Of a stretch of DNA of 64,000 nucleotides, positions 1-64,000 are shown piece by piece. Below the pieces are notes generated by a model. It saw only the letters and a list, made by a program, of their open reading frames with translations, was not told the DNA's origin and searched no databases. This DNA is from Myroides odoratimimus (lineage in GTDB: Bacteria > Bacteroidota > Bacteroidia > Flavobacteriales > Flavobacteriaceae). Both the position numbers and the translations under genes were made by a program. Positions within the stretch are counted from its first letter, which is position 1. Every line of letters begins with the position of its first letter. Location of the stretch: positions 186,001-250,000 of the forward strand of contig NZ_BCMQ01000002.1 of assembly GCF_001485415.1 (NCBI RefSeq), in the 5' to 3' direction.

Positions 1-2
1 TA

Positions 3-215
3 CAGAATTTTTATAATCAAGAGGCTGCAGAGAATCTAATGTTTCATTTGCAAGTAGAGAATGCAGATGATTGGTACACACATCTGCAAAACCTAGATCT
101 TCAGTCAAAATATGCTATCCGACTGACGGCTGTAGAAGACAGAGCGTGGATGATGAGAGACTTTTTATTAATAGATCCATCTGGAGTGCTGTGGCGTATA
201 GCACATAATATCTAA
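3..215 (+). CDS. VOC (glyoxalase/bleomycin-resistance) family protein, 3' part
   Basis: The open frame runs from the left edge of the window to a TAA at 213-215 and encodes the last 70 residues of a protein whose start lies outside. The visible part, including a stretch reading YAIRLTAVEDRAW and an ending of the type DPSGVLWRIAHNI, matches the C-terminal beta-alpha-beta half of vicinal-oxygen-chelate proteins, where a DPSG(V/N)xWxI ending is typical. Substrate cannot be told from this fragment. No terminator is seen before the next gene 80 bp downstream, so the two may be co-transcribed. The family call is moderately sure; the function is unknown. Confidence 0.6.
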   Translation, partial: QNFYNQEAAENLMFHLQVENADDWYTHLQNLDLQSKYAIRLTAVEDRAWMMRDFLLIDPSGVLWRIAHNI

Positions 216-296
216 TGCTGTCCAATGGACTTAGTATAATTATTAGCTACCTGTTGGGTGGCTTTTTCTATTTTTACTAGTCAGAAAAAGATAGAT

Positions 297-743
297 ATGA
301 CGACAACAGACTTGAGTAAGCTACAATATTATATAGATGTGTTACCTGCTAGATTAGAGCAGTTTACAGAAGAAGAATTTTCTTATAAAGAAACAGAGGG
401 TAAGTGGAGTAAAAAAGAGATACTAGGACATCTTATCGATAGTGCGACTAATAATCATCACCGTTTTGTTAGAGGTCAGTTTGAGGACAATCCTGTTGTT
501 TCTTATGCACAGAATGAATGGGTAGAAGTGAGTGCTTATCAGCAAATGCAACAAGACACTGTGATTAGAACATGGAAGATGTATAATGCATTTCTCTTAG
601 AGATAGTTTGTAATATTTCTGTTGAGGTTTTGAATACTAAAATGGCTAATGGTCATACGCTTGCCTTTTTAGTAGAAGATTATGTAAGTCATTTAGAACA
701 CCATTTAGGTCAGATATTCGATGATTTTGATTTTAAGGCATAG
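297..743 (+). CDS. DinB family protein (putative metal-dependent hydrolase/transferase)
   Basis: A 148-residue protein with the DinB four-helix-bundle pattern: a first histidine in GHLIDSATNNHHR (about residue 40-53) and the C-terminal VSHLEHHLGQI, the usual three-histidine metal site of the DinB/YfiT superfamily. The frame is open upstream to a GTG at 258, but the ATG at 297 (MTTTDLSKLQ) gives the normal DinB length and an ordinary hydrophilic N-terminus, so 297 is preferred. It ends 7 bp before a strong bidirectional terminator. Members are often induced by stress or act as thiol-dependent transferases; the substrate here is not predictable. Confidence 0.8.
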   Translation: MTTTDLSKLQYYIDVLPARLEQFTEEEFSYKETEGKWSKKEILGHLIDSATNNHHRFVRGQFEDNPVVSYAQNEWVEVSAYQQMQQDTVIRTWKMYNAFLLEIVCNISVEVLNTKMANGHTLAFLVEDYVSHLEHHLGQIFDDFDFKA

Positions 744-750
744 GGATAAA

Positions 751-787
751 CAAGAAGAGGTTGACCTATACAGTCAACCTCTTCTTG
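751..787. terminator. bidirectional intrinsic terminator
   Basis: A perfect 15-bp inverted repeat (751-765 with 773-787, 7-base loop) lies between two convergent genes, with a short T-run on the + side. It would serve the DinB gene and the convergent membrane protein gene. Confidence 0.85.
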
Positions 788-806
788 TTTAGATAATACA
801 TGTGTA

Positions 807-1136
807 TTACTTAATAAAGCTAAGTGTCTTATCTGACCATTCACCGATAAGAGGTAATGGTTTTTTCTTTTCTCCTGCTGCATTAAGTATTCCCATAATC
901 ATATATAAAAGAATAATTAAGTATAACACTAGTGCTATCATGCCTGCAATGATTGGGAATATACCTGCTATTACTCGTATAACAAGTGATAAAACGAAGC
1001 TTAAGATTAATACACCAAATGATTGTCTTAGGTGGTATTTTAGTAAATCATTTGCTTTTTCTTTTCCTACAAAGAATGCTACTAACCATCCAATTAATGT
1101 GATGTATGATACGATTGATAAAGTTTTATTGTCCAT
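807..1136 (-). CDS. small DUF4870/Tic20-like membrane protein
   Basis: A 109-residue membrane protein: TM segment at about 7-24 (ITLIGWLVAFFVG), a cytoplasmic-type loop with LLKYHLRQSFG, then two long hydrophobic helices around 42-85 and a short soluble tail containing PLIGEWSDK. The arrangement of a first helix, an H-rich F-G loop (YHLRQSF) and two further helices is the DUF4870/Tic20-like pattern found throughout Bacteroidetes. The role is unknown. It is convergent with the DinB gene and has its own upstream spacer, so it is probably monocistronic. A 113-residue frame on the opposite strand is its shadow. Confidence 0.75.
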   Translation of the reverse strand: MDNKTLSIVSYITLIGWLVAFFVGKEKANDLLKYHLRQSFGVLILSFVLSLVIRVIAGIFPIIAGMIALVLYLIILLYMIMGILNAAGEKKKPLPLIGEWSDKTLSFIK

Positions 1137-1496
1137 TTTATGAGTTTTATTGGAAACAAATATCTGTATAATTGTCTCATATATTATTGTTTAGACTTGT
1201 CTATTTCGCAAAAATGGCTGTTTATGGGGATATTTAAGTAGTGTATTATCGCGTTCAATTCATAACAAAAGATAAATCTATAAGGTCAAGTATTCTTACA
1301 GAATACCTTTTGTAGAGGAGATGCTTAAAATAGAAGCTGAGGTTCTAAAAAAAGGATTGAATAATTTGATAGTTAACTATTTATGTAAATTTTATAAGGT
1401 TCAATTCTCATTTTTAAATCTAAATACTATCTTTGCACCGAAATTCTTCCATTTAGGATTTCAAACATATATAATCTACACTTAAAAGTATATAGC
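1137..1496. other. intergenic spacer with divergent 5' regions
   Basis: The spacer separates the divergent membrane protein gene and trhO. Apart from the TAnnTTTG box at 1428-1435 I see no gene, RNA fold or repeat in it. It is AT-rich and stop-rich in all frames. Confidence 0.5.
1428..1435 (+). promoter_or_regulatory. Bacteroidetes -7 box (TATCTTTG) for the trhO operon
   Basis: TATCTTTG matches TAnnTTTG exactly and would start transcription near 1442, about 55 bases before the trhO ATG. No clear TTG -33 element sits at the usual 17-23 bp distance, so the call rests on the -7 box and its position only. Confidence 0.4.
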
Positions 1497-2855
1497 ATGC
1501 AACTGTATAACACATTAAGCGCAGAGGAAAGAGCTGAACTTATCGAGCAAGCGGGAGAGAACCGTTTGACTTTATCTTTCTATGCGTACGCCAAAATAGA
1601 AAACCCACAACAATTTAGAGACGATTTATTCCTAGCTTGGGATGCATTAGACGCTTTAGGACGTATTTATGTAGCTCATGAGGGGATCAATGCTCAGATG
1701 TCTGTACCTGCATCTAAGTTTGATGCATTCAGAGAGACGTTAGAGCAGTATGACTTCATGAAAGGAATTCGTCTGAATGTAGCTGTAGAGCAAGATGACT
1801 TATCATTCTTAAAATTAACAGTAAAGGTTAGACACAAGATCGTAGCTGATGGTCTAAACGATGATACATTTGATGTTACGAATAAGGGAATTCACTTAAA
1901 GGCAAAAGAATTCAACGAATTATTAGAAGACCCTAACACGGTCGTAGTGGACTTTAGAAACCACTATGAGAGTGAAGTAGGGCACTTCGTAGGAGCGATC
2001 ACTCCAGACGTGGACACATTCCGTGAATCACTGCCAATCATTAAAGACCAATTAGAAGACATCAAAGAGGAGAAAAACTTATTGATGTACTGTACAGGAG
2101 GTATCCGCTGTGAGAAAGCATCAGCTTACTTTAAACACAACGGGTTTAAGAATGTATACCAATTAGAAGGAGGTATTATTGAATACACTCGTCAGGTAAA
2201 GGCAGAAGGATTAGAGAGTAAGTTCATCGGAAAGAACTTCGTGTTTGACCACCGTCTAGGAGAGCGTATTACAGACGATATTATCTCTAACTGCCACCAG
2301 TGTGGTAAACCATGTGATACTCACGTAAACTGTGCTAACGAGGCATGTCACTTACTGTTCATTCAGTGTGATGAGTGTGCTGAGAAGATGCATGGATGCT
2401 GTTCTGATGAGTGTTTAGATATCATTCAGTTACCAGAAGATGAACAAAAACGCTTACGTCAAGGAGTACAAAAAGGAAACTTAGTATTCAAGAAAGGACG
2501 CTCAGAAGCATTAAAGTTCCAAGGAGAACGCAGTGCTACTGATGAGATCAAAGCAGTGAAGGTAAGTGCAGTAACACAAATCCGCAAGAAACAAGCAGAG
2601 CGAAAAGTTCTAATCGGGACAGCTCAACACTACTTTACTAAAGCTAGTGTAGGGCAGTTTATTGTTGACAAGGAGTTAAATGTTGGAGATAAAGTAGCTA
2701 TTGTAGGACCTACTACAGGTGATGAGAGACTAACTATAGAGAAGATGATGGTAAATGGAGTGGAAGTTAGTACAGCTAATAATGGAGATAAGATGACTAT
2801 GGAATTAGGTTTTCGTATTCGTAAAAACGACCAATTGTATAAAATAATAGATTAA
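1497..2855 (+). CDS. trhO: tRNA uridine(34) hydroxylase TrhO with an extra U32-type C-terminal domain
   Basis: A 452-residue protein. Residues about 1-110 are the ferredoxin-like N-terminal domain of the YceA/TrhO family (AHEGINAQMSV), 130-235 the rhodanese domain with VVVDFRNHYESEVGHF and the active loop CTGGIRCEKA (Cys199, Cys205), and 268-310 a cysteine-rich segment (CHQCGKPC onward, CCSDEC). The family makes 5-hydroxyuridine at tRNA position 34 using O2, helping decoding of purine-ending codons. Usual TrhO proteins are roughly 320-350 residues; here about 85 residues are added (roughly 368-452) that align with the C-terminus of the next gene product, TrhP. First gene of an operon, 11 bp before trhP. 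Orthology is sure; the role of the extension is unknown. Confidence 0.92.
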   Translation: MQLYNTLSAEERAELIEQAGENRLTLSFYAYAKIENPQQFRDDLFLAWDALDALGRIYVAHEGINAQMSVPASKFDAFRETLEQYDFMKGIRLNVAVEQDDLSFLKLTVKVRHKIVADGLNDDTFDVTNKGIHLKAKEFNELLEDPNTVVVDFRNHYESEVGHFVGAITPDVDTFRESLPIIKDQLEDIKEEKNLLMYCTGGIRCEKASAYFKHNGFKNVYQLEGGIIEYTRQVKAEGLESKFIGKNFVFDHRLGERITDDIISNCHQCGKPCDTHVNCANEACHLLFIQCDECAEKMHGCCSDECLDIIQLPEDEQKRLRQGVQKGNLVFKKGRSEALKFQGERSATDEIKAVKVSAVTQIRKKQAERKVLIGTAQHYFTKASVGQFIVDKELNVGDKVAIVGPTTGDERLTIEKMMVNGVEVSTANNGDKMTMELGFRIRKNDQLYKIID

Positions 2856-2866
2856 GCATAAAGAAT

Positions 2867-4108
2867 ATGACAGTTTCAGGAAGAGTAGAGCTTATGGCTC
2901 CTGCAGGTAACTTCGAGTCTTTACAGGCCGCATTAGATAACGGTGCAGACTCAGTATATTTCGGAGTAGACCAGTTAAATATGCGTGCGCGTTCTACGGT
3001 GAACTTTTCTATTGATGATTTAGAAGAGATTGCGAGAAGATGTAAAGAGAAGAATGTACGTACTTATTTGACGTTAAACACTATCGTTTATGACCACGAC
3101 TTATCAGTGGTGAAAACTTTATTGAATAAGGCAAAAGAGGCAGGGCTTACAGCAGTAATCGCATCTGATCAGGCAGTTATTGCATCTGCAAGAGCGATCG
3201 GGTTAGAAGTACATATCTCTACTCAACTAAATGTAACGAACATTGAGACTGTTAAGTTCTATAGCTTATTCGCTGATACTATCGTATTATCTCGTGAGCT
3301 AAGCTTGCGACAAGTAAAAAAGATCACAGAAGCTATCGAAAGAGAACAGGTGAAAGGGCCTTCTGGTAATTTGGTAGAGATAGAGATCTTCGGTCATGGA
3401 GCATTGTGTATGGCAGTATCAGGGAAGTGCTACTTAAGCCTTCACTCACATAACTCTTCTGCAAACAGAGGAGCATGCAAACAAAACTGTCGTAAAAAAT
3501 ACACGGTAATAGATCAAGAGAGTGGTTTTGAGATCGAGATAGACAATGAGTATATGATGTCTCCTAAGGACTTATGTACCTTAGATTTCTTAGATCAAGT
3601 GATCGATGCTGGTACTAAGGTACTGAAGATAGAGGGTAGAGGTAGAGCTCCTGAGTATGTAGCAACTGTGATTCGTACTTACCGTGAGGCTATTGATGCT
3701 ATCGCTGATGGTACTTACTCTCAAGAGAAAGTAGCAGAATGGATGAAAGCTTTAGAAACGGTGTATAACCGTGGATTCTGGAGTGGATATTACTTAGGAC
3801 AGAAATTGGGAGAGTGGAGTGATAACCCTGGTAGTAATGCAACTCAGAAAAAAGTGTATGTAGGTAAAGCTGCTCACTACTTCCAGAAAGCATCTATCGG
3901 AGAGTTTAAAATAGAAGCTTATGATATCAAGGTAGGAGATAAGATTCTTATCACAGGACCTAGTACGGGAGCACAAGAGTTAATCGTAGAAGAATTATTC
4001 GTCAATGAGCAGAAGGTAGAGAAAGCGACTAAAGGAGATGACTGTACTATCAAGATTCCGTTTAGAATTCGCTTATCTGATAAGCTGTATAAAATAGTAG
4101 AGGCATAA
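2867..4108 (+). CDS. trhP: peptidase U32 family tRNA hydroxylation protein TrhP (YegQ-like)
   Basis: A 413-residue U32 protein. It begins with ELMAPAGNFESLQAALDNGADSVY, holds the U32 signature region EIFGHGALCMAVSGKC (first Cys about 181) followed by GACKQNC, giving the four conserved cysteines expected to hold an Fe-S cluster, and ends in a U32 C-terminal beta domain (about 330-413). In E. coli, YegQ/TrhP makes 5-hydroxyuridine at tRNA U34 without O2, using prephenate-derived chemistry and depending on Fe-S assembly. The placement directly after trhO puts both routes in one operon. Its stop codon overlaps the ferredoxin start (TAATG), indicating translational coupling. The peptidase name is historical; no protease activity is implied. 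Confidence 0.88.
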   Translation: MTVSGRVELMAPAGNFESLQAALDNGADSVYFGVDQLNMRARSTVNFSIDDLEEIARRCKEKNVRTYLTLNTIVYDHDLSVVKTLLNKAKEAGLTAVIASDQAVIASARAIGLEVHISTQLNVTNIETVKFYSLFADTIVLSRELSLRQVKKITEAIEREQVKGPSGNLVEIEIFGHGALCMAVSGKCYLSLHSHNSSANRGACKQNCRKKYTVIDQESGFEIEIDNEYMMSPKDLCTLDFLDQVIDAGTKVLKIEGRGRAPEYVATVIRTYREAIDAIADGTYSQEKVAEWMKALETVYNRGFWSGYYLGQKLGEWSDNPGSNATQKKVYVGKAAHYFQKASIGEFKIEAYDIKVGDKILITGPSTGAQELIVEELFVNEQKVEKATKGDDCTIKIPFRIRLSDKLYKIVEA

Positions 4109-4338
4109 TGGTCATAGTCACGCTACAACGAGATAAGTGTATCGGATGTAATTATTGTGTTGAGGTTGCTCCTCAGCAGTTTCAGATGTCTAAGAAAGAT
4201 GGAAAGACTGTTTTGTTGAAATCTGTGAATAATAAAGGATTTCATACGCTTAAGTCACCAGATTATACTATTTTAGAGGCATGTGAACAAGCAGAGAAAG
4301 TTTGTCCAGTACATATCATTACCGTAAAAGATGTATAA
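4108..4338 (+). CDS. small ferredoxin (single cluster)
   Basis: A 76-residue ferredoxin with CIGCNYC near the N-terminus (residues about 11-17) and a distal CP pair (VCPVHII, about 66-72). This is a four-cysteine CxxCxxC...CP set for one [4Fe-4S] or [3Fe-4S] cluster. It starts inside the trhP stop codon (TAATG), so it is translationally coupled to trhP. Context suggests it feeds electrons to, or shares cluster assembly with, the O2-independent TrhP branch. That partner assignment is inference. Confidence 0.85.
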   Translation: MVIVTLQRDKCIGCNYCVEVAPQQFQMSKKDGKTVLLKSVNNKGFHTLKSPDYTILEACEQAEKVCPVHIITVKDV

Positions 4339-4339
4339 T

Positions 4340-4696
4340 ATGAGAAAGATATATTATTTAAGTACTTGTACAACATGTAAGCGTATCATGGCTGAGATGC
4401 CAGAATTAGATACGTTTGAACTACAAGAGATTAAGAAGAACCCTGTAACAGAGTCACAGTTAGAAGAGATGTATAAGCAAGTGGGTAGTTATGAAAAGCT
4501 ATTTAATAAGCGAGCTCAACTGTACAAAAGTGAAGGGTTAAAAGACAAGAATCTTCAAGAAGATGATTTTAAAAAACTTATTCTAGAGCAATATACTTTT
4601 CTAAATCGCCCAGTAATGTTTATCGACGGTAACATTTATGTTGGGAATAGTAAGAAAGTAGTAGAGGCTGCTATCGAACAAGTAAAGAATAAATAG
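4340..4696 (+). CDS. ArsC/Spx-like thioredoxin-fold protein
   Basis: A 118-residue protein of the ArsC/YffB/Spx family: a beta strand then the redox motif CTTCKR (near residue 10-15), ending with PVMFIDGNIYVGNSKKVV, the cis-Pro and C-terminal helix region typical of ArsC folds. The CxxC motif is more like YffB/Spx than classical arsenate reductase, so arsenate reduction should not be assumed. An in-frame ATG at 4331 overlaps the ferredoxin stop; the ATG at 4340 is preferred since it starts right after that stop and gives the normal N-terminus (MRKIYYLST). Last gene of the operon, followed by a terminator. Confidence 0.8.
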   Translation: MRKIYYLSTCTTCKRIMAEMPELDTFELQEIKKNPVTESQLEEMYKQVGSYEKLFNKRAQLYKSEGLKDKNLQEDDFKKLILEQYTFLNRPVMFIDGNIYVGNSKKVVEAAIEQVKNK

Positions 4697-4701
4697 TAAG
4701 G

Positions 4702-4732
4702 AAAAAGAGTCAGCATGTGCTGGCTCTTTTTT
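4702..4732 (+). terminator. intrinsic terminator of the trhO operon
   Basis: A stem of GAGTCAGCA with TGCTGGCTC (one G-T pair) and a TG loop, preceded by an A-run and followed by a run of T, 6 bp after the ArsC-like stop. Confidence 0.85.
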
Positions 4733-4860
4733 GTTATAAGGAAAACATTAATGCAATGAATTATATAAACGGTTCAGATAAGTTTTTTACTTGCTGAGGT
4801 GATTTTTTGTTTATAGGAGGATAAAAGTTTGCAATTTTGTGTTTTTAAAATCAAAGAGAT

Positions 4861-5388
4861 ATGAGACAGGTAGTATTATATATTTCGAGTAGTTTGGATG
4901 GTTATATCGCTAAACCTGGGGATGACTTGAGTTTCTTGGATGCTGTACAGCGAGAAGGAGAAGATTATGGTTATACCGCTTTTGTAGAGACGATCGATAC
5001 GGTTTTGATTGGTAAACGTACATATTACTGGGTAGTAAGTCAAGGACATGGGTTTCATCATGCAGATAAAGAAACGTATGTAATGACTAGACAAAGTCTA
5101 CCTACAGAAGGTAATGTGACTTTCTATAATGGTGATCTAAAGGAATTAGTATCTAGACTGAAATCACAGGAGGGTAAAGATATATTCTGCGATGGTGGAG
5201 CACAGTTAGTCAACAGATTATTGAAGGATAGACTCATAGATAAGATCGTATTATCTGTTATCCCTGTATTATTAGGTGATGGTACTAGACTATTTGATAT
5301 CGGGATACCAGAGTCTAAGTTAAAGTTAGAGAATACAAAGTCTTTTGAATCAGGATTAGTACAATTATGTTATAGCCTAATTAAGTAG
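4861..5388 (+). CDS. dihydrofolate reductase family protein (RibD C-terminal domain)
   Basis: A 175-residue RibD_C/DHFR-like reductase. It opens with VLYISSSLDGYIA, the common start of this family, has DTVLIGKRTYYWV (about 47-59), a nucleotide-binding stretch KDIFCDGGAQLVNRLL (about 106-121) and SVIPVLLGDGTRLF near the end. NADPH binding is expected; the substrate is not known, and these stand-alone proteins are distinct from true FolA. The gene is probably monocistronic. It has no clear terminator; a long spacer follows. Confidence 0.82.
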   Translation: MRQVVLYISSSLDGYIAKPGDDLSFLDAVQREGEDYGYTAFVETIDTVLIGKRTYYWVVSQGHGFHHADKETYVMTRQSLPTEGNVTFYNGDLKELVSRLKSQEGKDIFCDGGAQLVNRLLKDRLIDKIVLSVIPVLLGDGTRLFDIGIPESKLKLENTKSFESGLVQLCYSLIK

Positions 5389-5711
5389 TTTATAAACTGT
5401 TCTTTTGCTGATTGACTTCCATTAAAATAAGTTTGTTAGTATTTTTAAGTATGTTTTTTACACACGCAAACGTCTGTATATCTGTTTTTTAAATACTTTT
5501 TTAAAAAATATTCTTTTTTTGATGTGACCAAATGCGATGCTTGTTGTCTTAATATCGAAGACGAAAGGGAAGAATTGCTATTAATTCCTTTATAAAAAGA
5601 AAAGAAAAAGTTTTAAGTGTTTGGGGGTTAAATTAAAACAGAAGAGTTAAGGTTAGGTTGTTTTAGTAAAAAATTTAATTCACATAGTTTCATCGCGACT
5701 TTTACTATTGC

Positions 5712-5861
5712 TGACTTTGTAGATTGTGGTGGTCTAAATAAGGACTTAGAAGGCGTAGTTCATAGTTATGGTTGTTTTGGTTATCTCCTATTCTAGGCGA
5801 TGGAACGAACAAATAATAGGAGTATAAAACACAAAAGAGAGCTATATAGCTCTCTTTTTTT
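5712..5861 (+). ncRNA. candidate small RNA ending in an orphan terminator
   Basis: TGACTTTG at 5712-5719 differs from TAnnTTTG at one base and would begin a transcript near 5726. The predicted RNA contains a helix of CTCCTATT (5785-5792) with AATAGGAG (5815-5822) enclosing a 22-base loop, then the perfect terminator AAAGAGAGCTATATAGCTCTCTTT followed by T7. Length would be about 135 nt, which is in the range of flavobacterial 6S-like RNAs, but I cannot match it to a known family by eye. Strand is inferred from the T-run. Confidence 0.35.
5834..5861 (+). terminator. orphan intrinsic terminator
   Basis: A 24-base perfect palindrome (AAAGAGAGCTATATAGCTCTCTTT) followed by a T-run, about 450 bp downstream of the nearest + strand stop codon. 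Its isolation is the main argument for a short non-coding transcript here. Confidence 0.75.
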
Positions 5862-6145
5862 ATGTGTATCTGTTATTTCTTATTAGCCTGTTTAAGAGCT
5901 TTACATCACTTAAGTATAGGAATCAGAAGCATAGAAGCTATTACTAGTGTTTTATAGGTTCTATTTATTTATAATTTGTGTTTTATTCCTTTGGGTATGA
6001 ATGTATTTACTAATAAAAGAGCTTTTATTTGAAGTTATAGAAGATAAACAGGTGTATTATCACAGATATATTGACTTAGAGTTAATCTGTAATCTTATTA
6101 AGCAGTATTTTGTGCTATTTATAAGTCAGTTAGTAATGATTTTGT

Positions 6146-6153
6146 TACCTTTG
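6146..6153 (+). promoter_or_regulatory. -7 box (TACCTTTG) for yicC-gmk-nadD
   Basis: An exact TAnnTTTG match giving a start near 6160, about 14 bases before the yicC ATG. No clear -33 TTG at the expected distance. Confidence 0.45.
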
Positions 6154-6173
6154 TAGCTATTATTTTTTAATAT

Positions 6174-7034
6174 ATGATACAATCGATGACAGGATTTGGT
6201 AAGTCATGTTTGCAATTACCAACAAAGAAAATCACAGTAGAAGTAAAATCGCTTAATAGCAAAAGCTTAGATCTAAATGTTAGATTGCCTTTGATGTATA
6301 GAGAGAAAGAACTACCTCTTCGTAACCTTGTTGCACAAGAATTAGAGCGTGGTAAAGTAGACTTCTCATTATATAGTGAGATTACAGCAGAAGAAACTTC
6401 TAATAAGATTAATGGCCCTATCGTGATGGCATATATTGATCAAATGAAGGAGATTATCCCTGATGCAGATGCTACAGAGCTTATGAAGATGGCTGTGCGT
6501 ATGCCTGATGCATTAAAAGTAGAGCGTGCTGAGCTAGATGAGAATGAGTGGAAAGAGATAGAAAAGGTTATCACTGAGGCTATCGCTAATATGAAGGAAT
6601 TCCGAGCTAGTGAAGGAGCTTCATTAGAACAAGACTTCAGACTGCGTATCGGTAACATCCGCAAGTATATGGATGAGGTATCGGTATTAGACAAAGAGCG
6701 TATCGTGACTGTAAAAGAAAGATTGCGTGCGAACTTAGTAGAACTTCAGTTAAATATCGATGAGAATAGATATGAGCAAGAGGTGATCTACTATCTAGAG
6801 AAGATGGACATCACAGAAGAAAAAGTACGTCTGAGCAAACACTTAGATTACTTTATCGAAACACTTGAAGGAGCTGAGGCTAATGGTCGTAAACTTGGGT
6901 TTATCGGTCAAGAGATGGGACGTGAGATTAATACTATGGGATCTAAATCTAACCACGCTGAGATGCAGAAGATAGTGGTAAAGATGAAAGATGAATTAGA
7001 GAAAATAAAAGAGCAAGTACTAAACGTACTTTAG
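6174..7034 (+). CDS. yicC: YicC/YloC family endoribonuclease
   Basis: A 286-residue YicC family protein, full length for the family. The signature start MIQSMTGFGK is present, as is the family core VEVKSLNSKSLDLNVRLP (about 23-40) and the conserved C-terminal block FIGQEMGREINTMGSKS (about 243-259). E. coli YicC is an endoribonuclease that promotes small-RNA turnover. It is first in a yicC-gmk-nadD run (30 and 10 bp spacings); yicC-gmk neighbourhood is conserved widely in bacteria. Good confidence in family; its target RNAs here are unknown. Confidence 0.92.
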   Translation: MIQSMTGFGKSCLQLPTKKITVEVKSLNSKSLDLNVRLPLMYREKELPLRNLVAQELERGKVDFSLYSEITAEETSNKINGPIVMAYIDQMKEIIPDADATELMKMAVRMPDALKVERAELDENEWKEIEKVITEAIANMKEFRASEGASLEQDFRLRIGNIRKYMDEVSVLDKERIVTVKERLRANLVELQLNIDENRYEQEVIYYLEKMDITEEKVRLSKHLDYFIETLEGAEANGRKLGFIGQEMGREINTMGSKSNHAEMQKIVVKMKDELEKIKEQVLNVL

Positions 7035-7064
7035 GTTATATATACAACACGACAGAATATTATT

Positions 7065-7634
7065 ATGCAAAGAGGTAAGTTAATCGTTTTCTCTGCTCCA
7101 TCTGGTTCAGGTAAAACTACAATAGTAAGACATTTATTAGAGCAAGAAGATCTGAACCTAGCGTTCTCTATCTCTTGTACATCTCGTGAACCAAGAGGGG
7201 AAGAGGTGAATGGTAAAGATTACTATTTTATTTCTCTTGAAGAGTTTAAACAAAACATAAAAGGAGAGAAGTTCTTAGAATGGGAAGAGGTATATAGAGA
7301 TAACTTCTATGGTACACTTAGTAGTGAAGTAGAGCGTCTGTGGGCAGAAGGTAAGAATGTAATATTCGATATCGATGTAGCAGGAGGTCTTCGTATTAAG
7401 CGTAAATTCCCAGATGAGACTTTAGCTGTATTTGTGAAACCACCTAGTATAGATGAATTGAAGATTCGTCTTAAAAAGCGTTCTACAGAGAGTGAAGATA
7501 AGATCAATATGCGTATTGCTAAAGCTTCAGTAGAGTTGGCTACGGCTCCTCAGTTTGATATGATTATTAAGAATTACGACTTAGATACAGCTAAGAATGA
7601 GGCTGTAGAGTTAGTAAAGAACTTTATAAAGTAA
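7065..7634 (+). CDS. gmk: guanylate kinase
   Basis: A 189-residue GMP kinase (GMP + ATP to GDP + ADP). The Walker A loop is SAPSGSGKTT (about 9-18), the GMP-binding region includes SCTSREPRGEEVNGKDYYF (about 38-56), and the lid and Arg segment RLKKRSTESEDKINMRI lies near 140-156. Length is normal. It is in the middle of the yicC-gmk-nadD operon. Confidence 0.96.
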   Translation: MQRGKLIVFSAPSGSGKTTIVRHLLEQEDLNLAFSISCTSREPRGEEVNGKDYYFISLEEFKQNIKGEKFLEWEEVYRDNFYGTLSSEVERLWAEGKNVIFDIDVAGGLRIKRKFPDETLAVFVKPPSIDELKIRLKKRSTESEDKINMRIAKASVELATAPQFDMIIKNYDLDTAKNEAVELVKNFIK

Positions 7635-7644
7635 GAAGATAAGT

Positions 7645-8232
7645 ATGAAGGTAGGGTTGTATTTTGGAACATTTAATCCTATTCATATCGGTCATATAGT
7701 TATTGCTAACCATATGGTGCAGTACACTGACCTAGATGAAGTATGGATGGTGGTAACTCCTCATAGTCCTTTAAAGAAAAAGAAGGGGTTGCTAGAGGAT
7801 TTTCATAGGATACATATGGTTAATTTGGCTACGGCTGATTATGATTATATCAAGCCTTCTGACGTAGAGTTTAATTTGCCACAGCCTAATTATACCGTGA
7901 ATACGATGGCACATTTACATGAGCGTTATCCTAAACACGAATTTAGTTTATTAATGGGACAAGACAATTTAGATAGTCTGCCTAAGTGGAAGAACTACGA
8001 GGTGCTATTAGAGCGTTATCCTATTTATGTATATCCTCGTATATTCAGTGGCAAAGAGGAGGCTAATCCTCTTCTAGCTCACCCTAATATACACCTAGTA
8101 GAGAATGCACCAATCATGGAGATATCTGCTACGTTTATTAGAGACTCCATTAAAGAGGGTAAGAATATTATGCCTCTACTTGATAAAGAAGTGTGGAAGT
8201 ATATAGACCACAACTTGTTTTATAAGAAATAA
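7645..8232 (+). CDS. nadD: nicotinate-nucleotide adenylyltransferase
   Basis: A 195-residue NadD, transferring AMP from ATP to nicotinate mononucleotide in NAD synthesis. It shows the nucleotidyltransferase motif GTFNPIHIGH (about 8-17) and the second motif ISATFIRDSIKEG (about 152-164; the usual ISSTxIR form with Ala for Ser). It ends HNLFYKK, with a strong terminator 22 bp further on. Confidence 0.95.
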   Translation: MKVGLYFGTFNPIHIGHIVIANHMVQYTDLDEVWMVVTPHSPLKKKKGLLEDFHRIHMVNLATADYDYIKPSDVEFNLPQPNYTVNTMAHLHERYPKHEFSLLMGQDNLDSLPKWKNYEVLLERYPIYVYPRIFSGKEEANPLLAHPNIHLVENAPIMEISATFIRDSIKEGKNIMPLLDKEVWKYIDHNLFYKK

Positions 8233-8251
8233 TTAAATAGAATTTAATACT

Positions 8252-8282
8252 ATAAAAGGAATGCATATGCATTCCTTTTTTT
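8252..8282 (+). terminator. intrinsic terminator after nadD
   Basis: Perfect palindromic stem AAAAGGAATGCATATGCATTCCTTTT followed by a T-run. Confidence 0.88.
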
Positions 8283-8309
8283 AATTTTATAAGATAAAAG
8301 AAAGTAGTT

Positions 8310-9467
8310 ATGTTGAATTTTGAATTATATAACCCTACTCGTTTATTGTACGGGAAAGGACAGATAGGTGAGATAGCTAATCTAATCGATAAAAAAAGTA
8401 AAGTACTAGTCGTATACGGTGGAGGTAGTATTAAGAAGAATGGTGTTTATGATCAAGTGATAAAGGCTTTAGAAGGGTATGAAGTAGTTGAGTTTTCGGG
8501 AGTAGAACCTAATCCTCGATATGAGACATTAGTGAAAGCTGTTGATTTGATTAAGAATGAAAAGGTTGACTTTATCTTAGGTGTAGGAGGAGGAAGTGTG
8601 ATAGATGGGGTTAAGTTTATATCTGCAGCTGTGTACTATGAAGGAGATACTATAGATATTATTCAGAAAAAACTAAATGTAAACTGGAAGGCTATGCCTT
8701 ATGGTGCGATACTGACATTACCTGCTACAGGTAGTGAGATGAACTGTGGTGCTGTGGTAACAATAGAGGCTACACAAGAGAAACTATCATTCTCAGGAGA
8801 GGTATTATATCCTGTGTTCTCTGTATGTGATCCTACTGTGATTGCTTCTTTGCCTGTGAAGCAGATTGCTAATGGTATAACAGATGCATTCGTCCATGTG
8901 TTAGAACAGTATATTACCTTTCCTCAAGGTGCACCTTTACAAGATAGGTTTGCGGAGAGTATCCTACAGACCTTAATAGAAATAGCCCCTAAGATACTAA
9001 AGGATCCTACTGATTATGATGCGGCGATGAACTATATGTGGTGCTGTACGATGGCTCTAAATGGGTTAATATCAAAAGGAGTAAAAGAAGATTGGGTGAC
9101 ACATGCTATTGGTCATGAATTAACTGTGTTATATGGTATAGATCACGGACGTACATTAGCTATTATTGGCCCTAATCTATATAGTGTGATGTTCGATACG
9201 AAGAAAGAGAAATTAGCGCAGTTCGGTAGACGAGTATTTACTCTAGAAGGGAGTGATGATGAGGTAGCTAGACTGGCTATAGAGCGTATGATAGCGTTCT
9301 TTCATTCTCTAGGAGTTGCTACTAAACTGAGTGATTATACTGAAGATGGTGAGAAGGCTGTAGAGTGGATTGCAGAACGATTTAATGAAAGAGGATGGCT
9401 AGCAATGGGAGAAAATAAAAATATAACAATTGACAAAGTAAGAGAAATAGTCAAACTAAGTTTATAA
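8310..9467 (+). CDS. iron-containing alcohol dehydrogenase (YqhD/BdhA type)
   Basis: A 385-residue group III alcohol dehydrogenase. A GGGSVIDGVKFI stretch (about 92-103) forms the dinucleotide loop; metal ligands are expected in the Asp and His of NGITDAFVHVLEQY (about 191-204) and the His pair of HAIGHELTVLYGIDHGRT (about 265-282). It is closest in form to NADPH-dependent butanol/aldehyde reductases such as E. coli YqhD, which detoxify short aldehydes. It lies just after the nadD terminator and has its own terminator, so it is likely transcribed alone. Confidence 0.9.
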   Translation: MLNFELYNPTRLLYGKGQIGEIANLIDKKSKVLVVYGGGSIKKNGVYDQVIKALEGYEVVEFSGVEPNPRYETLVKAVDLIKNEKVDFILGVGGGSVIDGVKFISAAVYYEGDTIDIIQKKLNVNWKAMPYGAILTLPATGSEMNCGAVVTIEATQEKLSFSGEVLYPVFSVCDPTVIASLPVKQIANGITDAFVHVLEQYITFPQGAPLQDRFAESILQTLIEIAPKILKDPTDYDAAMNYMWCCTMALNGLISKGVKEDWVTHAIGHELTVLYGIDHGRTLAIIGPNLYSVMFDTKKEKLAQFGRRVFTLEGSDDEVARLAIERMIAFFHSLGVATKLSDYTEDGEKAVEWIAERFNERGWLAMGENKNITIDKVREIVKLSL

Positions 9468-9476
9468 TTCTATAGA

Positions 9477-9517
9477 GAAGCACATTTACTGTAATGGTGA
9501 ATGTGCTTTTGTTTTTT
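9477..9517 (+). terminator. intrinsic terminator after the alcohol dehydrogenase gene
   Basis: AAGCACATTTAC pairs with GTGAATGTGCTT (one G-T pair) around a short loop, followed by TTTTGTTTTTTT. Confidence 0.82.
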
Positions 9518-9744
9518 TATGTTTAAAGGAGTTGATAATTAGCAGTATATCTTATATACTGTTAATTTAATCTAAAATCGGTCACGGAATGTGAAGGTAT
9601 ATGCTTTGTTTTTAATTAAACTAAAATGCGAATATGTAAATAAAAGTGTTTTTTATCGGCTTGTTTCTGAGTTAAACTTAGATTTATTTCAATATTTGTT
9701 GAATAAATGATGTGTTTTTTCAGCTTAAGCTATTGTTGTTCTAA
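9518..9744. other. AT-rich spacer upstream of gpsA
   Basis: Part of the 329-bp gap between the alcohol dehydrogenase and gpsA genes. Aside from the terminator at its left and promoter at its right I see no gene or fold. Confidence 0.45.
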
Positions 9745-9775
9745 TTGTTTGCAATGTGTTTTTTACTTACTTTTG
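9745..9775 (+). promoter_or_regulatory. gpsA promoter: TTG-N20-TACTTTTG
   Basis: A -33 TTG (9745-9747) and an exact -7 TACTTTTG (9768-9775) are separated by 20 bp, the canonical Bacteroidetes spacing. Start near 9782, so the leader is about 15 bases. Confidence 0.6.
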
Positions 9776-9796
9776 ACCAACTAATAAATTTAGTGT

Positions 9797-10792
9797 ATGA
9801 ATGAATATCCGAAAATTGCAGTTATAGGTGGTGGGAGCTGGGCTACTGCTATAGTAAAAATGTTGAGCGAAAACCTAACTGAGATTGCTTGGTATATGCG
9901 TAACGAATCTGCATTAGAAGAGATAAAAGTTAATTATCACAATCCTAATTACCTAAGTTCTGTAGAATTTGATGTAGAACAATTAAGGTTGACGAATGAT
10001 ATTAACAAGGCAATCTCTTATGCGGATTATGTAATCTTCGCTATTCCGTCTGCGTTCTTGTCACAGGAGATGAGTAGACTACATGTTAGCCTAGAAGGGA
10101 AAGTTATTGTATCTGCGATTAAAGGGATTATCCCTGAGACGAGTCTTATCGTAGGAGAGCACTTCCATCAAACTTATAATGTACCATACGAGAACATTGC
10201 AGTAATCACTGGGCCATGTCATGCTGAAGAGGTGGCACTAGAACGTCTATCTTATTTAACGATTGCTTGTCAAACAGAAGAGTATGCTAAGACAATATCT
10301 AACTGTGTAAGCAGTCATTATATCAAAGCGAAAACAACGGATGATATTATCGGTACAGAGTATGCAGCAGTATTAAAGAATATCTATGCTGTAGCATGTG
10401 GTATCGCTCATGGTCTTGGCTATGGAGATAACTTCCAAGCTCTACTGATGAGTAATGCTATCCGTGAGATGAAGAAGTTCATTAAGAAAGTGCATAGAAT
10501 GAAACGTAATATTAATAACTCTGCCTATTTAGGAGATTTATTAGTAACAGGATATTCTCTGTTCTCTCGTAACCGTATGTTTGGTAATATGATAGGTAAG
10601 GGATATACTGTAAAGTCAGCTCAAATGGAAATGAATATGATCGCAGAAGGGTACTATGCTTCTAAGAGTGCTTATGAACTAAATAAGCAATATGGTGCTA
10701 AGACTCCGATAATCAATGCAGTATATGATATTTTATACAATGGAAAGGATCCTAAAAAGGTATTCAGAAAACTTACTGAGAAATTAGATTAA
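9797..10792 (+). CDS. gpsA: glycerol-3-phosphate dehydrogenase [NAD(P)+]
   Basis: A 331-residue GpsA that reduces dihydroxyacetone phosphate to sn-glycerol 3-phosphate for phospholipids. The Rossmann loop IGGGSWATA is at about 10-18, an AIPSAFL segment at about 83-89, SAIKGI at about 112-117, the catalytic lysine region in TEYAAVLKNIYAVACGIAHGLG at about 195-216, and SRNRMFG at about 256-262. The usual motif G-x-G-x-x-(G/A) is here GGGSWA, normal for the family. Monocistronic between its own promoter and terminator. Confidence 0.95.
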   Translation: MNEYPKIAVIGGGSWATAIVKMLSENLTEIAWYMRNESALEEIKVNYHNPNYLSSVEFDVEQLRLTNDINKAISYADYVIFAIPSAFLSQEMSRLHVSLEGKVIVSAIKGIIPETSLIVGEHFHQTYNVPYENIAVITGPCHAEEVALERLSYLTIACQTEEYAKTISNCVSSHYIKAKTTDDIIGTEYAAVLKNIYAVACGIAHGLGYGDNFQALLMSNAIREMKKFIKKVHRMKRNINNSAYLGDLLVTGYSLFSRNRMFGNMIGKGYTVKSAQMEMNMIAEGYYASKSAYELNKQYGAKTPIINAVYDILYNGKDPKKVFRKLTEKLD

Positions 10793-10839
10793 AAAAAATA
10801 TAGATTTAGCCGTGTTTAGGTTTTATTCTAAAAATGTAA

Positions 10840-10875
10840 AATAACTTATTGTTTTTCAATAAGTTATTTTTTTTA
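10840..10875 (+). terminator. intrinsic terminator after gpsA
   Basis: AATAACTTATTG and CAATAAGTTATT form a 12-bp stem with a TTTTT loop, followed by a long T-run. Confidence 0.87.
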
Positions 10876-10943
10876 GCTGTAATTTTGAGATACAAAAGTT
10901 TGTTTGTAATTTGTTGATTTAATGTTAGTTAAGGAGTGTTCTC

Positions 10944-10971
10944 TTGGGGGAGATTATTCCATTTAGTTTTG
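10944..10971 (+). promoter_or_regulatory. terC promoter: TTG-N17-TAGTTTTG
   Basis: A TTG at 10944-10946 and an exact TAnnTTTG (TAGTTTTG, 10964-10971) at 17-bp spacing. Start is near 10978, only about 13 bases before the ATG, so there is no room for an mRNA riboswitch downstream of it. Confidence 0.6.
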
Positions 10972-10990
10972 TCAAGTAAAAAATTAAAAG

Positions 10991-11971
10991 ATGGATCATT
11001 TAATCAATCACCCTGCTTTATTAGGGGTATTTGGAGTAGTCGTTGTTATTATGCTACTTTTAGACTTAGGAGTGTTTAATAAACACAGTCACACTGTATC
11101 AACAAAAGAAGCACTGATCTGGACAGCTGTGTGGATAGGCTTAGCAATGTGTTTTAGTGGAGTTATTTATTATTACCTCGACTTCGAAAACTTTGCAAGG
11201 TTTCAATCAGCTTATTGGATAGAGAAAGCATTATCAGTAGATAATCTATTTGTATTTATATTGGTGTTCACCTTTTTTAAGGTTCCAAAAGAGTTACACC
11301 ACAGAGTGTTATTCTGGGGGATTTTAGGAGCTTTAGTCTTTAGAGCTATCTTCATTTTTGCGGGTGTAGAGATTATTAATCATACATATCTACCTGCGAT
11401 GGAAGTATTTGGTAGAACAGTAGAGATTAATGTGGTATTGACCATATTTGGTATCTTCTTGTTGATTTCGGGTATTAAGTCTTGGTTTGCAAAAGAGGAA
11501 CACGATGAGAATGAAGACTTATCTAAGAATTTTGCTGTACGTATGGTGCATAAGTTCTTTAAGGTAAGTGATGAGTATGATGGAGAGAAGTTCTTTACAG
11601 TTAAGAATGGAGTGCGTATGGTGACGCCATTATTCGTAGCATTAATGGTGATAGAGTTCACAGACGTGATCTTTGCAGTAGATAGTATACCTGCTATTTT
11701 TGCTATCGCACCAGATGATCCATTTATCTTATATACATCTAATATCTTTGCGATCTTAGGATTGAGATCATTATACTTCTTATTAGCTAACTTTATGGAT
11801 AGATTCTCTAAGTTAAAATATGGTTTAGCTATTATCTTATCTTTTATTGGAATCAAGATGATAGTATCGCCATTCTACCATGTAGAATCATTAGTGTCAT
11901 TAAGTATTATAGGAGGTGTATTAGTACTATCAGTGGTAGCATCATTTATGTTTCCTCCTAAAAAGGATTAA
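10991..11971 (+). CDS. TerC/Alx family integral membrane protein
   Basis: A 326-residue TerC family protein with eight or nine predicted TM helices. The family hallmarks are present: LLDLGVFNK with the membrane acidic residue (about 24-32), the conserved EKALSVDNLFVFILVF block (about 80-95), and the second half repeat VIEFTDVIFAVDSIPAIFAI (about 220-239). Relatives export Mn2+ (Alx, MntP-like function during metal loading of secreted enzymes) or confer tellurite resistance. No tellurite operon surrounds it, so metal homeostasis is the better guess. Start is fixed by the strong promoter only 20 bp upstream. Confidence 0.88.
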   Translation: MDHLINHPALLGVFGVVVVIMLLLDLGVFNKHSHTVSTKEALIWTAVWIGLAMCFSGVIYYYLDFENFARFQSAYWIEKALSVDNLFVFILVFTFFKVPKELHHRVLFWGILGALVFRAIFIFAGVEIINHTYLPAMEVFGRTVEINVVLTIFGIFLLISGIKSWFAKEEHDENEDLSKNFAVRMVHKFFKVSDEYDGEKFFTVKNGVRMVTPLFVALMVIEFTDVIFAVDSIPAIFAIAPDDPFILYTSNIFAILGLRSLYFLLANFMDRFSKLKYGLAIILSFIGIKMIVSPFYHVESLVSLSIIGGVLVLSVVASFMFPPKKD

Positions 11972-11993
11972 TAAAAGTATATCAAATATATAA

Positions 11994-12027
11994 TAAGAAA
12001 GCCCTTCTAACAGAAGGGCTTTCTTAT
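11994..12027. terminator. bidirectional terminator
   Basis: AAGAAAGCCCTTCT and AGAAGGGCTTTCTT form a perfect 14-bp stem with a short loop between the convergent terC and cytochrome genes. A/T tracts flank it on both sides. Confidence 0.87.
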
Positions 12028-12046
12028 ATCTTATCAATAGTGACAT

Positions 12047-12478
12047 CTATAGTTTTAAAGACTGTGAAGGTTTAGTAGTACCTCTATGACACATAGCACA
12101 TGATACTACATCAATAGTCTCTGGTTTCGGGTGATTCTGCCAATTAAAGTTCTCAGCATTGATCTTTTGAGTCATTGTGATCATGTGTCGAGCGAACTCT
12201 TTTTCTTTTTTTGTATCTGCAGCGAAGTCTAGTTTATCTGTTCCTTCTACTGTAGTGTGACAGTATCCACATTTCACTCCTAATGCATCATTATAGCCTC
12301 TCATTAGTCCTTTAAGGCTGTCATTAGAAATATCTTTTGGCAATACCTTTAAGTTTTTCCATTCTGTGTCTCCTGCTTTACTTTCTGTTACAAGTGTTGA
12401 CGAACTAAAAGCAAATAATGTTACTAATACACCTAAACTGCATAAAATGCTCAATACGTTTTTAATTTTCATAATCAT
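12047..12478 (-). CDS. periplasmic dihaem c-type cytochrome
   Basis: A 143-residue exported cytochrome. The N-terminus has a signal sequence (MIMKIKNVLS then a hydrophobic core to about residue 27, possibly uncleaved). Two haem c sites are visible, CGYCH (Cys70, Cys73, His74) and CAMCH (Cys127, Cys130, His131). The spacing and MRGYNDALGVKCGYCH lead-in match the family related to the photosynthetic reaction-centre cytochrome subunit, common in non-phototrophic Bacteroidetes. An electron-carrier role is expected but the partner is unknown, since no oxidase or reductase gene is adjacent. An alternative start is the ATG at 12472. Confidence 0.82.
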   Translation of the reverse strand: MIMKIKNVLSILCSLGVLVTLFAFSSSTLVTESKAGDTEWKNLKVLPKDISNDSLKGLMRGYNDALGVKCGYCHTTVEGTDKLDFAADTKKEKEFARHMITMTQKINAENFNWQNHPKPETIDVVSCAMCHRGTTKPSQSLKL

Positions 12479-12564
12479 CTATTTTTTAAGTTGTGCTTAC
12501 CAAATTAAGCAAACTAACATTTGGATTGATTATAAATTAAGGTATTGATAGATAGGAGAATAAA

Positions 12565-12972
12565 TTATTTTGCTAATATCCCTTTTTTAGTAGTAAATGG
12601 CAATGTCTGTAAATGTGCATCTCCTAGAGAGTCCTGAATGAAGGTATATGTCTTATCATATAATTTACCTCCTTGGAAGAAAGTAAGCATAAATGAATTA
12701 CTCAGTTTAAAAACAGATTCATCTAACAATTCTATTTTTACACTTTCTTTTGGAGCAAGAGATTTGAATGCATGTCTAAATACTCCTGTACCTCTTACTT
12801 CACCATCTATCTCACCTATCGCTTGTGATACTACTAGGATAGCTTCCATTTCTTGATCTGAGTTATTGAATAGATATGCGTACCAAGAGTCTGCTAAGAA
12901 TTCTTCGTTATATTCTTTTATGATTGCAATCTCTATATCTTTTACTACTGGAATCTCTATGTCTTTTTTCAT
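12565..12972 (-). CDS. conserved small protein of unknown function
   Basis: A 135-residue soluble protein with no signal peptide. It starts MKKDIEIPVVKDIEIAI and contains an alternating strand pattern with SWYAYLFNNSDQEME (about 30-44) and KSLAPKESVKIELLDESVF, suggesting a small beta-sandwich of about seven strands. I do not recognise a function. The frame is open to 13026, but an exact minus-strand -7 box lies at 12990-12997, which would put the longer start upstream of transcription; 12972 is therefore preferred. It is followed by the cytochrome c gene on the same strand (86 bp gap). Confidence 0.7.
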   Translation of the reverse strand: MKKDIEIPVVKDIEIAIIKEYNEEFLADSWYAYLFNNSDQEMEAILVVSQAIGEIDGEVRGTGVFRHAFKSLAPKESVKIELLDESVFKLSNSFMLTFFQGGKLYDKTYTFIQDSLGDAHLQTLPFTTKKGILAK

Positions 12973-12989
12973 TGTATTAATATTTTGGG

Positions 12990-12997
12990 CAAAGATA
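12990..12997 (-). promoter_or_regulatory. -7 box (TATCTTTG on the minus strand)
   Basis: CAAAGATA on the + strand is TATCTTTG on the minus strand, an exact TAnnTTTG. Start near 12983, about 11 bases before the preferred ATG at 12972. This box decides the start of the unknown small protein. Confidence 0.5.
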
Positions 12998-13224
12998 AAT
13001 GATTTTGTCCTAAATATCGTAGTCATTGAAGTGAGGTAGAGTTGGTTTACTATTGTAGTATAAATAAGTGGTTAAGTGTTAATTTTTAGGATAATTATAT
13101 GTTTTTTGCTTATGTGTTTCTGTGTTGATTTTAATAATAAAGTGGTTAATTTAAAATAATGCTGTTTTAGTTGTAACGAAATACCTAAATAGAGTACTAA
13201 TTGTTATAATAAATATTTATAGCA

Positions 13225-14700
13225 ATGCGTAAGTTGTTTGTTTTTTTAGAAAAGAAAAGATTGTCTCGAAGCAATGATAAGACCATGAATACGATATTGG
13301 TTGTCTTTAAGTGGATAGCGATAGTGTATTTTGGTTTACTGTTTTTGGTAATGGGGATGAGTGGCTTCTTTATTATCGAAGATATGAATCTAGGTATGGG
13401 ATCACCTATACAGGTGATTAGTAGGTTTTGGATGTATTATATGGTGATGGAGATGTTTATGAGATTTACACTTCAGAAGTTGCCGACTGCTACTATAAAA
13501 CCGTTGCTCGTACTGCCTTTCCCAAAGATTAAGATCGTGAACTTCTACATAGGAAGTTCATTCATCAGTGCGTTTAACTTTATTCAGTTACTATTTATTC
13601 TTCCATTTGCGATAGTTAGTATGGTACAGGGATATTCAGTTCTAGGAGTTATTGCTTGGATGATAGCTGTCTATTTATGTGTGTGTACGATGCACTTTGT
13701 CAATATACTGATAGAATCTTATAAATCTGTTTTTATAGCTGTTATAGTCGTATTCGGATTATTAGCCGCGATTCAGTATTACCAATTATTTGACAGTACT
13801 TTATACACACAGCACTTACTGTATAGTGTGTATGAATATCCTGCATTAGTATTAGTCTATGGTGGAGTGTTGTGGTTAGCTATTAAGATGACCGTGCGTT
13901 ACTACGTTAAGAATATGTATATGGATGATCTATTAAAGGTTAAAGTAGAAGTAGCTACTACACGTGAGATGAAATGGTTAGATGGATTTGGGACGTATGC
14001 TTCTTTTCTTAAGAATGATTTGCGACTGATCACTCGAAATAAAAGAGCACGTACTACGGTGCTTATGAGCGTATTATTTATGTTCTACGGTTTCCTTATA
14101 CTTCGTCCAACAGAAATGGGAGGGTATCCGACCTTTATGTTAATCTTCGTTGCCTTCTTTGTATCAGGTGGTTTCCTAATGATGTTTGGACAGTATGTGC
14201 CTAGTTGGGATTCTTCTTATTACTCTTTTATGATGACTCAGAATATCACGTATAAGAATTATTTAAAGTCTAAATGGTTAATTATTGCGTTGGGAACTGG
14301 CGTGTCTATGTTGGCGGCGGTATTGTATATCTGGACGAGTATGGATCTAGTGTATTTAATCATTGCGAATGGAGTGTTTAATATTGGTATCAATGGTTAT
14401 ATCGTATTATGGGGAGGTGCTTATCTAAAAAGCCCTGTCGACTTAACAGCGAATAAGAATGTATTTGCAGATAAGAATGCATTTAACCTTAGGGTGATGC
14501 TGATCTCGCTACCTAAGCTCTTTTTGCCTATTCTAATCTATTATATCGGGTTTTGGGTATATGGTTTTTGGGGAGGATTTACCTTGTTAACTGGAATAGG
14601 GATCATAGGAATGTTCTTCCAAAATCAAGTGTTTAAGTACATAGAGAAAATTTATAAACAAGAAAAATATAGCACAATAGAGGCTTTTAAATCTAAGTAA
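13225..14700 (+). CDS. DUF5687 family ABC-type membrane protein
   Basis: A 491-residue polytopic membrane protein with about ten to twelve hydrophobic segments. It has the DUF5687 character: a short charged N-terminus (FLEKKRLSRSND), an early block ending RFWMYYMVMEMFMRFTLQKLP (about 70-90) and an RLITRNKRARTTVLM stretch about 270-284 at the start of the second half. It stands directly before an ABC ATPase (1-bp gap), so it is the permease of a two-gene ABC exporter. The substrate is unknown. Known only in Bacteroidetes as far as I recall. Confidence 0.85.
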   Translation: MRKLFVFLEKKRLSRSNDKTMNTILVVFKWIAIVYFGLLFLVMGMSGFFIIEDMNLGMGSPIQVISRFWMYYMVMEMFMRFTLQKLPTATIKPLLVLPFPKIKIVNFYIGSSFISAFNFIQLLFILPFAIVSMVQGYSVLGVIAWMIAVYLCVCTMHFVNILIESYKSVFIAVIVVFGLLAAIQYYQLFDSTLYTQHLLYSVYEYPALVLVYGGVLWLAIKMTVRYYVKNMYMDDLLKVKVEVATTREMKWLDGFGTYASFLKNDLRLITRNKRARTTVLMSVLFMFYGFLILRPTEMGGYPTFMLIFVAFFVSGGFLMMFGQYVPSWDSSYYSFMMTQNITYKNYLKSKWLIIALGTGVSMLAAVLYIWTSMDLVYLIIANGVFNIGINGYIVLWGGAYLKSPVDLTANKNVFADKNAFNLRVMLISLPKLFLPILIYYIGFWVYGFWGGFTLLTGIGIIGMFFQNQVFKYIEKIYKQEKYSTIEAFKSK

Positions 14701-14701
14701 T

Positions 14702-15397
14702 ATGATAGTAGTAAATAATTTAGTAAAGTCTTATGGTCAACAGACTGTTTTAAATATACCTAGTTTAGAAATAACAAAAGGACAAAGTGTTGGATTGGTT
14801 GGGAATAATGGAGCTGGTAAAACGACCTTTTTTAGCCTTCTATTAGATCTAATCAAACCTACTCAAGGGAGCATTTCTAATAAAGGGAATGTAGTTAATG
14901 AAAATGAGGAATGGAAAAAGTATACAGGATCATTCTTCGATGATTCTTTCTTAATCGGGTACCTGACACCTGAGGAGTACTTTTATTTCGTAGGAGAACT
15001 AAGAGGGATGTCACGTACAGAGATAGAGAGTTTTCTAAATGAATATGTAAGTTTCTTCAATGGAGAAGTACTGAATCAACGTAAATATTTGCGTGATTTC
15101 TCTAAGGGTAATCAAAAGAAGGTAGGTATTATAGCTGCCTTTATGGGAAAACCAGAGTTAGTTATCTTAGACGAACCTTTTGCTAATCTGGATCCGACTA
15201 CACAGCTGAGATTAAAAGAATTGGTAAAGCAAAAGATGAAAGATAGAGAGATCACGATTATTATATCGAGTCATGATCTTCAACATACTTATGAGGTGTC
15301 TGATCGAGTGATCGCCTTAGAAAAAGGACAAATCATGAAAGATGTCTTGACGCAGGATATCACATTTGATGCATTAGAAGAGTTCTTTCAGGTATGA
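14702..15397 (+). CDS. ABC transporter ATP-binding protein
   Basis: A 231-residue ABC ATPase. Walker A is GNNGAGKTT (about 34-42), the signature is FSKGNQKKVG (about 135-144, the variant seen in CcmA-like exporters rather than LSGGQ), Walker B LVILDEPFANLD (about 154-165) and the switch histidine in SSHDLQHT (about 188-195). It starts 1 bp after the permease stop, so the pair forms one transporter. No clear terminator directly follows. Confidence 0.92.
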   Translation: MIVVNNLVKSYGQQTVLNIPSLEITKGQSVGLVGNNGAGKTTFFSLLLDLIKPTQGSISNKGNVVNENEEWKKYTGSFFDDSFLIGYLTPEEYFYFVGELRGMSRTEIESFLNEYVSFFNGEVLNQRKYLRDFSKGNQKKVGIIAAFMGKPELVILDEPFANLDPTTQLRLKELVKQKMKDREITIIISSHDLQHTYEVSDRVIALEKGQIMKDVLTQDITFDALEEFFQV

Positions 15398-16117
15398 TAG
15401 AATGCATTTCTTTTTCATTTCAGTTTGATTACAATGGCTTTATGCATGATGGTATAATGAGATTGTTTTAGATTGAGGGGATTAGGTTAAAATAAAGATA
15501 GAAATATTAATAGATGAGCTTCGATTTCGTTATGGATGAATAAGAGGAGAGCGTTTCGCTTGCACTTCTTAGGGGATTGCTAGGAGTTTTCTAGGGGTTT
15601 TCTTGCCTAGAAGGTGCTTTTCTCGAAGAAAGGTGCAAGAAACCCTCAAGGAATCCCCTAGTAAATCAGTATCAAAATACCTTTGGTTTATAAATAGACA
15701 GTGATAAAGACTAGATTTAGTTTGAGTTTTTTTTGCTTATTGTGTGAATTCAAAAAACTCATTATTAATCGAACGAAAAAGGAGAATATTACTTAATTGG
15801 TTAGTTAGCGGGACTCTAGTGAATCTATTTTGCTAGAGTTTTGTGTTTATAGTTATTGCCTAAGATTCCCAAGAAGTAGAATAATAGAAAATATAGGATA
15901 TTGTGAATGTTTTAGTGATATGTGGTTAGATTTCTATAGGATGCTATAAATTGACTGAGATATTGCGATAAGTAGTGTAAATTACTTTTATAGGTTTTGT
16001 TTCTGTAGAACTTTAAAAACTTTTAAAATACTGTAGAAGTATTACTAAAAGTAATGTATTTTTACGTTTTGTTATATACTAAAATAGTGAATTTGTAGTT
16101 TTTAAGTAAAGCTCATT
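15398..16117. other. 720-bp spacer with structured elements
   Basis: No credible protein gene. It contains a long imperfect hairpin element at 15559-15660 and a smaller hairpin at 15813-15839 (ACTCTAG with CTAGAGT, then TTTTG), which might act as a weak terminator. A near-consensus -7 box TGAATTTG at 16088-16095 probably serves sprE. The rest is AT-rich with no visible feature. Confidence 0.5.
15559..15660. repeat. long nested inverted-repeat element in a spacer
   Basis: Three nested arms can be read: TAGGGGATT (15570-15578) with AATCCCCTA (15652-15660), GGGTTTTCTTG (15595-15605) with CAAGAAACCC (15636-15645, one bulge), and an inner CTTTTCTCGAAGAAAG hairpin. A further CTTGCAC (15559-15565) can pair with GTGCAAG (15633-15639) as an alternative. 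It is more G-rich than its surroundings. It could be a dispersed palindromic repeat or a structured RNA; only one copy is seen in the window. Confidence 0.5.
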
Positions 16118-18775
16118 GTGTTGAATACTCGTTTTAAATATCTGATTTTTTTAGTTTTACTTCTTTTGGGAGCGGCTTGTTCTGTAAAGAAAGATAAGTT
16201 ATTGAATAGAGGGTATCATGCGATGACTACTCGGTATAATATTCTATATAACGGAGAGTTGGCTTATGATGAGGCTTTAATTTCTTTAAAAAAGGATTAT
16301 TATGATGACTTTTGGGAGATACTTCCTGTAGAGCGTATCGACATTAAGATAGACTCTACACGTGAGTTCGAGAGAGGTAGGTCACTAGAGTCTAAAAAAG
16401 GATCTATTCTAGACAATGTGCAAGTAGATGGAGCCAATGTTACAGGTGAAGAAGAACAGGGAGAGGTAGGATTTAGACGAGCTGAAGATAAAGCAGCTAA
16501 GGCCATTCAGAAACACTCTATGTACATAAAAGGGCGTGAGCGCAACTTCCAGATTGATGATGCTTATCTGATGTTAGGACAGGCTAGGTACTATGACGGA
16601 CGTTTTGTACCAGCACTAGAGGCTTTTAATTATATTCTGTATAAGTACCCAGACGGGAGCTTAATAAATGATGCAATCATCTGGCGTGAGAAATCTAATG
16701 TGCGCCTTACTTATGATGATATTGCAATTAAAAATTTAAATGAATTTCTTCGAGATAAAAAAGATAAACTAAGGAAGCAACAGGTGGCAGATGCGAATGC
16801 TACGCTTACTCAGGCATATATCAATATAGAGGAATATGCTTCTGCTATACCGCCTCTAAAGATAGCTATAGAACACACTAAGGATAAGGAGGAGTATGCA
16901 CGTTATACTTTTATCCTTGGGCAGCTATATGCTAAGTTAGGCAAGGAGACGGAAGCGAATGAGGCATTCGGTATCGTAATCGATATGAATCGAAAGAGCC
17001 CTCGATCTTATGTGATACAGTCTCATGCGCAGCAGTTTGGTCTGAAGCCTACTCAAGCTAAAGATTCGGTAGCGTTCTTAAAGAAGTATAAAAGATTAAT
17101 TAGAGATAGAGAGAACAGAGATTACTTAGACGTTCTACACCGTCAGGTGGGGTTGTTCTACGAGGGTAGTGGCAATACAAAAGAGGCATTAAAATCGCTA
17201 AAAAGAGCTGTTAAACTAAGTAAAGGGGATAAGCAACTAAAGTCTAAAAACTACTTGAGTATAGCCGAGATTTACTTTAATGAAGCTGGTTATGCGTTGG
17301 CTGGTCAGTATTATGACAGTGTATTATCTATCATGCCTGCTAAGGCTAAAGAGCGCTTTAGAATCACGAAGAGACGTGATGCATTAAGAGATGTGGTAAA
17401 ATATGAGAGAGTTGCTCATGTGAATGATAGCGTACTTCGATTAGTAGCGATGAGTGAAGATCAGCGTATTGCTTATTTTCAGAAGTATGTAGATGACCTT
17501 AGAAAAGAAGACTTTAGAAAGCTACAGGCAACACTTAAAAAACAAAGAGGAGGCAATCAGAATTATTTTAATATGGCTACTTTCGGTGACGCTATAGATG
17601 TGGCTTTTGGTACAAATAATCAGCAGACAGGAGGTAGTTCTACATTCTACTTCTACTTCTACTCAACTCAAGCAGCTGCCTTTGGAAAGACAGAGTTTAG
17701 AAGAAAATGGGGGAATAGGCCTTCTGTAGATAACTGGAGATGGGCGGCTGATATACAAGAAGCGCAGAATAATGCTGTGGCAGAAGAACAAGCCACACAG
17801 AATGCAAATCAAAACAATAGTACTGAGCAGTTTAACGATACTAGATATGATATCAATAGTTATATTTCGAAAATCCCAAGTGATGAAAAAGAAATAGCGT
17901 CTATCAAGAAGGATAGAGACTTTGCTTATTTCCAACTGGGATCTATGTATGCAGATCGATTTAAGAAATATGATTTGGCTAGTCAGAGATTAGAGTCGTT
18001 ATTGACCTTTGACCCTGCAGAGAGATTAGTCTTACCAAGTATGTATAAGCTTTACAAGATTTATCAAGAAATAGATATGGCAAAAGCAATAGCCATGAAG
18101 GATAGAATAATTAATCTATATCCTAATTCTAGATATGCCAAGTTATTACAGAATATGTCTATGGATAAGATTGATGACTTATCACCAGAGCAGATTTATG
18201 CACAGGCGTATAAGGTGTATGCTGATGGTACAGATTATAATAATGCATTGCGAACTATAGATAGTGCTTTAGAACGATTCGATGACGAAGGCTATGTAAG
18301 TAAACTAGAATTGTTAAAAGCACATGTGATTGGTCGATTAAAAGGTCTAGAAGCCTATAAAGAAGCATTGAATTTTGTAGCTCTGACATACAGTTCTTCT
18401 CGTGAAGGAAGAGAAGCAGAGGAGTTGTTAAAGACAACAATCCCAATGTTAGAAGCTAGGGAGTTCTCAAGTGGAGATTCAAAGAATTGGAAAGTAGTGT
18501 TGCTAGTACAAGACAAGGACTCAGGCGCTAATCAAATGGTTAGTCGTAGTTTTATACAGTTTGCAACAGCTAATAGCAGTAAAGGGATTAAGTACTCAGA
18601 GGATCCTTATATCGGTGTAGGAGAGTTCTTTGTATTACACGGATTTAAGAATAAAGAGGAAGCAGAGCAAGCTGCTAGAAGTGTAAACAGCAATGCTGTT
18701 ACCATAACTGCAGATAATTATATTATCGTTCAGATTAAGAAGAATTGGGAGAAGTATATAGCTCCATCAGAATAA
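16118..18775 (+). CDS. sprE: gliding motility/type IX secretion TPR lipoprotein SprE (PorW)
   Basis: An 885-residue lipoprotein. The N-terminus is a lipoprotein signal ending LLLLGAACSVKK (Cys near residue 21). Residues about 140-420 hold TPR-type helical repeats (for example QIDDAYLMLGQARYYDGRF and EYARYTFILGQLYAKLG), followed by the conserved block STFYFYFYSTQAAAFGK and RRKWGNRPSVDNWRWA about 507-545, further TPR-like helices, and a C-terminal repeat-like domain. This order matches SprE/PorW, a periplasmic lipoprotein needed for type IX secretion and gliding. The start is GTG at 16118 or TTG at 16121; no ATG fits the signal peptide. It precedes a bactofilin gene by 24 bp. Confidence 0.82.
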   Translation: MLNTRFKYLIFLVLLLLGAACSVKKDKLLNRGYHAMTTRYNILYNGELAYDEALISLKKDYYDDFWEILPVERIDIKIDSTREFERGRSLESKKGSILDNVQVDGANVTGEEEQGEVGFRRAEDKAAKAIQKHSMYIKGRERNFQIDDAYLMLGQARYYDGRFVPALEAFNYILYKYPDGSLINDAIIWREKSNVRLTYDDIAIKNLNEFLRDKKDKLRKQQVADANATLTQAYINIEEYASAIPPLKIAIEHTKDKEEYARYTFILGQLYAKLGKETEANEAFGIVIDMNRKSPRSYVIQSHAQQFGLKPTQAKDSVAFLKKYKRLIRDRENRDYLDVLHRQVGLFYEGSGNTKEALKSLKRAVKLSKGDKQLKSKNYLSIAEIYFNEAGYALAGQYYDSVLSIMPAKAKERFRITKRRDALRDVVKYERVAHVNDSVLRLVAMSEDQRIAYFQKYVDDLRKEDFRKLQATLKKQRGGNQNYFNMATFGDAIDVAFGTNNQQTGGSSTFYFYFYSTQAAAFGKTEFRRKWGNRPSVDNWRWAADIQEAQNNAVAEEQATQNANQNNSTEQFNDTRYDINSYISKIPSDEKEIASIKKDRDFAYFQLGSMYADRFKKYDLASQRLESLLTFDPAERLVLPSMYKLYKIYQEIDMAKAIAMKDRIINLYPNSRYAKLLQNMSMDKIDDLSPEQIYAQAYKVYADGTDYNNALRTIDSALERFDDEGYVSKLELLKAHVIGRLKGLEAYKEALNFVALTYSSSREGREAEELLKTTIPMLEAREFSSGDSKNWKVVLLVQDKDSGANQMVSRSFIQFATANSSKGIKYSEDPYIGVGEFFVLHGFKNKEEAEQAARSVNSNAVTITADNYIIVQIKKNWEKYIAPSE

Positions 18776-18799
18776 GGTTGAAAAAAAAGTAAAGAAATT

Positions 18800-19195
18800 A
18801 TGTTCCAAAAAACGAAAAATGACGGGTCTATAGATCATTTAGGCAAGACAAATAGAATTATTGAGGCTACAATAATTAAAGGAGATATTGAAGCAGTGAC
18901 GGATTTGCGTTTAGATGGTGTCTTGCACGGTAATTTAAAAGTAAAAGGTAGAGTGGTTGTAGGGCCTCAGGCTCAAATCATAGGAAATGTGGAGTGTGAA
19001 AATGCGGATATAGAAGGCTTAGTAGAAGGTGTCTTGAAGGTAAAAGATTTACTACATATTAAAGAGACTGCAGAGGTAAAAGGAGACCTATTAGTAGGCA
19101 GACTTTCGGTAGTACCAGGGGCTAAAATTCAAGTGAAATGCGATATGGCTATAGCAGGAAACGGAGAACAAGGTTCAGGTAAGAAAGGAAAATAA
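18800..19195 (+). CDS. bactofilin (polymer-forming cytoskeletal protein)
   Basis: A 131-residue bactofilin, a protein that self-assembles into nucleotide-free filaments on the inner membrane. The core (about 22-115) shows the repeating beta-helix rungs: GDIEAVTDLRLDGVLHGNLKV, GRVVVGPQAQIIGNVECENADIEG, VEGVLKVKDLLHI and AEVKGDLLVGRLSV. Both termini are short and polar, as usual. It is sandwiched between sprE and the AtpI-like gene (6-bp gap to the latter), so it is very likely co-transcribed with both. Whether it scaffolds gliding/secretion proteins here is inference. Confidence 0.9.
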   Translation: MFQKTKNDGSIDHLGKTNRIIEATIIKGDIEAVTDLRLDGVLHGNLKVKGRVVVGPQAQIIGNVECENADIEGLVEGVLKVKDLLHIKETAEVKGDLLVGRLSVVPGAKIQVKCDMAIAGNGEQGSGKKGK

Positions 19196-19201
19196 GTAGG
19201 A

Positions 19202-19417
19202 GTGAAAAAAAATTCAGGGCCAAACCGTTGGTTAAGTTTAATTAATATCCCTATTCAGATGGGGGTAACTATTTACTTGTTTCACTTGTTAGGTACTTGG
19301 TTAGATGATAAATATAATTTAGTTGACGGATTAGCAAATAAAATTTGTACGTTAATTGGAGTAGGATTAGCTTTGTACCAAGTTATAAAACAAGTAAATC
19401 AATTAAATAAAGATTAA
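19202..19417 (+). CDS. AtpZ/AtpI family membrane protein
   Basis: A 71-residue protein with two TM helices (about 15-33 and 45-62). It contains the family pattern IQMGVTIYLFHLLGTWLDDKY in the first helix and its loop. AtpZ/AtpI proteins help assemble the c-ring of F-type ATP synthase or supply divalent ions. GTG start at 19202. It stops inside the next gene's start (TAATG), so the two are translationally coupled. Confidence 0.8.
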   Translation: MKKNSGPNRWLSLINIPIQMGVTIYLFHLLGTWLDDKYNLVDGLANKICTLIGVGLALYQVIKQVNQLNKD

Positions 19418-19815
19418 TGGATAAGGAAACAGTAAGTTTAAGTTTAAAACTTTTTGGGGTTTTAGCAGTTATATTTGCAATTCATTTTGCACTTTTCACA
19501 TATACTGATTTTGGTCAGTCATTTGTAGAATTAGGTTATTCATTAGCGGGTTTTTATGGCTTTGAATTTATTTTTTCTATAGGAATGTTATTTGCTATGC
19601 AAGGAATAAAAACAAGTATGCCTAACAGTTTAGGATATGTGTTTTTAGGCTTTATTACAGTTCGATTATTGGCTAGTTACCTATTCGTAAGAGAAGGATT
19701 AGATAGCGAGAATGTAGATGAACTATTTAAGTATAATTTTCTGTTAGTTGTCTTGATTTATCTAGGCGGGGATGCATTTATTGCATATCGTATTTTAAAT
19801 AAGAAGGTTAGTTAA
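19417..19815 (+). CDS. AtpI-like four-helix membrane protein (DUF6168 type)
   Basis: A 132-residue polytopic protein with four hydrophobic helices (about 10-28, 43-62, 68-90, 104-125). Its position between the AtpZ-like gene and atpB, the place of atpI (uncI) in other bacteria, argues for an ATP synthase assembly role. I recall the DUF6168 family in this place in flavobacteria, but the sequence itself shows no catalytic motif. The start overlaps the previous stop by one base. Confidence 0.7.
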   Translation: MDKETVSLSLKLFGVLAVIFAIHFALFTYTDFGQSFVELGYSLAGFYGFEFIFSIGMLFAMQGIKTSMPNSLGYVFLGFITVRLLASYLFVREGLDSENVDELFKYNFLLVVLIYLGGDAFIAYRILNKKVS

Positions 19816-19871
19816 CAAAAAGATAATAAAAAAAAGTTTCGCAAGAAAGTATGAAAGTCTAAGATTTATTG

Positions 19872-19879
19872 TACTTTTG
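19872..19879 (+). promoter_or_regulatory. -7 box (TACTTTTG) for the atp structural genes
   Basis: An exact TAnnTTTG in the 105-bp gap before atpB. Start near 19886, leader about 35 bases. It would allow atpB-E-F-H-A-G to be expressed independently of sprE and the bactofilin. Confidence 0.45.
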
Positions 19880-19920
19880 CACAAAATTTTAAGAACCATA
19901 AATATTCAAGAAGTTAAGGT

Positions 19921-21099
19921 ATGGTGACTCTGAAGAAATCACTGAATTTATTAGCAGCTGTAATTTTTACAGCATCGTCGGTATTTTCGTACGCACAAAG
20001 TAATGCTCAGAAGCTTGAAGAATCTATTCAAGAAACAGGGCAGTCAATTGAAGAAACAATCGCTGCTGTAGAAGGTACAGAGCATGTAGAAGGAGAAAAA
20101 ACACAAGCTGAAAAAGTGCAAGATCACATCACGCACCACTTAGCAGATGATTACTCTTTCATATTCTTCTCAGACGAGGCTACTGGTAAACACTACGGGT
20201 TTCCACTGCCAGTTATTTTAATAGACAATGGTCTTAAAGTATTTATGTCATCAGAATTTGACTACGGTAACAAAGTAGTTGAAAAAGATGGACAACACTA
20301 CAAGTTATATCACAGTAAGATATACAAAACTGATGCAGCTGGTACTATCGAGTACGATGCTGAGCATCATCCTACAAATGAGAAGCCATTAGATTTTTCT
20401 ATCACTAAAAATGTGGCATCATTATTATTTACTACAGTATTAATCTTCCTTATGTTCTTAAGCTTAGCTAAGACATACAAAAAAGGACCGAACAACTTGC
20501 CTAAAGGTTTTGCAAGAGCTTTAGAACCAATGGTGCTTTATGTTCGTGATGAGATGGCTATTCCAAATATCGGAAAGGACAAATACAAAAAGTTCATGCC
20601 ATACTTACTGTCAGTATTCTTTTTAATTTTCTTATTGAACTTATTAGGATTGACTCCACTAGGATTCAACGTTACAGGAAGTATTTCGGTAACTGCGTGT
20701 TTGGCAATCTTTACATTCATAATTACACAGTTCTCTGCTAACAAAGATTATTGGAAGCACATGTTCTGGATGCCAGGTGTACCAGCACCAATGAAATTAA
20801 TGTTAGCACCTATCGAAGTATTAGGAGCATTAATTAAGCCATTCTCATTGATGGTTCGTTTATTCGCTAACATTACAGCAGGTCACTCAGTAGTATTTGG
20901 ACTTATCGCTATTATCTTCGTGATGAAAGAAGCTTTAGGTACTGCTGGAGCAGTAGGGATAGGATTCTTCTTATCAACGTTCTTAGTAGTATTAGAGATC
21001 TTAGTAGCTTTCTTACAAGCGTTCATCTTTACAATGTTATCTTCATTGTTTATCGGAATGGCTGTTGCAGAGCACGAACATGATGAGGCTCATCATTAA
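19921..21099 (+). CDS. atpB: ATP synthase F0 subunit a
   Basis: A 392-residue a subunit, longer than the roughly 270 residues of E. coli. The extra N-terminus has a signal-like sequence (to about residue 25, ...FSYAQS), an acidic stretch rich in E and Q, and a region with IFFSDEATGKHYGFPLPVILID before the first core helix. The C-terminal core has the conserved helix with the essential arginine in PFSLMVRLFANITAGHSVV (about 304-322) and LEILVAFLQAFIFTMLSSLFI near the end. Such N-terminal extensions are normal in Bacteroidetes. First structural gene of the atp operon. Confidence 0.95.
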   Translation: MVTLKKSLNLLAAVIFTASSVFSYAQSNAQKLEESIQETGQSIEETIAAVEGTEHVEGEKTQAEKVQDHITHHLADDYSFIFFSDEATGKHYGFPLPVILIDNGLKVFMSSEFDYGNKVVEKDGQHYKLYHSKIYKTDAAGTIEYDAEHHPTNEKPLDFSITKNVASLLFTTVLIFLMFLSLAKTYKKGPNNLPKGFARALEPMVLYVRDEMAIPNIGKDKYKKFMPYLLSVFFLIFLLNLLGLTPLGFNVTGSISVTACLAIFTFIITQFSANKDYWKHMFWMPGVPAPMKLMLAPIEVLGALIKPFSLMVRLFANITAGHSVVFGLIAIIFVMKEALGTAGAVGIGFFLSTFLVVLEILVAFLQAFIFTMLSSLFIGMAVAEHEHDEAHH

Positions 21100-21139
21100 T
21101 AGAATTAAATTAGAATAAAAATAAAATTTGTTTAATTAA

Positions 21140-21349
<210 letters not shown>

Positions 21350-21366
21350 TCCAAGACAAGTAAAAG

Positions 21367-21399
21367 AGTTTATCTGTAACGGTTGGTTGCAGATAAACT
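21367..21399 (+). promoter_or_regulatory. hairpin in the atpE-atpF spacer
   Basis: AGTTTATCTG (21367-21376) pairs perfectly with CAGATAAACT (21390-21399) around a 13-base loop, with no following T-run. It resembles the atpA-atpG spacer hairpin in sequence (TTTATCT core). It could protect or separate the very abundant atpE message. Confidence 0.55.
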
Positions 21400-21443
21400 T
21401 CTTAATTAAACAACATAGGTATTAAAAAGTATAATTTTAGATA

Positions 21444-21944
21444 ATGGATAAATTAATTAACGATTTCGGTTTTGGATTATTTTTCTGGCAGTTCATCATT
21501 TTATTGGTGATTGTATTCATCCTAGGAAAATTTGCATGGAAACCAATTGTAAATGCTTTAGAGGCTCGTGAAGAGGGTATCGCTGATGCATTAGCAGCTG
21601 CTGAAAATGCTAAAAGAGAAATGGCTAATTTAAAAGCTGATAACGAGAAATTATTAGCAGAAGCTCGTGCTGAGCGTGATGCTTTAATTAAAGAAGCTCG
21701 TGAGATTAAAGAAAAAATGTTAGCTGACGCTAAAACTGAAGGTGAAGCTGTAGGAGCAAAAATGATTGCTCAAGCAAAAGCTGCTATCGAAAGTGAAAGA
21801 GCTACTGCTATCGTTGAGTTAAAAACTCAAGTTTCTTCTATTTCTATTGAAATTGCTGAGAAATTATTAAAAGAACAATTAGCTAACACTGAAGCTCAAT
21901 CTAAATTGGTTGAGAAGATGTTAGACGAAGTTAAATTAAACTAA
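21444..21944 (+). CDS. atpF: ATP synthase F0 subunit b
   Basis: A 166-residue b subunit. One N-terminal TM helix (about 8-28, FFWQFIILLVIVFILGKFAW) is followed by a long, charged, alanine-rich coiled-coil stalk (about 38-160). Normal length. It lies 13 bp before atpH. Confidence 0.94.
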   Translation: MDKLINDFGFGLFFWQFIILLVIVFILGKFAWKPIVNALEAREEGIADALAAAENAKREMANLKADNEKLLAEARAERDALIKEAREIKEKMLADAKTEGEAVGAKMIAQAKAAIESERATAIVELKTQVSSISIEIAEKLLKEQLANTEAQSKLVEKMLDEVKLN

Positions 21945-21957
21945 TAAAAGGATCATT

Positions 21958-22494
21958 ATGGTAAGCACTAGAGCAGCTGCAAGATATGCAAAAGCAATGC
22001 TAGAAGTTTCTGGTCAAAAAGGAAATGCTGAGGCTATTAATAGCGATATGATCTTGATCTCTGAATCAGTATCTCAAAGTGAAGACTTAAAAGTGTTTTT
22101 AACTAATCCTATCGTGAGTGGTGAGATTAAATTAAATGCTTTGTTAGAAGTATTCGCTAATGTTGATCAAAGTACTAAAGAATTGTTTAAAGTGCTTAAA
22201 GCGAACAATAGATTTGAAATCTTAGGTACAGTCGCTTTACAGTTTCAAGAGCAATACGAAGCTTTGAAAGGTATAGAGAGAGTTGTAGTTACTACGGCTG
22301 TTCCGATGGATGCCGCTTTAGAGAGTAAAGTTTTATCTAAAGTTCAAAGTTTAGCTCCTGGAAAACAAATTGTTGTTTCAAATATAGTAGATGCTTCTAT
22401 CTTAGGAGGATTTATCTTGAAAATGGGAGATAAACAGTACAATGCTTCAATAGCGAATCAATTACAAGTTTTAAAAAGAGAATTAACTAATTAA
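21958..22494 (+). CDS. atpH: ATP synthase F1 subunit delta
   Basis: A 178-residue delta subunit linking b to the alpha3beta3 head. It starts with the typical STRAAARYAKAMLEVS and has the C-terminal ASILGGFILKMGDKQYNASIANQLQVL (about 147-173). Normal length and position between atpF and atpA. Confidence 0.93.
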   Translation: MVSTRAAARYAKAMLEVSGQKGNAEAINSDMILISESVSQSEDLKVFLTNPIVSGEIKLNALLEVFANVDQSTKELFKVLKANNRFEILGTVALQFQEQYEALKGIERVVVTTAVPMDAALESKVLSKVQSLAPGKQIVVSNIVDASILGGFILKMGDKQYNASIANQLQVLKRELTN

Positions 22495-22501
22495 AAAATC
22501 A

Positions 22502-22519
22502 CCGCACGAATGTTCGTGT
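22502..22519 (+). promoter_or_regulatory. small hairpin in the atpH-atpA spacer
   Basis: CACGAA and TTCGTG flank a TG loop in the 41-bp spacer before the atpA ATG. Short but perfect, without T-run. Third of the atp spacer hairpins. Confidence 0.4.
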
Positions 22520-22535
22520 ATAAACATAGATAAAA

Positions 22536-24110
22536 ATGGCGGAAATTAAACCAGCTGAAATATCAGCGATTTTAAAGAAACAATTATCTGGATTTAGCTC
22601 AGAGGCTTCTTTAGAAGAAGTAGGAACAGTACTTGAAGTAGGAGATGGTGTTGCTCGTGTATACGGGTTAACAAACGCTGAATACGGAGAGCTAGTTGTA
22701 TTCGAGAATGGACTAGAAGCAATGGTACAGAACCTTGAAGAGGATAATGTAGGTATTGTATTGTTAGGAGCTCCTACTGGTGTTAAAGAAGGATCTACAG
22801 TAAAAAGAACAGGTCGTATCGCTTCACTTAAAGTAGGTGAGAAAATGGTAGGACGTGTTGTTAATACATTAGGTCTTCCAATCGATGGTAAAGGTGCTAT
22901 CGAAGGTGATTTATATGAGATGCCATTAGAGCGTAAAGCTCCTGGGGTAATCTACCGTCAACCAGTAACTGAGCCGTTACAAACAGGTATTAAATCTGTT
23001 GATGCCATGATTCCAATCGGACGTGGACAACGTGAGTTAGTAATTGGTGACCGTCAAACAGGAAAAACAACTGTTTGTATCGATACTATCTTAAATCAAA
23101 AAGAATTTTACGATGCTGGACAACCAGTATATTGTATATATGTAGCTATTGGACAAAAAGCTTCTACTGTAGCAGGAATTGCTAAAACTTTAGAAGATAA
23201 AGGTGCAATGGACTATACTATTATCGTAGCTGCAAATGCTTCGGATCCAGCTCCAATGCAAGTTTATGCTGCAATGGCTGGAGCTGCTATCGGAGAGTAC
23301 TTCCGTGATACAGGACGTCCTGCATTAATTATCTATGATGATTTATCTAAACAAGCGGTAGCTTACCGTGAGATGTCATTAATCTTACGTCGTCCACCAG
23401 GTCGTGAGGCTTACCCTGGAGACGTTTTCTACCTTCACTCAAGATTATTAGAGCGTGCTGCTCGTATTATCGGTGATGATGAAATCGCTAAGAACATGAA
23501 TGATTTACCAGAGTCTATCAGACCATTCGTTAAAGGTGGTGGTTCATTAACTGCTTTACCTATTATCGAAACTCAAGCTGGTGACGTTTCTGCTTATATC
23601 CCAACTAACGTAATTTCGATTACTGATGGACAGATATTCTTAGAGTCTGATTTATTTAACTCAGGTGTTCGTCCAGCTATTAACGTAGGTATTTCTGTAT
23701 CTCGTGTTGGAGGTTCTGCGCAGATTAAATCAATGAAGAAAGTAGCTGGTACTTTAAAACTTGACCAAGCTCAATACCGTGAGTTAGAAGCTTTCGCTAA
23801 GTTTGGTTCTGATTTAGATGCTGCTACAATGAACGTTATCTCTAAAGGACAACGTAACGTTGAGATCTTAAAACAAGCTGTTAACGATCCATATACTGTA
23901 GAGGATCAGGTAGCTATTATCTATGCAGGTTCTAAAAACCTTCTTAGAAGCGTACCAGTATCTAAAGTAAAAGAGTTTGAAAAAGACTATTTAGATGCTT
24001 TAAACTCTCGTCATAGAGATGTATTAGATCAGTTAAAAGCTGGTAAATTCACAGACGAAATTACTGCTGTGCTTGAGAAAGTAGCTAAAGAAATTTCTGC
24101 AAAATATTAA
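22536..24110 (+). CDS. atpA: ATP synthase F1 subunit alpha
   Basis: A 524-residue alpha subunit. The P-loop is GDRQTGKTT (about 170-178), followed by the regions [26 protein letters not shown] (about 272-297) with the arginine finger segment further on at [15 protein letters not shown] (about 382-396). Normal length. Its partner beta gene (atpD) is not in this window. Confidence 0.97.
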
Positions 24111-24119
24111 GAAATAATG

Positions 24120-24158
24120 TTTGTCTACAAGTGTTGATTATCTTCATTTGTAGATAAA
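24120..24158 (+). promoter_or_regulatory. hairpin in the atpA-atpG spacer
   Basis: A 13-bp stem (24120-24132 with 24146-24158, two G-T pairs) surrounds a 13-base loop in the 65-bp spacer. No T-run. It is the strongest of the atp spacer folds. Confidence 0.6.
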
Positions 24159-24175
24159 TTTATATACAATTTACA

Positions 24176-25036
24176 ATGGCAAACCTTAAAGAAATACGTA
24201 ATAGGATTTCATCAATTGGATCAACAATGCAGATTACATCTGCTATGAAGATGGTATCTGCAGCTAAGCTTAAAAAAGCTACTGATACTATTATGGCTAT
24301 GCGTCCATATTCAGAAAAGTTGACTGAATTGATTCAAAATGTTAGCGCAACTTTAGAGGGTGATAATTCAGGAGTATATTCTCAAACTAGAGAGGTTAAG
24401 AATGTTCTTCTTGTGGTTATTACTTCAAACAGAGGTTTGTGTGGTGGTTTTAATGCGAATATTATTAAACAAATTAATACACTTAAAGCTACTCAATATA
24501 AAGACGTTAATGTTGATTTATTGACAATTGGTAAAAAAGGTCACGATATATTACGTAAATCTTTTACTGTAATTGAGAATAGAAGTGATTTGTTTGATCA
24601 TGTAGATTTTGCAAATTGTGCTGTTATAGCTGAACAAATGATGGAAGCTTTCGTTGAAGAGAAATATGATTCAATTCAGATCGTTTACAATCAGTTCAAA
24701 AATGCTGCTACACAAGATGTAGTAACAGAGCAGTTTTTACCATTGTTACCAGTGGAATCTAGTGAAAATGCTAGTTCTGACTATATTTATGAGCCTTCTA
24801 AAGAAGAGATTATTAATACATTAATTCCTCTTTCTTTAAAAACTCAATTATTAAAAGCTGTTGCAGACTCTGTAGCTTCTGAACATGGAGCTCGTATGAC
24901 TGCAATGCACAAAGCAACTGATAACGCTAAAGACTTACGTGATGAATTAACGTTAAGTTACAACAAAGCTCGTCAAGCTGCTATTACAAATGAAATTCTA
25001 GAAATTGTTGGTGGTGCTGAGGCATTAAACAACTAA
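24176..25036 (+). CDS. atpG: ATP synthase F1 subunit gamma
   Basis: A 286-residue gamma subunit, the rotor shaft. It starts NLKEIRNRISSIGSTMQITSAMKMVSAAKLKKA (conserved N-terminal helix), has ITSNRGLCGGFNANI (about 86-100) and ends with the coiled C-terminal helix LTLSYNKARQAAITNEILEIVGGAEAL. Last gene of the operon; followed by a strong terminator and not by atpD/atpC. Confidence 0.96.
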   Translation: MANLKEIRNRISSIGSTMQITSAMKMVSAAKLKKATDTIMAMRPYSEKLTELIQNVSATLEGDNSGVYSQTREVKNVLLVVITSNRGLCGGFNANIIKQINTLKATQYKDVNVDLLTIGKKGHDILRKSFTVIENRSDLFDHVDFANCAVIAEQMMEAFVEEKYDSIQIVYNQFKNAATQDVVTEQFLPLLPVESSENASSDYIYEPSKEEIINTLIPLSLKTQLLKAVADSVASEHGARMTAMHKATDNAKDLRDELTLSYNKARQAAITNEILEIVGGAEALNN

Positions 25037-25056
25037 TCTGAATATTATACTTTTAG

Positions 25057-25089
25057 AAAAGGGATACTCGTCTGAGTATCCCTTTTTTT
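25057..25089 (+). terminator. intrinsic terminator after atpG
   Basis: AAAAGGGATACTC and GAGTATCCCTTTT form a perfect stem with a GTCT loop and a T7 tail. Confidence 0.9.
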
Positions 25090-25177
25090 GTGTTATTAAT
25101 AGATTTAAGACGTTTTTTGACATGTGCTGTCTGTTTGTTTGTCGATTGACGGAAAAGAGCTTAGAAAGTTTTTAATG

Positions 25178-25272
<95 letters not shown>

Positions 25273-25280
25273 AGTCAATA

Positions 25281-25313
25281 AAAAAGCCGTTTAAGATGTC
25301 TTAAACGGCTTTA
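25281..25313 (-). terminator. terminator of the minus-strand endonuclease gene
   Basis: AAAGCCGTTTAAGA (25283-25296) and TCTTAAACGGCTTT (25299-25312) make a perfect 14-bp stem with a TG loop; on the minus strand it is followed by a T-run. The stem reads well in both directions. Confidence 0.85.
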
Positions 25314-25331
25314 TACTTATATTAAGTAATG

Positions 25332-26396
25332 TTATTTTAATTCTCTAATTAGATAGATATAAACAGGGAAGTGGTCACTGTAACCTGGTTCTCCATTAGT
25401 ATTTCTAAGAGGATAACCTTTATATTGTCCTGTTGGTTGAACCATAAATGGTTTTTTATAGATTTTCGCTTTCCAGTATGCCCATGATGAGTAATCATCT
25501 CTAACATAAGGCTCGCTAATTACCATTTGGTCAAAAACATCCCATGCATCACGGTAAGCTAATGTCCCTAATCCATCTTTTGACATTTTTTCCATTGGAT
25601 TAAAAAGACCTTGTGGAGTAAGTTCAGATTTTTTACCAGCTGTTTTCAGTACTTTTTTCATACTGTTATTGTATGGACCGTCATTCATATCTCCCATAGT
25701 GATTACTTTCGCATTTGGGTTGATAGTGTATAATGAATCGATGATTTTTTTGTTTAATGCAGCAGCAGCTTCACGTAATGGGCTACTTCTTTTCTCTCCA
25801 CCCACTCTAGAAGGCCAGTGATTTACGATGAAGTGTACTTCCTCTCCATCTAAAAGACCTGTTACTAACAGCTGATCACGTGTGTAGATACGAGTACCTT
25901 TTTCTCCTGTATGTTTGTCTACTTTATTCATATCGTAGATATAAAGAGGATGCGGAGTCGCATTAGTTACAGAGAAGTGTTTTTTCTGATATAACAATCC
26001 TACATCAATACCACGCTTGTCAGGAGAGTCAAAGTGCGCTATACCATAATCTCCAGGTGCAAGTTGTGGGTCGCGTACTAAGTCTTCTAGAACTGCTCTA
26101 TTTTCAACTTCAGCAACGCCTATTACTGCAGGCATTTTAGTGTTTTCGTCCGTACCAATCTGAGACATAACTTTCGCAAGATTGTGGATTTTCTTTTGGT
26201 ACTTTTTAGATGTCCAAGCTTGTGCTCCTGTAGGAGTCCACTCTTCATCATAAATTTTAGGGTCTCTAATTGTATCAAACAAGTTCTCGCAGTTGTAGAA
26301 CGCAATTGTTTGAATCTCATACTTTTTCTCTTGTGCTTGTGCTCCCATTGTGATAAGAGCAAACAACAAAATGATTCTTTGAAGTTTGATGTGCAT
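25332..26396 (-). CDS. secreted endonuclease/exonuclease/phosphatase family protein
   Basis: A 354-residue EEP-superfamily protein. A signal peptide covers about 1-21 (IILLFALITMGAQAQE). Catalytic motifs of the DNase I-like fold follow: AFYNCENLFDT (metal-binding Asn/Glu, about 33-43), AVIGVAEVENRAVLEDL (catalytic Glu, about 89-105), FIVNHWPSRVGG (His, about 193-204), MGDMNDGPYN (Asp/Asn, about 236-245) and PGYSDHFPVYIYL (terminal SDH, about 338-350). An exported nuclease or phosphodiesterase is expected. It is divergent from a TonB receptor and DUF5689 gene pair, which suggests a shared uptake function. Confidence 0.88.
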   Translation of the reverse strand: MHIKLQRIILLFALITMGAQAQEKKYEIQTIAFYNCENLFDTIRDPKIYDEEWTPTGAQAWTSKKYQKKIHNLAKVMSQIGTDENTKMPAVIGVAEVENRAVLEDLVRDPQLAPGDYGIAHFDSPDKRGIDVGLLYQKKHFSVTNATPHPLYIYDMNKVDKHTGEKGTRIYTRDQLLVTGLLDGEEVHFIVNHWPSRVGGEKRSSPLREAAAALNKKIIDSLYTINPNAKVITMGDMNDGPYNNSMKKVLKTAGKKSELTPQGLFNPMEKMSKDGLGTLAYRDAWDVFDQMVISEPYVRDDYSSWAYWKAKIYKKPFMVQPTGQYKGYPLRNTNGEPGYSDHFPVYIYLIRELK

Positions 26397-26437
26397 GACT
26401 AGGTTAATTTAAGTAAAGAATTGTCTTATTTCTTTGA

Positions 26438-26445
26438 CAAAAATA
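26438..26445 (-). promoter_or_regulatory. -7 box (TATTTTTG) for the endonuclease gene
   Basis: CAAAAATA on the + strand reads TATTTTTG on the minus strand, an exact TAnnTTTG giving a start near 26431 and a leader of about 35 bases. Confidence 0.45.
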
Positions 26446-26466
26446 GCTAATATTATTATAATAACA

Positions 26467-26474
26467 TACCTTTG
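26467..26474 (+). promoter_or_regulatory. -7 box (TACCTTTG) for the TonB receptor gene
   Basis: An exact TAnnTTTG giving a start near 26481, about 50 bases before the ATG. It lies 22 bp from the divergent minus-strand box, so the two promoters are almost back to back and could share a regulator. Confidence 0.45.
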
Positions 26475-26530
26475 TATTAGAAATAACCTTACGGTGTTTC
26501 TTAACATAGCACTTTAATCATTTTTAATTT

Positions 26531-29341
26531 ATGAAGAAACTTTTATTTAGTTTGTTCTTTGTGTTGCAGGTAGTTATATCTTATGCACAAGGAGTTCAGG
26601 AAATTAAAGGGAAAGTTGTGGATGGTACCACTCAGATGCCGATGAATGCGGTATCTGTAAGAGTACAAGCTACTACCACTTCCTCTTTAACAGACAATGA
26701 AGGAAGATTCACTTTAGAAAATGTTAAAACGGGTAACCATGATGTTGTAATCTCTTATGTGGGATATGTAACAAAGCGTTTACCTGTAGAGGTAGGTGAT
26801 GGCATCATCGACCTTGGTACAATTTCTTTAGACGAGGATTTCGCTTCTATTGCAAATTTAGGGCTTATTACACTTACGGAGAATGACCTAAGTGATGATG
26901 ACTCTAGTAACGACACTTCATCAGGTTTGTTACAAGCTACAAAAGACCCTTTCCAACAAGCAGCAGCTTATAACTGGGGGTCTGCATTCTACAGATTGCG
27001 TGGACTTGATAACGAATATGGTAAGACAATGATCAATGGGGTGGTGATGAACAAAGTTCATGATGGTCGCCCACAATGGGGGAACTGGGGAGGTCTAAAT
27101 GACGCTACTCGTAACCAAGTTTTCTCTTCAGGATCTACTCCTTCAGATTTCTCTTTTGGTGGAATCTTAGGAACACAAAACATCACTACAAGAGCATCTC
27201 AAATCAGAAAAGGTGCTAAAGCTGGTTTCTCTGGTTCTAATACGAACTATACTTGGAGACCTTACGTTATTTACTCTTCTGGTTTAGATAAGAATGGATG
27301 GGCATTTGCTTTATCTGCATCTTATAGAGGAGCTAAAGAAGGTTATTTTGATGGAACGAATTATGATGCACTATCTTTATTCGCTGCCGTTGAAAAGAAA
27401 TTTAATGATAATCACAGTTTAAACTTTACAGCTATTTATGCTCAAAATAAAAGAGGGAAAAACTCTCCTATTACAGATGAGCAAGCTGATTTAAAAGATT
27501 TTAAATACAATTCATACTGGGGATATCAAAATGGAGATAAAAGAAATTCTCGTTATAAAGATGTTTCTGAACCAATCTTCCAATTGACACACTATTGGAA
27601 AATAGATGAGTTAAATAACTTAACGACAACTGCTTCTTATCAATTTGGACATATTGCTAACAGTCGTTTAGGATACCAAGATAATTTAAATCCAGATCCT
27701 ACATATTATCAAAGAATGCCAAGTTTCGCTTTAAACAAGACGGATCGAGATGATATCAGAAAATGGACTCCAGATAGAGATGGTGCAAGAGAAGCTGCTA
27801 ATTATTTTATAGGGAATGGACAGTTAGATTGGGAATGGATTTATGGAGTAAACCAAAATTATGCTGATAGTCGTAGTAGAATTGTATTGTATGAAGACCG
27901 TCAAGATGATAAAACATTTTCTTTTAATACTAACTTAAAGTCTGTATTATCTGATCATGTTACTTTAGATGCAGGGTTTAATTATAGAAGAGTACATTCA
28001 TCTTATTATAAAAAGTTAGTTGATTTATTAGGAGGAGATTACTATTTAGATATTGATACATATCAAAAAGGAGATAATGCACATAGTGATTTAAATAATC
28101 GTAATCGTAAAGTTGGTGAAGGTGATAAATTCGGATACAACTATACTGTAGATTCAAATATTATAGATGTATTTACACAGTTCAATTTTGATTATGATAA
28201 GTTTGATTTCTATATAGCACAGAAGATAGGATATACTTCTTATGAGAGAGATGGAAAATATAAAAATGGTGTTTATGCTAACAATTCTTATGGAAAAGGT
28301 GGTTTAGTAGATTTTAATAACTTCGGATTTAAAGGAGGAGCTACTTACCATATTACTGGGCGTCATGCTCTTAATATGAATGTTGCGTACTATAATCAAG
28401 CACCATCTATTAGAAATACTTTTGCTAATGGACGTGTAAATAATTTAGTTACTAAAGACTTAACGAATGAAGATATATTTAGTGTTGATGGTAGCTATAT
28501 TGTTAGAACACCTAAGTTAAAAGCTCGTGTTTCTGGATACTTATCTGAGATTAAGAATAGTACTCAAGTTAATTTCTATTATGCTGATGGAGCAGGTGTT
28601 ATGAATGCTGAAGGAGAGTTGTATAATGGAAATGGTTCAACATTCGTATCAGAGATATTAACAGGAGTGAATAAGCGTAATATAGGATTAGAGCTTGGAG
28701 CTGAATATCAGTTAACTCAAACATTAAAGGCAACAGCTGCAGCAGCTATAGGACAATCTTTTTACACAAATGATCCTACTCTTCGTTTAAATTCTGATAA
28801 CGTAGCTAAGAGTTTCGACTATGGTAAATCTTATTTAAAAAATTATAAAGTAGCGAATGGACCTCAGACAGCACTGTCTTTAGGACTGGAATATAGAGAT
28901 CCAGCTTATTGGTGGGTAGGAGCAAATGTTAACTATATGGATAATGCATATACGAATGTTTCTGCTTTAAGAAGAACAGATAACTTTGCTACTGAACCGT
29001 TGTATCCAGGTCAATCTTTTGCCGATATTAATCAAGCAGATGTGGATAGAATGCTTAAACAAGAGAAGTTAGCGGACTTTACTGTATTTAATATTACAGG
29101 AGGAAAATCTTGGAGATTACCTAATAGAAACCTAATTGGTTTCTTTGCTAGTATTAATAATGTATTCAATAGACATTATAAAACTGGTGGGTTTGAACAA
29201 GCAAGAAATGCTAATTATAAGCAAGAAATTATTAATAATGGGCAACTAGTAAACGAAGGTCATGGATATAATACTTTCGGAAACAAGTACTGGTACGCTT
29301 ATGGACGTAATTTCTTTGTAAATGTTTATTACAACTTCTAA
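26531..29341 (+). CDS. TonB-dependent outer membrane receptor with carboxypeptidase-like regulatory domain
   Basis: A 936-residue outer-membrane receptor. Signal peptide about 1-19; residues about 23-105 form a CarboxypepD_reg-like beta-sandwich (GKVVDGTTQMPMNAVSVRV...GYVTKRLPVEVGD); a plug follows (YRLRGLDNEYGKTMINGVVMN, about 152-172), then a roughly 700-residue barrel ending in an aromatic residue (FFVNVYYNF). It is not the SusC subtype, since the long SusC signature and a SusD partner are missing. The DUF5689 lipoprotein starts 11 bp downstream and probably acts as its surface partner. Substrate unknown. Confidence 0.9.
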   Translation: MKKLLFSLFFVLQVVISYAQGVQEIKGKVVDGTTQMPMNAVSVRVQATTTSSLTDNEGRFTLENVKTGNHDVVISYVGYVTKRLPVEVGDGIIDLGTISLDEDFASIANLGLITLTENDLSDDDSSNDTSSGLLQATKDPFQQAAAYNWGSAFYRLRGLDNEYGKTMINGVVMNKVHDGRPQWGNWGGLNDATRNQVFSSGSTPSDFSFGGILGTQNITTRASQIRKGAKAGFSGSNTNYTWRPYVIYSSGLDKNGWAFALSASYRGAKEGYFDGTNYDALSLFAAVEKKFNDNHSLNFTAIYAQNKRGKNSPITDEQADLKDFKYNSYWGYQNGDKRNSRYKDVSEPIFQLTHYWKIDELNNLTTTASYQFGHIANSRLGYQDNLNPDPTYYQRMPSFALNKTDRDDIRKWTPDRDGAREAANYFIGNGQLDWEWIYGVNQNYADSRSRIVLYEDRQDDKTFSFNTNLKSVLSDHVTLDAGFNYRRVHSSYYKKLVDLLGGDYYLDIDTYQKGDNAHSDLNNRNRKVGEGDKFGYNYTVDSNIIDVFTQFNFDYDKFDFYIAQKIGYTSYERDGKYKNGVYANNSYGKGGLVDFNNFGFKGGATYHITGRHALNMNVAYYNQAPSIRNTFANGRVNNLVTKDLTNEDIFSVDGSYIVRTPKLKARVSGYLSEIKNSTQVNFYYADGAGVMNAEGELYNGNGSTFVSEILTGVNKRNIGLELGAEYQLTQTLKATAAAAIGQSFYTNDPTLRLNSDNVAKSFDYGKSYLKNYKVANGPQTALSLGLEYRDPAYWWVGANVNYMDNAYTNVSALRRTDNFATEPLYPGQSFADINQADVDRMLKQEKLADFTVFNITGGKSWRLPNRNLIGFFASINNVFNRHYKTGGFEQARNANYKQEIINNGQLVNEGHGYNTFGNKYWYAYGRNFFVNVYYNF

Positions 29342-29352
29342 TTCTTAGAACA

Positions 29353-31374
29353 ATGAAAACAATTTTTAAATCAATTTTATATATATCATTTGCCAGCCTT
29401 CTTGCTGTAGGTTGTGCTAAAAATGATGATTTTACGACACCTGATGCTACACATTGTGATGAGCCTCAGATAAAAGCAAATAAAACGATAGAGGAAATTT
29501 TTAAACTTTCTTCTACTACTAAAAAAGCATATGAGTCTTCAACAGAAGATTTTATCTCTGGAGTAGTTGTTTCTAGTGATGAAGGAGGTAACTTCTATAA
29601 AGATTTATATATCGAAACAATAGATGGAGGTATTGCTGCTCGTGTAAAAATTAATAGAGGAGGAACATATGGACTTTATCCTGTAGGTAGAGTAATTCAT
29701 ATTCGATTGAATGGATTATTTACTCAGATAGATAATGGTGTACTAGCTATTGGTATTAATGATCCTGCAACTAATTATACTGGAGGAATAACTAATATAC
29801 CTAAGCATATTTTTAGATCTTGTAAAACAATTACAGGAGATGACTTTAATAAGACATATAATCACGTTGTTAGTTTAAAAGAAGCGATTACTGATAATTA
29901 TTTAGGTAAACTAGTTACAATTACGGATGTACAGTTCAAGGAAAAATTCTGGGACAAACCATTTTGGGATGAAAATAATTTAGTGTCTCCTACAAATAAA
30001 GCTACAAATGTAGAAATTGAATCTAAAGAAAGTGTTACTGCTAATGTTATTTTTAGAGTAGCTGAGCAGTCTAGTGGGTTTAAAAATCATAAGGTTCCTG
30101 CTAAGAGCGGTACTATGACTGGGGTAATGACTAAATTCTCTAAAGATTATCAATTTGTGCCTCGTACTATGGTTGACTTAGTAGGATTGGATAAAGACCC
30201 TTTCAAAGGGAATACTGGAGGTAGTGAAGAAGGAAGTTATGATGATCCTAATATGAAATTAGAGTTAGGAAAATATCTTGCTTTCCCTGGTGCTAACTTT
30301 GATAAATGGGAGGACTTTACATCTGTAGTGAATAGTTATGGATTGAAGCATGTTGCTTTAGCTGAAAAACAGGGATGGAATAATACTAATGGAATGAGCA
30401 TTAAAGCTACTCCTAGTGGTAATGATTTCTTATTTACTTTAGAAAAAGTTAAGAATGTACCTACGGGAGCAACTAAATTATCTTTCTTAGTAAAAGGAAC
30501 TGCTGGAGCTTCTTTAGTACCACTTATGTATAAAGCTGATGGAAAATCTTATGTAGCTTATAATGTAGGAAATCTATCTGTGCATAGAGTTGTTAAAGCA
30601 AATACTACACCTTTAGGGAATAATACTACTCCAGAATATAAAGGTAATATCGACACTAAAGGACAATGGGTAAAAGTTGTTCTTGACTTGACTTCTGCTC
30701 CAGAGGGTTCAGGATATAATACTTCAGGAGTTGGTAATTTCTTTGCTATTAAGGTTGGAAAAGAACAAGCATATGATTTAATCATTGATGAAATTCGTTT
30801 TGAGGATGGTACACCTGGAGATGGAGGTACAACTGAGCCAGAAGTTCCTGCTGGTGACTTACCAGAAGCAAAAGCACTTGTAGAAAATTTTGAAAAGAAA
30901 TTTACTAAGGAAGATAGAGCTAGTAGTTATGATGCTAAGGAATTAGATTTTGAAATCGGAAAATGGTCTTTCTCTGATAGTGGTGTTTATTCGGACGCTA
31001 ATGATTTAAAATCTTCAGGAGAACAATCAATAAGATTTCGTGGAAACGATAAAGCAGAAGCTTTTTTAGAATCAAAGTTTGTTGTTACAGGTTTGAAAAA
31101 AGTAGAGTTCCAATTTGGTGGGGCTACTTTTAAAGAAGATCCTGACGCAGACAAAGAGATTGCAGTAGAGTTCTTTTATTCAATAGATTCTGGTAAAACA
31201 TGGAAGTTAGTTGGGAAAAAAGTTGGAAAAAGAGGTGAGTTAACTACTGCTTCTTTTGATATTGCAGCAAAAGCAACTGATAAAGTATCTATCAAAATAC
31301 AAAATGCTTCTTTTGTAAGAAGTACAAAAAATAGACTTAGAGTTAATATTGATGATATTAAATTCATTAAGTAG
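29353..31374 (+). CDS. DUF5689 domain surface lipoprotein
   Basis: A 673-residue lipoprotein: signal ending LLAVGCAKND (Cys near 21), a DUF5689 region with an OB-like fold at about 35-270 (FISGVVVSSDEGGNFYKDLYIE), a Gly-rich linker (about 276-290), then two jelly-roll type domains (about 290-485 and 505-673) separated by a TPGDGGTTEPEVP linker. The last domain resembles choice-of-anchor/carbohydrate-binding modules. Acidic residue after the Cys region (NDDF) fits a Bacteroidetes surface export signal. It is coupled to the receptor and divergent from the EEP enzyme; together they look like an uptake locus for a phosphate-rich polymer such as DNA, which is inference. Confidence 0.8.
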   Translation: MKTIFKSILYISFASLLAVGCAKNDDFTTPDATHCDEPQIKANKTIEEIFKLSSTTKKAYESSTEDFISGVVVSSDEGGNFYKDLYIETIDGGIAARVKINRGGTYGLYPVGRVIHIRLNGLFTQIDNGVLAIGINDPATNYTGGITNIPKHIFRSCKTITGDDFNKTYNHVVSLKEAITDNYLGKLVTITDVQFKEKFWDKPFWDENNLVSPTNKATNVEIESKESVTANVIFRVAEQSSGFKNHKVPAKSGTMTGVMTKFSKDYQFVPRTMVDLVGLDKDPFKGNTGGSEEGSYDDPNMKLELGKYLAFPGANFDKWEDFTSVVNSYGLKHVALAEKQGWNNTNGMSIKATPSGNDFLFTLEKVKNVPTGATKLSFLVKGTAGASLVPLMYKADGKSYVAYNVGNLSVHRVVKANTTPLGNNTTPEYKGNIDTKGQWVKVVLDLTSAPEGSGYNTSGVGNFFAIKVGKEQAYDLIIDEIRFEDGTPGDGGTTEPEVPAGDLPEAKALVENFEKKFTKEDRASSYDAKELDFEIGKWSFSDSGVYSDANDLKSSGEQSIRFRGNDKAEAFLESKFVVTGLKKVEFQFGGATFKEDPDADKEIAVEFFYSIDSGKTWKLVGKKVGKRGELTTASFDIAAKATDKVSIKIQNASFVRSTKNRLRVNIDDIKFIK

Positions 31375-31394
31375 TTAAATTCTGATTTATAAAT

Positions 31395-31425
31395 AAAAAA
31401 GCTCGGCTATGCCGAGCTTTTTTTA
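31395..31425. terminator. bidirectional terminator
   Basis: GCTCGGC and GCCGAGC with a TAT loop, with A-run and T-run on the two sides, between the DUF5689 gene and the convergent nucleosidase gene. Confidence 0.9.
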
Positions 31426-31472
31426 TGTTCTTTACTTAGAGTGTATTCTAGAATTATTGTTTTAGAATAGGA

Positions 31473-32231
31473 CTAAAACATCTTATTGATGATCTCTTGA
31501 CCATAAACCAGAGATACTTCTTCAACGAATGATTGAAAGCTAAAGCTTGCCTCTTCATTTGCGTTATCGGAGATTGTACGTATCACAATAAACGGTACTC
31601 CAAACTCAAAACAAACCTGAGCTACTGCAGCTCCTTCCATTTCTACACATAATACTTCTGGTAATTGTGACTGAAGATTGTTTTTTTGTTCAGATGTAGA
31701 GAAGAATTGATCCCCACTAGCTATTGTGCCATAATGAACAGTAGGTTTAGTAATATTAAATTTAGCTAACTCTGATGGTGTAATTAGTTGGTGTAGATTC
31801 TCTAGCCCAAACATATTCTCTATATGCTTACAAGTCTCTTTTGACCAATGTGTATCAGTATCAAAATATGTTTTGCCTAGCAGTGGTATTTCAAATTTTG
31901 GTCTTAGAGGAGAAGCATCCATATCATACTGTACCAAATCCTTTGCTACGACTACATCACCTACTTTTACATTAGGGTGAATACCGCCAGCTACACCAAT
32001 AAAAGCAATACGATCTACTTTAAACTCTAATAAAAGTGTTGCCACAGTTGCAGCAGCTGCTACCTTACCAATGCGAGAGTAGACTATAACTACTTTTTGG
32101 TTATTAATATAACCTTCATAGTAAGTGCGATTACCTATTTTTCTTTCAGTTTTATCTCTTAGTTGAGTGATAATTCCATTTACTTCTTGTGGAATTGCCC
32201 CTAATATACCTATCGTATTTGTTGAGTGCAT
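31473..32231 (-). CDS. mtnN: 5'-methylthioadenosine/S-adenosylhomocysteine nucleosidase
   Basis: A 252-residue MTA/SAH nucleosidase (Pfs), cleaving adenine from MTA, SAH and 5'-deoxyadenosine. It starts MHSTNTIGILGAIPQEV, with the catalytic glutamate of the IPQE type near residue 14, FIGVAGGIHPNVKVGDVVVA (about 77-96), and the C-terminal CVEMEGAAVAQVCFEFGVPFIVIRTISDNA (about 193-222) with the MEGAA purine site and catalytic Asp. The frame is open to 32279, but an exact minus-strand -7 box sits at 32256-32263, upstream of which the longer start would not be transcribed; 32231 is therefore chosen. SAM-cycle recycling role. Confidence 0.92.
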   Translation of the reverse strand: MHSTNTIGILGAIPQEVNGIITQLRDKTERKIGNRTYYEGYINNQKVVIVYSRIGKVAAAATVATLLLEFKVDRIAFIGVAGGIHPNVKVGDVVVAKDLVQYDMDASPLRPKFEIPLLGKTYFDTDTHWSKETCKHIENMFGLENLHQLITPSELAKFNITKPTVHYGTIASGDQFFSTSEQKNNLQSQLPEVLCVEMEGAAVAQVCFEFGVPFIVIRTISDNANEEASFSFQSFVEEVSLVYGQEIINKMF

Positions 32232-32255
32232 AAGTTTAGTACTATTTTGAGTAAC

Positions 32256-32263
32256 CAAAATTA
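32256..32263 (-). promoter_or_regulatory. -7 box (TAATTTTG) for mtnN
   Basis: CAAAATTA on the + strand reads TAATTTTG on the minus strand. Start near 32250, about 19 bases before the ATG at 32231. It decides that start over the longer open frame. Confidence 0.5.
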
Positions 32264-32733
32264 CGAAAATTATATGCAACCTATTTTGATAGTTATTGAA
32301 GTAGTGTATTTCCTTGTCGAATACATGTAGAGTCCGTGCAATATTCTGGTTAATAGTAGGTTTTTTAGCAAGAATACAATTATAATTGCCATCGAATTAT
32401 GCATTGAGATAGGTATGATAATTTTTATAAAGAGTTATTAAAAGAATGTTTTAATGATAAGATAACCATGTTAAGTTGTATTTCTTTTTATATCTTGTCA
32501 TTTCTGATGTTTAAAAAGATATTTTTTTAGGACAAATCAAGGTCAAAATACAATGTAAAGTAAGGTCTAGATGTGCGCTGTAGTCTTTTTTAAATAAGAT
32601 AATTAAGCGAAATAGGATGTGAAATAGTTGTATAATAAAAAATTATTTAAGAGAGATGTAAAAATAGTATCTTTACAGCGAGTAAATAAATGCAATAATT
32701 CCCGAAAGGGATTCAATATATAAAAATTATTAG
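32264..32733. other. divergent spacer between mtnN and ricT
   Basis: No protein gene is visible. A TATCTTTA near-consensus box at 32668-32675 probably serves ricT (start near 32682), and the leader has a four-pair hairpin with a GAAA tetraloop (TCCCGAAAGGGA, 32700-32711). The rest shows nothing recognisable. Confidence 0.45.
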
Positions 32734-34335
32734 ATGGCTTGTACAAATTGTTCAACAGAAAAAGATAGTAGTGGGCTCCCGAAGGGATGCCAGAATAAGG
32801 GGACGTGCGGAACAGACGGCTGTAATAAATTAGCAGTTTTTGATTGGTTGTCAAATATGGTTTATCCTAATGGCACCGAAATATATGATATAGTAGAGGT
32901 TCGTTTTAAGAATGGTAGAAAAGATTTTTATCGATACCCAAAAGAGATTGCAATCTCTATGGGAGATATCGTAGCTACAGAATCTTCTCCTGGACATGAT
33001 ATTGGTATTGTTTCATTAGTAGGGGAGTTAGTGAAAGTGCAGATGAAAAAGAAAAAAGCTGATCCTAATGGAGAGGTTTTAAAAATCTACCGAAAAGCAA
33101 CTCAAAAAGATATTGATATTTGGCAAGAGGCACGTAATAGAGAAGAGACCGTTAAAGTTAGAGCTCGTGAGATTGCTATAGCTTTAAAATTAGAGATGAA
33201 AATCTCTGATGTAGAGTTTCAAGGTGATGCTTCTAAGGCTACTTTTTATTATACAGCGAGTGAACGTGTAGATTTCCGACAGTTAATTAAAGACTTTGCC
33301 AGAGAGTTTAGCATTCGTATAGAGATGAAGCAGGTTGGGTTTAGACAAGAAGCTGCTCGACTAGGTGGAGTGGGGTCTTGTGGACGTGAATTATGTTGTT
33401 CTACTTGGTTAACTGACTTTAGAAGTGTAAATACCTCTGCAGCACGTTATCAACAGTTATCACTTAATCCGCAAAAGTTAGCAGGACAGTGTGGTAAATT
33501 GAAATGTTGTTTAAACTTTGAGCTAGATACGTATCTAGAAGCCTTAAAAGATATGCCTGATTCTGATACAAAACTAATGACTGTAAAAGGATTAGCAATA
33601 TGTCAGAAGATAGATATATTCAAAGGACAAATGTGGTTTGCTTATATTAATAATTCTGCAAATTGGTATGTACTGTCTACTGAGATGGTGAAAGAGATTC
33701 TTGCTTTGAATAGAAAAGATCAGAAAGGACAAGAGCTAGAGAGTTATATGCTGGAAGTAGAGTGCGAGGAGATAGACTTTAACAATGCATCTGAACAAGA
33801 TAGCGTTACTCGTTTTGATCAGCCTAAACGTAAGAAAAAGCCATCTAGAAATAATAAGAAGAAGGATGGGCAGGCTAGAGAGGGACAAGAAACTCAGGCT
33901 CCTAATACATCTCGCGAGAAAACATCTAATGGGGAGGCACGTAATAATAAGCAACCTAAACAAGGTGAAAGAGAGCCTAGAGATAAGCAACAATCTCGTA
34001 ATAGAAACAAGAATAGAGCAGAGGGAAATAAAGAGAGAGAAGGTGTAAATCTTGAGAAACAGAATACGGGAGAACAAAAAAATACTCGTAAAGAGGTAAA
34101 AGGAGGTCCTAGAGAACAGAAAGGTCCTAGAGAACCTAGAAATGAAAATAAGGGGCCGCGAGAGGGCAAACCTCATTTTAAGGAAAAGAAGAAACCTGTA
34201 GAGGGATCTAATGAAGGAGGTACTGATGGTGAAGGGACTGCTAAGGCAAAACAACATCATAAAGGCAACCGCCCAAATAGAAATAAACGATTTAAAAAAG
34301 ATAATAATAGTGACAATTCTAATGCAGAGAATTAG
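32734..34335 (+). CDS. ricT: RicT/YaaT (PSP1 family) regulatory Fe-S protein with cysteine-rich N-terminus and basic tail
   Basis: A 533-residue protein. Residues about 1-32 hold five cysteines (CTNC, then PKGCQNKGTCGTDGC). The RicT core is about 45-345 with the two conserved clusters GSCGRELCCSTW (about 220-231) and AGQCGKLKCCLNFEL (about 250-264), which in B. subtilis RicT hold Fe-S ligands of the RicAFT complex involved in RNase Y mRNA processing. From about 360 to the end is a charged, low-complexity tail rich in K, R, E, N, Q and G, probably disordered and RNA-binding. B. subtilis RicT is about 275 residues, so the tail is large. It overlaps gldH by 14 bp. Confidence 0.87.
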   Translation: MACTNCSTEKDSSGLPKGCQNKGTCGTDGCNKLAVFDWLSNMVYPNGTEIYDIVEVRFKNGRKDFYRYPKEIAISMGDIVATESSPGHDIGIVSLVGELVKVQMKKKKADPNGEVLKIYRKATQKDIDIWQEARNREETVKVRAREIAIALKLEMKISDVEFQGDASKATFYYTASERVDFRQLIKDFAREFSIRIEMKQVGFRQEAARLGGVGSCGRELCCSTWLTDFRSVNTSAARYQQLSLNPQKLAGQCGKLKCCLNFELDTYLEALKDMPDSDTKLMTVKGLAICQKIDIFKGQMWFAYINNSANWYVLSTEMVKEILALNRKDQKGQELESYMLEVECEEIDFNNASEQDSVTRFDQPKRKKKPSRNNKKKDGQAREGQETQAPNTSREKTSNGEARNNKQPKQGEREPRDKQQSRNRNKNRAEGNKEREGVNLEKQNTGEQKNTRKEVKGGPREQKGPREPRNENKGPREGKPHFKEKKKPVEGSNEGGTDGEGTAKAKQHHKGNRPNRNKRFKKDNNSDNSNAEN

Positions 34336-34816
34336 TAGTTATTTATTGGTGTTAAGTGCTGTGATGCTCTTTGTTGTATCTTGTCAGAGAGATACGAATA
34401 TGGTCTTTGACCAATATCAGAAGACTTCAGGTGCTTGGGATAGAACAGATGTAAAAACATTTGTGTATGACGTGCATGATACAGTACAGCGTCATAATCT
34501 TTATTTGAATATAAGAGTGAATAAGAACTATCCTTATAGTAATTTATTTGTTATTTTTAAAATGCATCAACCTAATTTAGATGTCGTGATAGACACCCTA
34601 CAGTTCCAAATGGCTAATCCAGATGGGACGTTATTAGGAAATGGTTTTTCTGATGTAAAGGAGAGCAAACTAGAATTGAAAGAAGACCTTGCTTTTCCTG
34701 TTAAGGGAAGCTATAAGTTTACTATAGAACAAGTTGTTCGTGAATTAGGAGAAGTAGAAGGAGTTAATTCTTTAGAAGGGGTTTCAGAAGTAGGCTTTCG
34801 TATAGAAAAACAATAA
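34322..34816 (+). CDS. gldH: gliding motility lipoprotein GldH
   Basis: A 164-residue lipoprotein. The signal MQRISSYLLVLSAVMLFVVSC ends with Cys21, followed by RDTNMVFDQYQKTSGAW, the conserved GldH start. The rest is a beta-rich domain (LYLNIRVNKNYPYSNLFVIF, about 60-79). GldH is required for gliding and chitin use in Flavobacterium johnsoniae and stabilises the type IX apparatus. The frame is open back to 34211, but the signal peptide fixes the start at the ATG 34322, overlapping the ricT end by 14 bases. It is followed by a PBP1A gene after 33 bp. Confidence 0.88.
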   Translation: MQRISSYLLVLSAVMLFVVSCQRDTNMVFDQYQKTSGAWDRTDVKTFVYDVHDTVQRHNLYLNIRVNKNYPYSNLFVIFKMHQPNLDVVIDTLQFQMANPDGTLLGNGFSDVKESKLELKEDLAFPVKGSYKFTIEQVVRELGEVEGVNSLEGVSEVGFRIEKQ

Positions 34817-34849
34817 TAGAATAATAGATTTATAAGTATTATAGACTTT

Positions 34850-37165
34850 ATGAGTTCAAGTAAAAACAAAAGAGGGGATAAGAAGCAACCAAAGAGTTTG
34901 CGAGGTTATTTAAAAGCGTTTTGGATTCTATTCTTAGGAATGGTTGCCGCAGTTATTTTCTTTTTCTTATGCGCATCATGGGGAGTTTTTGGGCCGATGC
35001 CAACCTTCGATGAGTTAGAGAACCCTGCTAGCAATGTAGCGACTGAGATTATCTCTTCAGACGGTAAAACAATAGGTAAGTTTTATTTAGAAAATCGTGT
35101 GCCTGTTAAGTATGAAGATTTACCAGAGTATTTAGTTAATGCATTAATAGCCACAGAAGATGAGCGTTTTAAAGAGCATTCAGGTATAGATGCTCGTGGT
35201 ACACTTAGAGCAATTACTTCTGTAGGGAGTAGTGGTGGAGCTAGTACCATTACACAACAGTTAGCTAAATTATTGTTTCATGGAGAAGGGTCTAGAAGTT
35301 TGCCTAAACGTATTACTCAGAAGGCAAAAGAATGGGTTATCGCTGTGAAACTAGAAAGACAGTATACAAAAGAAGAGATTCTTACGATGTATTTAAATAA
35401 AGCTGACTTTGTTAATAATGCAGTAGGTATCCGCTCTGCTACTCGTATCTATATGGGTAAAGAGCCTAAGGATCTTACTATAGATGAGGCTGCTATGTTC
35501 GTAGGAATGTTACAGAATCCAGCTTATTTTAACCCTGTTCGTAGACCTGAGTTAGTGCATAAAAGACGTAATGTAGTGTTGCACCAGATGGCTCGTAATG
35601 GCTTTATTTCAAAAGAAGAAAGTGTAAAACTACAAGAGTTACCATTGGCATTAAACTTCACTCCAGAAAGTCATAGAGAAGGTATCGCTACTTATTTCCG
35701 TGAGTATTTACGTGATTATATGCGCCGTTGGGTAAAAGAGAATCCTAAAAAAGACGGTACTACTTATGATATTTATCGCGATGGATTAAAGATATATGTA
35801 TCTATAGACTCACGTATGCAGAAGTATGGTGAAGAAGCTGTAGAAGCACATATTGCTAACTTACAAGAAGAGTTCTTTATAGATCAGAAGAATAATAAGA
35901 TGGCTCCATTTTATAAAATTAACCAACAAGAGGTTGATAATATTATGATGAGAGCAATGAAGACTTCAGAGCGTTGGAGACAAATGAAGGAGCAAGGTAA
36001 ATCTGAGAGTGATATCATCAAATCATTTGATGTGAAAACAGAGATGAGAATCTTCTCTTGGAAAGGAGAGAGAGATACTGTGATGACTCCTAAAGACTCT
36101 ATCCGTTATTATAAGCATTTCTTACAAGCGGGTATGATGGCAATGGAGCCTCAGACAGGACATATTAAAGCATGGGTAGGAGGTATAAATTACAAACACT
36201 TCCAGTATGACCACGTAGGACAAGGAGCGAGACAAGTAGGTTCTACATTTAAACCATTTGTATATGCTACTGCTATAGAGCAATTACATTATTCTCCATG
36301 TGACTCTATTATAGATTCACCATTCACTATGCCTAAAGGTAGATATGGTATTTCTAGAGATTGGAGTCCTCAGAACTCGAACCGTTCTTATAGAGGTATT
36401 ATGACCTTAAAACAAGCTTTAGCTGGATCTGTAAATACTATAACAGCTAAGTTGATGGATAAAGTAGGGCCTAAGGCTGTTGTGAATATGTGTAGAGATT
36501 TAGGTATCTCAGGAGATATTCCACAAAGTCCAGCGATTGCATTAGGAGCTGTTGATATTACTGTTAGTGATATGGTGGCAGCTTATAGTACATTTGCGAA
36601 TCAAGGTATCTATGTGAAGCCTATTTTTATTACACGCATAGCTGATAAGAATGGAGTTATTTTATTCAATGCTATACCTGAGACAAAGGATGTAGTGAGT
36701 AAGGATGTAGCTTATGCTATCATTAAGTTGTTAGAAGGGGTTACTGAGTCAGGATCAGGGGTAAGATTACGTACTACTTGGCAAGGTGCAGGTTATAAAC
36801 GTGTAACAGGTCACCCTTATAAGTTTACTAACCCTATTGCAGGTAAAACAGGAACGAGTCAGAACAATAGTGATGGTTGGTTTATCGGTATGGTACCAAA
36901 TTTAGCAACAGGAGTATGGGTTGGTAACGATGATAGAGCAGCTCACTTTAGAACGATGACTTATGGACAAGGAGCAACATTAGCATTACCTATTTGGGGT
37001 ATATTCATGAATAAGTGTTATGCTGATAAGAGTTTAGAGGTAGCTAAGTCAGGCTTCCCTGTACCAGAACACCTATCTATACGAGTAGATTGTACGAAAA
37101 TTGTTCAACCAGAAACGGATGATGTTTCTGAAGGAGCTTTAGATACAGAAGAATTTGATTTTTAA
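34850..37165 (+). CDS. bifunctional penicillin-binding protein 1A
   Basis: A 771-residue class A PBP. One TM anchor at about 20-45; the glycosyltransferase domain (about 65-240) has EDERFKEHSGIDARG with the catalytic Glu, GGASTITQQLAK and KEEILTMYLNKADF. The transpeptidase domain (about 420-720) has the STFK tetrad (GSTFKPFVYATAIE), SVN (GSVNTITAKL) and KTGTSQNNSDGWF. All catalytic residues are present. It polymerises and cross-links peptidoglycan. It is the end of the ricT-gldH-PBP run, followed by a terminator. Confidence 0.95.
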   Translation: MSSSKNKRGDKKQPKSLRGYLKAFWILFLGMVAAVIFFFLCASWGVFGPMPTFDELENPASNVATEIISSDGKTIGKFYLENRVPVKYEDLPEYLVNALIATEDERFKEHSGIDARGTLRAITSVGSSGGASTITQQLAKLLFHGEGSRSLPKRITQKAKEWVIAVKLERQYTKEEILTMYLNKADFVNNAVGIRSATRIYMGKEPKDLTIDEAAMFVGMLQNPAYFNPVRRPELVHKRRNVVLHQMARNGFISKEESVKLQELPLALNFTPESHREGIATYFREYLRDYMRRWVKENPKKDGTTYDIYRDGLKIYVSIDSRMQKYGEEAVEAHIANLQEEFFIDQKNNKMAPFYKINQQEVDNIMMRAMKTSERWRQMKEQGKSESDIIKSFDVKTEMRIFSWKGERDTVMTPKDSIRYYKHFLQAGMMAMEPQTGHIKAWVGGINYKHFQYDHVGQGARQVGSTFKPFVYATAIEQLHYSPCDSIIDSPFTMPKGRYGISRDWSPQNSNRSYRGIMTLKQALAGSVNTITAKLMDKVGPKAVVNMCRDLGISGDIPQSPAIALGAVDITVSDMVAAYSTFANQGIYVKPIFITRIADKNGVILFNAIPETKDVVSKDVAYAIIKLLEGVTESGSGVRLRTTWQGAGYKRVTGHPYKFTNPIAGKTGTSQNNSDGWFIGMVPNLATGVWVGNDDRAAHFRTMTYGQGATLALPIWGIFMNKCYADKSLEVAKSGFPVPEHLSIRVDCTKIVQPETDDVSEGALDTEEFDF

Positions 37166-37171
37166 TAATAG

Positions 37172-37203
37172 AAACGCCTTTTTTTAAAGGCGTTTTTTTT
37201 TGT
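37172..37203 (+). terminator. terminator after the PBP gene
   Basis: AAACGCCTTT and AAAGGCGTTT with a short T loop and a T-run. Confidence 0.88.
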
Positions 37204-37234
37204 ATTTTAGGAACATATTACTAAACCAAATATT

Positions 37235-37936
37235 ATGATCAATAAAAAGGTAGCTAATGTTCAAGAAGCTTTAGCAGATATACAGAATGACATGACTATC
37301 ATGTTAGGAGGATTTGGCCTTTGTGGTATTCCTGAGAATAGCATAGCCGAATTGGTAAAGAAGAACGTAAGTGGTCTAACGTGCATTTCTAATAATGCAG
37401 GTGTAGATAATTTCGGCTTAGGATTATTATTACAGAAGCGTCAGATAAAGAAGATGATCTCTTCTTATGTAGGAGAGAATGCAGAGTTTGAACGCCAAAT
37501 GTTATCTGGAGAGTTAGAAGTAGAGCTTACTCCACAGGGTACTTTAGCAGAGAAGTGCAGAGCTGCTCAGATGGGGATCCCTGGTTTTTATACTCCAGCA
37601 GGGTATGGTACTGAGGTAGCAGAGGGTAAAGAGGTAAGAGAGTTTAAAGGTAAACCACATATATTAGAATTAGCCTTTGACGCTGATTTTGCCATCGTAA
37701 AAGCATGGAAAGGTGATGAGGCAGGTAATTTAGTTTTTAAAGGAACAGCGCGTAATTTTAATGCTTGTATGGCTGGAGCTGCTAAGATAACTGTAGCAGA
37801 AGTGGAAGAATTAGTTCCTGCAGGACAATTAGATCCGAATGAAATACATGTACCTGGGATATTCGTTAAGCGTATTTTTCAAGGAGAACAGTATGAGAAG
37901 AGAATTGAGCAACGCACAGTTCGTTCAAAGAATTAA
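37235..37936 (+). CDS. scoA: 3-oxoacid CoA-transferase subunit A
   Basis: A 233-residue subunit A. The [13 protein letters not shown] loop is at about 22-34 and [12 protein letters not shown] at about 52-63, both typical of SCOT/ScoA proteins. With ScoB it moves CoA from succinyl-CoA to acetoacetate (ketone body and some amino acid catabolism). 20 bp before scoB. Confidence 0.93.
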
Positions 37937-37956
37937 TCACCTTTTAAACTTAAGTT

Positions 37957-38610
37957 ATGTTAGATAAAGTAGGAATTGCAAAACGTATAGCAAAAGAAGT
38001 TAAAGATGGCTTCTATGTAAATTTAGGAATAGGTATACCAACATTAGTGGCAAACTATGTGCCTGAAGGTATGAATGTTGAGTTTCAGAGTGAGAACGGT
38101 ATATTAGGTATGGGGCCTTTTCCATATGAAGGTGAGGAGGACCCGGATTTAATTAATGCAGGTAAACAAACGATTACGAGTTTACCAGGGGCGTCTTTTT
38201 TTGATTCGGCAACTAGCTTTGGGATGATACGTGGACAACATGTAGATTTAACTATTCTAGGAGCTATGGAAGTATCAGAGCAAGGAGACATTGCGAACTG
38301 GAAGATTCCTGGGAAGATGGTAAAAGGTATGGGAGGAGCTATGGATTTAGTAGCTTCTGCAGAGAATATCATTGTGGCGATGATGCATGTGAATAAGGCT
38401 GGAGAGTCTAAGATATTAAAAGAATGTACATTACCCTTAACAGGTGTGAAGTGTGTTAAAAAGATAGTTACAGAGTTAGCTGTTATGGAAGTAACAGATC
38501 AAGGTATTAAGCTATTAGAAAGAGCACCAGGAGTATCTGTAGAAGACATTATAAAGGCTACTGAGGTTACTTTAATCATTGAGGGAGATATTCCTGAAAT
38601 GACAATATAA
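37957..38610 (+). CDS. scoB: 3-oxoacid CoA-transferase subunit B
   Basis: A 217-residue subunit B. The catalytic glutamate lies in QSENGILGMGP (about 46-56). GIGIPTLVANYVPEG (about 25-39) precedes it, and GGAMDLVASAENIIV (about 126-140) follows. Normal size for bacterial two-subunit SCOT. Confidence 0.93.
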   Translation: MLDKVGIAKRIAKEVKDGFYVNLGIGIPTLVANYVPEGMNVEFQSENGILGMGPFPYEGEEDPDLINAGKQTITSLPGASFFDSATSFGMIRGQHVDLTILGAMEVSEQGDIANWKIPGKMVKGMGGAMDLVASAENIIVAMMHVNKAGESKILKECTLPLTGVKCVKKIVTELAVMEVTDQGIKLLERAPGVSVEDIIKATEVTLIIEGDIPEMTI

Positions 38611-38619
38611 AAATTAAAT

Positions 38620-38648
38620 AGAAGAGCTCTAAGAGCTCTTTTTTTATT
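38620..38648 (+). terminator. terminator after scoB
   Basis: AAGAGCTC and GAGCTCTT with a TAA loop, then a T-run. Confidence 0.85.
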
Positions 38649-38715
38649 TCAGCTTCTTTATTTCTGAATGTATATATGTTGATTAAGTCTGTAATTGTTT
38701 ATTTTTATATAAAAA

Positions 38716-39813
38716 ATGTACATGAATAAGTTTGTCCAATTCCCTTTGTATCTAAAGATAACCTGTGTTTTACTTAGCTTGGTTGTATTTAGTTATATCG
38801 CTATTTTACTTGAGAACATATTTGTACCTATGTTTTTAGGTGTATTGGTAGCTTCTTTATTAGTTCCTTTTAGTGAGTTTTTAGAGAAGAAATTTAGATT
38901 TTCTCGTGGTATTGCTTCTATAGTAGTTGTAGTCTTAGCTTTGCTTATTTTGAGTAGTGTTCTATTGCTGATAGGAATGCAATTAACACACTTACAAGAT
39001 GATTGGCCAGCATTCCAACAGCAGTTGTTAGAAGGAGTCTCTAATATCCAAGAATGGGTGTATAGTAAGTTTGGTATTGCGAAGGAGAATCAAATGAATT
39101 ACTTAGAATCAGCTGCATCTAATTCACTAAAGACAGGTACAGATATATTAGGAGCCGCTATGAGTTCTTTGTCTACTTTATTAATGTTTCTTGTATTCAC
39201 GTTCTTATATTCAGTATTCCTATTGATCTATAGGGGACATTTGGTACGCTTTGTATTAATGTTATTTCACAGTGATCACAAGGATAAAGTGTTAGATACG
39301 ATACATGCGATTCAGAATATGGTGAAGAAGTATTTAGTAGGGTTGATGTTACAGATGATGATCGTTACTACATTAGCATTTATAGCGTTTTTAATACTAG
39401 ATATTAAGTATTCGTTTATGCTAGCATTGATTACGGGAGTATTGAATGTATTACCTTATATCGGTATTCTAATCGCTTTAGTTATTACTATTTTAGTGAC
39501 ATTTGCGTCAGCTTCTGGAGCCAAGGTGTTATTTGTGTTAATAGCCTTTGTTGTTATCCATGCTATTGATGGTAATATTGTGATGCCTAAAATAGTTGGT
39601 TCTAAAGTTAAAGTCAATTCTTTGGCCGTGATAGTAGGACTTATTTTAGGAGAGATGGCATGGGGAATATCAGGTATGTTATTAGCCATACCTACTTTAG
39701 CAATAATGAAGATTATATGTGATCGCGTAGATAGTTTAAGACCTTGGGGGTATTTATTAGGAGAAGAGACTTATCCCGAAAAGATAAACATAGAAGAAGA
39801 AAATAAAGAGTAA
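38716..39813 (+). CDS. AI-2E family transporter (PerM-like)
   Basis: A 365-residue polytopic protein with about seven to eight TM helices in the family pattern: paired helices at about 12-50, one at 66-88, a long soluble segment (about 90-150), and the hydrophobic C-terminal half with GVLNVLPYIGILIALVIT (about 237-254) and GNIVMPKIVGSKVKVNSL (about 285-302). Members include TqsA and permeases or Na+/H+ antiporters, so AI-2 transport is not implied. An alternative start is the ATG at 38722. Confidence 0.85.
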   Translation: MYMNKFVQFPLYLKITCVLLSLVVFSYIAILLENIFVPMFLGVLVASLLVPFSEFLEKKFRFSRGIASIVVVVLALLILSSVLLLIGMQLTHLQDDWPAFQQQLLEGVSNIQEWVYSKFGIAKENQMNYLESAASNSLKTGTDILGAAMSSLSTLLMFLVFTFLYSVFLLIYRGHLVRFVLMLFHSDHKDKVLDTIHAIQNMVKKYLVGLMLQMMIVTTLAFIAFLILDIKYSFMLALITGVLNVLPYIGILIALVITILVTFASASGAKVLFVLIAFVVIHAIDGNIVMPKIVGSKVKVNSLAVIVGLILGEMAWGISGMLLAIPTLAIMKIICDRVDSLRPWGYLLGEETYPEKINIEEENKE

Positions 39814-39819
39814 GTATAA

Positions 39820-39859
39820 AAGTAAAGAGGTTAGCCATTGGCTAACCTCTTTACTTTTA
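39820..39859. terminator. bidirectional terminator
   Basis: AAAGTAAAGAGGTTAGCC pairs with GGCTAACCTCTTTACTTT around ATT. It lies between convergent genes. Confidence 0.9.
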
Positions 39860-39866
39860 AAGCGAT

Positions 39867-40706
39867 TTACTTCTTAGATTTATACACAAAGAAAGGAACT
39901 TTTAAGCGTTTAGCTAAGTGCTGTGTAACGCTCTTAGATAAGATATTCTCTATAAAAGTTTTGTTTCTTTTAATCGTTGCTACTAGATCTACAGGTTCAT
40001 GTTCTATAAAGTCAAGTAGTGTCTTCTCTATATTTTCTGCATTGAATATATGGAAGCTGACAGGAGCATCTTTATACTTCTCTTTCCATTTATTATATAT
40101 CTCTTCGCATGAGACACACCCTTTTGATTTAACATGAACTATTTTTAAATGTGCTTTATTGGCTTCAACACCTTTAATAAGGTCATCAAGCGTAGCTTCC
40201 TCTTCTTGTTCAAAGCGAGAAGTAAAGATGATATTATTTAGATCTCTAAAATGAGCTTCTTTAGGAATACTTAATACAGGTATATCTACCTTTGTAATTG
40301 TATTGATAGTATTAGATCCTAATAGTTTTTTGTGAAAACTAGCATTCGCTCCATCAGTACCCATTACTAGAAAGTCAATGTGATTTTCTTCAATAGCATT
40401 CAGTATTTCAGGGATTAGTAATCCCTCTTTTACTTTAAAGAATACAGGTACATGTTCTAAGTTTAGCTCACGTCTTGTTTCGATAAGTGCAGGGCTATTC
40501 GCATGTAATTGTTCCAGTTTCTCAAAATCGTTTTTCTTAATAACATTTTCCACTAGATGTGGACTGATACCACCCGATATAATAGGAGGATCATAGACAT
40601 GTAATACATAGAGCTCAGCCTCTCTATAGTTAGCTAACTGCAGTGCATATTTAAAAGCATTGTTTGCAGTCTCTGAATAATCAGTTGGAAATAATATCTT
40701 TTTCAT
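39867..40706 (-). CDS. universal stress protein (two-domain)
   Basis: A 279-residue tandem UspA protein. The first domain (about 1-145) starts MKKILFPTDYSETANNAFKYAL and ends with the family-like GTDGANASFHKKLLGSNTI nucleotide loop (about 121-139). The second (about 155-279) lacks an intact G-2x-G-9x-G(S/T) loop (IKRNKTFIENILSKSV at the same place), so only the first half seems able to bind nucleotide. The frame is open to 40733, but the MKKILFPTD start is the family start. Stress-related; partner unknown. Confidence 0.85.
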   Translation of the reverse strand: MKKILFPTDYSETANNAFKYALQLANYREAELYVLHVYDPPIISGGISPHLVENVIKKNDFEKLEQLHANSPALIETRRELNLEHVPVFFKVKEGLLIPEILNAIEENHIDFLVMGTDGANASFHKKLLGSNTINTITKVDIPVLSIPKEAHFRDLNNIIFTSRFEQEEEATLDDLIKGVEANKAHLKIVHVKSKGCVSCEEIYNKWKEKYKDAPVSFHIFNAENIEKTLLDFIEHEPVDLVATIKRNKTFIENILSKSVTQHLAKRLKVPFFVYKSKK

Positions 40707-40848
40707 AATAGAAGACTTTCTTGTAGCATACAAGATACTAAAAAAAATGATGGTAAATTATTTTTATAACAATAGAATTAATGATACATTTCTATTGATT
40801 AACTAGAAAAATCTAGAACATATATTTGAATAATTGCTTTTTTTTTAT

Positions 40849-41640
40849 CTAAAATTTATACGATAAATCAGTAGCCATAGCGATTTTATTTCCACTGATT
40901 TTCTTGTAAAAAGCGCTATTATTCTCTCCTATAGGAGGTAAAGTTAGACTGTGTTTAGTCGCCTCTTGTGTGTAATAATCTAACCTGTTTTTATATTTAG
41001 GTGATACGATATTGTAGATATGGTTACCTGTGAATCCCTTTTCTATAATGGCAGTAGATAGCGTGATAATATCATTAAGATGAATCATATTAATAGGCAA
41101 CTCAGGGTTCTCTAATATATTTCTTCGAACGATGTAGTCTACTGGTTTTCTTTCTTCACTGAATAATCCACCTAAGCGTAAGATACAAGTGTTGATTCCA
41201 TCTTCATTTAATAGTACATCTTCAGCTTCTCTAATCTGTACTGCTGTAGGTTCATTTGAGAATAGTTGATTGTCTTCTGTGATCTCTTCGTTTTGTGGAG
41301 CATATACAGATACAGAACTCATCATGATAACATTCTTGATATTGTGTTTACGAATATAAGGAAGTAACTTTTTAAAATTCTCAGCATACGTTGGTTGAGG
41401 CTCATCTCTAATAGGAGGGATAGTAATGATAAGAAGTTCAGCATTGCCAATGAATGAATCTAAAAACTGAACATTATCTTCATATAGATTAATATGATAA
41501 GGCTTGATCTGATGTTCCTCTAAGATATTCATTTTGGCTAGAGTAGTGGTCGAGCCCTTGACGTGATATCCTTTTTCTATTAAATTTTCGGCCAATGGTG
41601 TACCTAACCATCCACTACCGAGTATGCTTATATGTTTCAT
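40849..41640 (-). CDS. NAD(P)-binding SDR/epimerase-like protein (YeeZ type)
   Basis: A 263-residue Rossmann protein. MKHISILGSGWLGTPLAENL (about 1-20) is the dinucleotide loop; MMSSVSVYAPQNEEI (about 106-120) resembles the atypical-SDR active region, SSxSVY with the Tyr but no clear YxxxK; LRLGGLFSEERKP is at about 154-166. YeeZ-like proteins are of unknown substrate. It is divergent from the following phosphodiesterase gene. Confidence 0.82.
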   Translation of the reverse strand: MKHISILGSGWLGTPLAENLIEKGYHVKGSTTTLAKMNILEEHQIKPYHINLYEDNVQFLDSFIGNAELLIITIPPIRDEPQPTYAENFKKLLPYIRKHNIKNVIMMSSVSVYAPQNEEITEDNQLFSNEPTAVQIREAEDVLLNEDGINTCILRLGGLFSEERKPVDYIVRRNILENPELPINMIHLNDIITLSTAIIEKGFTGNHIYNIVSPKYKNRLDYYTQEATKHSLTLPPIGENNSAFYKKISGNKIAMATDLSYKF

Positions 41641-41738
41641 ATTAAGTGGTGTAATTTTTAAAATAGTTATAAAAATAGGAATTTACTTTGTAAGGATAAA
41701 TTTATCTACGGATATTTGGTCAAGAAAAACAAAACAAC

Positions 41739-43010
41739 ATGAAAAAAATACTATTTCCCCTATTAACTTTCGGGTTGTGTTTGACAATGTCTAGCACTGT
41801 TTCTGCTCAAGAAGTACAAAAACAAATCGTAGTAGAAAATCGAGTTAACGATAGTAAACAAGTAGATAAACCTTATGTTATCTTGATCTCTATTGATGGT
41901 TTCCGTTACGATTATATCGAGAAGTTTGGAACGAAGTTTTTAGAGAAGTTTGGAAAAGAAGGTGTGAGAGCAGAGTCTATGCAACCATCTTATCCATCAG
42001 TTACTTTCCCTAACCATTATACGATAGCGACAGGACTATATCCTTCACACCATGGTTTAGTTGGTAATAATATGTATGATCCAAAGATAGAGGAGAGATA
42101 TTCTCTTAGAAATGCTAAAGCTGTACACGACCCTGCTTGGTATGGAGGTACACCATTATGGGTATTAGCAGAGCAACAAGGAATGTTGAGTGCATGTTAC
42201 TATTGGCCTGGATCTGAAGCACCTATTAAAGGGACTTTACCATCATATTACTATGCTTACTCTGAGAAGTTTGATATGGATGGACGTATTAATGAAGTAG
42301 TGAATTGGTTGACATTACCAGAAGAGAAAAGACCTCACTTCATTACCTTCTATTTACCAGAAGTAGATCATGCAGGTCATGGATTCGGACCAGATGCAGA
42401 AGAGACAAAAGAAGCAGTTCACTATGCTGACCAATCTATAGAGAAACTTGTAGCAGCAGTAGATAAGTTAAACTTACCTGTGAACTATGTGATTGTCTCT
42501 GATCACGGAATGCTAGCACTTGACCAAGAAACGCTATTGAGCTTTCCTTTAAAGTTAAAAGGAGATGAGATGAAACTAGCGAGTAATGGTACTTATATAA
42601 GTGCTTTTATCAATGATAAGACTCAGATAGACAAGTACTATAAGAAGATTAAAAAAGCGAGTAACCCTAAACACATGAAAGTGTATAAAACAGAAGATCT
42701 ACCTAAAGAGTTTCATTTTAGCAAAGAGCATGATCGCTTTGGTAGAATAGGGGATATCGTGGTAACAGCGGAAGCTCCATACTATTTCACTAACAGAAAA
42801 TTAGCAGGAAGTCATGGTTTTGACCCAAACTCTGTTAAGGAGATGCATGCTATTTTCTTAGCTAAAGGTCCACAGTTTCAATCAGGGAAGACAATAGGAA
42901 CATTTGAGAACATCGATGTATATCCTGTTATCGCTAAGATATTAGGTTTAGAGATTACAGAAGAAATAGACGGTACAGATAAAGTAGCTAAAGAAGTATT
43001 AGTAAAATAG
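41739..43010 (+). CDS. secreted NPP-type nucleotide pyrophosphatase/phosphodiesterase
   Basis: A 423-residue exported protein of the alkaline phosphatase superfamily. Signal peptide about 1-24 (MSSTVSAQE). Metal and catalytic sites fit the NPP family: LISIDGFRYDY (about 48-58, Asp), the nucleophile Thr in PSYPSVTFPNHYTIATGLYPSHHGLVG (about 86-112), LPEVDHAGHGFGPD (about 207-220, Asp/His), IVSDHGM (about 250-256) and GSHGFDP (about 365-371, His). NPP enzymes cleave nucleotide or phospholipid phosphodiesters. Start near a weak TTACTTTG box. Confidence 0.9.
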   Translation: MKKILFPLLTFGLCLTMSSTVSAQEVQKQIVVENRVNDSKQVDKPYVILISIDGFRYDYIEKFGTKFLEKFGKEGVRAESMQPSYPSVTFPNHYTIATGLYPSHHGLVGNNMYDPKIEERYSLRNAKAVHDPAWYGGTPLWVLAEQQGMLSACYYWPGSEAPIKGTLPSYYYAYSEKFDMDGRINEVVNWLTLPEEKRPHFITFYLPEVDHAGHGFGPDAEETKEAVHYADQSIEKLVAAVDKLNLPVNYVIVSDHGMLALDQETLLSFPLKLKGDEMKLASNGTYISAFINDKTQIDKYYKKIKKASNPKHMKVYKTEDLPKEFHFSKEHDRFGRIGDIVVTAEAPYYFTNRKLAGSHGFDPNSVKEMHAIFLAKGPQFQSGKTIGTFENIDVYPVIAKILGLEITEEIDGTDKVAKEVLVK

Positions 43011-43036
43011 TTAGAATAATCTATTCTATTGAAATA

Positions 43037-43073
43037 AGAAAAGGCTTGTAGAGTTTTCTACAAGCCTTTTTAT
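43037..43073. terminator. bidirectional terminator
   Basis: AAAAGGCTTGTAGA pairs with TCTACAAGCCTTTT around a GTTT loop, between convergent genes. Confidence 0.88.
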
Positions 43074-43094
43074 TTGTGTTTTAAGACACTTCAA

Positions 43095-43889
43095 TTAGAA
43101 TTGGTACCCAAACCCTAAGTTTAAGTATATATTGTGCATAGAGAATGATATAGCGTCAAAATCGCTATTTAATACTCCATTAAATCCATAAGATAACTCT
43201 CCTAGTAAAAAGAAGTGATTATTCATCTTCCATTCAGCACCTACTTGAGTACCCCATTGGAATTTGCGTACTTCATCAGAGAAGTCATAAGGAGCACTAC
43301 TATCATCCTCGAAAGTTAATTTAATACCATTAGGGTCAGTTTGTCTTAGATGACCATTCGATACATATCCATCAAATGTTTTGTCTATTAAAGCTGAGAA
43401 ATATAGCCCTCCATAGATATTCCAGTTATCATTGATAGAATACACCACATTTACAGGTACGGTTAGATAAGTGTTTCTCACCTTCGTTTTTACATCTCCA
43501 GTGAAGTAACCTCTTACTTTAGAGTTGTCTTGTATAATCTCTGTTAAGTAACCTTTTACATTTGCCTTCGTTGTCATTCCTTTCCCTTCAAAGCGCAGAC
43601 CTAAACGAACTCCCCACTGTTTATCATCAGTTAACCATTTCGTAGCATTAGCTTCTAATCCTAACTGTAATCCTGGGTTGTAACTATTGATTTTTCGTAT
43701 TTCTCTTGGAAGACCTAGAGGAGAAGAACCACCGATACTAAAATGTGCTCTTATCTGGTAATCCATATTTTCTGTAAAGAACTTTTCAAAAGAATTTTTG
43801 TCTGATGCTTTTGATTCTTCTTGATTTTGTGCAGAAGTAGTAGTCAGTATTCCTAATGAGAATATTAACGTATATATTATTTTTTTCAT
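43095..43889 (-). CDS. PorT-like outer membrane beta-barrel protein, copy 2 of the duplicated cassette
   Basis: A 264-residue exported barrel. Signal peptide about 1-20 (TTTSAQNQ); the body has alternating strands, for example GLQLGLEANATKWLTDDKQWGVRLGLRFEGKG (about 71-102), KTKVRNTYLTVPVNVVYSINDNWNIYGGLYFSALIDK (about 135-171) and NIYLNLGFGYQF at the C-terminus, ending in Phe as barrels do. It is closely related to 45376-46188 (for example KGYFTGDVKT against KGYFTGNVKT and FSIGGSSPLGLP against FSIGGSTPLGMP). It follows a PCMD lipoprotein gene by 28 bp. Unknown role. Confidence 0.8.
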   Translation of the reverse strand: MKKIIYTLIFSLGILTTTSAQNQEESKASDKNSFEKFFTENMDYQIRAHFSIGGSSPLGLPREIRKINSYNPGLQLGLEANATKWLTDDKQWGVRLGLRFEGKGMTTKANVKGYLTEIIQDNSKVRGYFTGDVKTKVRNTYLTVPVNVVYSINDNWNIYGGLYFSALIDKTFDGYVSNGHLRQTDPNGIKLTFEDDSSAPYDFSDEVRKFQWGTQVGAEWKMNNHFFLLGELSYGFNGVLNSDFDAISFSMHNIYLNLGFGYQF

Positions 43890-43917
43890 TGTCTCTTAAT
43901 TATGTATTGTACTAATA

Positions 43918-45057
43918 TTACTTATCGAAGTCTAATTCAACTTCATCAATTTGTAGAGTACTACCAACAGCTCCATTGAAGATATCTCCTTCCACACTTG
44001 CAGAGAATACGATAGCAATCATATAGTTAGCCTTCGGATCAAAAGTTTTCCCCTCTACCATTTGGAATGGGATTTCAAATTTTGTCCATTCATCAGTTTC
44101 AACTCTGTTCTTATCGTCTAATCTTGCGATAGCAACCATCCTAGGATCTAAGAATTTGTGGTCACCTGCTAAGAATTCTTTTTTAGGATTGTCTCCTTTT
44201 TCAAAGATAATAGCATATGCATCCCATGCATCTTTAGTTAGTGCAGATCCTTCTTTGCTTGTGATTGTAAAGTCTTTTCCAGCTTTATATTTATAGTATC
44301 CTTTTAATGTTTTAGGCATATTAATTCCTGTACTATAAGGAATACCAAATCTTGTAGATTTAATAGCTGGGAATGTAAAATTAAAAGTACCTAAGTATAA
44401 GTTCCCTGCTGCGATAGGAGACCCCATCATACTACCAAGAGGTCCAGTACTTCTAGTTACCATTTTTACTCCTTTACCTTTGTATCCATCATTAATAGAG
44501 AAAGTCGGGTATACTGCTGGTGATAGCTCTTGATCGTCTTCTAGTAATGTTTCTGCCAGCATATTATAGCCTTGGTTACCACTAGCCCAGTCGTATTTTG
44601 TCATACCATCAGGAAGTACCTCGAAGAATTCGTGGTATTGTCCTTCTGGCCCTTCAGTCACTTCTGTGTGTACATTCTCAAAATCATAATGTGTAATAAA
44701 CGTATTTGTCAAGAAACTTACATTGTATGCTTTTTTCCATTTACCATCTTGTGATGTAATAACGTACTGTACTGGACCTTTAGAGAAGTTTTGTTTTGAC
44801 CCATTTTCAGGAGTGATAGTTGCTCCGTCCGATAATTTAAATAGCGGTGCAAACTCTCTTTCGTCTACGTCAGGAAGAAGTCTAAAGAACACATTATTAT
44901 TAGTAATTGTTGGAGTAGTAAGTAAGAACTTATTCGCATCTTCAATTGTTGCAGAAGTAATGTCTGATTCCATTGTGTCTGCCTCATCTTTTATACAAGA
45001 AGAGAACGTGATCCCTATGGTTGTTAATAGGGCGAATAATAAGTAGTTTATTCTCAT
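43918..45057 (-). CDS. PCMD domain lipoprotein, copy 2
   Basis: A 379-residue lipoprotein with signal ending GITFSSCIKDEAD (Cys about 20). Residues about 30-115 form an Ig-like domain (PLFKLSDGATITPENGS), and about 120-379 the PCMD (putative carbohydrate metabolism domain) beta-sandwich, seen in SPIAAGNLYLGTFNF and FLAGDHKFLDPRMVAIARL near the C-terminus, ending VGSTLQIDEVELDF. It is closely related to 46166-47260. The domain name is only putative; no carbohydrate enzymes are nearby. Paired with the barrel gene on the same transcript. Confidence 0.82.
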   Translation of the reverse strand: MRINYLLFALLTTIGITFSSCIKDEADTMESDITSATIEDANKFLLTTPTITNNNVFFRLLPDVDEREFAPLFKLSDGATITPENGSKQNFSKGPVQYVITSQDGKWKKAYNVSFLTNTFITHYDFENVHTEVTEGPEGQYHEFFEVLPDGMTKYDWASGNQGYNMLAETLLEDDQELSPAVYPTFSINDGYKGKGVKMVTRSTGPLGSMMGSPIAAGNLYLGTFNFTFPAIKSTRFGIPYSTGINMPKTLKGYYKYKAGKDFTITSKEGSALTKDAWDAYAIIFEKGDNPKKEFLAGDHKFLDPRMVAIARLDDKNRVETDEWTKFEIPFQMVEGKTFDPKANYMIAIVFSASVEGDIFNGAVGSTLQIDEVELDFDK

Positions 45058-45149
45058 AAGTATTGTATTATTTATGTTATATAAAATTATTGCTTGCTAT
45101 TTAATGATAACTTAATGTTTAATTAACTGTCAAATAACAAACGAACATA

Positions 45150-45157
45150 CAAAGATA
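45150..45157 (-). promoter_or_regulatory. -7 box (TATCTTTG) for the second PCMD cassette
   Basis: CAAAGATA on the + strand is TATCTTTG on the minus strand. Start near 45143, leader about 86 bases. It suggests the second cassette has its own promoter. The remainder of the 318-bp spacer (45058-45375) has no visible gene. Confidence 0.45.
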
Positions 45158-45324
45158 AGGATTATCACTCTAATAGTCGTTTCCTTTAAATACGTTAAAG
45201 ATATGAGGACAACTTCTTGTTTTGATATTATTGTAAGTGATTCGGTTTTTTGTACTCTTAAAGTTTGCCTATTCATTGAGAAAATGAAAAACACTGTGAG
45301 AATGTTTCAAATGGTTTTTAAATA

Positions 45325-45354
45325 ATAAAGGTCAATCTATACGATTGACCTTCA
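45325..45354 (-). terminator. terminator of the first PCMD cassette
   Basis: GGTCAATC and GATTGACC (read on either strand) flank a short loop; on the minus strand a T-rich tail follows. It separates the two cassettes. Confidence 0.75.
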
Positions 45355-45375
45355 TAGTTTAATGTTTTTTTAACG

Positions 45376-46188
45376 TTAGAACGTATACCCAAAACCGAGA
45401 TTTAAGTAAATATTATACATTTTAAAAGAGATAGCATCAAAGTCTTTTTTGAAGACACCATTCAGTCCCCAGTTTAGATCTGAGAATATGCGGAAATGTG
45501 TATTTAGCTTGTATTCACCTCCTACTTGTACTCCATATTGAAATCTGTTTAGATCCTCAGAGAAGTCATAGTCGCCTTTAGCATCTCCTTCGAATTCTAC
45601 AGGTGTACCGATAGGTGTACCTTCTCTTAACACTCCATCATACACATATCCTGTAAAGTCCTTGTCTATTAAGCCTGATAGATACAGTCCTCCATAGGCA
45701 TTCCAGTTCTCAGATGCATTATAGGCTACTAATACAGGAAAGGTTATATAAGAGTTTTTCATCGTAGTCTTTACGTTTCCTGTGAAGTACCCTTTGGTTT
45801 GTTTTCCATCACCACCATCTATCTGAGTATAATAGTTCTTTACACGAGCATCTGTTTTCATACCTCTACCTTCCATGCGCAGCCCTGTACGGATTCCCCA
45901 TTTGTGGTCATTGCTCAACCATTTAGTGACGTTTAACTCTAGTCCTAATTGCAGCGTAGGGTTATAGCTATTGATCTCTCGTATCTCAGCAGGCATACCG
46001 AGTGGAGTACTTCCTCCTATGCTGAATTGTCCTCTTAGTTGGTATTCTATATTTTCTTTAAAGAAAGCTTTAAATCCTGTTGTGTCTTTAGTTTGAGCGA
46101 AAGACACTGTGTTTATTCCTATCAATAGGATTAAACAAATACTATATCTCTGTAGTAATCCCATCTTATTCCTTATTATCTTTTTCAT
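45376..46188 (-). CDS. PorT-like outer membrane beta-barrel protein, copy 1
   Basis: A 270-residue exported barrel, paralogue of 43095-43889. Signal peptide core LICLILLIG type around 14-31 (NTVSFAQTK). Shared blocks: QLRGQFSIGGSTPLGMP, QLGLELNVTKWLSNDHKWGIRTGLRMEGRGM, KGYFTGNVKTTMKNSYITFPVLVAYN, and the C-terminal NIYLNLGFGYTF. The start at 46188 overlaps the PCMD gene by 23 bp; the ATG at 46164, 1 bp after the PCMD stop, is an equally good alternative and still leaves a signal peptide. Unknown role. Confidence 0.8.
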   Translation of the reverse strand: MKKIIRNKMGLLQRYSICLILLIGINTVSFAQTKDTTGFKAFFKENIEYQLRGQFSIGGSTPLGMPAEIREINSYNPTLQLGLELNVTKWLSNDHKWGIRTGLRMEGRGMKTDARVKNYYTQIDGGDGKQTKGYFTGNVKTTMKNSYITFPVLVAYNASENWNAYGGLYLSGLIDKDFTGYVYDGVLREGTPIGTPVEFEGDAKGDYDFSEDLNRFQYGVQVGGEYKLNTHFRIFSDLNWGLNGVFKKDFDAISFKMYNIYLNLGFGYTF

Positions 46189-47260
46189 AAACTAACTCTA
46201 TCTCGTCTACTAGCAGTGTACTGCCTACTGCGCCCTTAAAGTCCGCTCCATCTATACTAGATGTCATCACGATAGCGAGTATATAATCTTTCTGTGGATC
46301 ATAGGTCTTACCAGGTACTAGCACAAACGGGACATTAAACTCCGTCCACAAGTTTGTCTCTATTCTATCTTTAGCTTCTATTCTAGCGATAGCTACATTT
46401 CTAGGATCTTTAAAAGCGTGATCACCTGCTAGGAAGTTGTTTTTCTTTTGTGTTTCAAATAATATTGCATAGATATCAAAAGTGTCTTTTGCACCAGGTA
46501 TCTCGTTATAGTTACTGTCTGTCACGATTTTACCAGCAGTGTATTTAAACGAACCTCTTAAACTACTAGGTAGCTCACCTGTGTAGGGTAGCCCAAACTT
46601 GGTAGATTTAATAGGAAACAGAGGATTGAGTTTAAAAGTACCTAGGAATAAGTTACCGGCAGCTATAGGGTTACCTGCTATCTGTCCCGTTTTTGAAGTA
46701 TAGACCGTCTGCATCTTTACAGACAGACCACCTCTTCTACCAGGTGCTATCGTAGTAGGGTATCCTTCTGGTGGCGTGTTTCCTGCTACAGTAGAGTATC
46801 CCTCATTACCGCTATCCCAGTCGTATATTTTATCTCCATTAGAGCCTATTTCGTAGAATCTATAGTATCTGTTTTTATTTGTAAGTTCTGCATTGTTAAA
46901 GGTGTATAATGTACTTAGCTCATCACTCGTGAAGCTAACGATATACTTCTTTTTCCAACTTTGATCTTGTGCTGTTACGATAACTTCCTGACTATTTCTG
47001 AAGTCCCTTGTTGTACCATTAGGAGGATCCATAGTAGCATTAGGCGAGATGATAAAGAAAGGTGTTTGTTTTTCTAAATCAACATTCGCTTTTACTCTAA
47101 ATTCTACAGATGTATTCGTGATAATAGGATCTGTCTTTAGATACTCAGAAGGAATATATGCCTCTAGAATGTCTGCATTCGTATCTAGTTCCTCATCCTT
47201 GATACATGATGAGAAGATTAGTGGAGTTAGCAGTAAGAAGGCTTTAATGTACTGATTCAT
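46166..47260 (-). CDS. PCMD domain lipoprotein, copy 1
   Basis: A 364-residue lipoprotein with signal ending TPLIFSSCIKDEELD (Cys about 19). It has an Ig-like N-terminal half (FFIISPNATMDPPNGTTRDF) and the PCMD half (SKTGQIAGNPIAAGNLFLGTFKL, NFLAGDHAFKDPRNVAIARIEAKDRIET, VGSTLLVDEIELVYEK). The order lipoprotein then barrel is the same as in copy 2, indicating a duplicated two-gene unit. Its promoter region (47261-47460) shows no exact -7 box. Function unknown; a surface protein plus its outer-membrane partner is the simplest guess. Confidence 0.82.
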   Translation of the reverse strand: MNQYIKAFLLLTPLIFSSCIKDEELDTNADILEAYIPSEYLKTDPIITNTSVEFRVKANVDLEKQTPFFIISPNATMDPPNGTTRDFRNSQEVIVTAQDQSWKKKYIVSFTSDELSTLYTFNNAELTNKNRYYRFYEIGSNGDKIYDWDSGNEGYSTVAGNTPPEGYPTTIAPGRRGGLSVKMQTVYTSKTGQIAGNPIAAGNLFLGTFKLNPLFPIKSTKFGLPYTGELPSSLRGSFKYTAGKIVTDSNYNEIPGAKDTFDIYAILFETQKKNNFLAGDHAFKDPRNVAIARIEAKDRIETNLWTEFNVPFVLVPGKTYDPQKDYILAIVMTSSIDGADFKGAVGSTLLVDEIELVYEKDNKE

Positions 47261-47459
47261 ATAAGTCTTTTTTATTGGGATAACAATATTCTTGCCACAG
47301 TTAGTTTTAGTATGATGTCTTCTTCATTTAGATACCCTATATCCTCCGTCATAATCGAGATAAAAATAAAAATATTGTTCTGATTATTTATCTAAAAGAT
47401 GATTTTTTAGTTAGTATTTATACCTGTTTTAATGTGGTGATTATTAGGTTTTTGCATAA

Positions 47460-47493
47460 TAAAAAAAGGGATGACCATTCAGATCACCCCTTA
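47460..47493 (-). terminator. minus-strand terminator after the GNAT-nitrilase gene
   Basis: On the minus strand GGGGTGATC pairs with GGTCATCCC (two G-T pairs), followed by T7. Confidence 0.8.
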
Positions 47494-47514
47494 GTTAGTA
47501 TATATTGGATTGTA

Positions 47515-49041
47515 TTATTTCAGAGCTCTAGTTTGATATAGATCCGTACGTCTATCTTTTTTGATACGTACACTACCGTGCTCGTGTAGTTCTTTTAGTA
47601 AGTCTACATCCACATCTACGATAAGTGTCATCTCTGTATTAGGTGTTGCTTCTGCTTTTACCCCATTTGTTGGGAAGGCAAAGTCAGATGGAGTAAGTAC
47701 AGCTGCCTGAGCGAACTGTATATCCATATTATTCACCTTCGGTAGGTTACCCACACATCCAGCTATCGCCACATAACACTCATTCTCGATCGCTCTAGCA
47801 GCAGCACAGTTTCTCACACGAGTATATCCATTCTGCGTATCTGTAAGGAATGGAACGAATAAGATATCCATCCCTTGATCTGCTAGTAATCTAGACAATT
47901 CTGGGAACTCCACATCATAGCATATCATGATACCGATCTTACCACAGTCTGTATCGAAGGTCTGTATCTTAGATCCTCCTCTCATACCCCAGTAGTGTAC
48001 TTCGTTAGGAGTGATATGGATCTTAGAATACATCTCGTATGTACCATCTCGCTTACATAAGAATCCTACGTTATATAAGATACCATCTACTAAGTATGGC
48101 ATACTTCCTGTGATGATATTGATATTATAAGAGATAGCAAACTCCTGAAACTTCTTGCGTATAGAGTCAGTATATCTTGCTAATTCACGTATTGCATCTG
48201 CCTCAGATAAGTGGTTATAGTCAGCCATAAGTGGTGCTGTAAACAACTCTGGGAACATAGCGAAGTCACTCTCATAGTCTGATACCGCATTGATAAAGAA
48301 TTCTGCCTGATCGAAGAACTCTTGTAGATCGTTTAGCGGTCTCATCTGCCACTGTATCAGCCCTAGTCTGATTACACTTTTTTTAGCATTGATCAGCTGT
48401 ACATCTTTCTCATAGTAGATATTATTCCACTCTAGAAGTACTGCATATTCCTTAGAACTCGTGTCTCCCTCTAGGTAATTGCGCATTAGGCGTACCATGT
48501 GGAAGTCGTTAGCCATCTGGAATGACATCACAGGATCGTGTATTTCTTTTGTTTTTACTTTTTCTAGATATTGCTTAGGCGTTAGCTCATCAGCATATTT
48601 AGAATATTTAGGGATACGCCCTGCGAATACGATAGACTTCAGATTTAACTGTTCACACATTTCTTTACGCGCATCATATAACCTTCTTCCTAATCTAAGT
48701 CCTCTATACTTAGGATGGATGAATACGTCTATACCATATAGTACATTTCCTTCCGGATTATGCGTGCTAAAGGTAGAATATCCTGTAATCTGCTCATAGG
48801 TATGGGCAGACATTGCCTGTTTTTCATCAATAATAAGTGACAAAGCTGACCCTACTACAACACCATCTACTAAAACGACAAGCTGTCCTTCTGGAAAGAC
48901 TTCTAATAATTGTTCGATTTCATCTTTGTTCCAGTACGAATCTTCTAGCCCTTGGTATGATTCGAGCATTGATTTTTTTAGCTCTAAATAATCGTCAATT
49001 AATAAATTTCTTAATTCTACTTTATTGATAGTAGTCTCCAT
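47515..49041 (-). CDS. GNAT acetyltransferase-nitrilase superfamily fusion protein
   Basis: A 508-residue two-domain protein. Residues about 8-205 are a GNAT fold with the acetyl-CoA loop region HPKYRGLRLGRRLYDARKEM (about 123-142). Residues about 218-508 are a carbon-nitrogen hydrolase with a full catalytic triad: Glu in DFAMFPELFTAP (about 266-277), Lys in MYSKIHITPNE (about 343-353) and Cys in GIMICYDVEFPEL (about 382-394). The frame is open to 49083; METTINKVELRNLL at 49041 is the natural start, downstream of a TTACTTTG-like box at 49081-49088. Substrate unknown; the pairing suggests an amine or amide that is also acylated. Confidence 0.88.
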   Translation of the reverse strand: METTINKVELRNLLIDDYLELKKSMLESYQGLEDSYWNKDEIEQLLEVFPEGQLVVLVDGVVVGSALSLIIDEKQAMSAHTYEQITGYSTFSTHNPEGNVLYGIDVFIHPKYRGLRLGRRLYDARKEMCEQLNLKSIVFAGRIPKYSKYADELTPKQYLEKVKTKEIHDPVMSFQMANDFHMVRLMRNYLEGDTSSKEYAVLLEWNNIYYEKDVQLINAKKSVIRLGLIQWQMRPLNDLQEFFDQAEFFINAVSDYESDFAMFPELFTAPLMADYNHLSEADAIRELARYTDSIRKKFQEFAISYNINIITGSMPYLVDGILYNVGFLCKRDGTYEMYSKIHITPNEVHYWGMRGGSKIQTFDTDCGKIGIMICYDVEFPELSRLLADQGMDILFVPFLTDTQNGYTRVRNCAAARAIENECYVAIAGCVGNLPKVNNMDIQFAQAAVLTPSDFAFPTNGVKAEATPNTEMTLIVDVDVDLLKELHEHGSVRIKKDRRTDLYQTRALK

Positions 49042-49134
49042 AATGAATTTTTTTGTTTGCAATTTACGAATAAAAGAAAACAAAGTAAATGAGAAGTTTG
49101 GTTAAATATTCAAATAAGTGTTAAAAAATGGGGC

Positions 49135-49142
49135 TATTTTTG
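49135..49142 (+). promoter_or_regulatory. -7 box (TATTTTTG) for ssb
   Basis: An exact TAnnTTTG giving a start near 49149, about 55 bases before the SSB ATG. Confidence 0.45.
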
Positions 49143-49203
49143 ATATTGTTTCTATTGAACAAAGCTATATGTAATAAAATATTAACCATTAAAAAAAACA
49201 GTT

Positions 49204-49539
49204 ATGAGTTCAATAAAAAACAAAGTGCAATTAATTGGCAGGGTTGGACAAGACCCAGAAGTGAAAATGTATAAATCAAATAAAAAGCGTGCTACCTTCT
49301 CACTTGCGATAAATGATGTGTATTATAACGATGCTGGAGAACGAGTAGAATCTTGTAATTGGCATAATATTACAGTCTGGGGGAAGCTAGCCGACATTGT
49401 TGAAAAGTTTGTTAATAAAGGAAAAGAAATTGCTGTCGAAGGTAAGTTAGTTAATCGTAGCTTTGAAGATAAAGATGGTAATCAGCGCTATGTTACCGAA
49501 ATTGCTGTTTCAGAATTAGTTTTTCTAGGCAGTAAGTAA
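49204..49539 (+). CDS. ssb: short single-stranded DNA-binding protein without an acidic C-terminal tail
   Basis: A 111-residue OB-fold SSB. Motifs: NKVQLIGRVGQDPEVK (about 6-21), ATFSLAIND (about 30-38), NWHNITVWGKLADIVEKFVNKGKEIAVEGKLVNRSFEDKDGNQRYVTEIAVSEL (about 53-106). It ends right after the OB fold at LVFLGSK, so the flexible linker and the acidic DDDIPF-type tip that recruits repair and replication proteins are absent. Housekeeping SSBs are 150-180 residues; this is most likely an accessory paralogue, or one that works without those partners. Monocistronic. Confidence 0.9.
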   Translation: MSSIKNKVQLIGRVGQDPEVKMYKSNKKRATFSLAINDVYYNDAGERVESCNWHNITVWGKLADIVEKFVNKGKEIAVEGKLVNRSFEDKDGNQRYVTEIAVSELVFLGSK

Positions 49540-49555
49540 AGTTTTATTATTTCTG

Positions 49556-49598
49556 TTGTCGCTCAATATTCGCAAGAATTTTGAGCGACTTTTTTTTG
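49556..49598 (+). terminator. terminator after ssb
   Basis: GTCGCTCAA (49558-49566) pairs with TTGAGCGAC (49581-49589), with a T-run after it. Confidence 0.87.
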
Positions 49599-49739
49599 TG
49601 CTAATCCTTTGTAGGCAATATGTAGGGCAGGATTTAGCAACTATTTAGTACACTGTAATTTAACTTTATAATTAAAGTCTTACATCTCATTTTTTAAAAA
49701 AGCCTTACCTTGCTACAGGATAATTTAAGTAGTAATACA

Positions 49740-50429
49740 GTGGATAAAATATTAGTTATCGAAGATGATATTCGCGTAGCAGAATTACTTCAGCGCAGTC
49801 TAGAGGAACAAAACTTTGAAGTAGATGTAGCTTATGACGGATACTTAGGGAAGAAACTTGCCTTGCAGAAACCGTATGCACTAATCATAACAGATGTAAT
49901 CTTACCTAAGATCAATGGTATCGATCTGTGTAAGGAGATTAAGGCTACCTTACCTCATATCCCTATCATTATGCTTACAGCACTAGGTACTACAGATGAT
50001 AAGGTAGAGGGATTCGATGCAGGGGCAGATGACTATTTAGTCAAGCCATTTGAGCTAAGAGAACTTTATGTACGTATACGTGCATTGCTTAAGCGCTTCG
50101 AACATATACAGTCTACTGACGCTCATCTTTTAAAATATGCAGATTTAGAATTAGACCTAAACGAAAAGGTATTTAAGAGAAACGGACAAGAGATACATCT
50201 GACTCCTAAAGAGTTTAACCTACTGCAGTATATGATGGAGAATCCTGAGCGTGTACTATCTAGAACAGAGATTTCTGAGAAAGTATGGGATACACACTTC
50301 GATACAGGAACTAACTTTATCGATGTATACATCAACTATCTGCGCAAAAAGATAGAAATAGACCCTTCTAAGAAAGTGATTCATACCAAATCTGGTATGG
50401 GATTTATACTAAAGAGTAATGAGAATTAA
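49740..50429 (+). CDS. OmpR-family response regulator
   Basis: A 229-residue regulator. The receiver (about 1-118) has acidic pocket IEDD, phosphoacceptor Asp52 (LIITDVILP), and VKPF with the conserved Lys. The DNA-binding domain (about 130-228) is a winged helix of the OmpR type (LTPKEFNLLQYMMENPERVLSRTEI, VWDTHFDTGTNFIDVYINYLRKKI). An upstream TTG at 49710 would add 10 residues, but GTG 49740 (MDKILVIEDD) is the normal start. It overlaps the kinase gene by 11 bp. Its likely target is the direct-repeat array before mgtC. Confidence 0.9.
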   Translation: MDKILVIEDDIRVAELLQRSLEEQNFEVDVAYDGYLGKKLALQKPYALIITDVILPKINGIDLCKEIKATLPHIPIIMLTALGTTDDKVEGFDAGADDYLVKPFELRELYVRIRALLKRFEHIQSTDAHLLKYADLELDLNEKVFKRNGQEIHLTPKEFNLLQYMMENPERVLSRTEISEKVWDTHFDTGTNFIDVYINYLRKKIEIDPSKKVIHTKSGMGFILKSNEN

Positions 50430-51777
50430 GACTAGACTTACCTTATTGTTTACCTTACTAGTGGCATCTATATTATTAGTATTTGCTGTAGTAGTGTATT
50501 GGTCATCGTCTAAGAATAGGGAAGTGGAGTTCTTTGAAGAGTTAGAGAAGGAAGCCATCACTAAGGCTAAGCTATATCTAGAGACAGAGGTAAAGTCATC
50601 TACACTACATAAGATATACAGATATAATAATGAAGTCATCAATGAGGTACAGGTAGCTGTATATGACTTTGACTTTAATCTATTATACCACGATGCAGAA
50701 GAAATCGATAGTGTCAAGGAGACTAAAGAGATGATCGATCAGATCGCTTCACAAGGACGTGTACACCTATTCCAAGATGACTGGCAGGTGATTGGTATAG
50801 TGTATAACAGTGGAGGTCAGGACTATGTAATCACAGCCATCGCTCTAGATCAGTACGGATATACGAAGCTGCACAATCTTTTTCTGACGATACTCGTGTT
50901 GAGCATTGTGTCCTTGATTGTTATTTTCTTTGTGGGAAGCTTCTTTGCAGAGCGTGTTCTACGTCCATTGAAGCTAATGAATGAAGAGATTAATAATATC
51001 ACGGCTACTAATCTAGATTTGCGAGTGAGTACTGAGGCTAATCAGGATGAGCTGAGCCGATTAGGAAATACATTTAATACGATGTTAGACCGACTAGAAC
51101 AGTCTTTTGATTCGCAGAAGCAGTTCGTGTCGAATATCTCACATGAGCTACGCACTCCATTAGCAGCAGTGATAGCAGAGTTAGAGTTATCACTTTCTAA
51201 AGAACAAGACACCGCTAGCTATATCAGAACAATAGAGAACGCTTTATCAGATGCGAAGAAATTGGTACGATTATCGAATAGTTTATTAGACTTCGCGAAG
51301 GCGAGTTATGATCCTACCGAGATTGTATTCAAGCCTACTAGAATAGATGAGGTGATATTAGATGCCTGTCAGAAGATACAGAGGGGAAATGCTGCATATA
51401 CCTTTAGCTTTATGATAGATGAAGAGATAGACAGCGAAGAGTTAGTGACGGTACGAGCAAACCCTTACTTACTGGAAGTAGCGATTATTAACTTGTTAGA
51501 GAATGCGTGTAAGTACTCCGATAATCATCATGGCAAGGTGAGTATTTCTAATCTGAATAATGCTGTAGTGATCAAGATAGCTGATGAAGGATTAGGGATG
51601 AGTGCAGAGGATCTAGACGGGATCTTTAAACCATTCTTTAGAGGTGAGAACGGAAAACACTTAGATGGAAATGGTATCGGACTTTCATTGACCAAGAAAG
51701 TTATTGATTTACATAAAGGTACTATTACAGTCATTTCAGAGATAAATAAAGGTACAGAGTTTACGATAACCTTATAG
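50419..51777 (+). CDS. sensor histidine kinase
   Basis: A 452-residue membrane kinase. Two TM helices (about 8-28 and 155-177) enclose a roughly 125-residue extracytoplasmic sensor. A HAMP segment follows (ERVLRPLKLMNEEI, about 180-193), then HisKA with phospho-His242 (SNISHELRTPLAAV), and HATPase_c (NLLENACKYSDN, about 356-367; DEGLGMSAEDLDGIFKPFFRG, about 393-413; GNGIGLSL, about 420-427). All catalytic boxes are intact. Its signal is unknown; the adjacent mgtC-mgtE and RND genes suggest metal or envelope sensing. Confidence 0.92.
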   Translation: MRIKTRLTLLFTLLVASILLVFAVVVYWSSSKNREVEFFEELEKEAITKAKLYLETEVKSSTLHKIYRYNNEVINEVQVAVYDFDFNLLYHDAEEIDSVKETKEMIDQIASQGRVHLFQDDWQVIGIVYNSGGQDYVITAIALDQYGYTKLHNLFLTILVLSIVSLIVIFFVGSFFAERVLRPLKLMNEEINNITATNLDLRVSTEANQDELSRLGNTFNTMLDRLEQSFDSQKQFVSNISHELRTPLAAVIAELELSLSKEQDTASYIRTIENALSDAKKLVRLSNSLLDFAKASYDPTEIVFKPTRIDEVILDACQKIQRGNAAYTFSFMIDEEIDSEELVTVRANPYLLEVAIINLLENACKYSDNHHGKVSISNLNNAVVIKIADEGLGMSAEDLDGIFKPFFRGENGKHLDGNGIGLSLTKKVIDLHKGTITVISEINKGTEFTITL

Positions 51778-51794
51778 TACAACCATATAATAGC

Positions 51795-51829
51795 AGAAAG
51801 CACTCCTAGTAGGGGTGCTTTTTTTTGTA
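51795..51829 (+). terminator. terminator after the two-component operon
   Basis: AAGCACTCCT and AGGGGTGCTT pair with one G-T pair, followed by T8. Confidence 0.86.
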
Positions 51830-51907
51830 GTGTTGTTTCTCCTTATGATTAGCTATTAGAGGTTGTTCTAATCTTGTTGAATGTCTTTTTTGTCCTTTTT
51901 CGGTAGG

Positions 51908-51984
51908 TGTGGTCGGCATGTGGTCGGCTAGTGATGGGCATTTGGTCGGCTTATAAGTACCAAAAATAGCCCATCACTAGCCTA
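51908..51984. repeat. inverted repeat with three GGTCGGC units
   Basis: TGGTCGGC-type units occur three times within about 40 bp (about 51910, 51922 and 51943). GGCTAGTGATGGGC (51926-51939) pairs perfectly with GCCCATCACTAGCC (51969-51982) across a 29-base loop. It is G-rich compared with its AT-rich surroundings and lies between the two-component genes and the mgtC promoter. It may be a dispersed palindromic element or a regulatory fold. Confidence 0.6.
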
Positions 51985-52080
51985 TCATACCTATATCATT
52001 AGGCAATCATGTGAACTTAAAACGAAATAATGTCAAGCAGAGTGATGATTTTATCGCTTTTGGAACGCTATATGTGGGTA

Positions 52081-52120
52081 TTCTAATAGGATTCTAATTT
52101 TTTTCTAAAAGCTTTCTAAT
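52081..52120 (+). promoter_or_regulatory. array of four 11-bp-phased TTCTAA repeats (putative response regulator site)
   Basis: TTCTAAT at 52081, TTCTAAT at 52092, TTCTAAA at 52103 and TTCTAAT at 52114, each exactly 11 bp after the previous one. That is one helical turn and is the arrangement bound by OmpR/PhoB-type response regulators as head-to-tail dimers. The array ends 22 bp before the -7 box of mgtC, so the last repeat sits around -40, overlapping the missing -33 element. Confidence 0.7.
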
Positions 52121-52142
52121 AGCCTCTAGAAGGGGTAATACC

Positions 52143-52150
52143 TACTTTTG
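52143..52150 (+). promoter_or_regulatory. -7 box (TACTTTTG) for mgtC-mgtE
   Basis: An exact TAnnTTTG without a TTG -33 element at normal distance, consistent with a promoter that needs an activator bound at the TTCTAA array. Start near 52157, leader about 115 bases. Confidence 0.55.
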
Positions 52151-52156
52151 CCAAGT

Positions 52157-52271
52157 CAAAAAAAATAAGAGATGGAAACAGAGTCCACATTAGTTAAACG
52201 GGAATGTTAAACCTTCTTTCTGAATATGCATGATAACAATGTAGCTCAGAAAGAGCAAAAAAATAGTTATC
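52157..52271 (+). promoter_or_regulatory. structured mgtC leader with competing stems
   Basis: CTTTCTGA (52216-52223) can pair with TCAGAAAG (52246-52253), and ATGATAAC (52230-52237) with GTTATCAT (52266-52273), which covers the first two bases of the mgtC ATG at 52272. The order A-B-A'-B' makes the stems mutually exclusive, or a pseudoknot. Upstream is a direct repeat GTTAAAC at 52193 and 52206. This suggests start-codon control, but it is unproven. Confidence 0.45.
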
Positions 52272-52967
52272 ATGTTAATTACAGTATTTATAGGAAGATT
52301 AGCTCTTGCTTTTATTTTAGGAGCTCTTATCGGGGCAGAGAGACAAGTGAGACAAAAAAGTGCGGGTCTAAGAACCAATACGCTAGTGAGTATCGGTGCA
52401 GCAGGCTTCGTGTTGATGGCGTATACCATCGGAGATATGGCTGTGGGGAGAGTAGCCTCTTATGTAGTAAGTGGTATCGGATTCTTAGGAGCTGGAGTGA
52501 TTATGAAAGACGGATTCAGTATCCGTGGACTGAACACTGCTGCTACGATCTGGTGTTCGGCTTCAGTAGGGTCTATGTGTGCTGTAGGCTTATGGATGGA
52601 AGCGATAGCGATGACAGTATTGATTTTATTAGCACATATTTCGCTTAGACCTATTGGCAATATGATTAATAAACTCTCTTTTGAGAGTGAGACAGACTCA
52701 GCTGAGGTTCATTACGAGATTATCGTAGGATGTAAAGAGCAGGTAGAGAATCATATCAGAGTAATGGTGTTAGAGAATCTACGCGCTCAGAAAGATCTTC
52801 AGCTACGTTCATTAAAAAGTACAGATAATGGCAATCCTGCTTTTTCTTACCTGAAGTTTGAGATACTATGCATCGGTAAGAAAGATGATATTCTAGAGCA
52901 GATCACGAGTAAAGTGTCTTTAGAATACGGAGTATCAGAAGTGACATGGGAATTGACAGCGTATTAA
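52272..52967 (+). CDS. MgtC/SapB family membrane protein
   Basis: A 231-residue protein. The MgtC core (about 1-135) has LALAFILGALIGAERQ (about 8-23), the conserved LRTNTLVSIGAAGFVLM (about 33-49), YVVSGIGFLGAGVIMKDG (about 64-81) and GLNTAATIWCSASVGSMCAVG (about 85-105), with about five TM helices. A cytosolic C-terminal ACT-like domain (about 145-231) follows. MgtC proteins modulate Mg2+ limitation responses and F-type ATPase in pathogens. It lies 21 bp before mgtE. A 140-residue alternative frame beginning at 52226 is a shadow. Confidence 0.9.
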   Translation: MLITVFIGRLALAFILGALIGAERQVRQKSAGLRTNTLVSIGAAGFVLMAYTIGDMAVGRVASYVVSGIGFLGAGVIMKDGFSIRGLNTAATIWCSASVGSMCAVGLWMEAIAMTVLILLAHISLRPIGNMINKLSFESETDSAEVHYEIIVGCKEQVENHIRVMVLENLRAQKDLQLRSLKSTDNGNPAFSYLKFEILCIGKKDDILEQITSKVSLEYGVSEVTWELTAY

Positions 52968-52988
52968 TCTATTAAAAACTGAGGTATT

Positions 52989-54386
52989 ATGAGAATGCAT
53001 AACAGAGATTTAAAAAATCTACAGAAGATAGCAACTGATATGAACAGTATGAAGAAGATAACGATGATGCTGCCTGTGATCAAGAAGATGCCTATTATCG
53101 ACATCAGCGAGCTACTGAGTAGAGTGGCTAATGATGATTTGGTTCTTGTGTTTAATGAGTTTACAATAGCAGAGCAAGGGGAGATTTTTGCAGAATTTCC
53201 GTTGGTGAAGCAGTTAGGATTCTTTCAGAGAGTGAGTAAGAAGCTATTCGCTAGGATATTCGAAGAGATGCCATCAGATGCTAGAGCAGATCTGTTTCAG
53301 CTGATGACACAGCAGGAGCAGGTAGACTTACTACCTTATCTAACGAAGAATATACGCGAGAATGTGCTAGCACTTAGTTCGTATCCTGCGCATACAGCGG
53401 GGGGAATCATGATTACAGATTTCGCTACAGTATCTAAAGACATGACGTGCTTCGAAGCGATACAACAAGTGCGCAAAGACTCTCCTTCTAAAAAGACGAT
53501 ATACTATGTATATGTAGTGAATGAGGATAAGACTTTAGTAGGCTTTATTACTTTAAAAGATTTGATCATAGCTGAGCCTGATGTATTAGTTAAGGACGAA
53601 TTACATACAGAGTTTGTATTTGGTTTTTTAAGTGATAGCAGTGAGTCAATAGCGAAGAAAATAGATAAGTATCAGCTAGTAGCCTTGCCGATACTAAACG
53701 ATAAGAAACAGCTAGTAGGAATAGTGACACATGATGAGGCACTAGATGTGATACAAGCAGAACATACAGAAGATATGGAACGCTTCATGGGAATCATTGG
53801 TACGAATGAGGAGTCTGATTATAATCAGACGAGTATATTCAACCATTTTAAGAAGAGAGTGTTTTGGCTAGTGACACTAGCAGTAATCGGGATAGGAGCA
53901 GGGATGATCATCTACAGTTATGAAGCGACATTAATGCAGCTGATGATTCTAGCCTTATACATGCCGATGATAGCCTCTACAGGAGGTAATGCAGGGAGTC
54001 AATCTGCGACAGTAGTGATCAGATCACTGGCACTAGGGCAGATTACAGTAAAGTCATGGCTAAAGGTATTGTGGAAAGAGCTAAGGATAGCACTGATGTT
54101 ATCTTGTTTTCTTGGTTTAGTCGCTTTTGGTATCGTAGTGTTTCTAAACTGGGGGACAGAGATTCCGACAGGTTACACACTAGCGTCCATAGGAGGAGTG
54201 ATCGCGTTAGCCCTGTCGCTACAGGTGATTACCTCTACGATAATAGGAGCTTTGTTGCCGATGTTGGTTCGCAGGTTTAACGGAGACCCTGCAGTAGCAG
54301 CTAGCCCAGCTATCACTACGATCGTAGATATATCGGGGTTACTGATTTACTTTAGTATAGCAGCTCATTTTTTCAACCTAAAGTAG
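52989..54386 (+). CDS. mgtE: magnesium transporter MgtE
   Basis: A 465-residue MgtE channel. N-terminal helical domain (about 30-145) with LLPYLTKNIRENVLALSSYPAHTAGGIM linking to a CBS pair (about 150-270; YVVNEDKTLVGFITLKDL and LPILNDKKQLVGIVTHDEALD), a plug helix, then five TM helices (about 292-462) with the pore region MPMIASTGGNAGSQSATVVIRSLALG and GDPAVAASPAITTIVDISGL. The CBS and N domains gate by intracellular Mg2+. Second gene of the mgtC-mgtE unit, making that unit a Mg2+ module. Confidence 0.93.
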   Translation: MRMHNRDLKNLQKIATDMNSMKKITMMLPVIKKMPIIDISELLSRVANDDLVLVFNEFTIAEQGEIFAEFPLVKQLGFFQRVSKKLFARIFEEMPSDARADLFQLMTQQEQVDLLPYLTKNIRENVLALSSYPAHTAGGIMITDFATVSKDMTCFEAIQQVRKDSPSKKTIYYVYVVNEDKTLVGFITLKDLIIAEPDVLVKDELHTEFVFGFLSDSSESIAKKIDKYQLVALPILNDKKQLVGIVTHDEALDVIQAEHTEDMERFMGIIGTNEESDYNQTSIFNHFKKRVFWLVTLAVIGIGAGMIIYSYEATLMQLMILALYMPMIASTGGNAGSQSATVVIRSLALGQITVKSWLKVLWKELRIALMLSCFLGLVAFGIVVFLNWGTEIPTGYTLASIGGVIALALSLQVITSTIIGALLPMLVRRFNGDPAVAASPAITTIVDISGLLIYFSIAAHFFNLK

Positions 54387-54600
54387 CATGATTATTGTAG
54401 ATTACACTTAACATAAATTATATAAAAAGGAATGCAAAAATTACGCTCTCGATGCGATCTGTCAGCAGAAGGATAATAAAAATTCATAAAATGCTTCGTT
54501 ATTTAATATGGAATCTCCGTATTATGAAGTAACTTTAAAGTGTTTTTAAGATAAAAACTTAGTGAAATAATAAATAAGGTATTAATTAAAAATAAACATA

Positions 54601-55719
54601 ATGGCTAAAACATTAAAACTAGCAGGTATTTTAGGAGTTAGCATATTATTGAGCTATTGTTCTGAGAAGAAAGAGCAGGCAGCAGATAGTGCTCAGTTTA
54701 CAGTAGAAAATAAGATCATCACTCTAACTGAAACTTCAAATCTAAAAGACAGAATAAAAACAAGTAAGGTATCAGAAGAAGACTTTACTTTCGATCTAGT
54801 TACTGCTGGGGTAGTGAAAGCTATTCCCAACCATTATGCAGAAATAGCATCTCCTTTCTCAGGGAGAATAGTCAAATCATTTATCAAACTTGGGCAAAAA
54901 GTGAGTGAGAATACTCCTTTATTTGAAGTGTCTTCACCTGACTATTTTGAGGCTCAAAAGGATTACTTCGATTCAAAACAAGAGTTTAAACAAGCAGCTC
55001 TAAACCTTAAAAGACAAGAAGACTTACTGAACAACGGTGTTGGGGTAAGACAGGAGTTCGAAGAGGCAGAGACAGAATACTCTATCGCTAAGGCGGCTTA
55101 TGATAACGCTCGTGCAGCATTAAAGATATATAGTGTAGATGCTAGCTCACTAGTACTAGGACAGGCATTGACAGTGCGCTCTCCTATAGCTGGAGAGGTC
55201 TTAGAGAACAACCTAGTGATAGGACAGTTCATTAACGATGAGGCTGACCCAGTAGTGAAGATCGCTTCACTAGGTAAAATATGGATAGTAGGTAAAGTGA
55301 AAGAAAAAGATATCAATCACTTAGCTAAACTAAACAAAGTACAAGTGGAACTTGCAGCATATCCTGATGCTCCACTATCGGGTACTATCTATCATATCAA
55401 CGAGATCGTGGATGAGGAGACTAGAAGTATAGATGTACTGATAGAAGTGGATAATGAGAAGAGAATTCTAAAACCGGGTATGTATGTGAGTGTTCGTTTT
55501 ATCGATCAACCAGAACCAGTAATCTTAGTGCCTTCTAGAGCAGTCTTACAAGGTGAAGATAACTCATTCGTATTCGTGAAGGTAGGAGAGAATAAGTATG
55601 CTAAGAAGAGCATCGTGATCGGAGGAGTGTCTGGAGATAAGACCGTTATCCTATCAGGATTAGACAAACAAGATGAGGTAGTAAGTGAAGGAGGAATCTA
55701 CTTGCCACAAGCTATTTAA
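54601..55719 (+). CDS. RND efflux periplasmic adaptor (CzcB/CusB type)
   Basis: A 372-residue membrane-fusion protein. A lipoprotein-like signal ends LLSYCSEKK (Cys about 20, with an unusual Tyr before it). The barrel-sandwich is split by an alpha hairpin of two long helices (about 110-180), with the lipoyl-type halves SPFSGRIVKSFIKLGQKVSENTPLF (about 84-108) and RSPIAGEVLENNLVIGQFINDEAD (about 194-217), then a beta-barrel and membrane-proximal domain. It bridges the inner pump and TolC. First gene of a metal-efflux operon. Confidence 0.9.
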   Translation: MAKTLKLAGILGVSILLSYCSEKKEQAADSAQFTVENKIITLTETSNLKDRIKTSKVSEEDFTFDLVTAGVVKAIPNHYAEIASPFSGRIVKSFIKLGQKVSENTPLFEVSSPDYFEAQKDYFDSKQEFKQAALNLKRQEDLLNNGVGVRQEFEEAETEYSIAKAAYDNARAALKIYSVDASSLVLGQALTVRSPIAGEVLENNLVIGQFINDEADPVVKIASLGKIWIVGKVKEKDINHLAKLNKVQVELAAYPDAPLSGTIYHINEIVDEETRSIDVLIEVDNEKRILKPGMYVSVRFIDQPEPVILVPSRAVLQGEDNSFVFVKVGENKYAKKSIVIGGVSGDKTVILSGLDKQDEVVSEGGIYLPQAI

Positions 55720-55736
55720 TAATAAACAATAATACA

Positions 55737-58700
55737 ATGAAGAAAGGTATAATAGATACAGCTATTCACAAAAGATGGCTTGTAGCAGCGTTGTTTGCTT
55801 TGCTGTGTATATTTGGATATTATTCTTGGAAACAATTATCAATAGAAGCTTATCCAGATATAGCAGATACTACTTCTCAAGTAGTAACACAAGTGCCAGG
55901 GCTGGCAGCAGAAGAGATAGAATTACAGATTACCATTCCGATAGAGCGCGCTCTTAATGGTATGCCTGGAATGCACGTGATGCGTAGTAATAGTACATTC
56001 GGACTGTCTATGATCACGATAGTATTCGCTGATGGAGTAGATGACTACTTCGCTCGTCAACGAATCCAAGAGCGATTAAACGATGTAGAGTTGCCTTATG
56101 ATGCGACTCCTGAATTAGATCCGCTGACATCGCCTATCGGTGAGGTATATAGATATATCATAGAGGGAGATGGCTATAGTCTTAGAGAATTAACGGATTT
56201 ACAAAACTTCGTGATTATCCCTAAGCTTAATCAAGTACCTGGTGTAGCTGAGGTAACTAACTTCGGTGGAATCACTACTCAGTTTCAAATCGAATTAGAT
56301 CCACATAAATTAGAACAATACGGTCTATCGCTAAGCGATGTAACAGAGACGATAGAAGAGAATAACGTCAATGCAGGAGGAAGTGTTCTAACGAGAGGAG
56401 ACCTTGGGTATGTGGTGAGAGGTATTGGGTTGATTAAAGATTTAGAGGATTTAGGTAAAATCGTTGTTAAGGCAGAAGATGGTATACCTGTATTCTTAAA
56501 CGATTTAGGTCGCTTAAAATATGGAAATGTAGAGCGCAAAGGTATTCTTGGTTTTACAGATAGAGAAAGAGATTATTCTGATAGTATCGAGGGGATTGTA
56601 CTGTTATTAAAACACGAAAACCCATCTGTAGTATTAGATAAGATACACCAATATGTAGATGAACTGAACAATGGTTTATTGCCAGAAGGTGTTAGAATAC
56701 ACACTTTCTTAGATCGTACAGATTTAGTAGATACGACATTACATACTGTGTCTACTACGCTAATCGAAGGAATTAGTTTAGTAGTGATTGTATTGATTGT
56801 ATTCTTAGGAAGTTGGAGAGGAGCGCTATTAGTAGCGATTACGATCCCTGTATCTCTGTTGTTTGCATTTATCATGATGCACTTCACAGATATACCTGCT
56901 AACTTACTTTCGTTAGGAGCGATTGACTTCGGTATTATAGTGGATGGTGCTATCGTGATGATGGAGTCCATACTGAAGAAGAGGGAGGACAATCCAGAAG
57001 AGGAATTAAAAGAGAAGTCTATAGCACAGCGTACCAAAGAGGTAGCTAAGCCTATCTTCTTCGCTACAATCATTATTATCACAGCATACTTACCACTATT
57101 CGCTTTTGAACGTGTAGAGAAGAAGTTGTTTACACCGATGGCGTTTACAGTAGGATATGCCTTGATAGGGGCATTATTAGTAGCCTTGATTTTGATACCA
57201 GGTCTTGCGTATGCGGTGTATAGAAAGCCTAGAAAGATCTACCACAATAAGTGGTTAGAGAAACTAACGAATGTATATCACAATAGAATTATCAAGATTG
57301 TAAATAAGCCAAAGCAAGTATTCGTACCGTTATTAGTTGTTTTAGCGATTACAATAGGATTGTCAATGAAGGTAGGTAAAGATTTCTTACCTCCATTAGA
57401 TGAAGGTTCTATCTGGCTTCAAGTAACCTTACCTCCTGGTATCTCACTAGAGAAATCAAAAGAGATGAGTGATACACTACGTGCTAGAACTATGAAGTAT
57501 GATGAGGTAACGTATATCATGGTACAGTCTGGGCGTAATGATGATGGAACAGACCCATTTACTCCATCACATTTCGAATGTTCGGTAGGTATCAAGCCTT
57601 ATAAAGAATGGCCTCGTGGTAAGACTAAAGATGATTTAATCGAAGAGTTAGCAGCAGAGTATGAGTCTTTACCTGGATTTACAGTTGGGTTCGCTCAGCC
57701 GATGATCGATGGGGTAATGGATAAGATATCTGGAGCGCATAGTGAATTAGTAGTGAAGGTATATGGAGAAGATTTTCACGAGACTAGACGTATAGCGAAT
57801 GAGGTATTAGGTACACTGCGTACGGTAGATGGAGCGGTAGATTTAGCAATAGATCAAGAGCCACCATTACCACAGCTACAGATCCATGCGAATAGAGATA
57901 AGATAGCTCAATATGGATTAAACGTATCTGACGTTGCAGAACTTATCGAGGTGGCTATAGGTGGTAAGGCAATATCACAGATATTTATCGGAAATAAAGT
58001 ATATGACATCAGTGCTAGATATACTGAAGAGAGTAGAAATACACCAGAGAAGATCGCTAACTTAATGTTGACGTCTAGTACAGGTGCTAAGATTCCGCTG
58101 TCTCAGGTAGCAGATGTTAAGACGAGTACAGGAGAGAGTACGATCACTCGTGAGATGAATAGACGTCACTTAACTGTAAAACTAAACGTGCGTAATAGAG
58201 ACTTAGCGTCACTATTAAAAGAAGCGCAACAAAAGATAGAAAGCAATATCACGTATGATCATGAGAAGTTCCACATCGAATGGGGTGGACAGTTCGAGAA
58301 TCAGAATAGAGCGTATAGCCGTTTGGCAGTAATTGTTCCTTTGACCTTGTGTTTAATGTTTGTATTACTATACGGAGCTTTTGGACAGTTTAGACAAGCT
58401 GGATTATTGATGATCGTTGTACCGTTAGCTTTATTTGGAGGGATGTTAGCCTTGAACATTAGAGGGATGTCATTGAACGTATCTTCAGCAGTAGGATTTA
58501 TTGCGTTGTTTGGGGTTGCGATACAGAATGGGGTGATTATGATCTCCCATATCAATGATCTCCGCAGAAGAGGTATAGCATTAAAAGAGGCAGTACTAAC
58601 AGGTGCAGAAGAGCGTTTCAGACCTGTATTAATGACGGCTACAGTGGCGGTATTAGGGTTATTCCCTGCTTCGTTAGCTACAGGTATCGGTTCGGATGTA

Positions 58701-58847
58701 CAGAGACCTCTAGCAACTGTGATCGTTTATGGTCTATTATTCGCTACTGTTCTTACACTATTTGTATTACCTGCCTTGTATTATATGGTAGAACGCAAAT
58801 GGGGTAGTGATAGCGACTTCGTAAAAAGTGAAACAGACGAAAATTAG
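55737..58847 (+). CDS. heavy metal efflux RND pump (CzcA/CusA family)
   Basis: A 1036-residue HME-RND pump with 12 TM helices and two large periplasmic loops. The TM4 signature DFGIIVDGAIVMMESIL (about 395-411) with DFG...D is the HME-type proton relay. Other marks are ETYPDIADTTSQ-like start (SIEAYPDIADTTSQVVTQVPG, about 32-52) and ATGIGSDVQRPLATVIVYGLL near the end. CzcA exports Co, Zn or Cd and CusA Cu or Ag; the methionine ladder of CusA is not obvious, so divalent metals are a better guess. Confidence 0.92.
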   Translation: MKKGIIDTAIHKRWLVAALFALLCIFGYYSWKQLSIEAYPDIADTTSQVVTQVPGLAAEEIELQITIPIERALNGMPGMHVMRSNSTFGLSMITIVFADGVDDYFARQRIQERLNDVELPYDATPELDPLTSPIGEVYRYIIEGDGYSLRELTDLQNFVIIPKLNQVPGVAEVTNFGGITTQFQIELDPHKLEQYGLSLSDVTETIEENNVNAGGSVLTRGDLGYVVRGIGLIKDLEDLGKIVVKAEDGIPVFLNDLGRLKYGNVERKGILGFTDRERDYSDSIEGIVLLLKHENPSVVLDKIHQYVDELNNGLLPEGVRIHTFLDRTDLVDTTLHTVSTTLIEGISLVVIVLIVFLGSWRGALLVAITIPVSLLFAFIMMHFTDIPANLLSLGAIDFGIIVDGAIVMMESILKKREDNPEEELKEKSIAQRTKEVAKPIFFATIIIITAYLPLFAFERVEKKLFTPMAFTVGYALIGALLVALILIPGLAYAVYRKPRKIYHNKWLEKLTNVYHNRIIKIVNKPKQVFVPLLVVLAITIGLSMKVGKDFLPPLDEGSIWLQVTLPPGISLEKSKEMSDTLRARTMKYDEVTYIMVQSGRNDDGTDPFTPSHFECSVGIKPYKEWPRGKTKDDLIEELAAEYESLPGFTVGFAQPMIDGVMDKISGAHSELVVKVYGEDFHETRRIANEVLGTLRTVDGAVDLAIDQEPPLPQLQIHANRDKIAQYGLNVSDVAELIEVAIGGKAISQIFIGNKVYDISARYTEESRNTPEKIANLMLTSSTGAKIPLSQVADVKTSTGESTITREMNRRHLTVKLNVRNRDLASLLKEAQQKIESNITYDHEKFHIEWGGQFENQNRAYSRLAVIVPLTLCLMFVLLYGAFGQFRQAGLLMIVVPLALFGGMLALNIRGMSLNVSSAVGFIALFGVAIQNGVIMISHINDLRRRGIALKEAVLTGAEERFRPVLMTATVAVLGLFPASLATGIGSDVQRPLATVIVYGLLFATVLTLFVLPALYYMVERKWGSDSDFVKSETDEN

Positions 58848-58855
58848 GATTAGGT

Positions 58856-60151
58856 ATGAATGTTATTAGAAAATATATACTAGTAGGATTATTAGCATTG
58901 TTCTGTAATGAAGTTGTGGTAGCACAACTTCATACAGACAATGTAAGTGATAAGACAGCATTGACATATAAGGAGTATCTTCATAAGATGTCAATGAACA
59001 ACTTAGGATATGCAGCAGCGAAGTATAATATAGATATTGCAGAAGCTGAGGTACAAGCAGCTAAGATGTTCCCAGACCCTGAGCTGAGTTTTGGTTGGTT
59101 TGATAATCAACAGAAGCGTATGCAGATGGGTTATGGCTTTGAGGCAGAGTTATCATGGGATTTAGAATTAGGTGGTAAGCGCAAGGCAAGAAAGAATTTA
59201 GCTGCAGATCAGAAGACATTAGCAGAATTAGAGTTGCAAGAGTTCTTCCAGACTATGCGTGCAGAGTCTACTATCTTATATTTAGAAGCCTTGCAGAATA
59301 AGATGTTGTTTGATATACAACGCGACTCTTATGAGTCTATGAAGCAAGTAGCTAAGTCTGATAGTATTCGTTATACATTAGGGCAGATCAGCAAAGTGGA
59401 TGCTATCCAAAGTAACTTAGAAGCTAAAGGGATGTATAATGAGTTACAAGATGCAGATGACGCTTGGGAGAATAGCTTGATAGAGATCAGAAACGTGATC
59501 AGTAAACAGAGAAACGATACGATATATTTGCCTCAGGGAGACTTCAACAAGTTTGATAGATTATTCTCTTTAGATGACTTGATTGTGACTGCTCAGAACA
59601 ATAGAGCTGACTTCCTTGTCGCTAGACAGAATAAGGTGGTAGCGAGTAAGCAAGTCTCTTTAGCTAAAGCAGAACGTGCGATAGATTTAGGACTTAACTT
59701 CGGGGTAGAGAACAACTCTTTTGTAAAGAATGCTATTGCTCCTACACCTGGTAATACGGTGGTTAAAGCAGGTTTTTCTATTCCGCTGAAGTTCTCTAAT
59801 AGAAAAGAATCAGGATTAAAAACTGCATTATACGAGGAACGTCAAGCTCATCTAGAATATGACTTTATAGAGCTAGAGTTAGAGAAAGAGATCACTCAAG
59901 CATATCGTAACTATCTAACGAAACAAAAGCAGATCAATAGGTTTGAAAAAGGGATGTTAGAAGAGGCTAAACAGGTATACGAAGGGATCAAGTATAGCTA
60001 TCAAAGAGGGGCGAGTAGCCTATTAGAAGTGTTGGATGCACAACGTACTTATAACGAAACACAACAGGCTTATGCAGAGACACTATTTGGGTATGCATCT
60101 GCTCTAGTGGAGTTAGAGAACGCAGTGGGTATTTGGGATATTGATTTTTAA
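58856..60151 (+). CDS. TolC family outer membrane efflux protein
   Basis: A 431-residue outer-membrane factor. Signal peptide about 1-24 (NEVVVAQL). Two TolC repeats of long helices with PDPELSFGWFDNQQ (about 75-88) and coiled stretches rich in E, Q and A; YQRGASSLLEVLDAQRTYNETQQAYAETLF (about 383-412) is the typical end of the second repeat. It completes the tripartite pump with the two genes upstream (8-bp gap). Confidence 0.92.
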   Translation: MNVIRKYILVGLLALFCNEVVVAQLHTDNVSDKTALTYKEYLHKMSMNNLGYAAAKYNIDIAEAEVQAAKMFPDPELSFGWFDNQQKRMQMGYGFEAELSWDLELGGKRKARKNLAADQKTLAELELQEFFQTMRAESTILYLEALQNKMLFDIQRDSYESMKQVAKSDSIRYTLGQISKVDAIQSNLEAKGMYNELQDADDAWENSLIEIRNVISKQRNDTIYLPQGDFNKFDRLFSLDDLIVTAQNNRADFLVARQNKVVASKQVSLAKAERAIDLGLNFGVENNSFVKNAIAPTPGNTVVKAGFSIPLKFSNRKESGLKTALYEERQAHLEYDFIELELEKEITQAYRNYLTKQKQINRFEKGMLEEAKQVYEGIKYSYQRGASSLLEVLDAQRTYNETQQAYAETLFGYASALVELENAVGIWDIDF

Positions 60152-60153
60152 GA

Positions 60154-60873
60154 ATGAGAGGTATGAAAAACTTATTACTAAGTGTATGCTCTGTGTTAGC
60201 AGTATCAGGTACAGCTATAGCACAAGATGTAAATCACGATTTAAAAGGGAATACTACTTTTAGTGTAAAAGGAGGTTGGATACAGTCTACGCTTAAAGGA
60301 GATGATCTAGAGTATTTAGCTATAGATGGTAAAGTGAGTAACCGCAATAACTTCTTCGTAGGAGTGAGTGTGGATAATAGTTTAGGAAAATATTTTGGGC
60401 TGAAACACGAGTTGTTTTATCAACAGTATGGTGGTCGCTTTGATAGAGAGACTGAGGATGGGGCAACACTAGATGCTAAATTGCAAATGCACAGTCTACG
60501 CCTTAATCCAATCAGTGCTGTGTTTAAAGTAGGAGGGCTACAGATATATGCTGGTCCTTATGTGAATATGTTATTATACTCTTCTATCACAGCAGTAGAT
60601 GAAGAGGGGAATACATATAAAGATCACGGTATTTTCGGTAGTATAGAAGATGATCAAGAAGATGGACAGTATCTACAGAAGATGGACTACGGTATCGTAG
60701 TGGGTGCTGAGTACCAGTTTAACTGTGGGTTCTTAGTAGGAGCTAACTACAGTAGAGGATTTGCCAGTATCTTCGATAACTCTAATACATTTGGGTTAGA
60801 AGAAAATCCTGGTGTGAAGAACCTGAAGATATATAATCAGAGTTTTAATGTATTCGTAGGATATAGATTCTAA
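60154..60873 (+). CDS. small outer membrane beta-barrel protein (PorT-like) in the efflux operon
   Basis: A 239-residue exported barrel. Signal peptide about 1-23 (VSGTAIAQD). Strand-rich body (GIVVGAEYQFNCGFLVGANYSRGF, about 176-199) and an aromatic C-terminus, QSFNVFVGYRF. It starts 2 bp after the tolC-like stop, so it is part of the operon; alternative start is ATG 60163. Its place in a metal efflux operon is unexplained. A terminator follows. Confidence 0.8.
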   Translation: MRGMKNLLLSVCSVLAVSGTAIAQDVNHDLKGNTTFSVKGGWIQSTLKGDDLEYLAIDGKVSNRNNFFVGVSVDNSLGKYFGLKHELFYQQYGGRFDRETEDGATLDAKLQMHSLRLNPISAVFKVGGLQIYAGPYVNMLLYSSITAVDEEGNTYKDHGIFGSIEDDQEDGQYLQKMDYGIVVGAEYQFNCGFLVGANYSRGFASIFDNSNTFGLEENPGVKNLKIYNQSFNVFVGYRF

Positions 60874-60902
60874 TCAAAGAATACATTGTTTATAAGTGTA
60901 AG

Positions 60903-60938
60903 TGAAAGGCTAGTTGATCATCAACTAGCCTCTTTTTA
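60903..60938. terminator. bidirectional terminator
   Basis: AGGCTAGTTGAT pairs with ATCAACTAGCCT almost without loop, followed by a T-run, between the convergent barrel and HAD genes. Confidence 0.88.
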
Positions 60939-60939
60939 T

Positions 60940-61632
60940 TTATAGTAGTATCTCTTTAATCTCTGATAGTTTTTTAATAGAAGTAAAGTTCGGATGTACT
61001 ATTTCGTGATCGACATGCTCGTGTAACCATGTAGTATGGAAAGGGACGTGTACTGCGTGACCTCCTAATTCTAATACAGGGAGTACATCAGATCTTAGAG
61101 AATTGCCTATCATAATAAATTCTTCAGGCTTGATATCTAAACGTCCTAGTAACTTCTGATAGTCTATTTCTTCTTTATCCGTCATGACTTCTATATGATG
61201 GAAGTATGCTCCTAAGCCAGACTTATGTAGTTTGCGGTGTTGGTCTTTTAAGTCACCTTTGGTTGCGACCACTAGTTTATACTTTCCTTGAAGTTCCTTT
61301 AGTACTTGCTCTACGTCATCTAATAGCTCCACAGGCTTGGTTAATAAATCCTTTCCTATAGCTATGACTCTACTGATTACTTTTGGGCTTACAGTTCCCT
61401 TTGAGATTATGTTAGCTGCTTCTACCATGGATAGGGTAAAGCCTTTTATTCCATATCCGTATAGAGGTAGGTTGTCTATTTGTGTTTTGAATAGTATCTG
61501 TGAGATGCTTTGATGTGTTAGGTAATCTTCCATTAAGATACAGAATGCTTTCTCAGCTTCATTAAAGAAAGGTTCATTCACCCATAGGGTATCATCCGCA
61601 TCGAAAGCAACAACTTTAAATGGTTTTGTCAT
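60940..61632 (-). CDS. HAD family hydrolase
   Basis: A 230-residue haloacid-dehalogenase-like hydrolase. Motif I is FDADDTLWVNEP (nucleophile Asp10, about 9-20), motif II is VVATKGD (about 120-126), motif III Lys in IDYQKLLGRL (about 155-164) and motif IV MIGNSLRSDVLPVLELGG (about 174-191). A helical cap lies between motifs I and II. The motif set indicates a phosphatase; substrate unknown. Confidence 0.87.
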   Translation of the reverse strand: MTKPFKVVAFDADDTLWVNEPFFNEAEKAFCILMEDYLTHQSISQILFKTQIDNLPLYGYGIKGFTLSMVEAANIISKGTVSPKVISRVIAIGKDLLTKPVELLDDVEQVLKELQGKYKLVVATKGDLKDQHRKLHKSGLGAYFHHIEVMTDKEEIDYQKLLGRLDIKPEEFIMIGNSLRSDVLPVLELGGHAVHVPFHTTWLHEHVDHEIVHPNFTSIKKLSEIKEILL

Positions 61633-61935
61633 GTTGTTTATTTTAGTATGTTATGTAAAGGTACGGGATAAAAGGATGAAAATAAGTATACAGAATATAG
61701 TAAAGTATAGAATGAATTGTATTTTTTATATATTAAGTTAATATTAATTAAAAATTAAGAAATGAGTATTTTTAGTTAAAATAAACCTGCAAAATGAGTG
61801 TTTTTAATCTTTAAAATAGTGTATTTTAAGTTAAATAAATTAATATAATGTCTATTTTTCGGGCTTAATTTACATTTATTTTAAGTGTTTGTCTTGAATA
61901 AATATTGTATATGTTTTTTTTGATTCATTTTTTTA
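61633..61935. other. AT-rich spacer before the SusC gene
   Basis: No gene or repeat visible; the region is very AT-rich with T-runs. It carries the promoter of the SusC gene at its right end (61936-61943). Confidence 0.45.
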
Positions 61936-61943
61936 TATTTTTG
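61936..61943 (+). promoter_or_regulatory. -7 box (TATTTTTG) for the SusC gene
   Basis: An exact TAnnTTTG, start near 61950, leader about 20 bases before the ATG. Confidence 0.45.
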
Positions 61944-61968
61944 GCAATGCTAAAATAATCTTAAAAAG

Positions 61969-64000
61969 ATGTTTATGAAATTAAAACTTTACTTAACGTT
62001 TTCTATGCTTGTGTTAACAAGTGTAGTTTTTGCACAAGCAAAAAAGACAATAACTGGAAGTGTAAAAGACACTGACGGTTTACCGTTGATTGGTGCAACT
62101 ATTGTTCTAGAGGGAACTGACTTCGGAACAAGTGCAGATGATCATGGGATATTTACAATTAATGCTGGCGAAGGCGATGTGTTAGTTGTTTCGTATGTGT
62201 TCTATGAAACACAAAGAATTAGATTAACATCAAAGACACATTATGACATAGTATTAAAAGAGGATGGTCAAGTGTTGGAGGATGTAGTTGTTGTAGCTTA
62301 TGGTACTGCTACTAAAGAATCTGTAACAGGTGCTATCGCAGTTATAGAGAATTCAGAAATTACTAAAAGACCTGGTACCAATGCCTTAGCTGCACTAGAA
62401 GGAGCTGCTCCTGGGATTAGAGTAAACAATACATCTGGACAGCCTGGGGCTGAGCCAACTATTCGTATTCGTGGATTTACTTCTGTGAATGGAAGTAATT
62501 CTCCATTATTAGTTGTAGATGGTGTTCCTTTTGGTGGAAGCATATCGGATTTAAATCCTAATGATATTGATAGTATGTCTGTTCTTAAAGATGCTTCAGC
62601 TTCAACACTTTATGGTAATAGAGCTTCTAATGGAGTTGTTTTAATTACCACTAAGAAAGCCTCTAAAGGGAAGGGATTCTTTGGGGTAAACCTTAAACAA
62701 GGTTTGTTTACTAGAGGTATGTCTGAATATGATAAATTAGGAGCAGATGATTATATGGAAACAATGTGGAAAGCTAATAGAAACTCTTTAATAGCAAAAA
62801 ATGGCTTAGAAGAGGCTAATAGGTTAGCTACAGAAACATTGATTCCAGATTATTTGAAACTTAATATTTATAATTTACCAGCAGATCAATTATTTACTCC
62901 AGATGGTAAGTTAGTATCTAATGCGTCTGTTCTATCTGGATATGCATCAGATTTAGATTGGTTTAAAGAGCTTGAAAGAACAGGGATGTATCAAGATTTA
63001 AATATGAGTGGGCGTGTGGCAAATGAAAAAGGAGGAGCTTATTTTTCAGGAAGCTTTTTAAATAATGAAAGTTATGTTAAAAATAGCGATTATAAGCGTT
63101 TTACTGCTAGAATTAATGCGGATTATAAAGTGAATGATGCTATTAAAGTAGGAGCTAATTTGACGGGATCACATCAAGAATCTCATGGTTTAACAGCTTC
63201 TATGGATGATAATACTTCAATTGTAAATCCATTCTATTTTGCACGTAATATTGCTCCAATTTACCCTGTTTATCTTCATGATAAAGTTACAGGTGATTTT
63301 GTTTATGATGAATTTGGGCAAAGAATTTATGATAATGGAGAAGGAACACGTGGTCAATTAGAAGGACGCCATACTGTTTTGGAAAATAATAAGAACAATC
63401 AGCAATCAATTAAAAATACTGTTAATGGACAGTTCTTTGCAGATTTCAAATTCTTACAAGATTTTACATTCTCTTTAAAAGGAGATATGAGTTTAAGAAA
63501 TAGTGAAGCTCGTAAATATGATAATGCATTGATAGGTGATGGACAAGGTAGTAATGGACGTTCAAGACGTGATATTTATAGATATAAAACATATACAGCT
63601 CAACAGTTATTGAATTGGAATAGAAGTTTTGGTGATCATAATTTTGATGTTTTAGTTGGGCATGAAAACTTTAATAATGATTATAGCTACTTGTATGGTA
63701 TGAAAACTAATCAAACTTTTGAAGGAATGGATGAGTGGATTAACTTTACAGAGGCAGGTAGTATTTATGATTATACTGTTAAATATAGAACAGAAGGATA
63801 TTTATCTAGAGCTAAATATAACTATGCTAATAAGTATTTTGCAGAAGCTTCTTTCCGTAGAGATGGATCTTCAAAGTTTCATAAAGATAATAGATGGGGG
63901 AACTTTTGGTCTGTTGGAGGTAGTTGGATTATTAGTGCAGAGGATTTCTTCAAAGTGAAGCATATTGATTATTTAAAATTAAGAGCTTCTTATGGAGAGG
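61969..64000 (+). CDS. SusC/RagA family TonB-linked outer membrane protein, 5' part
   Basis: The frame is open from the ATG at 61969 (or 61975) to the right edge; 677 codons are visible and the gene continues outside. Signal peptide about 1-23 (TSVVFAQAKK), a CarboxypepD_reg-like domain (about 27-100, TGSVKDTDGLPLIGATIVLEGT), the SusC signature VLEDVVVVAYGTATKESVTGAI (about 102-123), then the plug with LRI-type IRIRGFTS and LYGNRASNGVVLITTKKA (about 205-222), and the start of the barrel. A susD gene is expected directly downstream, outside the window. Substrate cannot be told. Confidence 0.93.
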   Translation, partial: MFMKLKLYLTFSMLVLTSVVFAQAKKTITGSVKDTDGLPLIGATIVLEGTDFGTSADDHGIFTINAGEGDVLVVSYVFYETQRIRLTSKTHYDIVLKEDGQVLEDVVVVAYGTATKESVTGAIAVIENSEITKRPGTNALAALEGAAPGIRVNNTSGQPGAEPTIRIRGFTSVNGSNSPLLVVDGVPFGGSISDLNPNDIDSMSVLKDASASTLYGNRASNGVVLITTKKASKGKGFFGVNLKQGLFTRGMSEYDKLGADDYMETMWKANRNSLIAKNGLEEANRLATETLIPDYLKLNIYNLPADQLFTPDGKLVSNASVLSGYASDLDWFKELERTGMYQDLNMSGRVANEKGGAYFSGSFLNNESYVKNSDYKRFTARINADYKVNDAIKVGANLTGSHQESHGLTASMDDNTSIVNPFYFARNIAPIYPVYLHDKVTGDFVYDEFGQRIYDNGEGTRGQLEGRHTVLENNKNNQQSIKNTVNGQFFADFKFLQDFTFSLKGDMSLRNSEARKYDNALIGDGQGSNGRSRRDIYRYKTYTAQQLLNWNRSFGDHNFDVLVGHENFNNDYSYLYGMKTNQTFEGMDEWINFTEAGSIYDYTVKYRTEGYLSRAKYNYANKYFAEASFRRDGSSKFHKDNRWGNFWSVGGSWIISAEDFFKVKHIDYLKLRASYGE

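Follow-up and report, generated by a model that had tools for sequence, protein, structure and literature searches.

Four copies of TTCTAA stand before an operon of Myroides odoratimimus in which mgtC and mgtE are followed by the genes of a heavy-metal pump, which raises the question of what protein reads these repeats and to what signal the operon responds. Direct-repeat operators of the OmpR/PhoB family, such as the pho box, comprise equally oriented half-sites at 11-base intervals and replace the distal promoter element. The present array resembles the pho box in its 11-base, same-orientation half-sites, in occupying the place of the distal element and in having a regulator gene nearby, but differs in its half-site (TTCTAA), its four copies and a fixed distance of 23 bases to the Bacteroidota -7 box TAnnTTTG. 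Our main reading, to which we assign a probability of about 0.78, is that the array is a real, conserved and functional-looking operator of the OmpR/PhoB kind, belonging to the regulator encoded upstream and to a joint operon for Mg and other metals. We know of no described operator with a TTCTAA half-site, and the open-licence papers searched yielded no description of TTCTAA response-regulator operators in Bacteroidetes. The features of the window, meaning the whole 64,000-nucleotide stretch that was analysed, are collected in Table 1.

Table 1. Features of the window around the TTCTAA array, with positions counted from its first base.
Feature	Position	Strand	Basis or remark
OmpR/PhoB-family response regulator	49740-50429 (ORF start maybe 49710)	+	Response_reg and Trans_reg_C above Pfam cut-offs
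Histidine kinase with periplasmic sensor domain	50419-51777	+	HAMP, HisKA, HATPase_c
Terminator-like hairpin between kinase gene and array	51795-51823	+	pattern scan, consensus match only
TTCTAA half-site 1	52081-52086	+	direct match; kept in relatives
TTCTAA half-site 2	52092-52097	+	direct match; kept in relatives
TTCTAA half-site 3	52103-52108	+	direct match; kept in relatives
TTCTAA half-site 4, promoter-proximal	52114-52119	+	direct match; kept in relatives
-7 box TACTTTTG	52143-52150	+	23 bases past array, without -33 TTG; offset common in relatives
Leader ORF METESTLVKREC, 12 codons, followed by its stop codon (within the positions given)	52172-52210	+	motif common to mgtC-first operons
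Stem arm A1, predicted to pair with A2	52214-52223	+	computed
Stem arm B1, predicted to pair with B2 (mgtC start)	52228-52237	+	computed
Stem arm A2, predicted to pair with A1	52246-52255	+	computed
Stem arm B2, predicted to cover the mgtC start codon	52266-52275	+	computed
mgtC (MgtC with C-terminal domain)	52272-52967	+	MgtC and MgtC_SapB_C above Pfam cut-offs
mgtE, magnesium transporter	52989-54386	+	TIGR00400, 304 bits (cut-off 233)
czcB-like periplasmic adaptor	54601-55719	+	HlyD_D23; RND_mfp above cut-off
czcA-like heavy-metal RND pump	55737-58847	+	TIGR00914, 942 bits (cut-off 701)
czcC-like outer-membrane channel	58856-60151	+	OEP above Pfam cut-off

The repeats are exact and their phase is 11, as the sequence-only reading of this DNA had stated: TTCTAAT occurs at 52081, 52092 and 52114, and TTCTAAA at 52103. 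Its assignment of the spacing to the OmpR/PhoB type also finds support in sequence comparison, since the half-sites lie in phase, relatives keep them, and the four-copy pattern, allowing up to 3 mismatches, has a single match in the window, 100 dinucleotide shuffles giving none. Across the whole genome (4.23 Mb) the same pattern gave three matches and the control none. These are the window array (0 mismatches), a second array at G000:C3:254073-254111 (2 mismatches) and a weak match at C1:376250 (3 mismatches) inside an ORF of the opposite strand. A genome search for the two-copy word TTCTAA-N5-TTCTAA, which had been suggested as a check, proved unspecific, with 11 matches against 5 in the reversed control; the exact pairs left once the C3 array is set aside are lone pairs, several of which overlap ORFs. 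With two mismatches the pair occurs in the window at chance (29 vs 28.4 expected), and single pairs were rejected as a regulon marker. An inverted 6-4-6 core, the operator type of CzcR and AgrR, was not found at the array, which consists of four direct repeats. A search of the surrounding 500-base stretch against plasmids gave no match. Between the kinase gene and the array (51910-51990) the word GGTCGGC is repeated and an inverted repeat (CTAGTGATGGGC / GCCCATCACTAG) is present; terminator-like patterns number 4 between 51700 and 54700, against 1.2 expected.

Conservation of the array in the mgtC regions of relatives had been named beforehand as the test by which the proposal could fail, and the array was indeed found before relatives' mgtC operons. 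Allowing up to 2 mismatches, it occurs in 31/199 genomes of the genus sample (reversed control: 3 genomes, once each). It occurs in 56/393 genomes and 8/105 genera of the order sample, with 3 control matches, and in 28/392 genomes of the phylum sample, with 9 control matches in 5 genomes. This spread is patchy, since none of the order-sample genomes from the same family but another genus has the array. Among the relatives that keep it, the half-site cores are retained while the spacers and flanks change. MgtC in general was rejected as the conserved partner, and the array occurs only at the operon type beside the regulator; a match to MgtC was found in 22 of 61 genus genomes, 18 of these being partial and 37-49% identical.

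The regulator upstream of the array, which had likewise been predicted as OmpR-type, is present and combines a receiver domain with a Trans_reg_C winged helix. Close homologues, defined by E <=1e-72 (a cut-off chosen after the identities were known), amount to 24 genes in 22 of the 199 genus genomes, and the array lies beside every one of them: 23 with at most 2 mismatches and one, in G111, with 3. The regulator of the window is 87% identical to that of G193. Viewed by genome, the array (at most 2 mismatches) is found in 21/22 genomes with the regulator and 10/177 without it (Fisher p 7e-20, relatedness ignored). The array might alternatively be bound by another DNA-binding protein, its linkage to the regulator merely reflecting a shared operon island, and some arrays do lack a regulator gene in the fetched stretch (L094, L097, L098, L100 and L118 among them). 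The constancy of the association at all 24 close homologues, though the genes downstream differ, argues against this, as does its persistence in a class of porin loci with divergent gene order, and the class of promoter spacing tracks the regulator clade; we consider another protein improbable. Ahead of the regulator the window has a GNAT-nitrilase fusion gene and an ssb-like gene (47515-49539), an arrangement shared by most of the fetched near relatives. More distant regulators, 42-46% identical, accompany arrays that head a bestrophin operon (L083) or DUF1275 operons (L114 and L116, with offsets of 11 and 12).

The -7 box without a -33 element that had been described is present (TACTTTTG), and relatives keep no TTG; the 22 bp given between array and box is correct when counted from the last TTCTAAT, and becomes 23 from the last TTCTAA. 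TAnnTTTG alone occurs in the window at chance (66 vs 74 expected), so the weight rests on its fixed distance in relatives. Among 81 fetched sites, found with a pattern that did not ask for the -7 box, TAnnTTTG lies at offset 23 in 56 and at offset 33 in 12, with offsets 22, 12 and 11 once each; the other 10 have no TAnnTTTG at one single place within range. This count leaves out L117, L119 and L120 and admits L169 at 3 mismatches. A scan of named genomes, whose array pattern was equally blind to the box, covered at least 120 stretches; of the 82 arrays in the 80 loci listed, 55 have offset 23, all of them in Bacteroidota, and 24 have no TAnnTTTG at one single place within range. The orders listed with offset 23 are Flavobacteriales, Bacteroidales, Marinilabiliales, Sphingobacteriales, Cytophagales, Chitinophagales and Saprospirales. 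In a logo of the 56 distinct offset-23 sites, the TTCTAA cores are near invariant and the spacers mostly weak; YRGC follows directly after the array, no TTG appears, and C or T follows TAnnTTTG.

A further alternative, that the array arose by chance or is a functionless tandem repeat, draws some credit from the near-chance frequency of single pairs and from the 12 arrays flagged as plain tandem repeats among the 27 listed without offset 23. Of these 27, 6 lie outside Bacteroidota, and 3 are counted in both groups. We regard chance or a functionless repeat as refuted by the shuffles, by the retention of the cores amid changing spacers and flanks, and by the spacing that is fixed in relatives. 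Plain tandem repeats of TTCTAATCTCG or TTCTAATATGG are numerous in the Bacteroidales MAG JAAZLV, where they are unlinked to the operon type (L210, L229, L231, L250, L256, L258, L276, L282).

TAnnTTTG has been mapped at -12 to -5 in F. psychrophilum (PMC9723704), which, if it applies here, would place the proximal half-site of the offset-23 class at about -41 to -36 and extend the array out to -74. The offsets observed, 11-12, 23 and 33, differ in steps of about one helical turn. Their distribution follows the regulators: on a quick tree of 96 regulators a single clade of 77 rows (SH-aLRT 99) contains all 72 offset-23 rows, its remaining members having offset 22 or lacking a box. A paralogous clade (83) unites the seven offset-33 rows, with the offset-11 and -12 rows placed separately, and the three states need 2 changes on the tree. 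The tree was built by a quick method, has long branches, and was made without L179, whose array lies inside a gene, and without fragments outside 190-300 residues. The genome's own second array on C3 (L118, C3:247000-261000) has offset 33 and precedes an outer-membrane factor, an adaptor and a CusA/CzcA pump, with no linked regulator within 14 kb. A regulator about 100 kb away, at G000:C3:154190-154855, groups with the offset-33 rows (100) and is predicted to read the array at C3:254073. The offset-23 pattern itself has one exact occurrence in this genome, that of the window, and 4 with 2 mismatches against 1 in the control; a genome scan allowing up to 2 mismatches found no second clear offset-23 target.

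The genes behind the array are more varied than the sequence-only reading proposed. A box dedicated to Mg2+ genes finds no support, since the same box heads CzcBAC operons without Mg genes, and porin operons. Across the 56 offset-23 sites, Mg transport genes together with Czc genes account for 29, Czc alone for 10, Mg alone for 3, a porin-like gene for 12 and other genes for 2. Mg genes, with mgtC, mgtE or mgtA frequent, are thus present at 32 of the 56, and the array is, on the sequences compared, not a Mg-only box. The porin-like protein (442 residues) matches nothing in Pfam and resembles ExtI weakly, at 47 bits against a cut-off of 150. In the porin class the array mostly lies between this gene and a divergent regulator-kinase pair (L084, L104, L106, L109, L172, L185, L186 and others). 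The P-type ATPases encoded beside mgtC in L103 and alone behind the array in L097 are Mg2+-translocating, and such an ATPase directly follows the array in several loci of Bacteroidales, Pedobacter and Chitinophaga. Within the window, the 214-base gap between mgtE and czcB (54387-54600) contains no TTCTAA and no TAnnTTTG that would mark a second promoter before czcB. The same gap holds a TTCATAA / TTATGAA inverted repeat.

In a rival reading, the array is a heavy-metal operator of the CzcRS/CusRS kind: the kinase would sense an excess of Zn, Co, Ni or Cd, the pump would be the main target, and the Mg2+ transporters would be carried along, perhaps to outcompete the toxic metal, with the operator itself unchanged. 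The best NCBIfam models point this way, with cztR_silR_copR (TIGR01387) for the regulator at 214 bits and cztS_silS_copS (TIGR01386) for the kinase at 195 bits, both below their cut-offs (279 and 293), and with CzcA above its own. CzcBAC alone behind the box is a second argument for it. A third is that the sensor residues His91 and Asp92 are invariant, alongside Asp97, Glu101 and Asp144, in 42 kinases at least 38% identical to that of the window; in 23 more diverse kinases only His91, Asp92 and Asp144 reach at least 90%, and Asp97 and Glu101 do not. Against it stand the pump-less operons of Bacteroidales, Pedobacter and Chitinophaga that are headed by Mg2+ transporters (as seen within 8-kb loci) and the leader before mgtC, discussed below. 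The modelled periplasmic sensor domain (mean pLDDT 79) also has the PhoQ sensor as its best single-domain fold match (Z 10.8, 106 residues, rmsd 3.1), behind an integrative WalK model at rmsd 32.7. The PhoQ match is a weak argument, because PDC domains share this fold and others score Z 8 to 9.8; the absence of CzcS or CusS structures from the best 50 fold matches listed excludes nothing. We judge the heavy-metal operator possible but rather doubtful, and hold the same view of metal excess as the signal; low Mg2+ is the signal we moderately favor.

Two kinds of known two-component system come close to this locus. Like the proteobacterial CzcR, CusR, CopR and AgrR systems, the locus has a regulator-kinase pair next to an RND metal-efflux operon; it differs in missing the cut-offs of those families and in carrying Mg2+ transporters within the operon. 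AgrR is described as apparently acting as a type II activator, and its box as an inverted 6-4-6 repeat to which a further in-phase half-site is sometimes added (PMC7380067), whereas the array here comprises four direct repeats. With PhoPQ, which controls mgtC and mgtA in Salmonella and E. coli, the locus would share two-component control of Mg2+ genes followed by control at the level of the leader. Unlike in PhoPQ, the regulator here is nearer to heavy-metal models, and a metal pump belongs to the operon.

Between the promoter and mgtC lies a feature absent from the sequence-only reading: a short leader ORF followed by two predicted interleaved hairpins, the strongest sign of Mg2+ control at this locus. 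The ORF is very short, carries early acidic residues and precedes a Mg2+ transport gene, in which it resembles the ribosome-destabilizing leaders MgtL and MgtQ. The motif M[DE]x[DE][PS] lies behind 36 of 47 mgtC-first arrays, some of which come from near relatives or match with up to 3 mismatches, whereas among the 85 other arrays that have a -7 box just 1 shows it; the remaining 11 mgtC-first operons lack it. Sorted by first gene, it occurs in 1/23 operons beginning with czcB, 0/15 with the porin, 0/13 with OEP2 and 0/11 with mgtA; the Fisher test of the leader was based on the 68 arrays whose first gene is known and ignored relatedness. Counterparts in relatives read MDPDPYSNYQS, MDTDPSHYYHN, MEADPNRTKFN and similar, and Myroides-type leaders (METES, MDTES) have lost the proline after the second acid. 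For leaders that carry the motif, the distance from the first base of the -7 box to the leader start is 24 to 31 bases. A search for the leader pattern TTTG, 17-27 bases, ATGGANNCNGATCC yielded 36 matches, spread over 35 of 296 order genomes, against 5 in the reversed control, and 15 of the 36 begin 28 bases after the end of an order-sample array. The sole exception to the mgtC-first rule, in the Chryseobacterium-type genome G535 (L195), has MDPDPYSYKKP in a 466-base leader before czcB and no recognizable mgtC in the stretch; this leader is perhaps the leftover of a lost mgtC.

Gaps in the leader alignments are three bases long inside the ORF and of other lengths too behind it. The leader RNA of the window folds better than its shuffles (z -3.4), and the interleaved stem pair reaches p 0.016 against 60 mononucleotide shuffles. 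By the same measure, with 60 shuffles each, interleaving has p <0.05 in 22 of 34 leaders and not in the other 12. The motif is present in 32 of these 34 against 1 of 10,200 mononucleotide shuffles, a rate that is partly circular because the leaders were picked for an acidic second residue; the uncircular figure is 36/47. Covariation of the stems is not above shuffles in one group of leaders (group A2); in another (group A3) pairing survives changes on both sides at three pairs, and one of these belongs to the stem that would hide the start. No match to an Rfam family between 51780 and 52400 attains the gathering score.

In E. coli, low Mg2+ is described as causing ribosomes to drop off at the EPDP motif of MgtL, which turns on mgtA (PMC11282234), and Asp2 and Glu5 of Salmonella MgtQ are described as destabilizing ribosomes and helping to free the mgtB ribosome-binding site (PMC8092293). 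The leader described here shares with these a very short ORF with early acids (at 2 and 4 in MgtL, at 2 and 5 in MgtQ), a Mg2+ transport gene downstream, and perhaps alternative hairpins, those reported for MgtQ hiding a ribosome-binding site. It differs in phylum and in preceding mgtC, mgtA-first operons here are without the motif, and no homology is claimed. The leader could instead be translated for a reason other than Mg2+, such as coupling or another nascent-chain signal, or its acids could serve initiation only, an account we rate as conceivable though below even odds. The loss of the proline in Myroides-type leaders and the lack of the motif in all 11 mgtA-first operons speak for it. 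On the other side stand its position, the acids at residues 2 and 4 and the fact that it is almost confined to mgtC-first operons, as does the reported action of MgtL (Glu2, Asp4) and MgtQ (Asp2, Glu5) through such residues. A leader mechanism that tunes mgtC to Mg2+ has, in our estimation, an even chance of being correct.

Taken with the operator, a mechanism can be proposed. Two regulator dimers, phosphorylated via the neighboring kinase, would bind the four TTCTAA half-sites head to tail, and the regulator bound near -41 to -36 would recruit RNA polymerase from a PhoB-like, class II position, thereby activating a promoter that has a -7 box and no -33 element. The transcript would comprise mgtC and mgtE and would probably read through into the genes of the czcBAC pump. 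Since one transcript would carry both gene sets, Mg2+ import and divalent-metal export would rise together. When Mg2+ is low, ribosomes would drop off while translating the acidic leader, leaving arm A1 free for A2, and with A1:A2 paired the mgtC start would not be drawn into the B1:B2 hairpin. A rationale for the coupling comes from Cupriavidus metallidurans starved of Zn and Mg, in which the rates of Zn import and export are reported as sevenfold and threefold, respectively, an effect attributed to up-regulated Mg2+ importers (PMC11112998). A cell that opens its Mg2+ importers may thus need simultaneous metal export, and the same rationale may hold for Bacteroidota.

Searches of open-licence papers found no Mg2+ regulator described for Bacteroidota and no literature on MgtC with czcA in Flavobacterium; in an iron study in Bacteroidetes, mgtA appears as a table row. 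We tentatively propose, at somewhat less than even odds, that Bacteroidota possess a two-layer magnesium switch, which would comprise a TTCTAA-reading two-component system and a separately evolved MDxD(P/S) leader of mgtC. Arrays at a fixed helical distance would raise Mg2+ import and divalent-metal export together, and in flavobacterial mgtC operons the leader would use Mg2+-dependent ribosome instability to open the mgtC start. The leader peptide, whose function is a candidate one, is the more surprising part. The box and its fixed offset provide a search pattern for a regulon encountered here in gut Bacteroides, Phocaeicola and Prevotella as well as in flavobacteria. They make it testable why one switch serves Mg2+ importers and heavy-metal pumps alike, and whether ribosome-destabilizing Mg2+ leaders arose more than once. 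If the proposal is true, the two-layer logic of enterobacteria (PhoPQ plus MgtL/MgtQ) would have been reached by Bacteroidota with unrelated parts.
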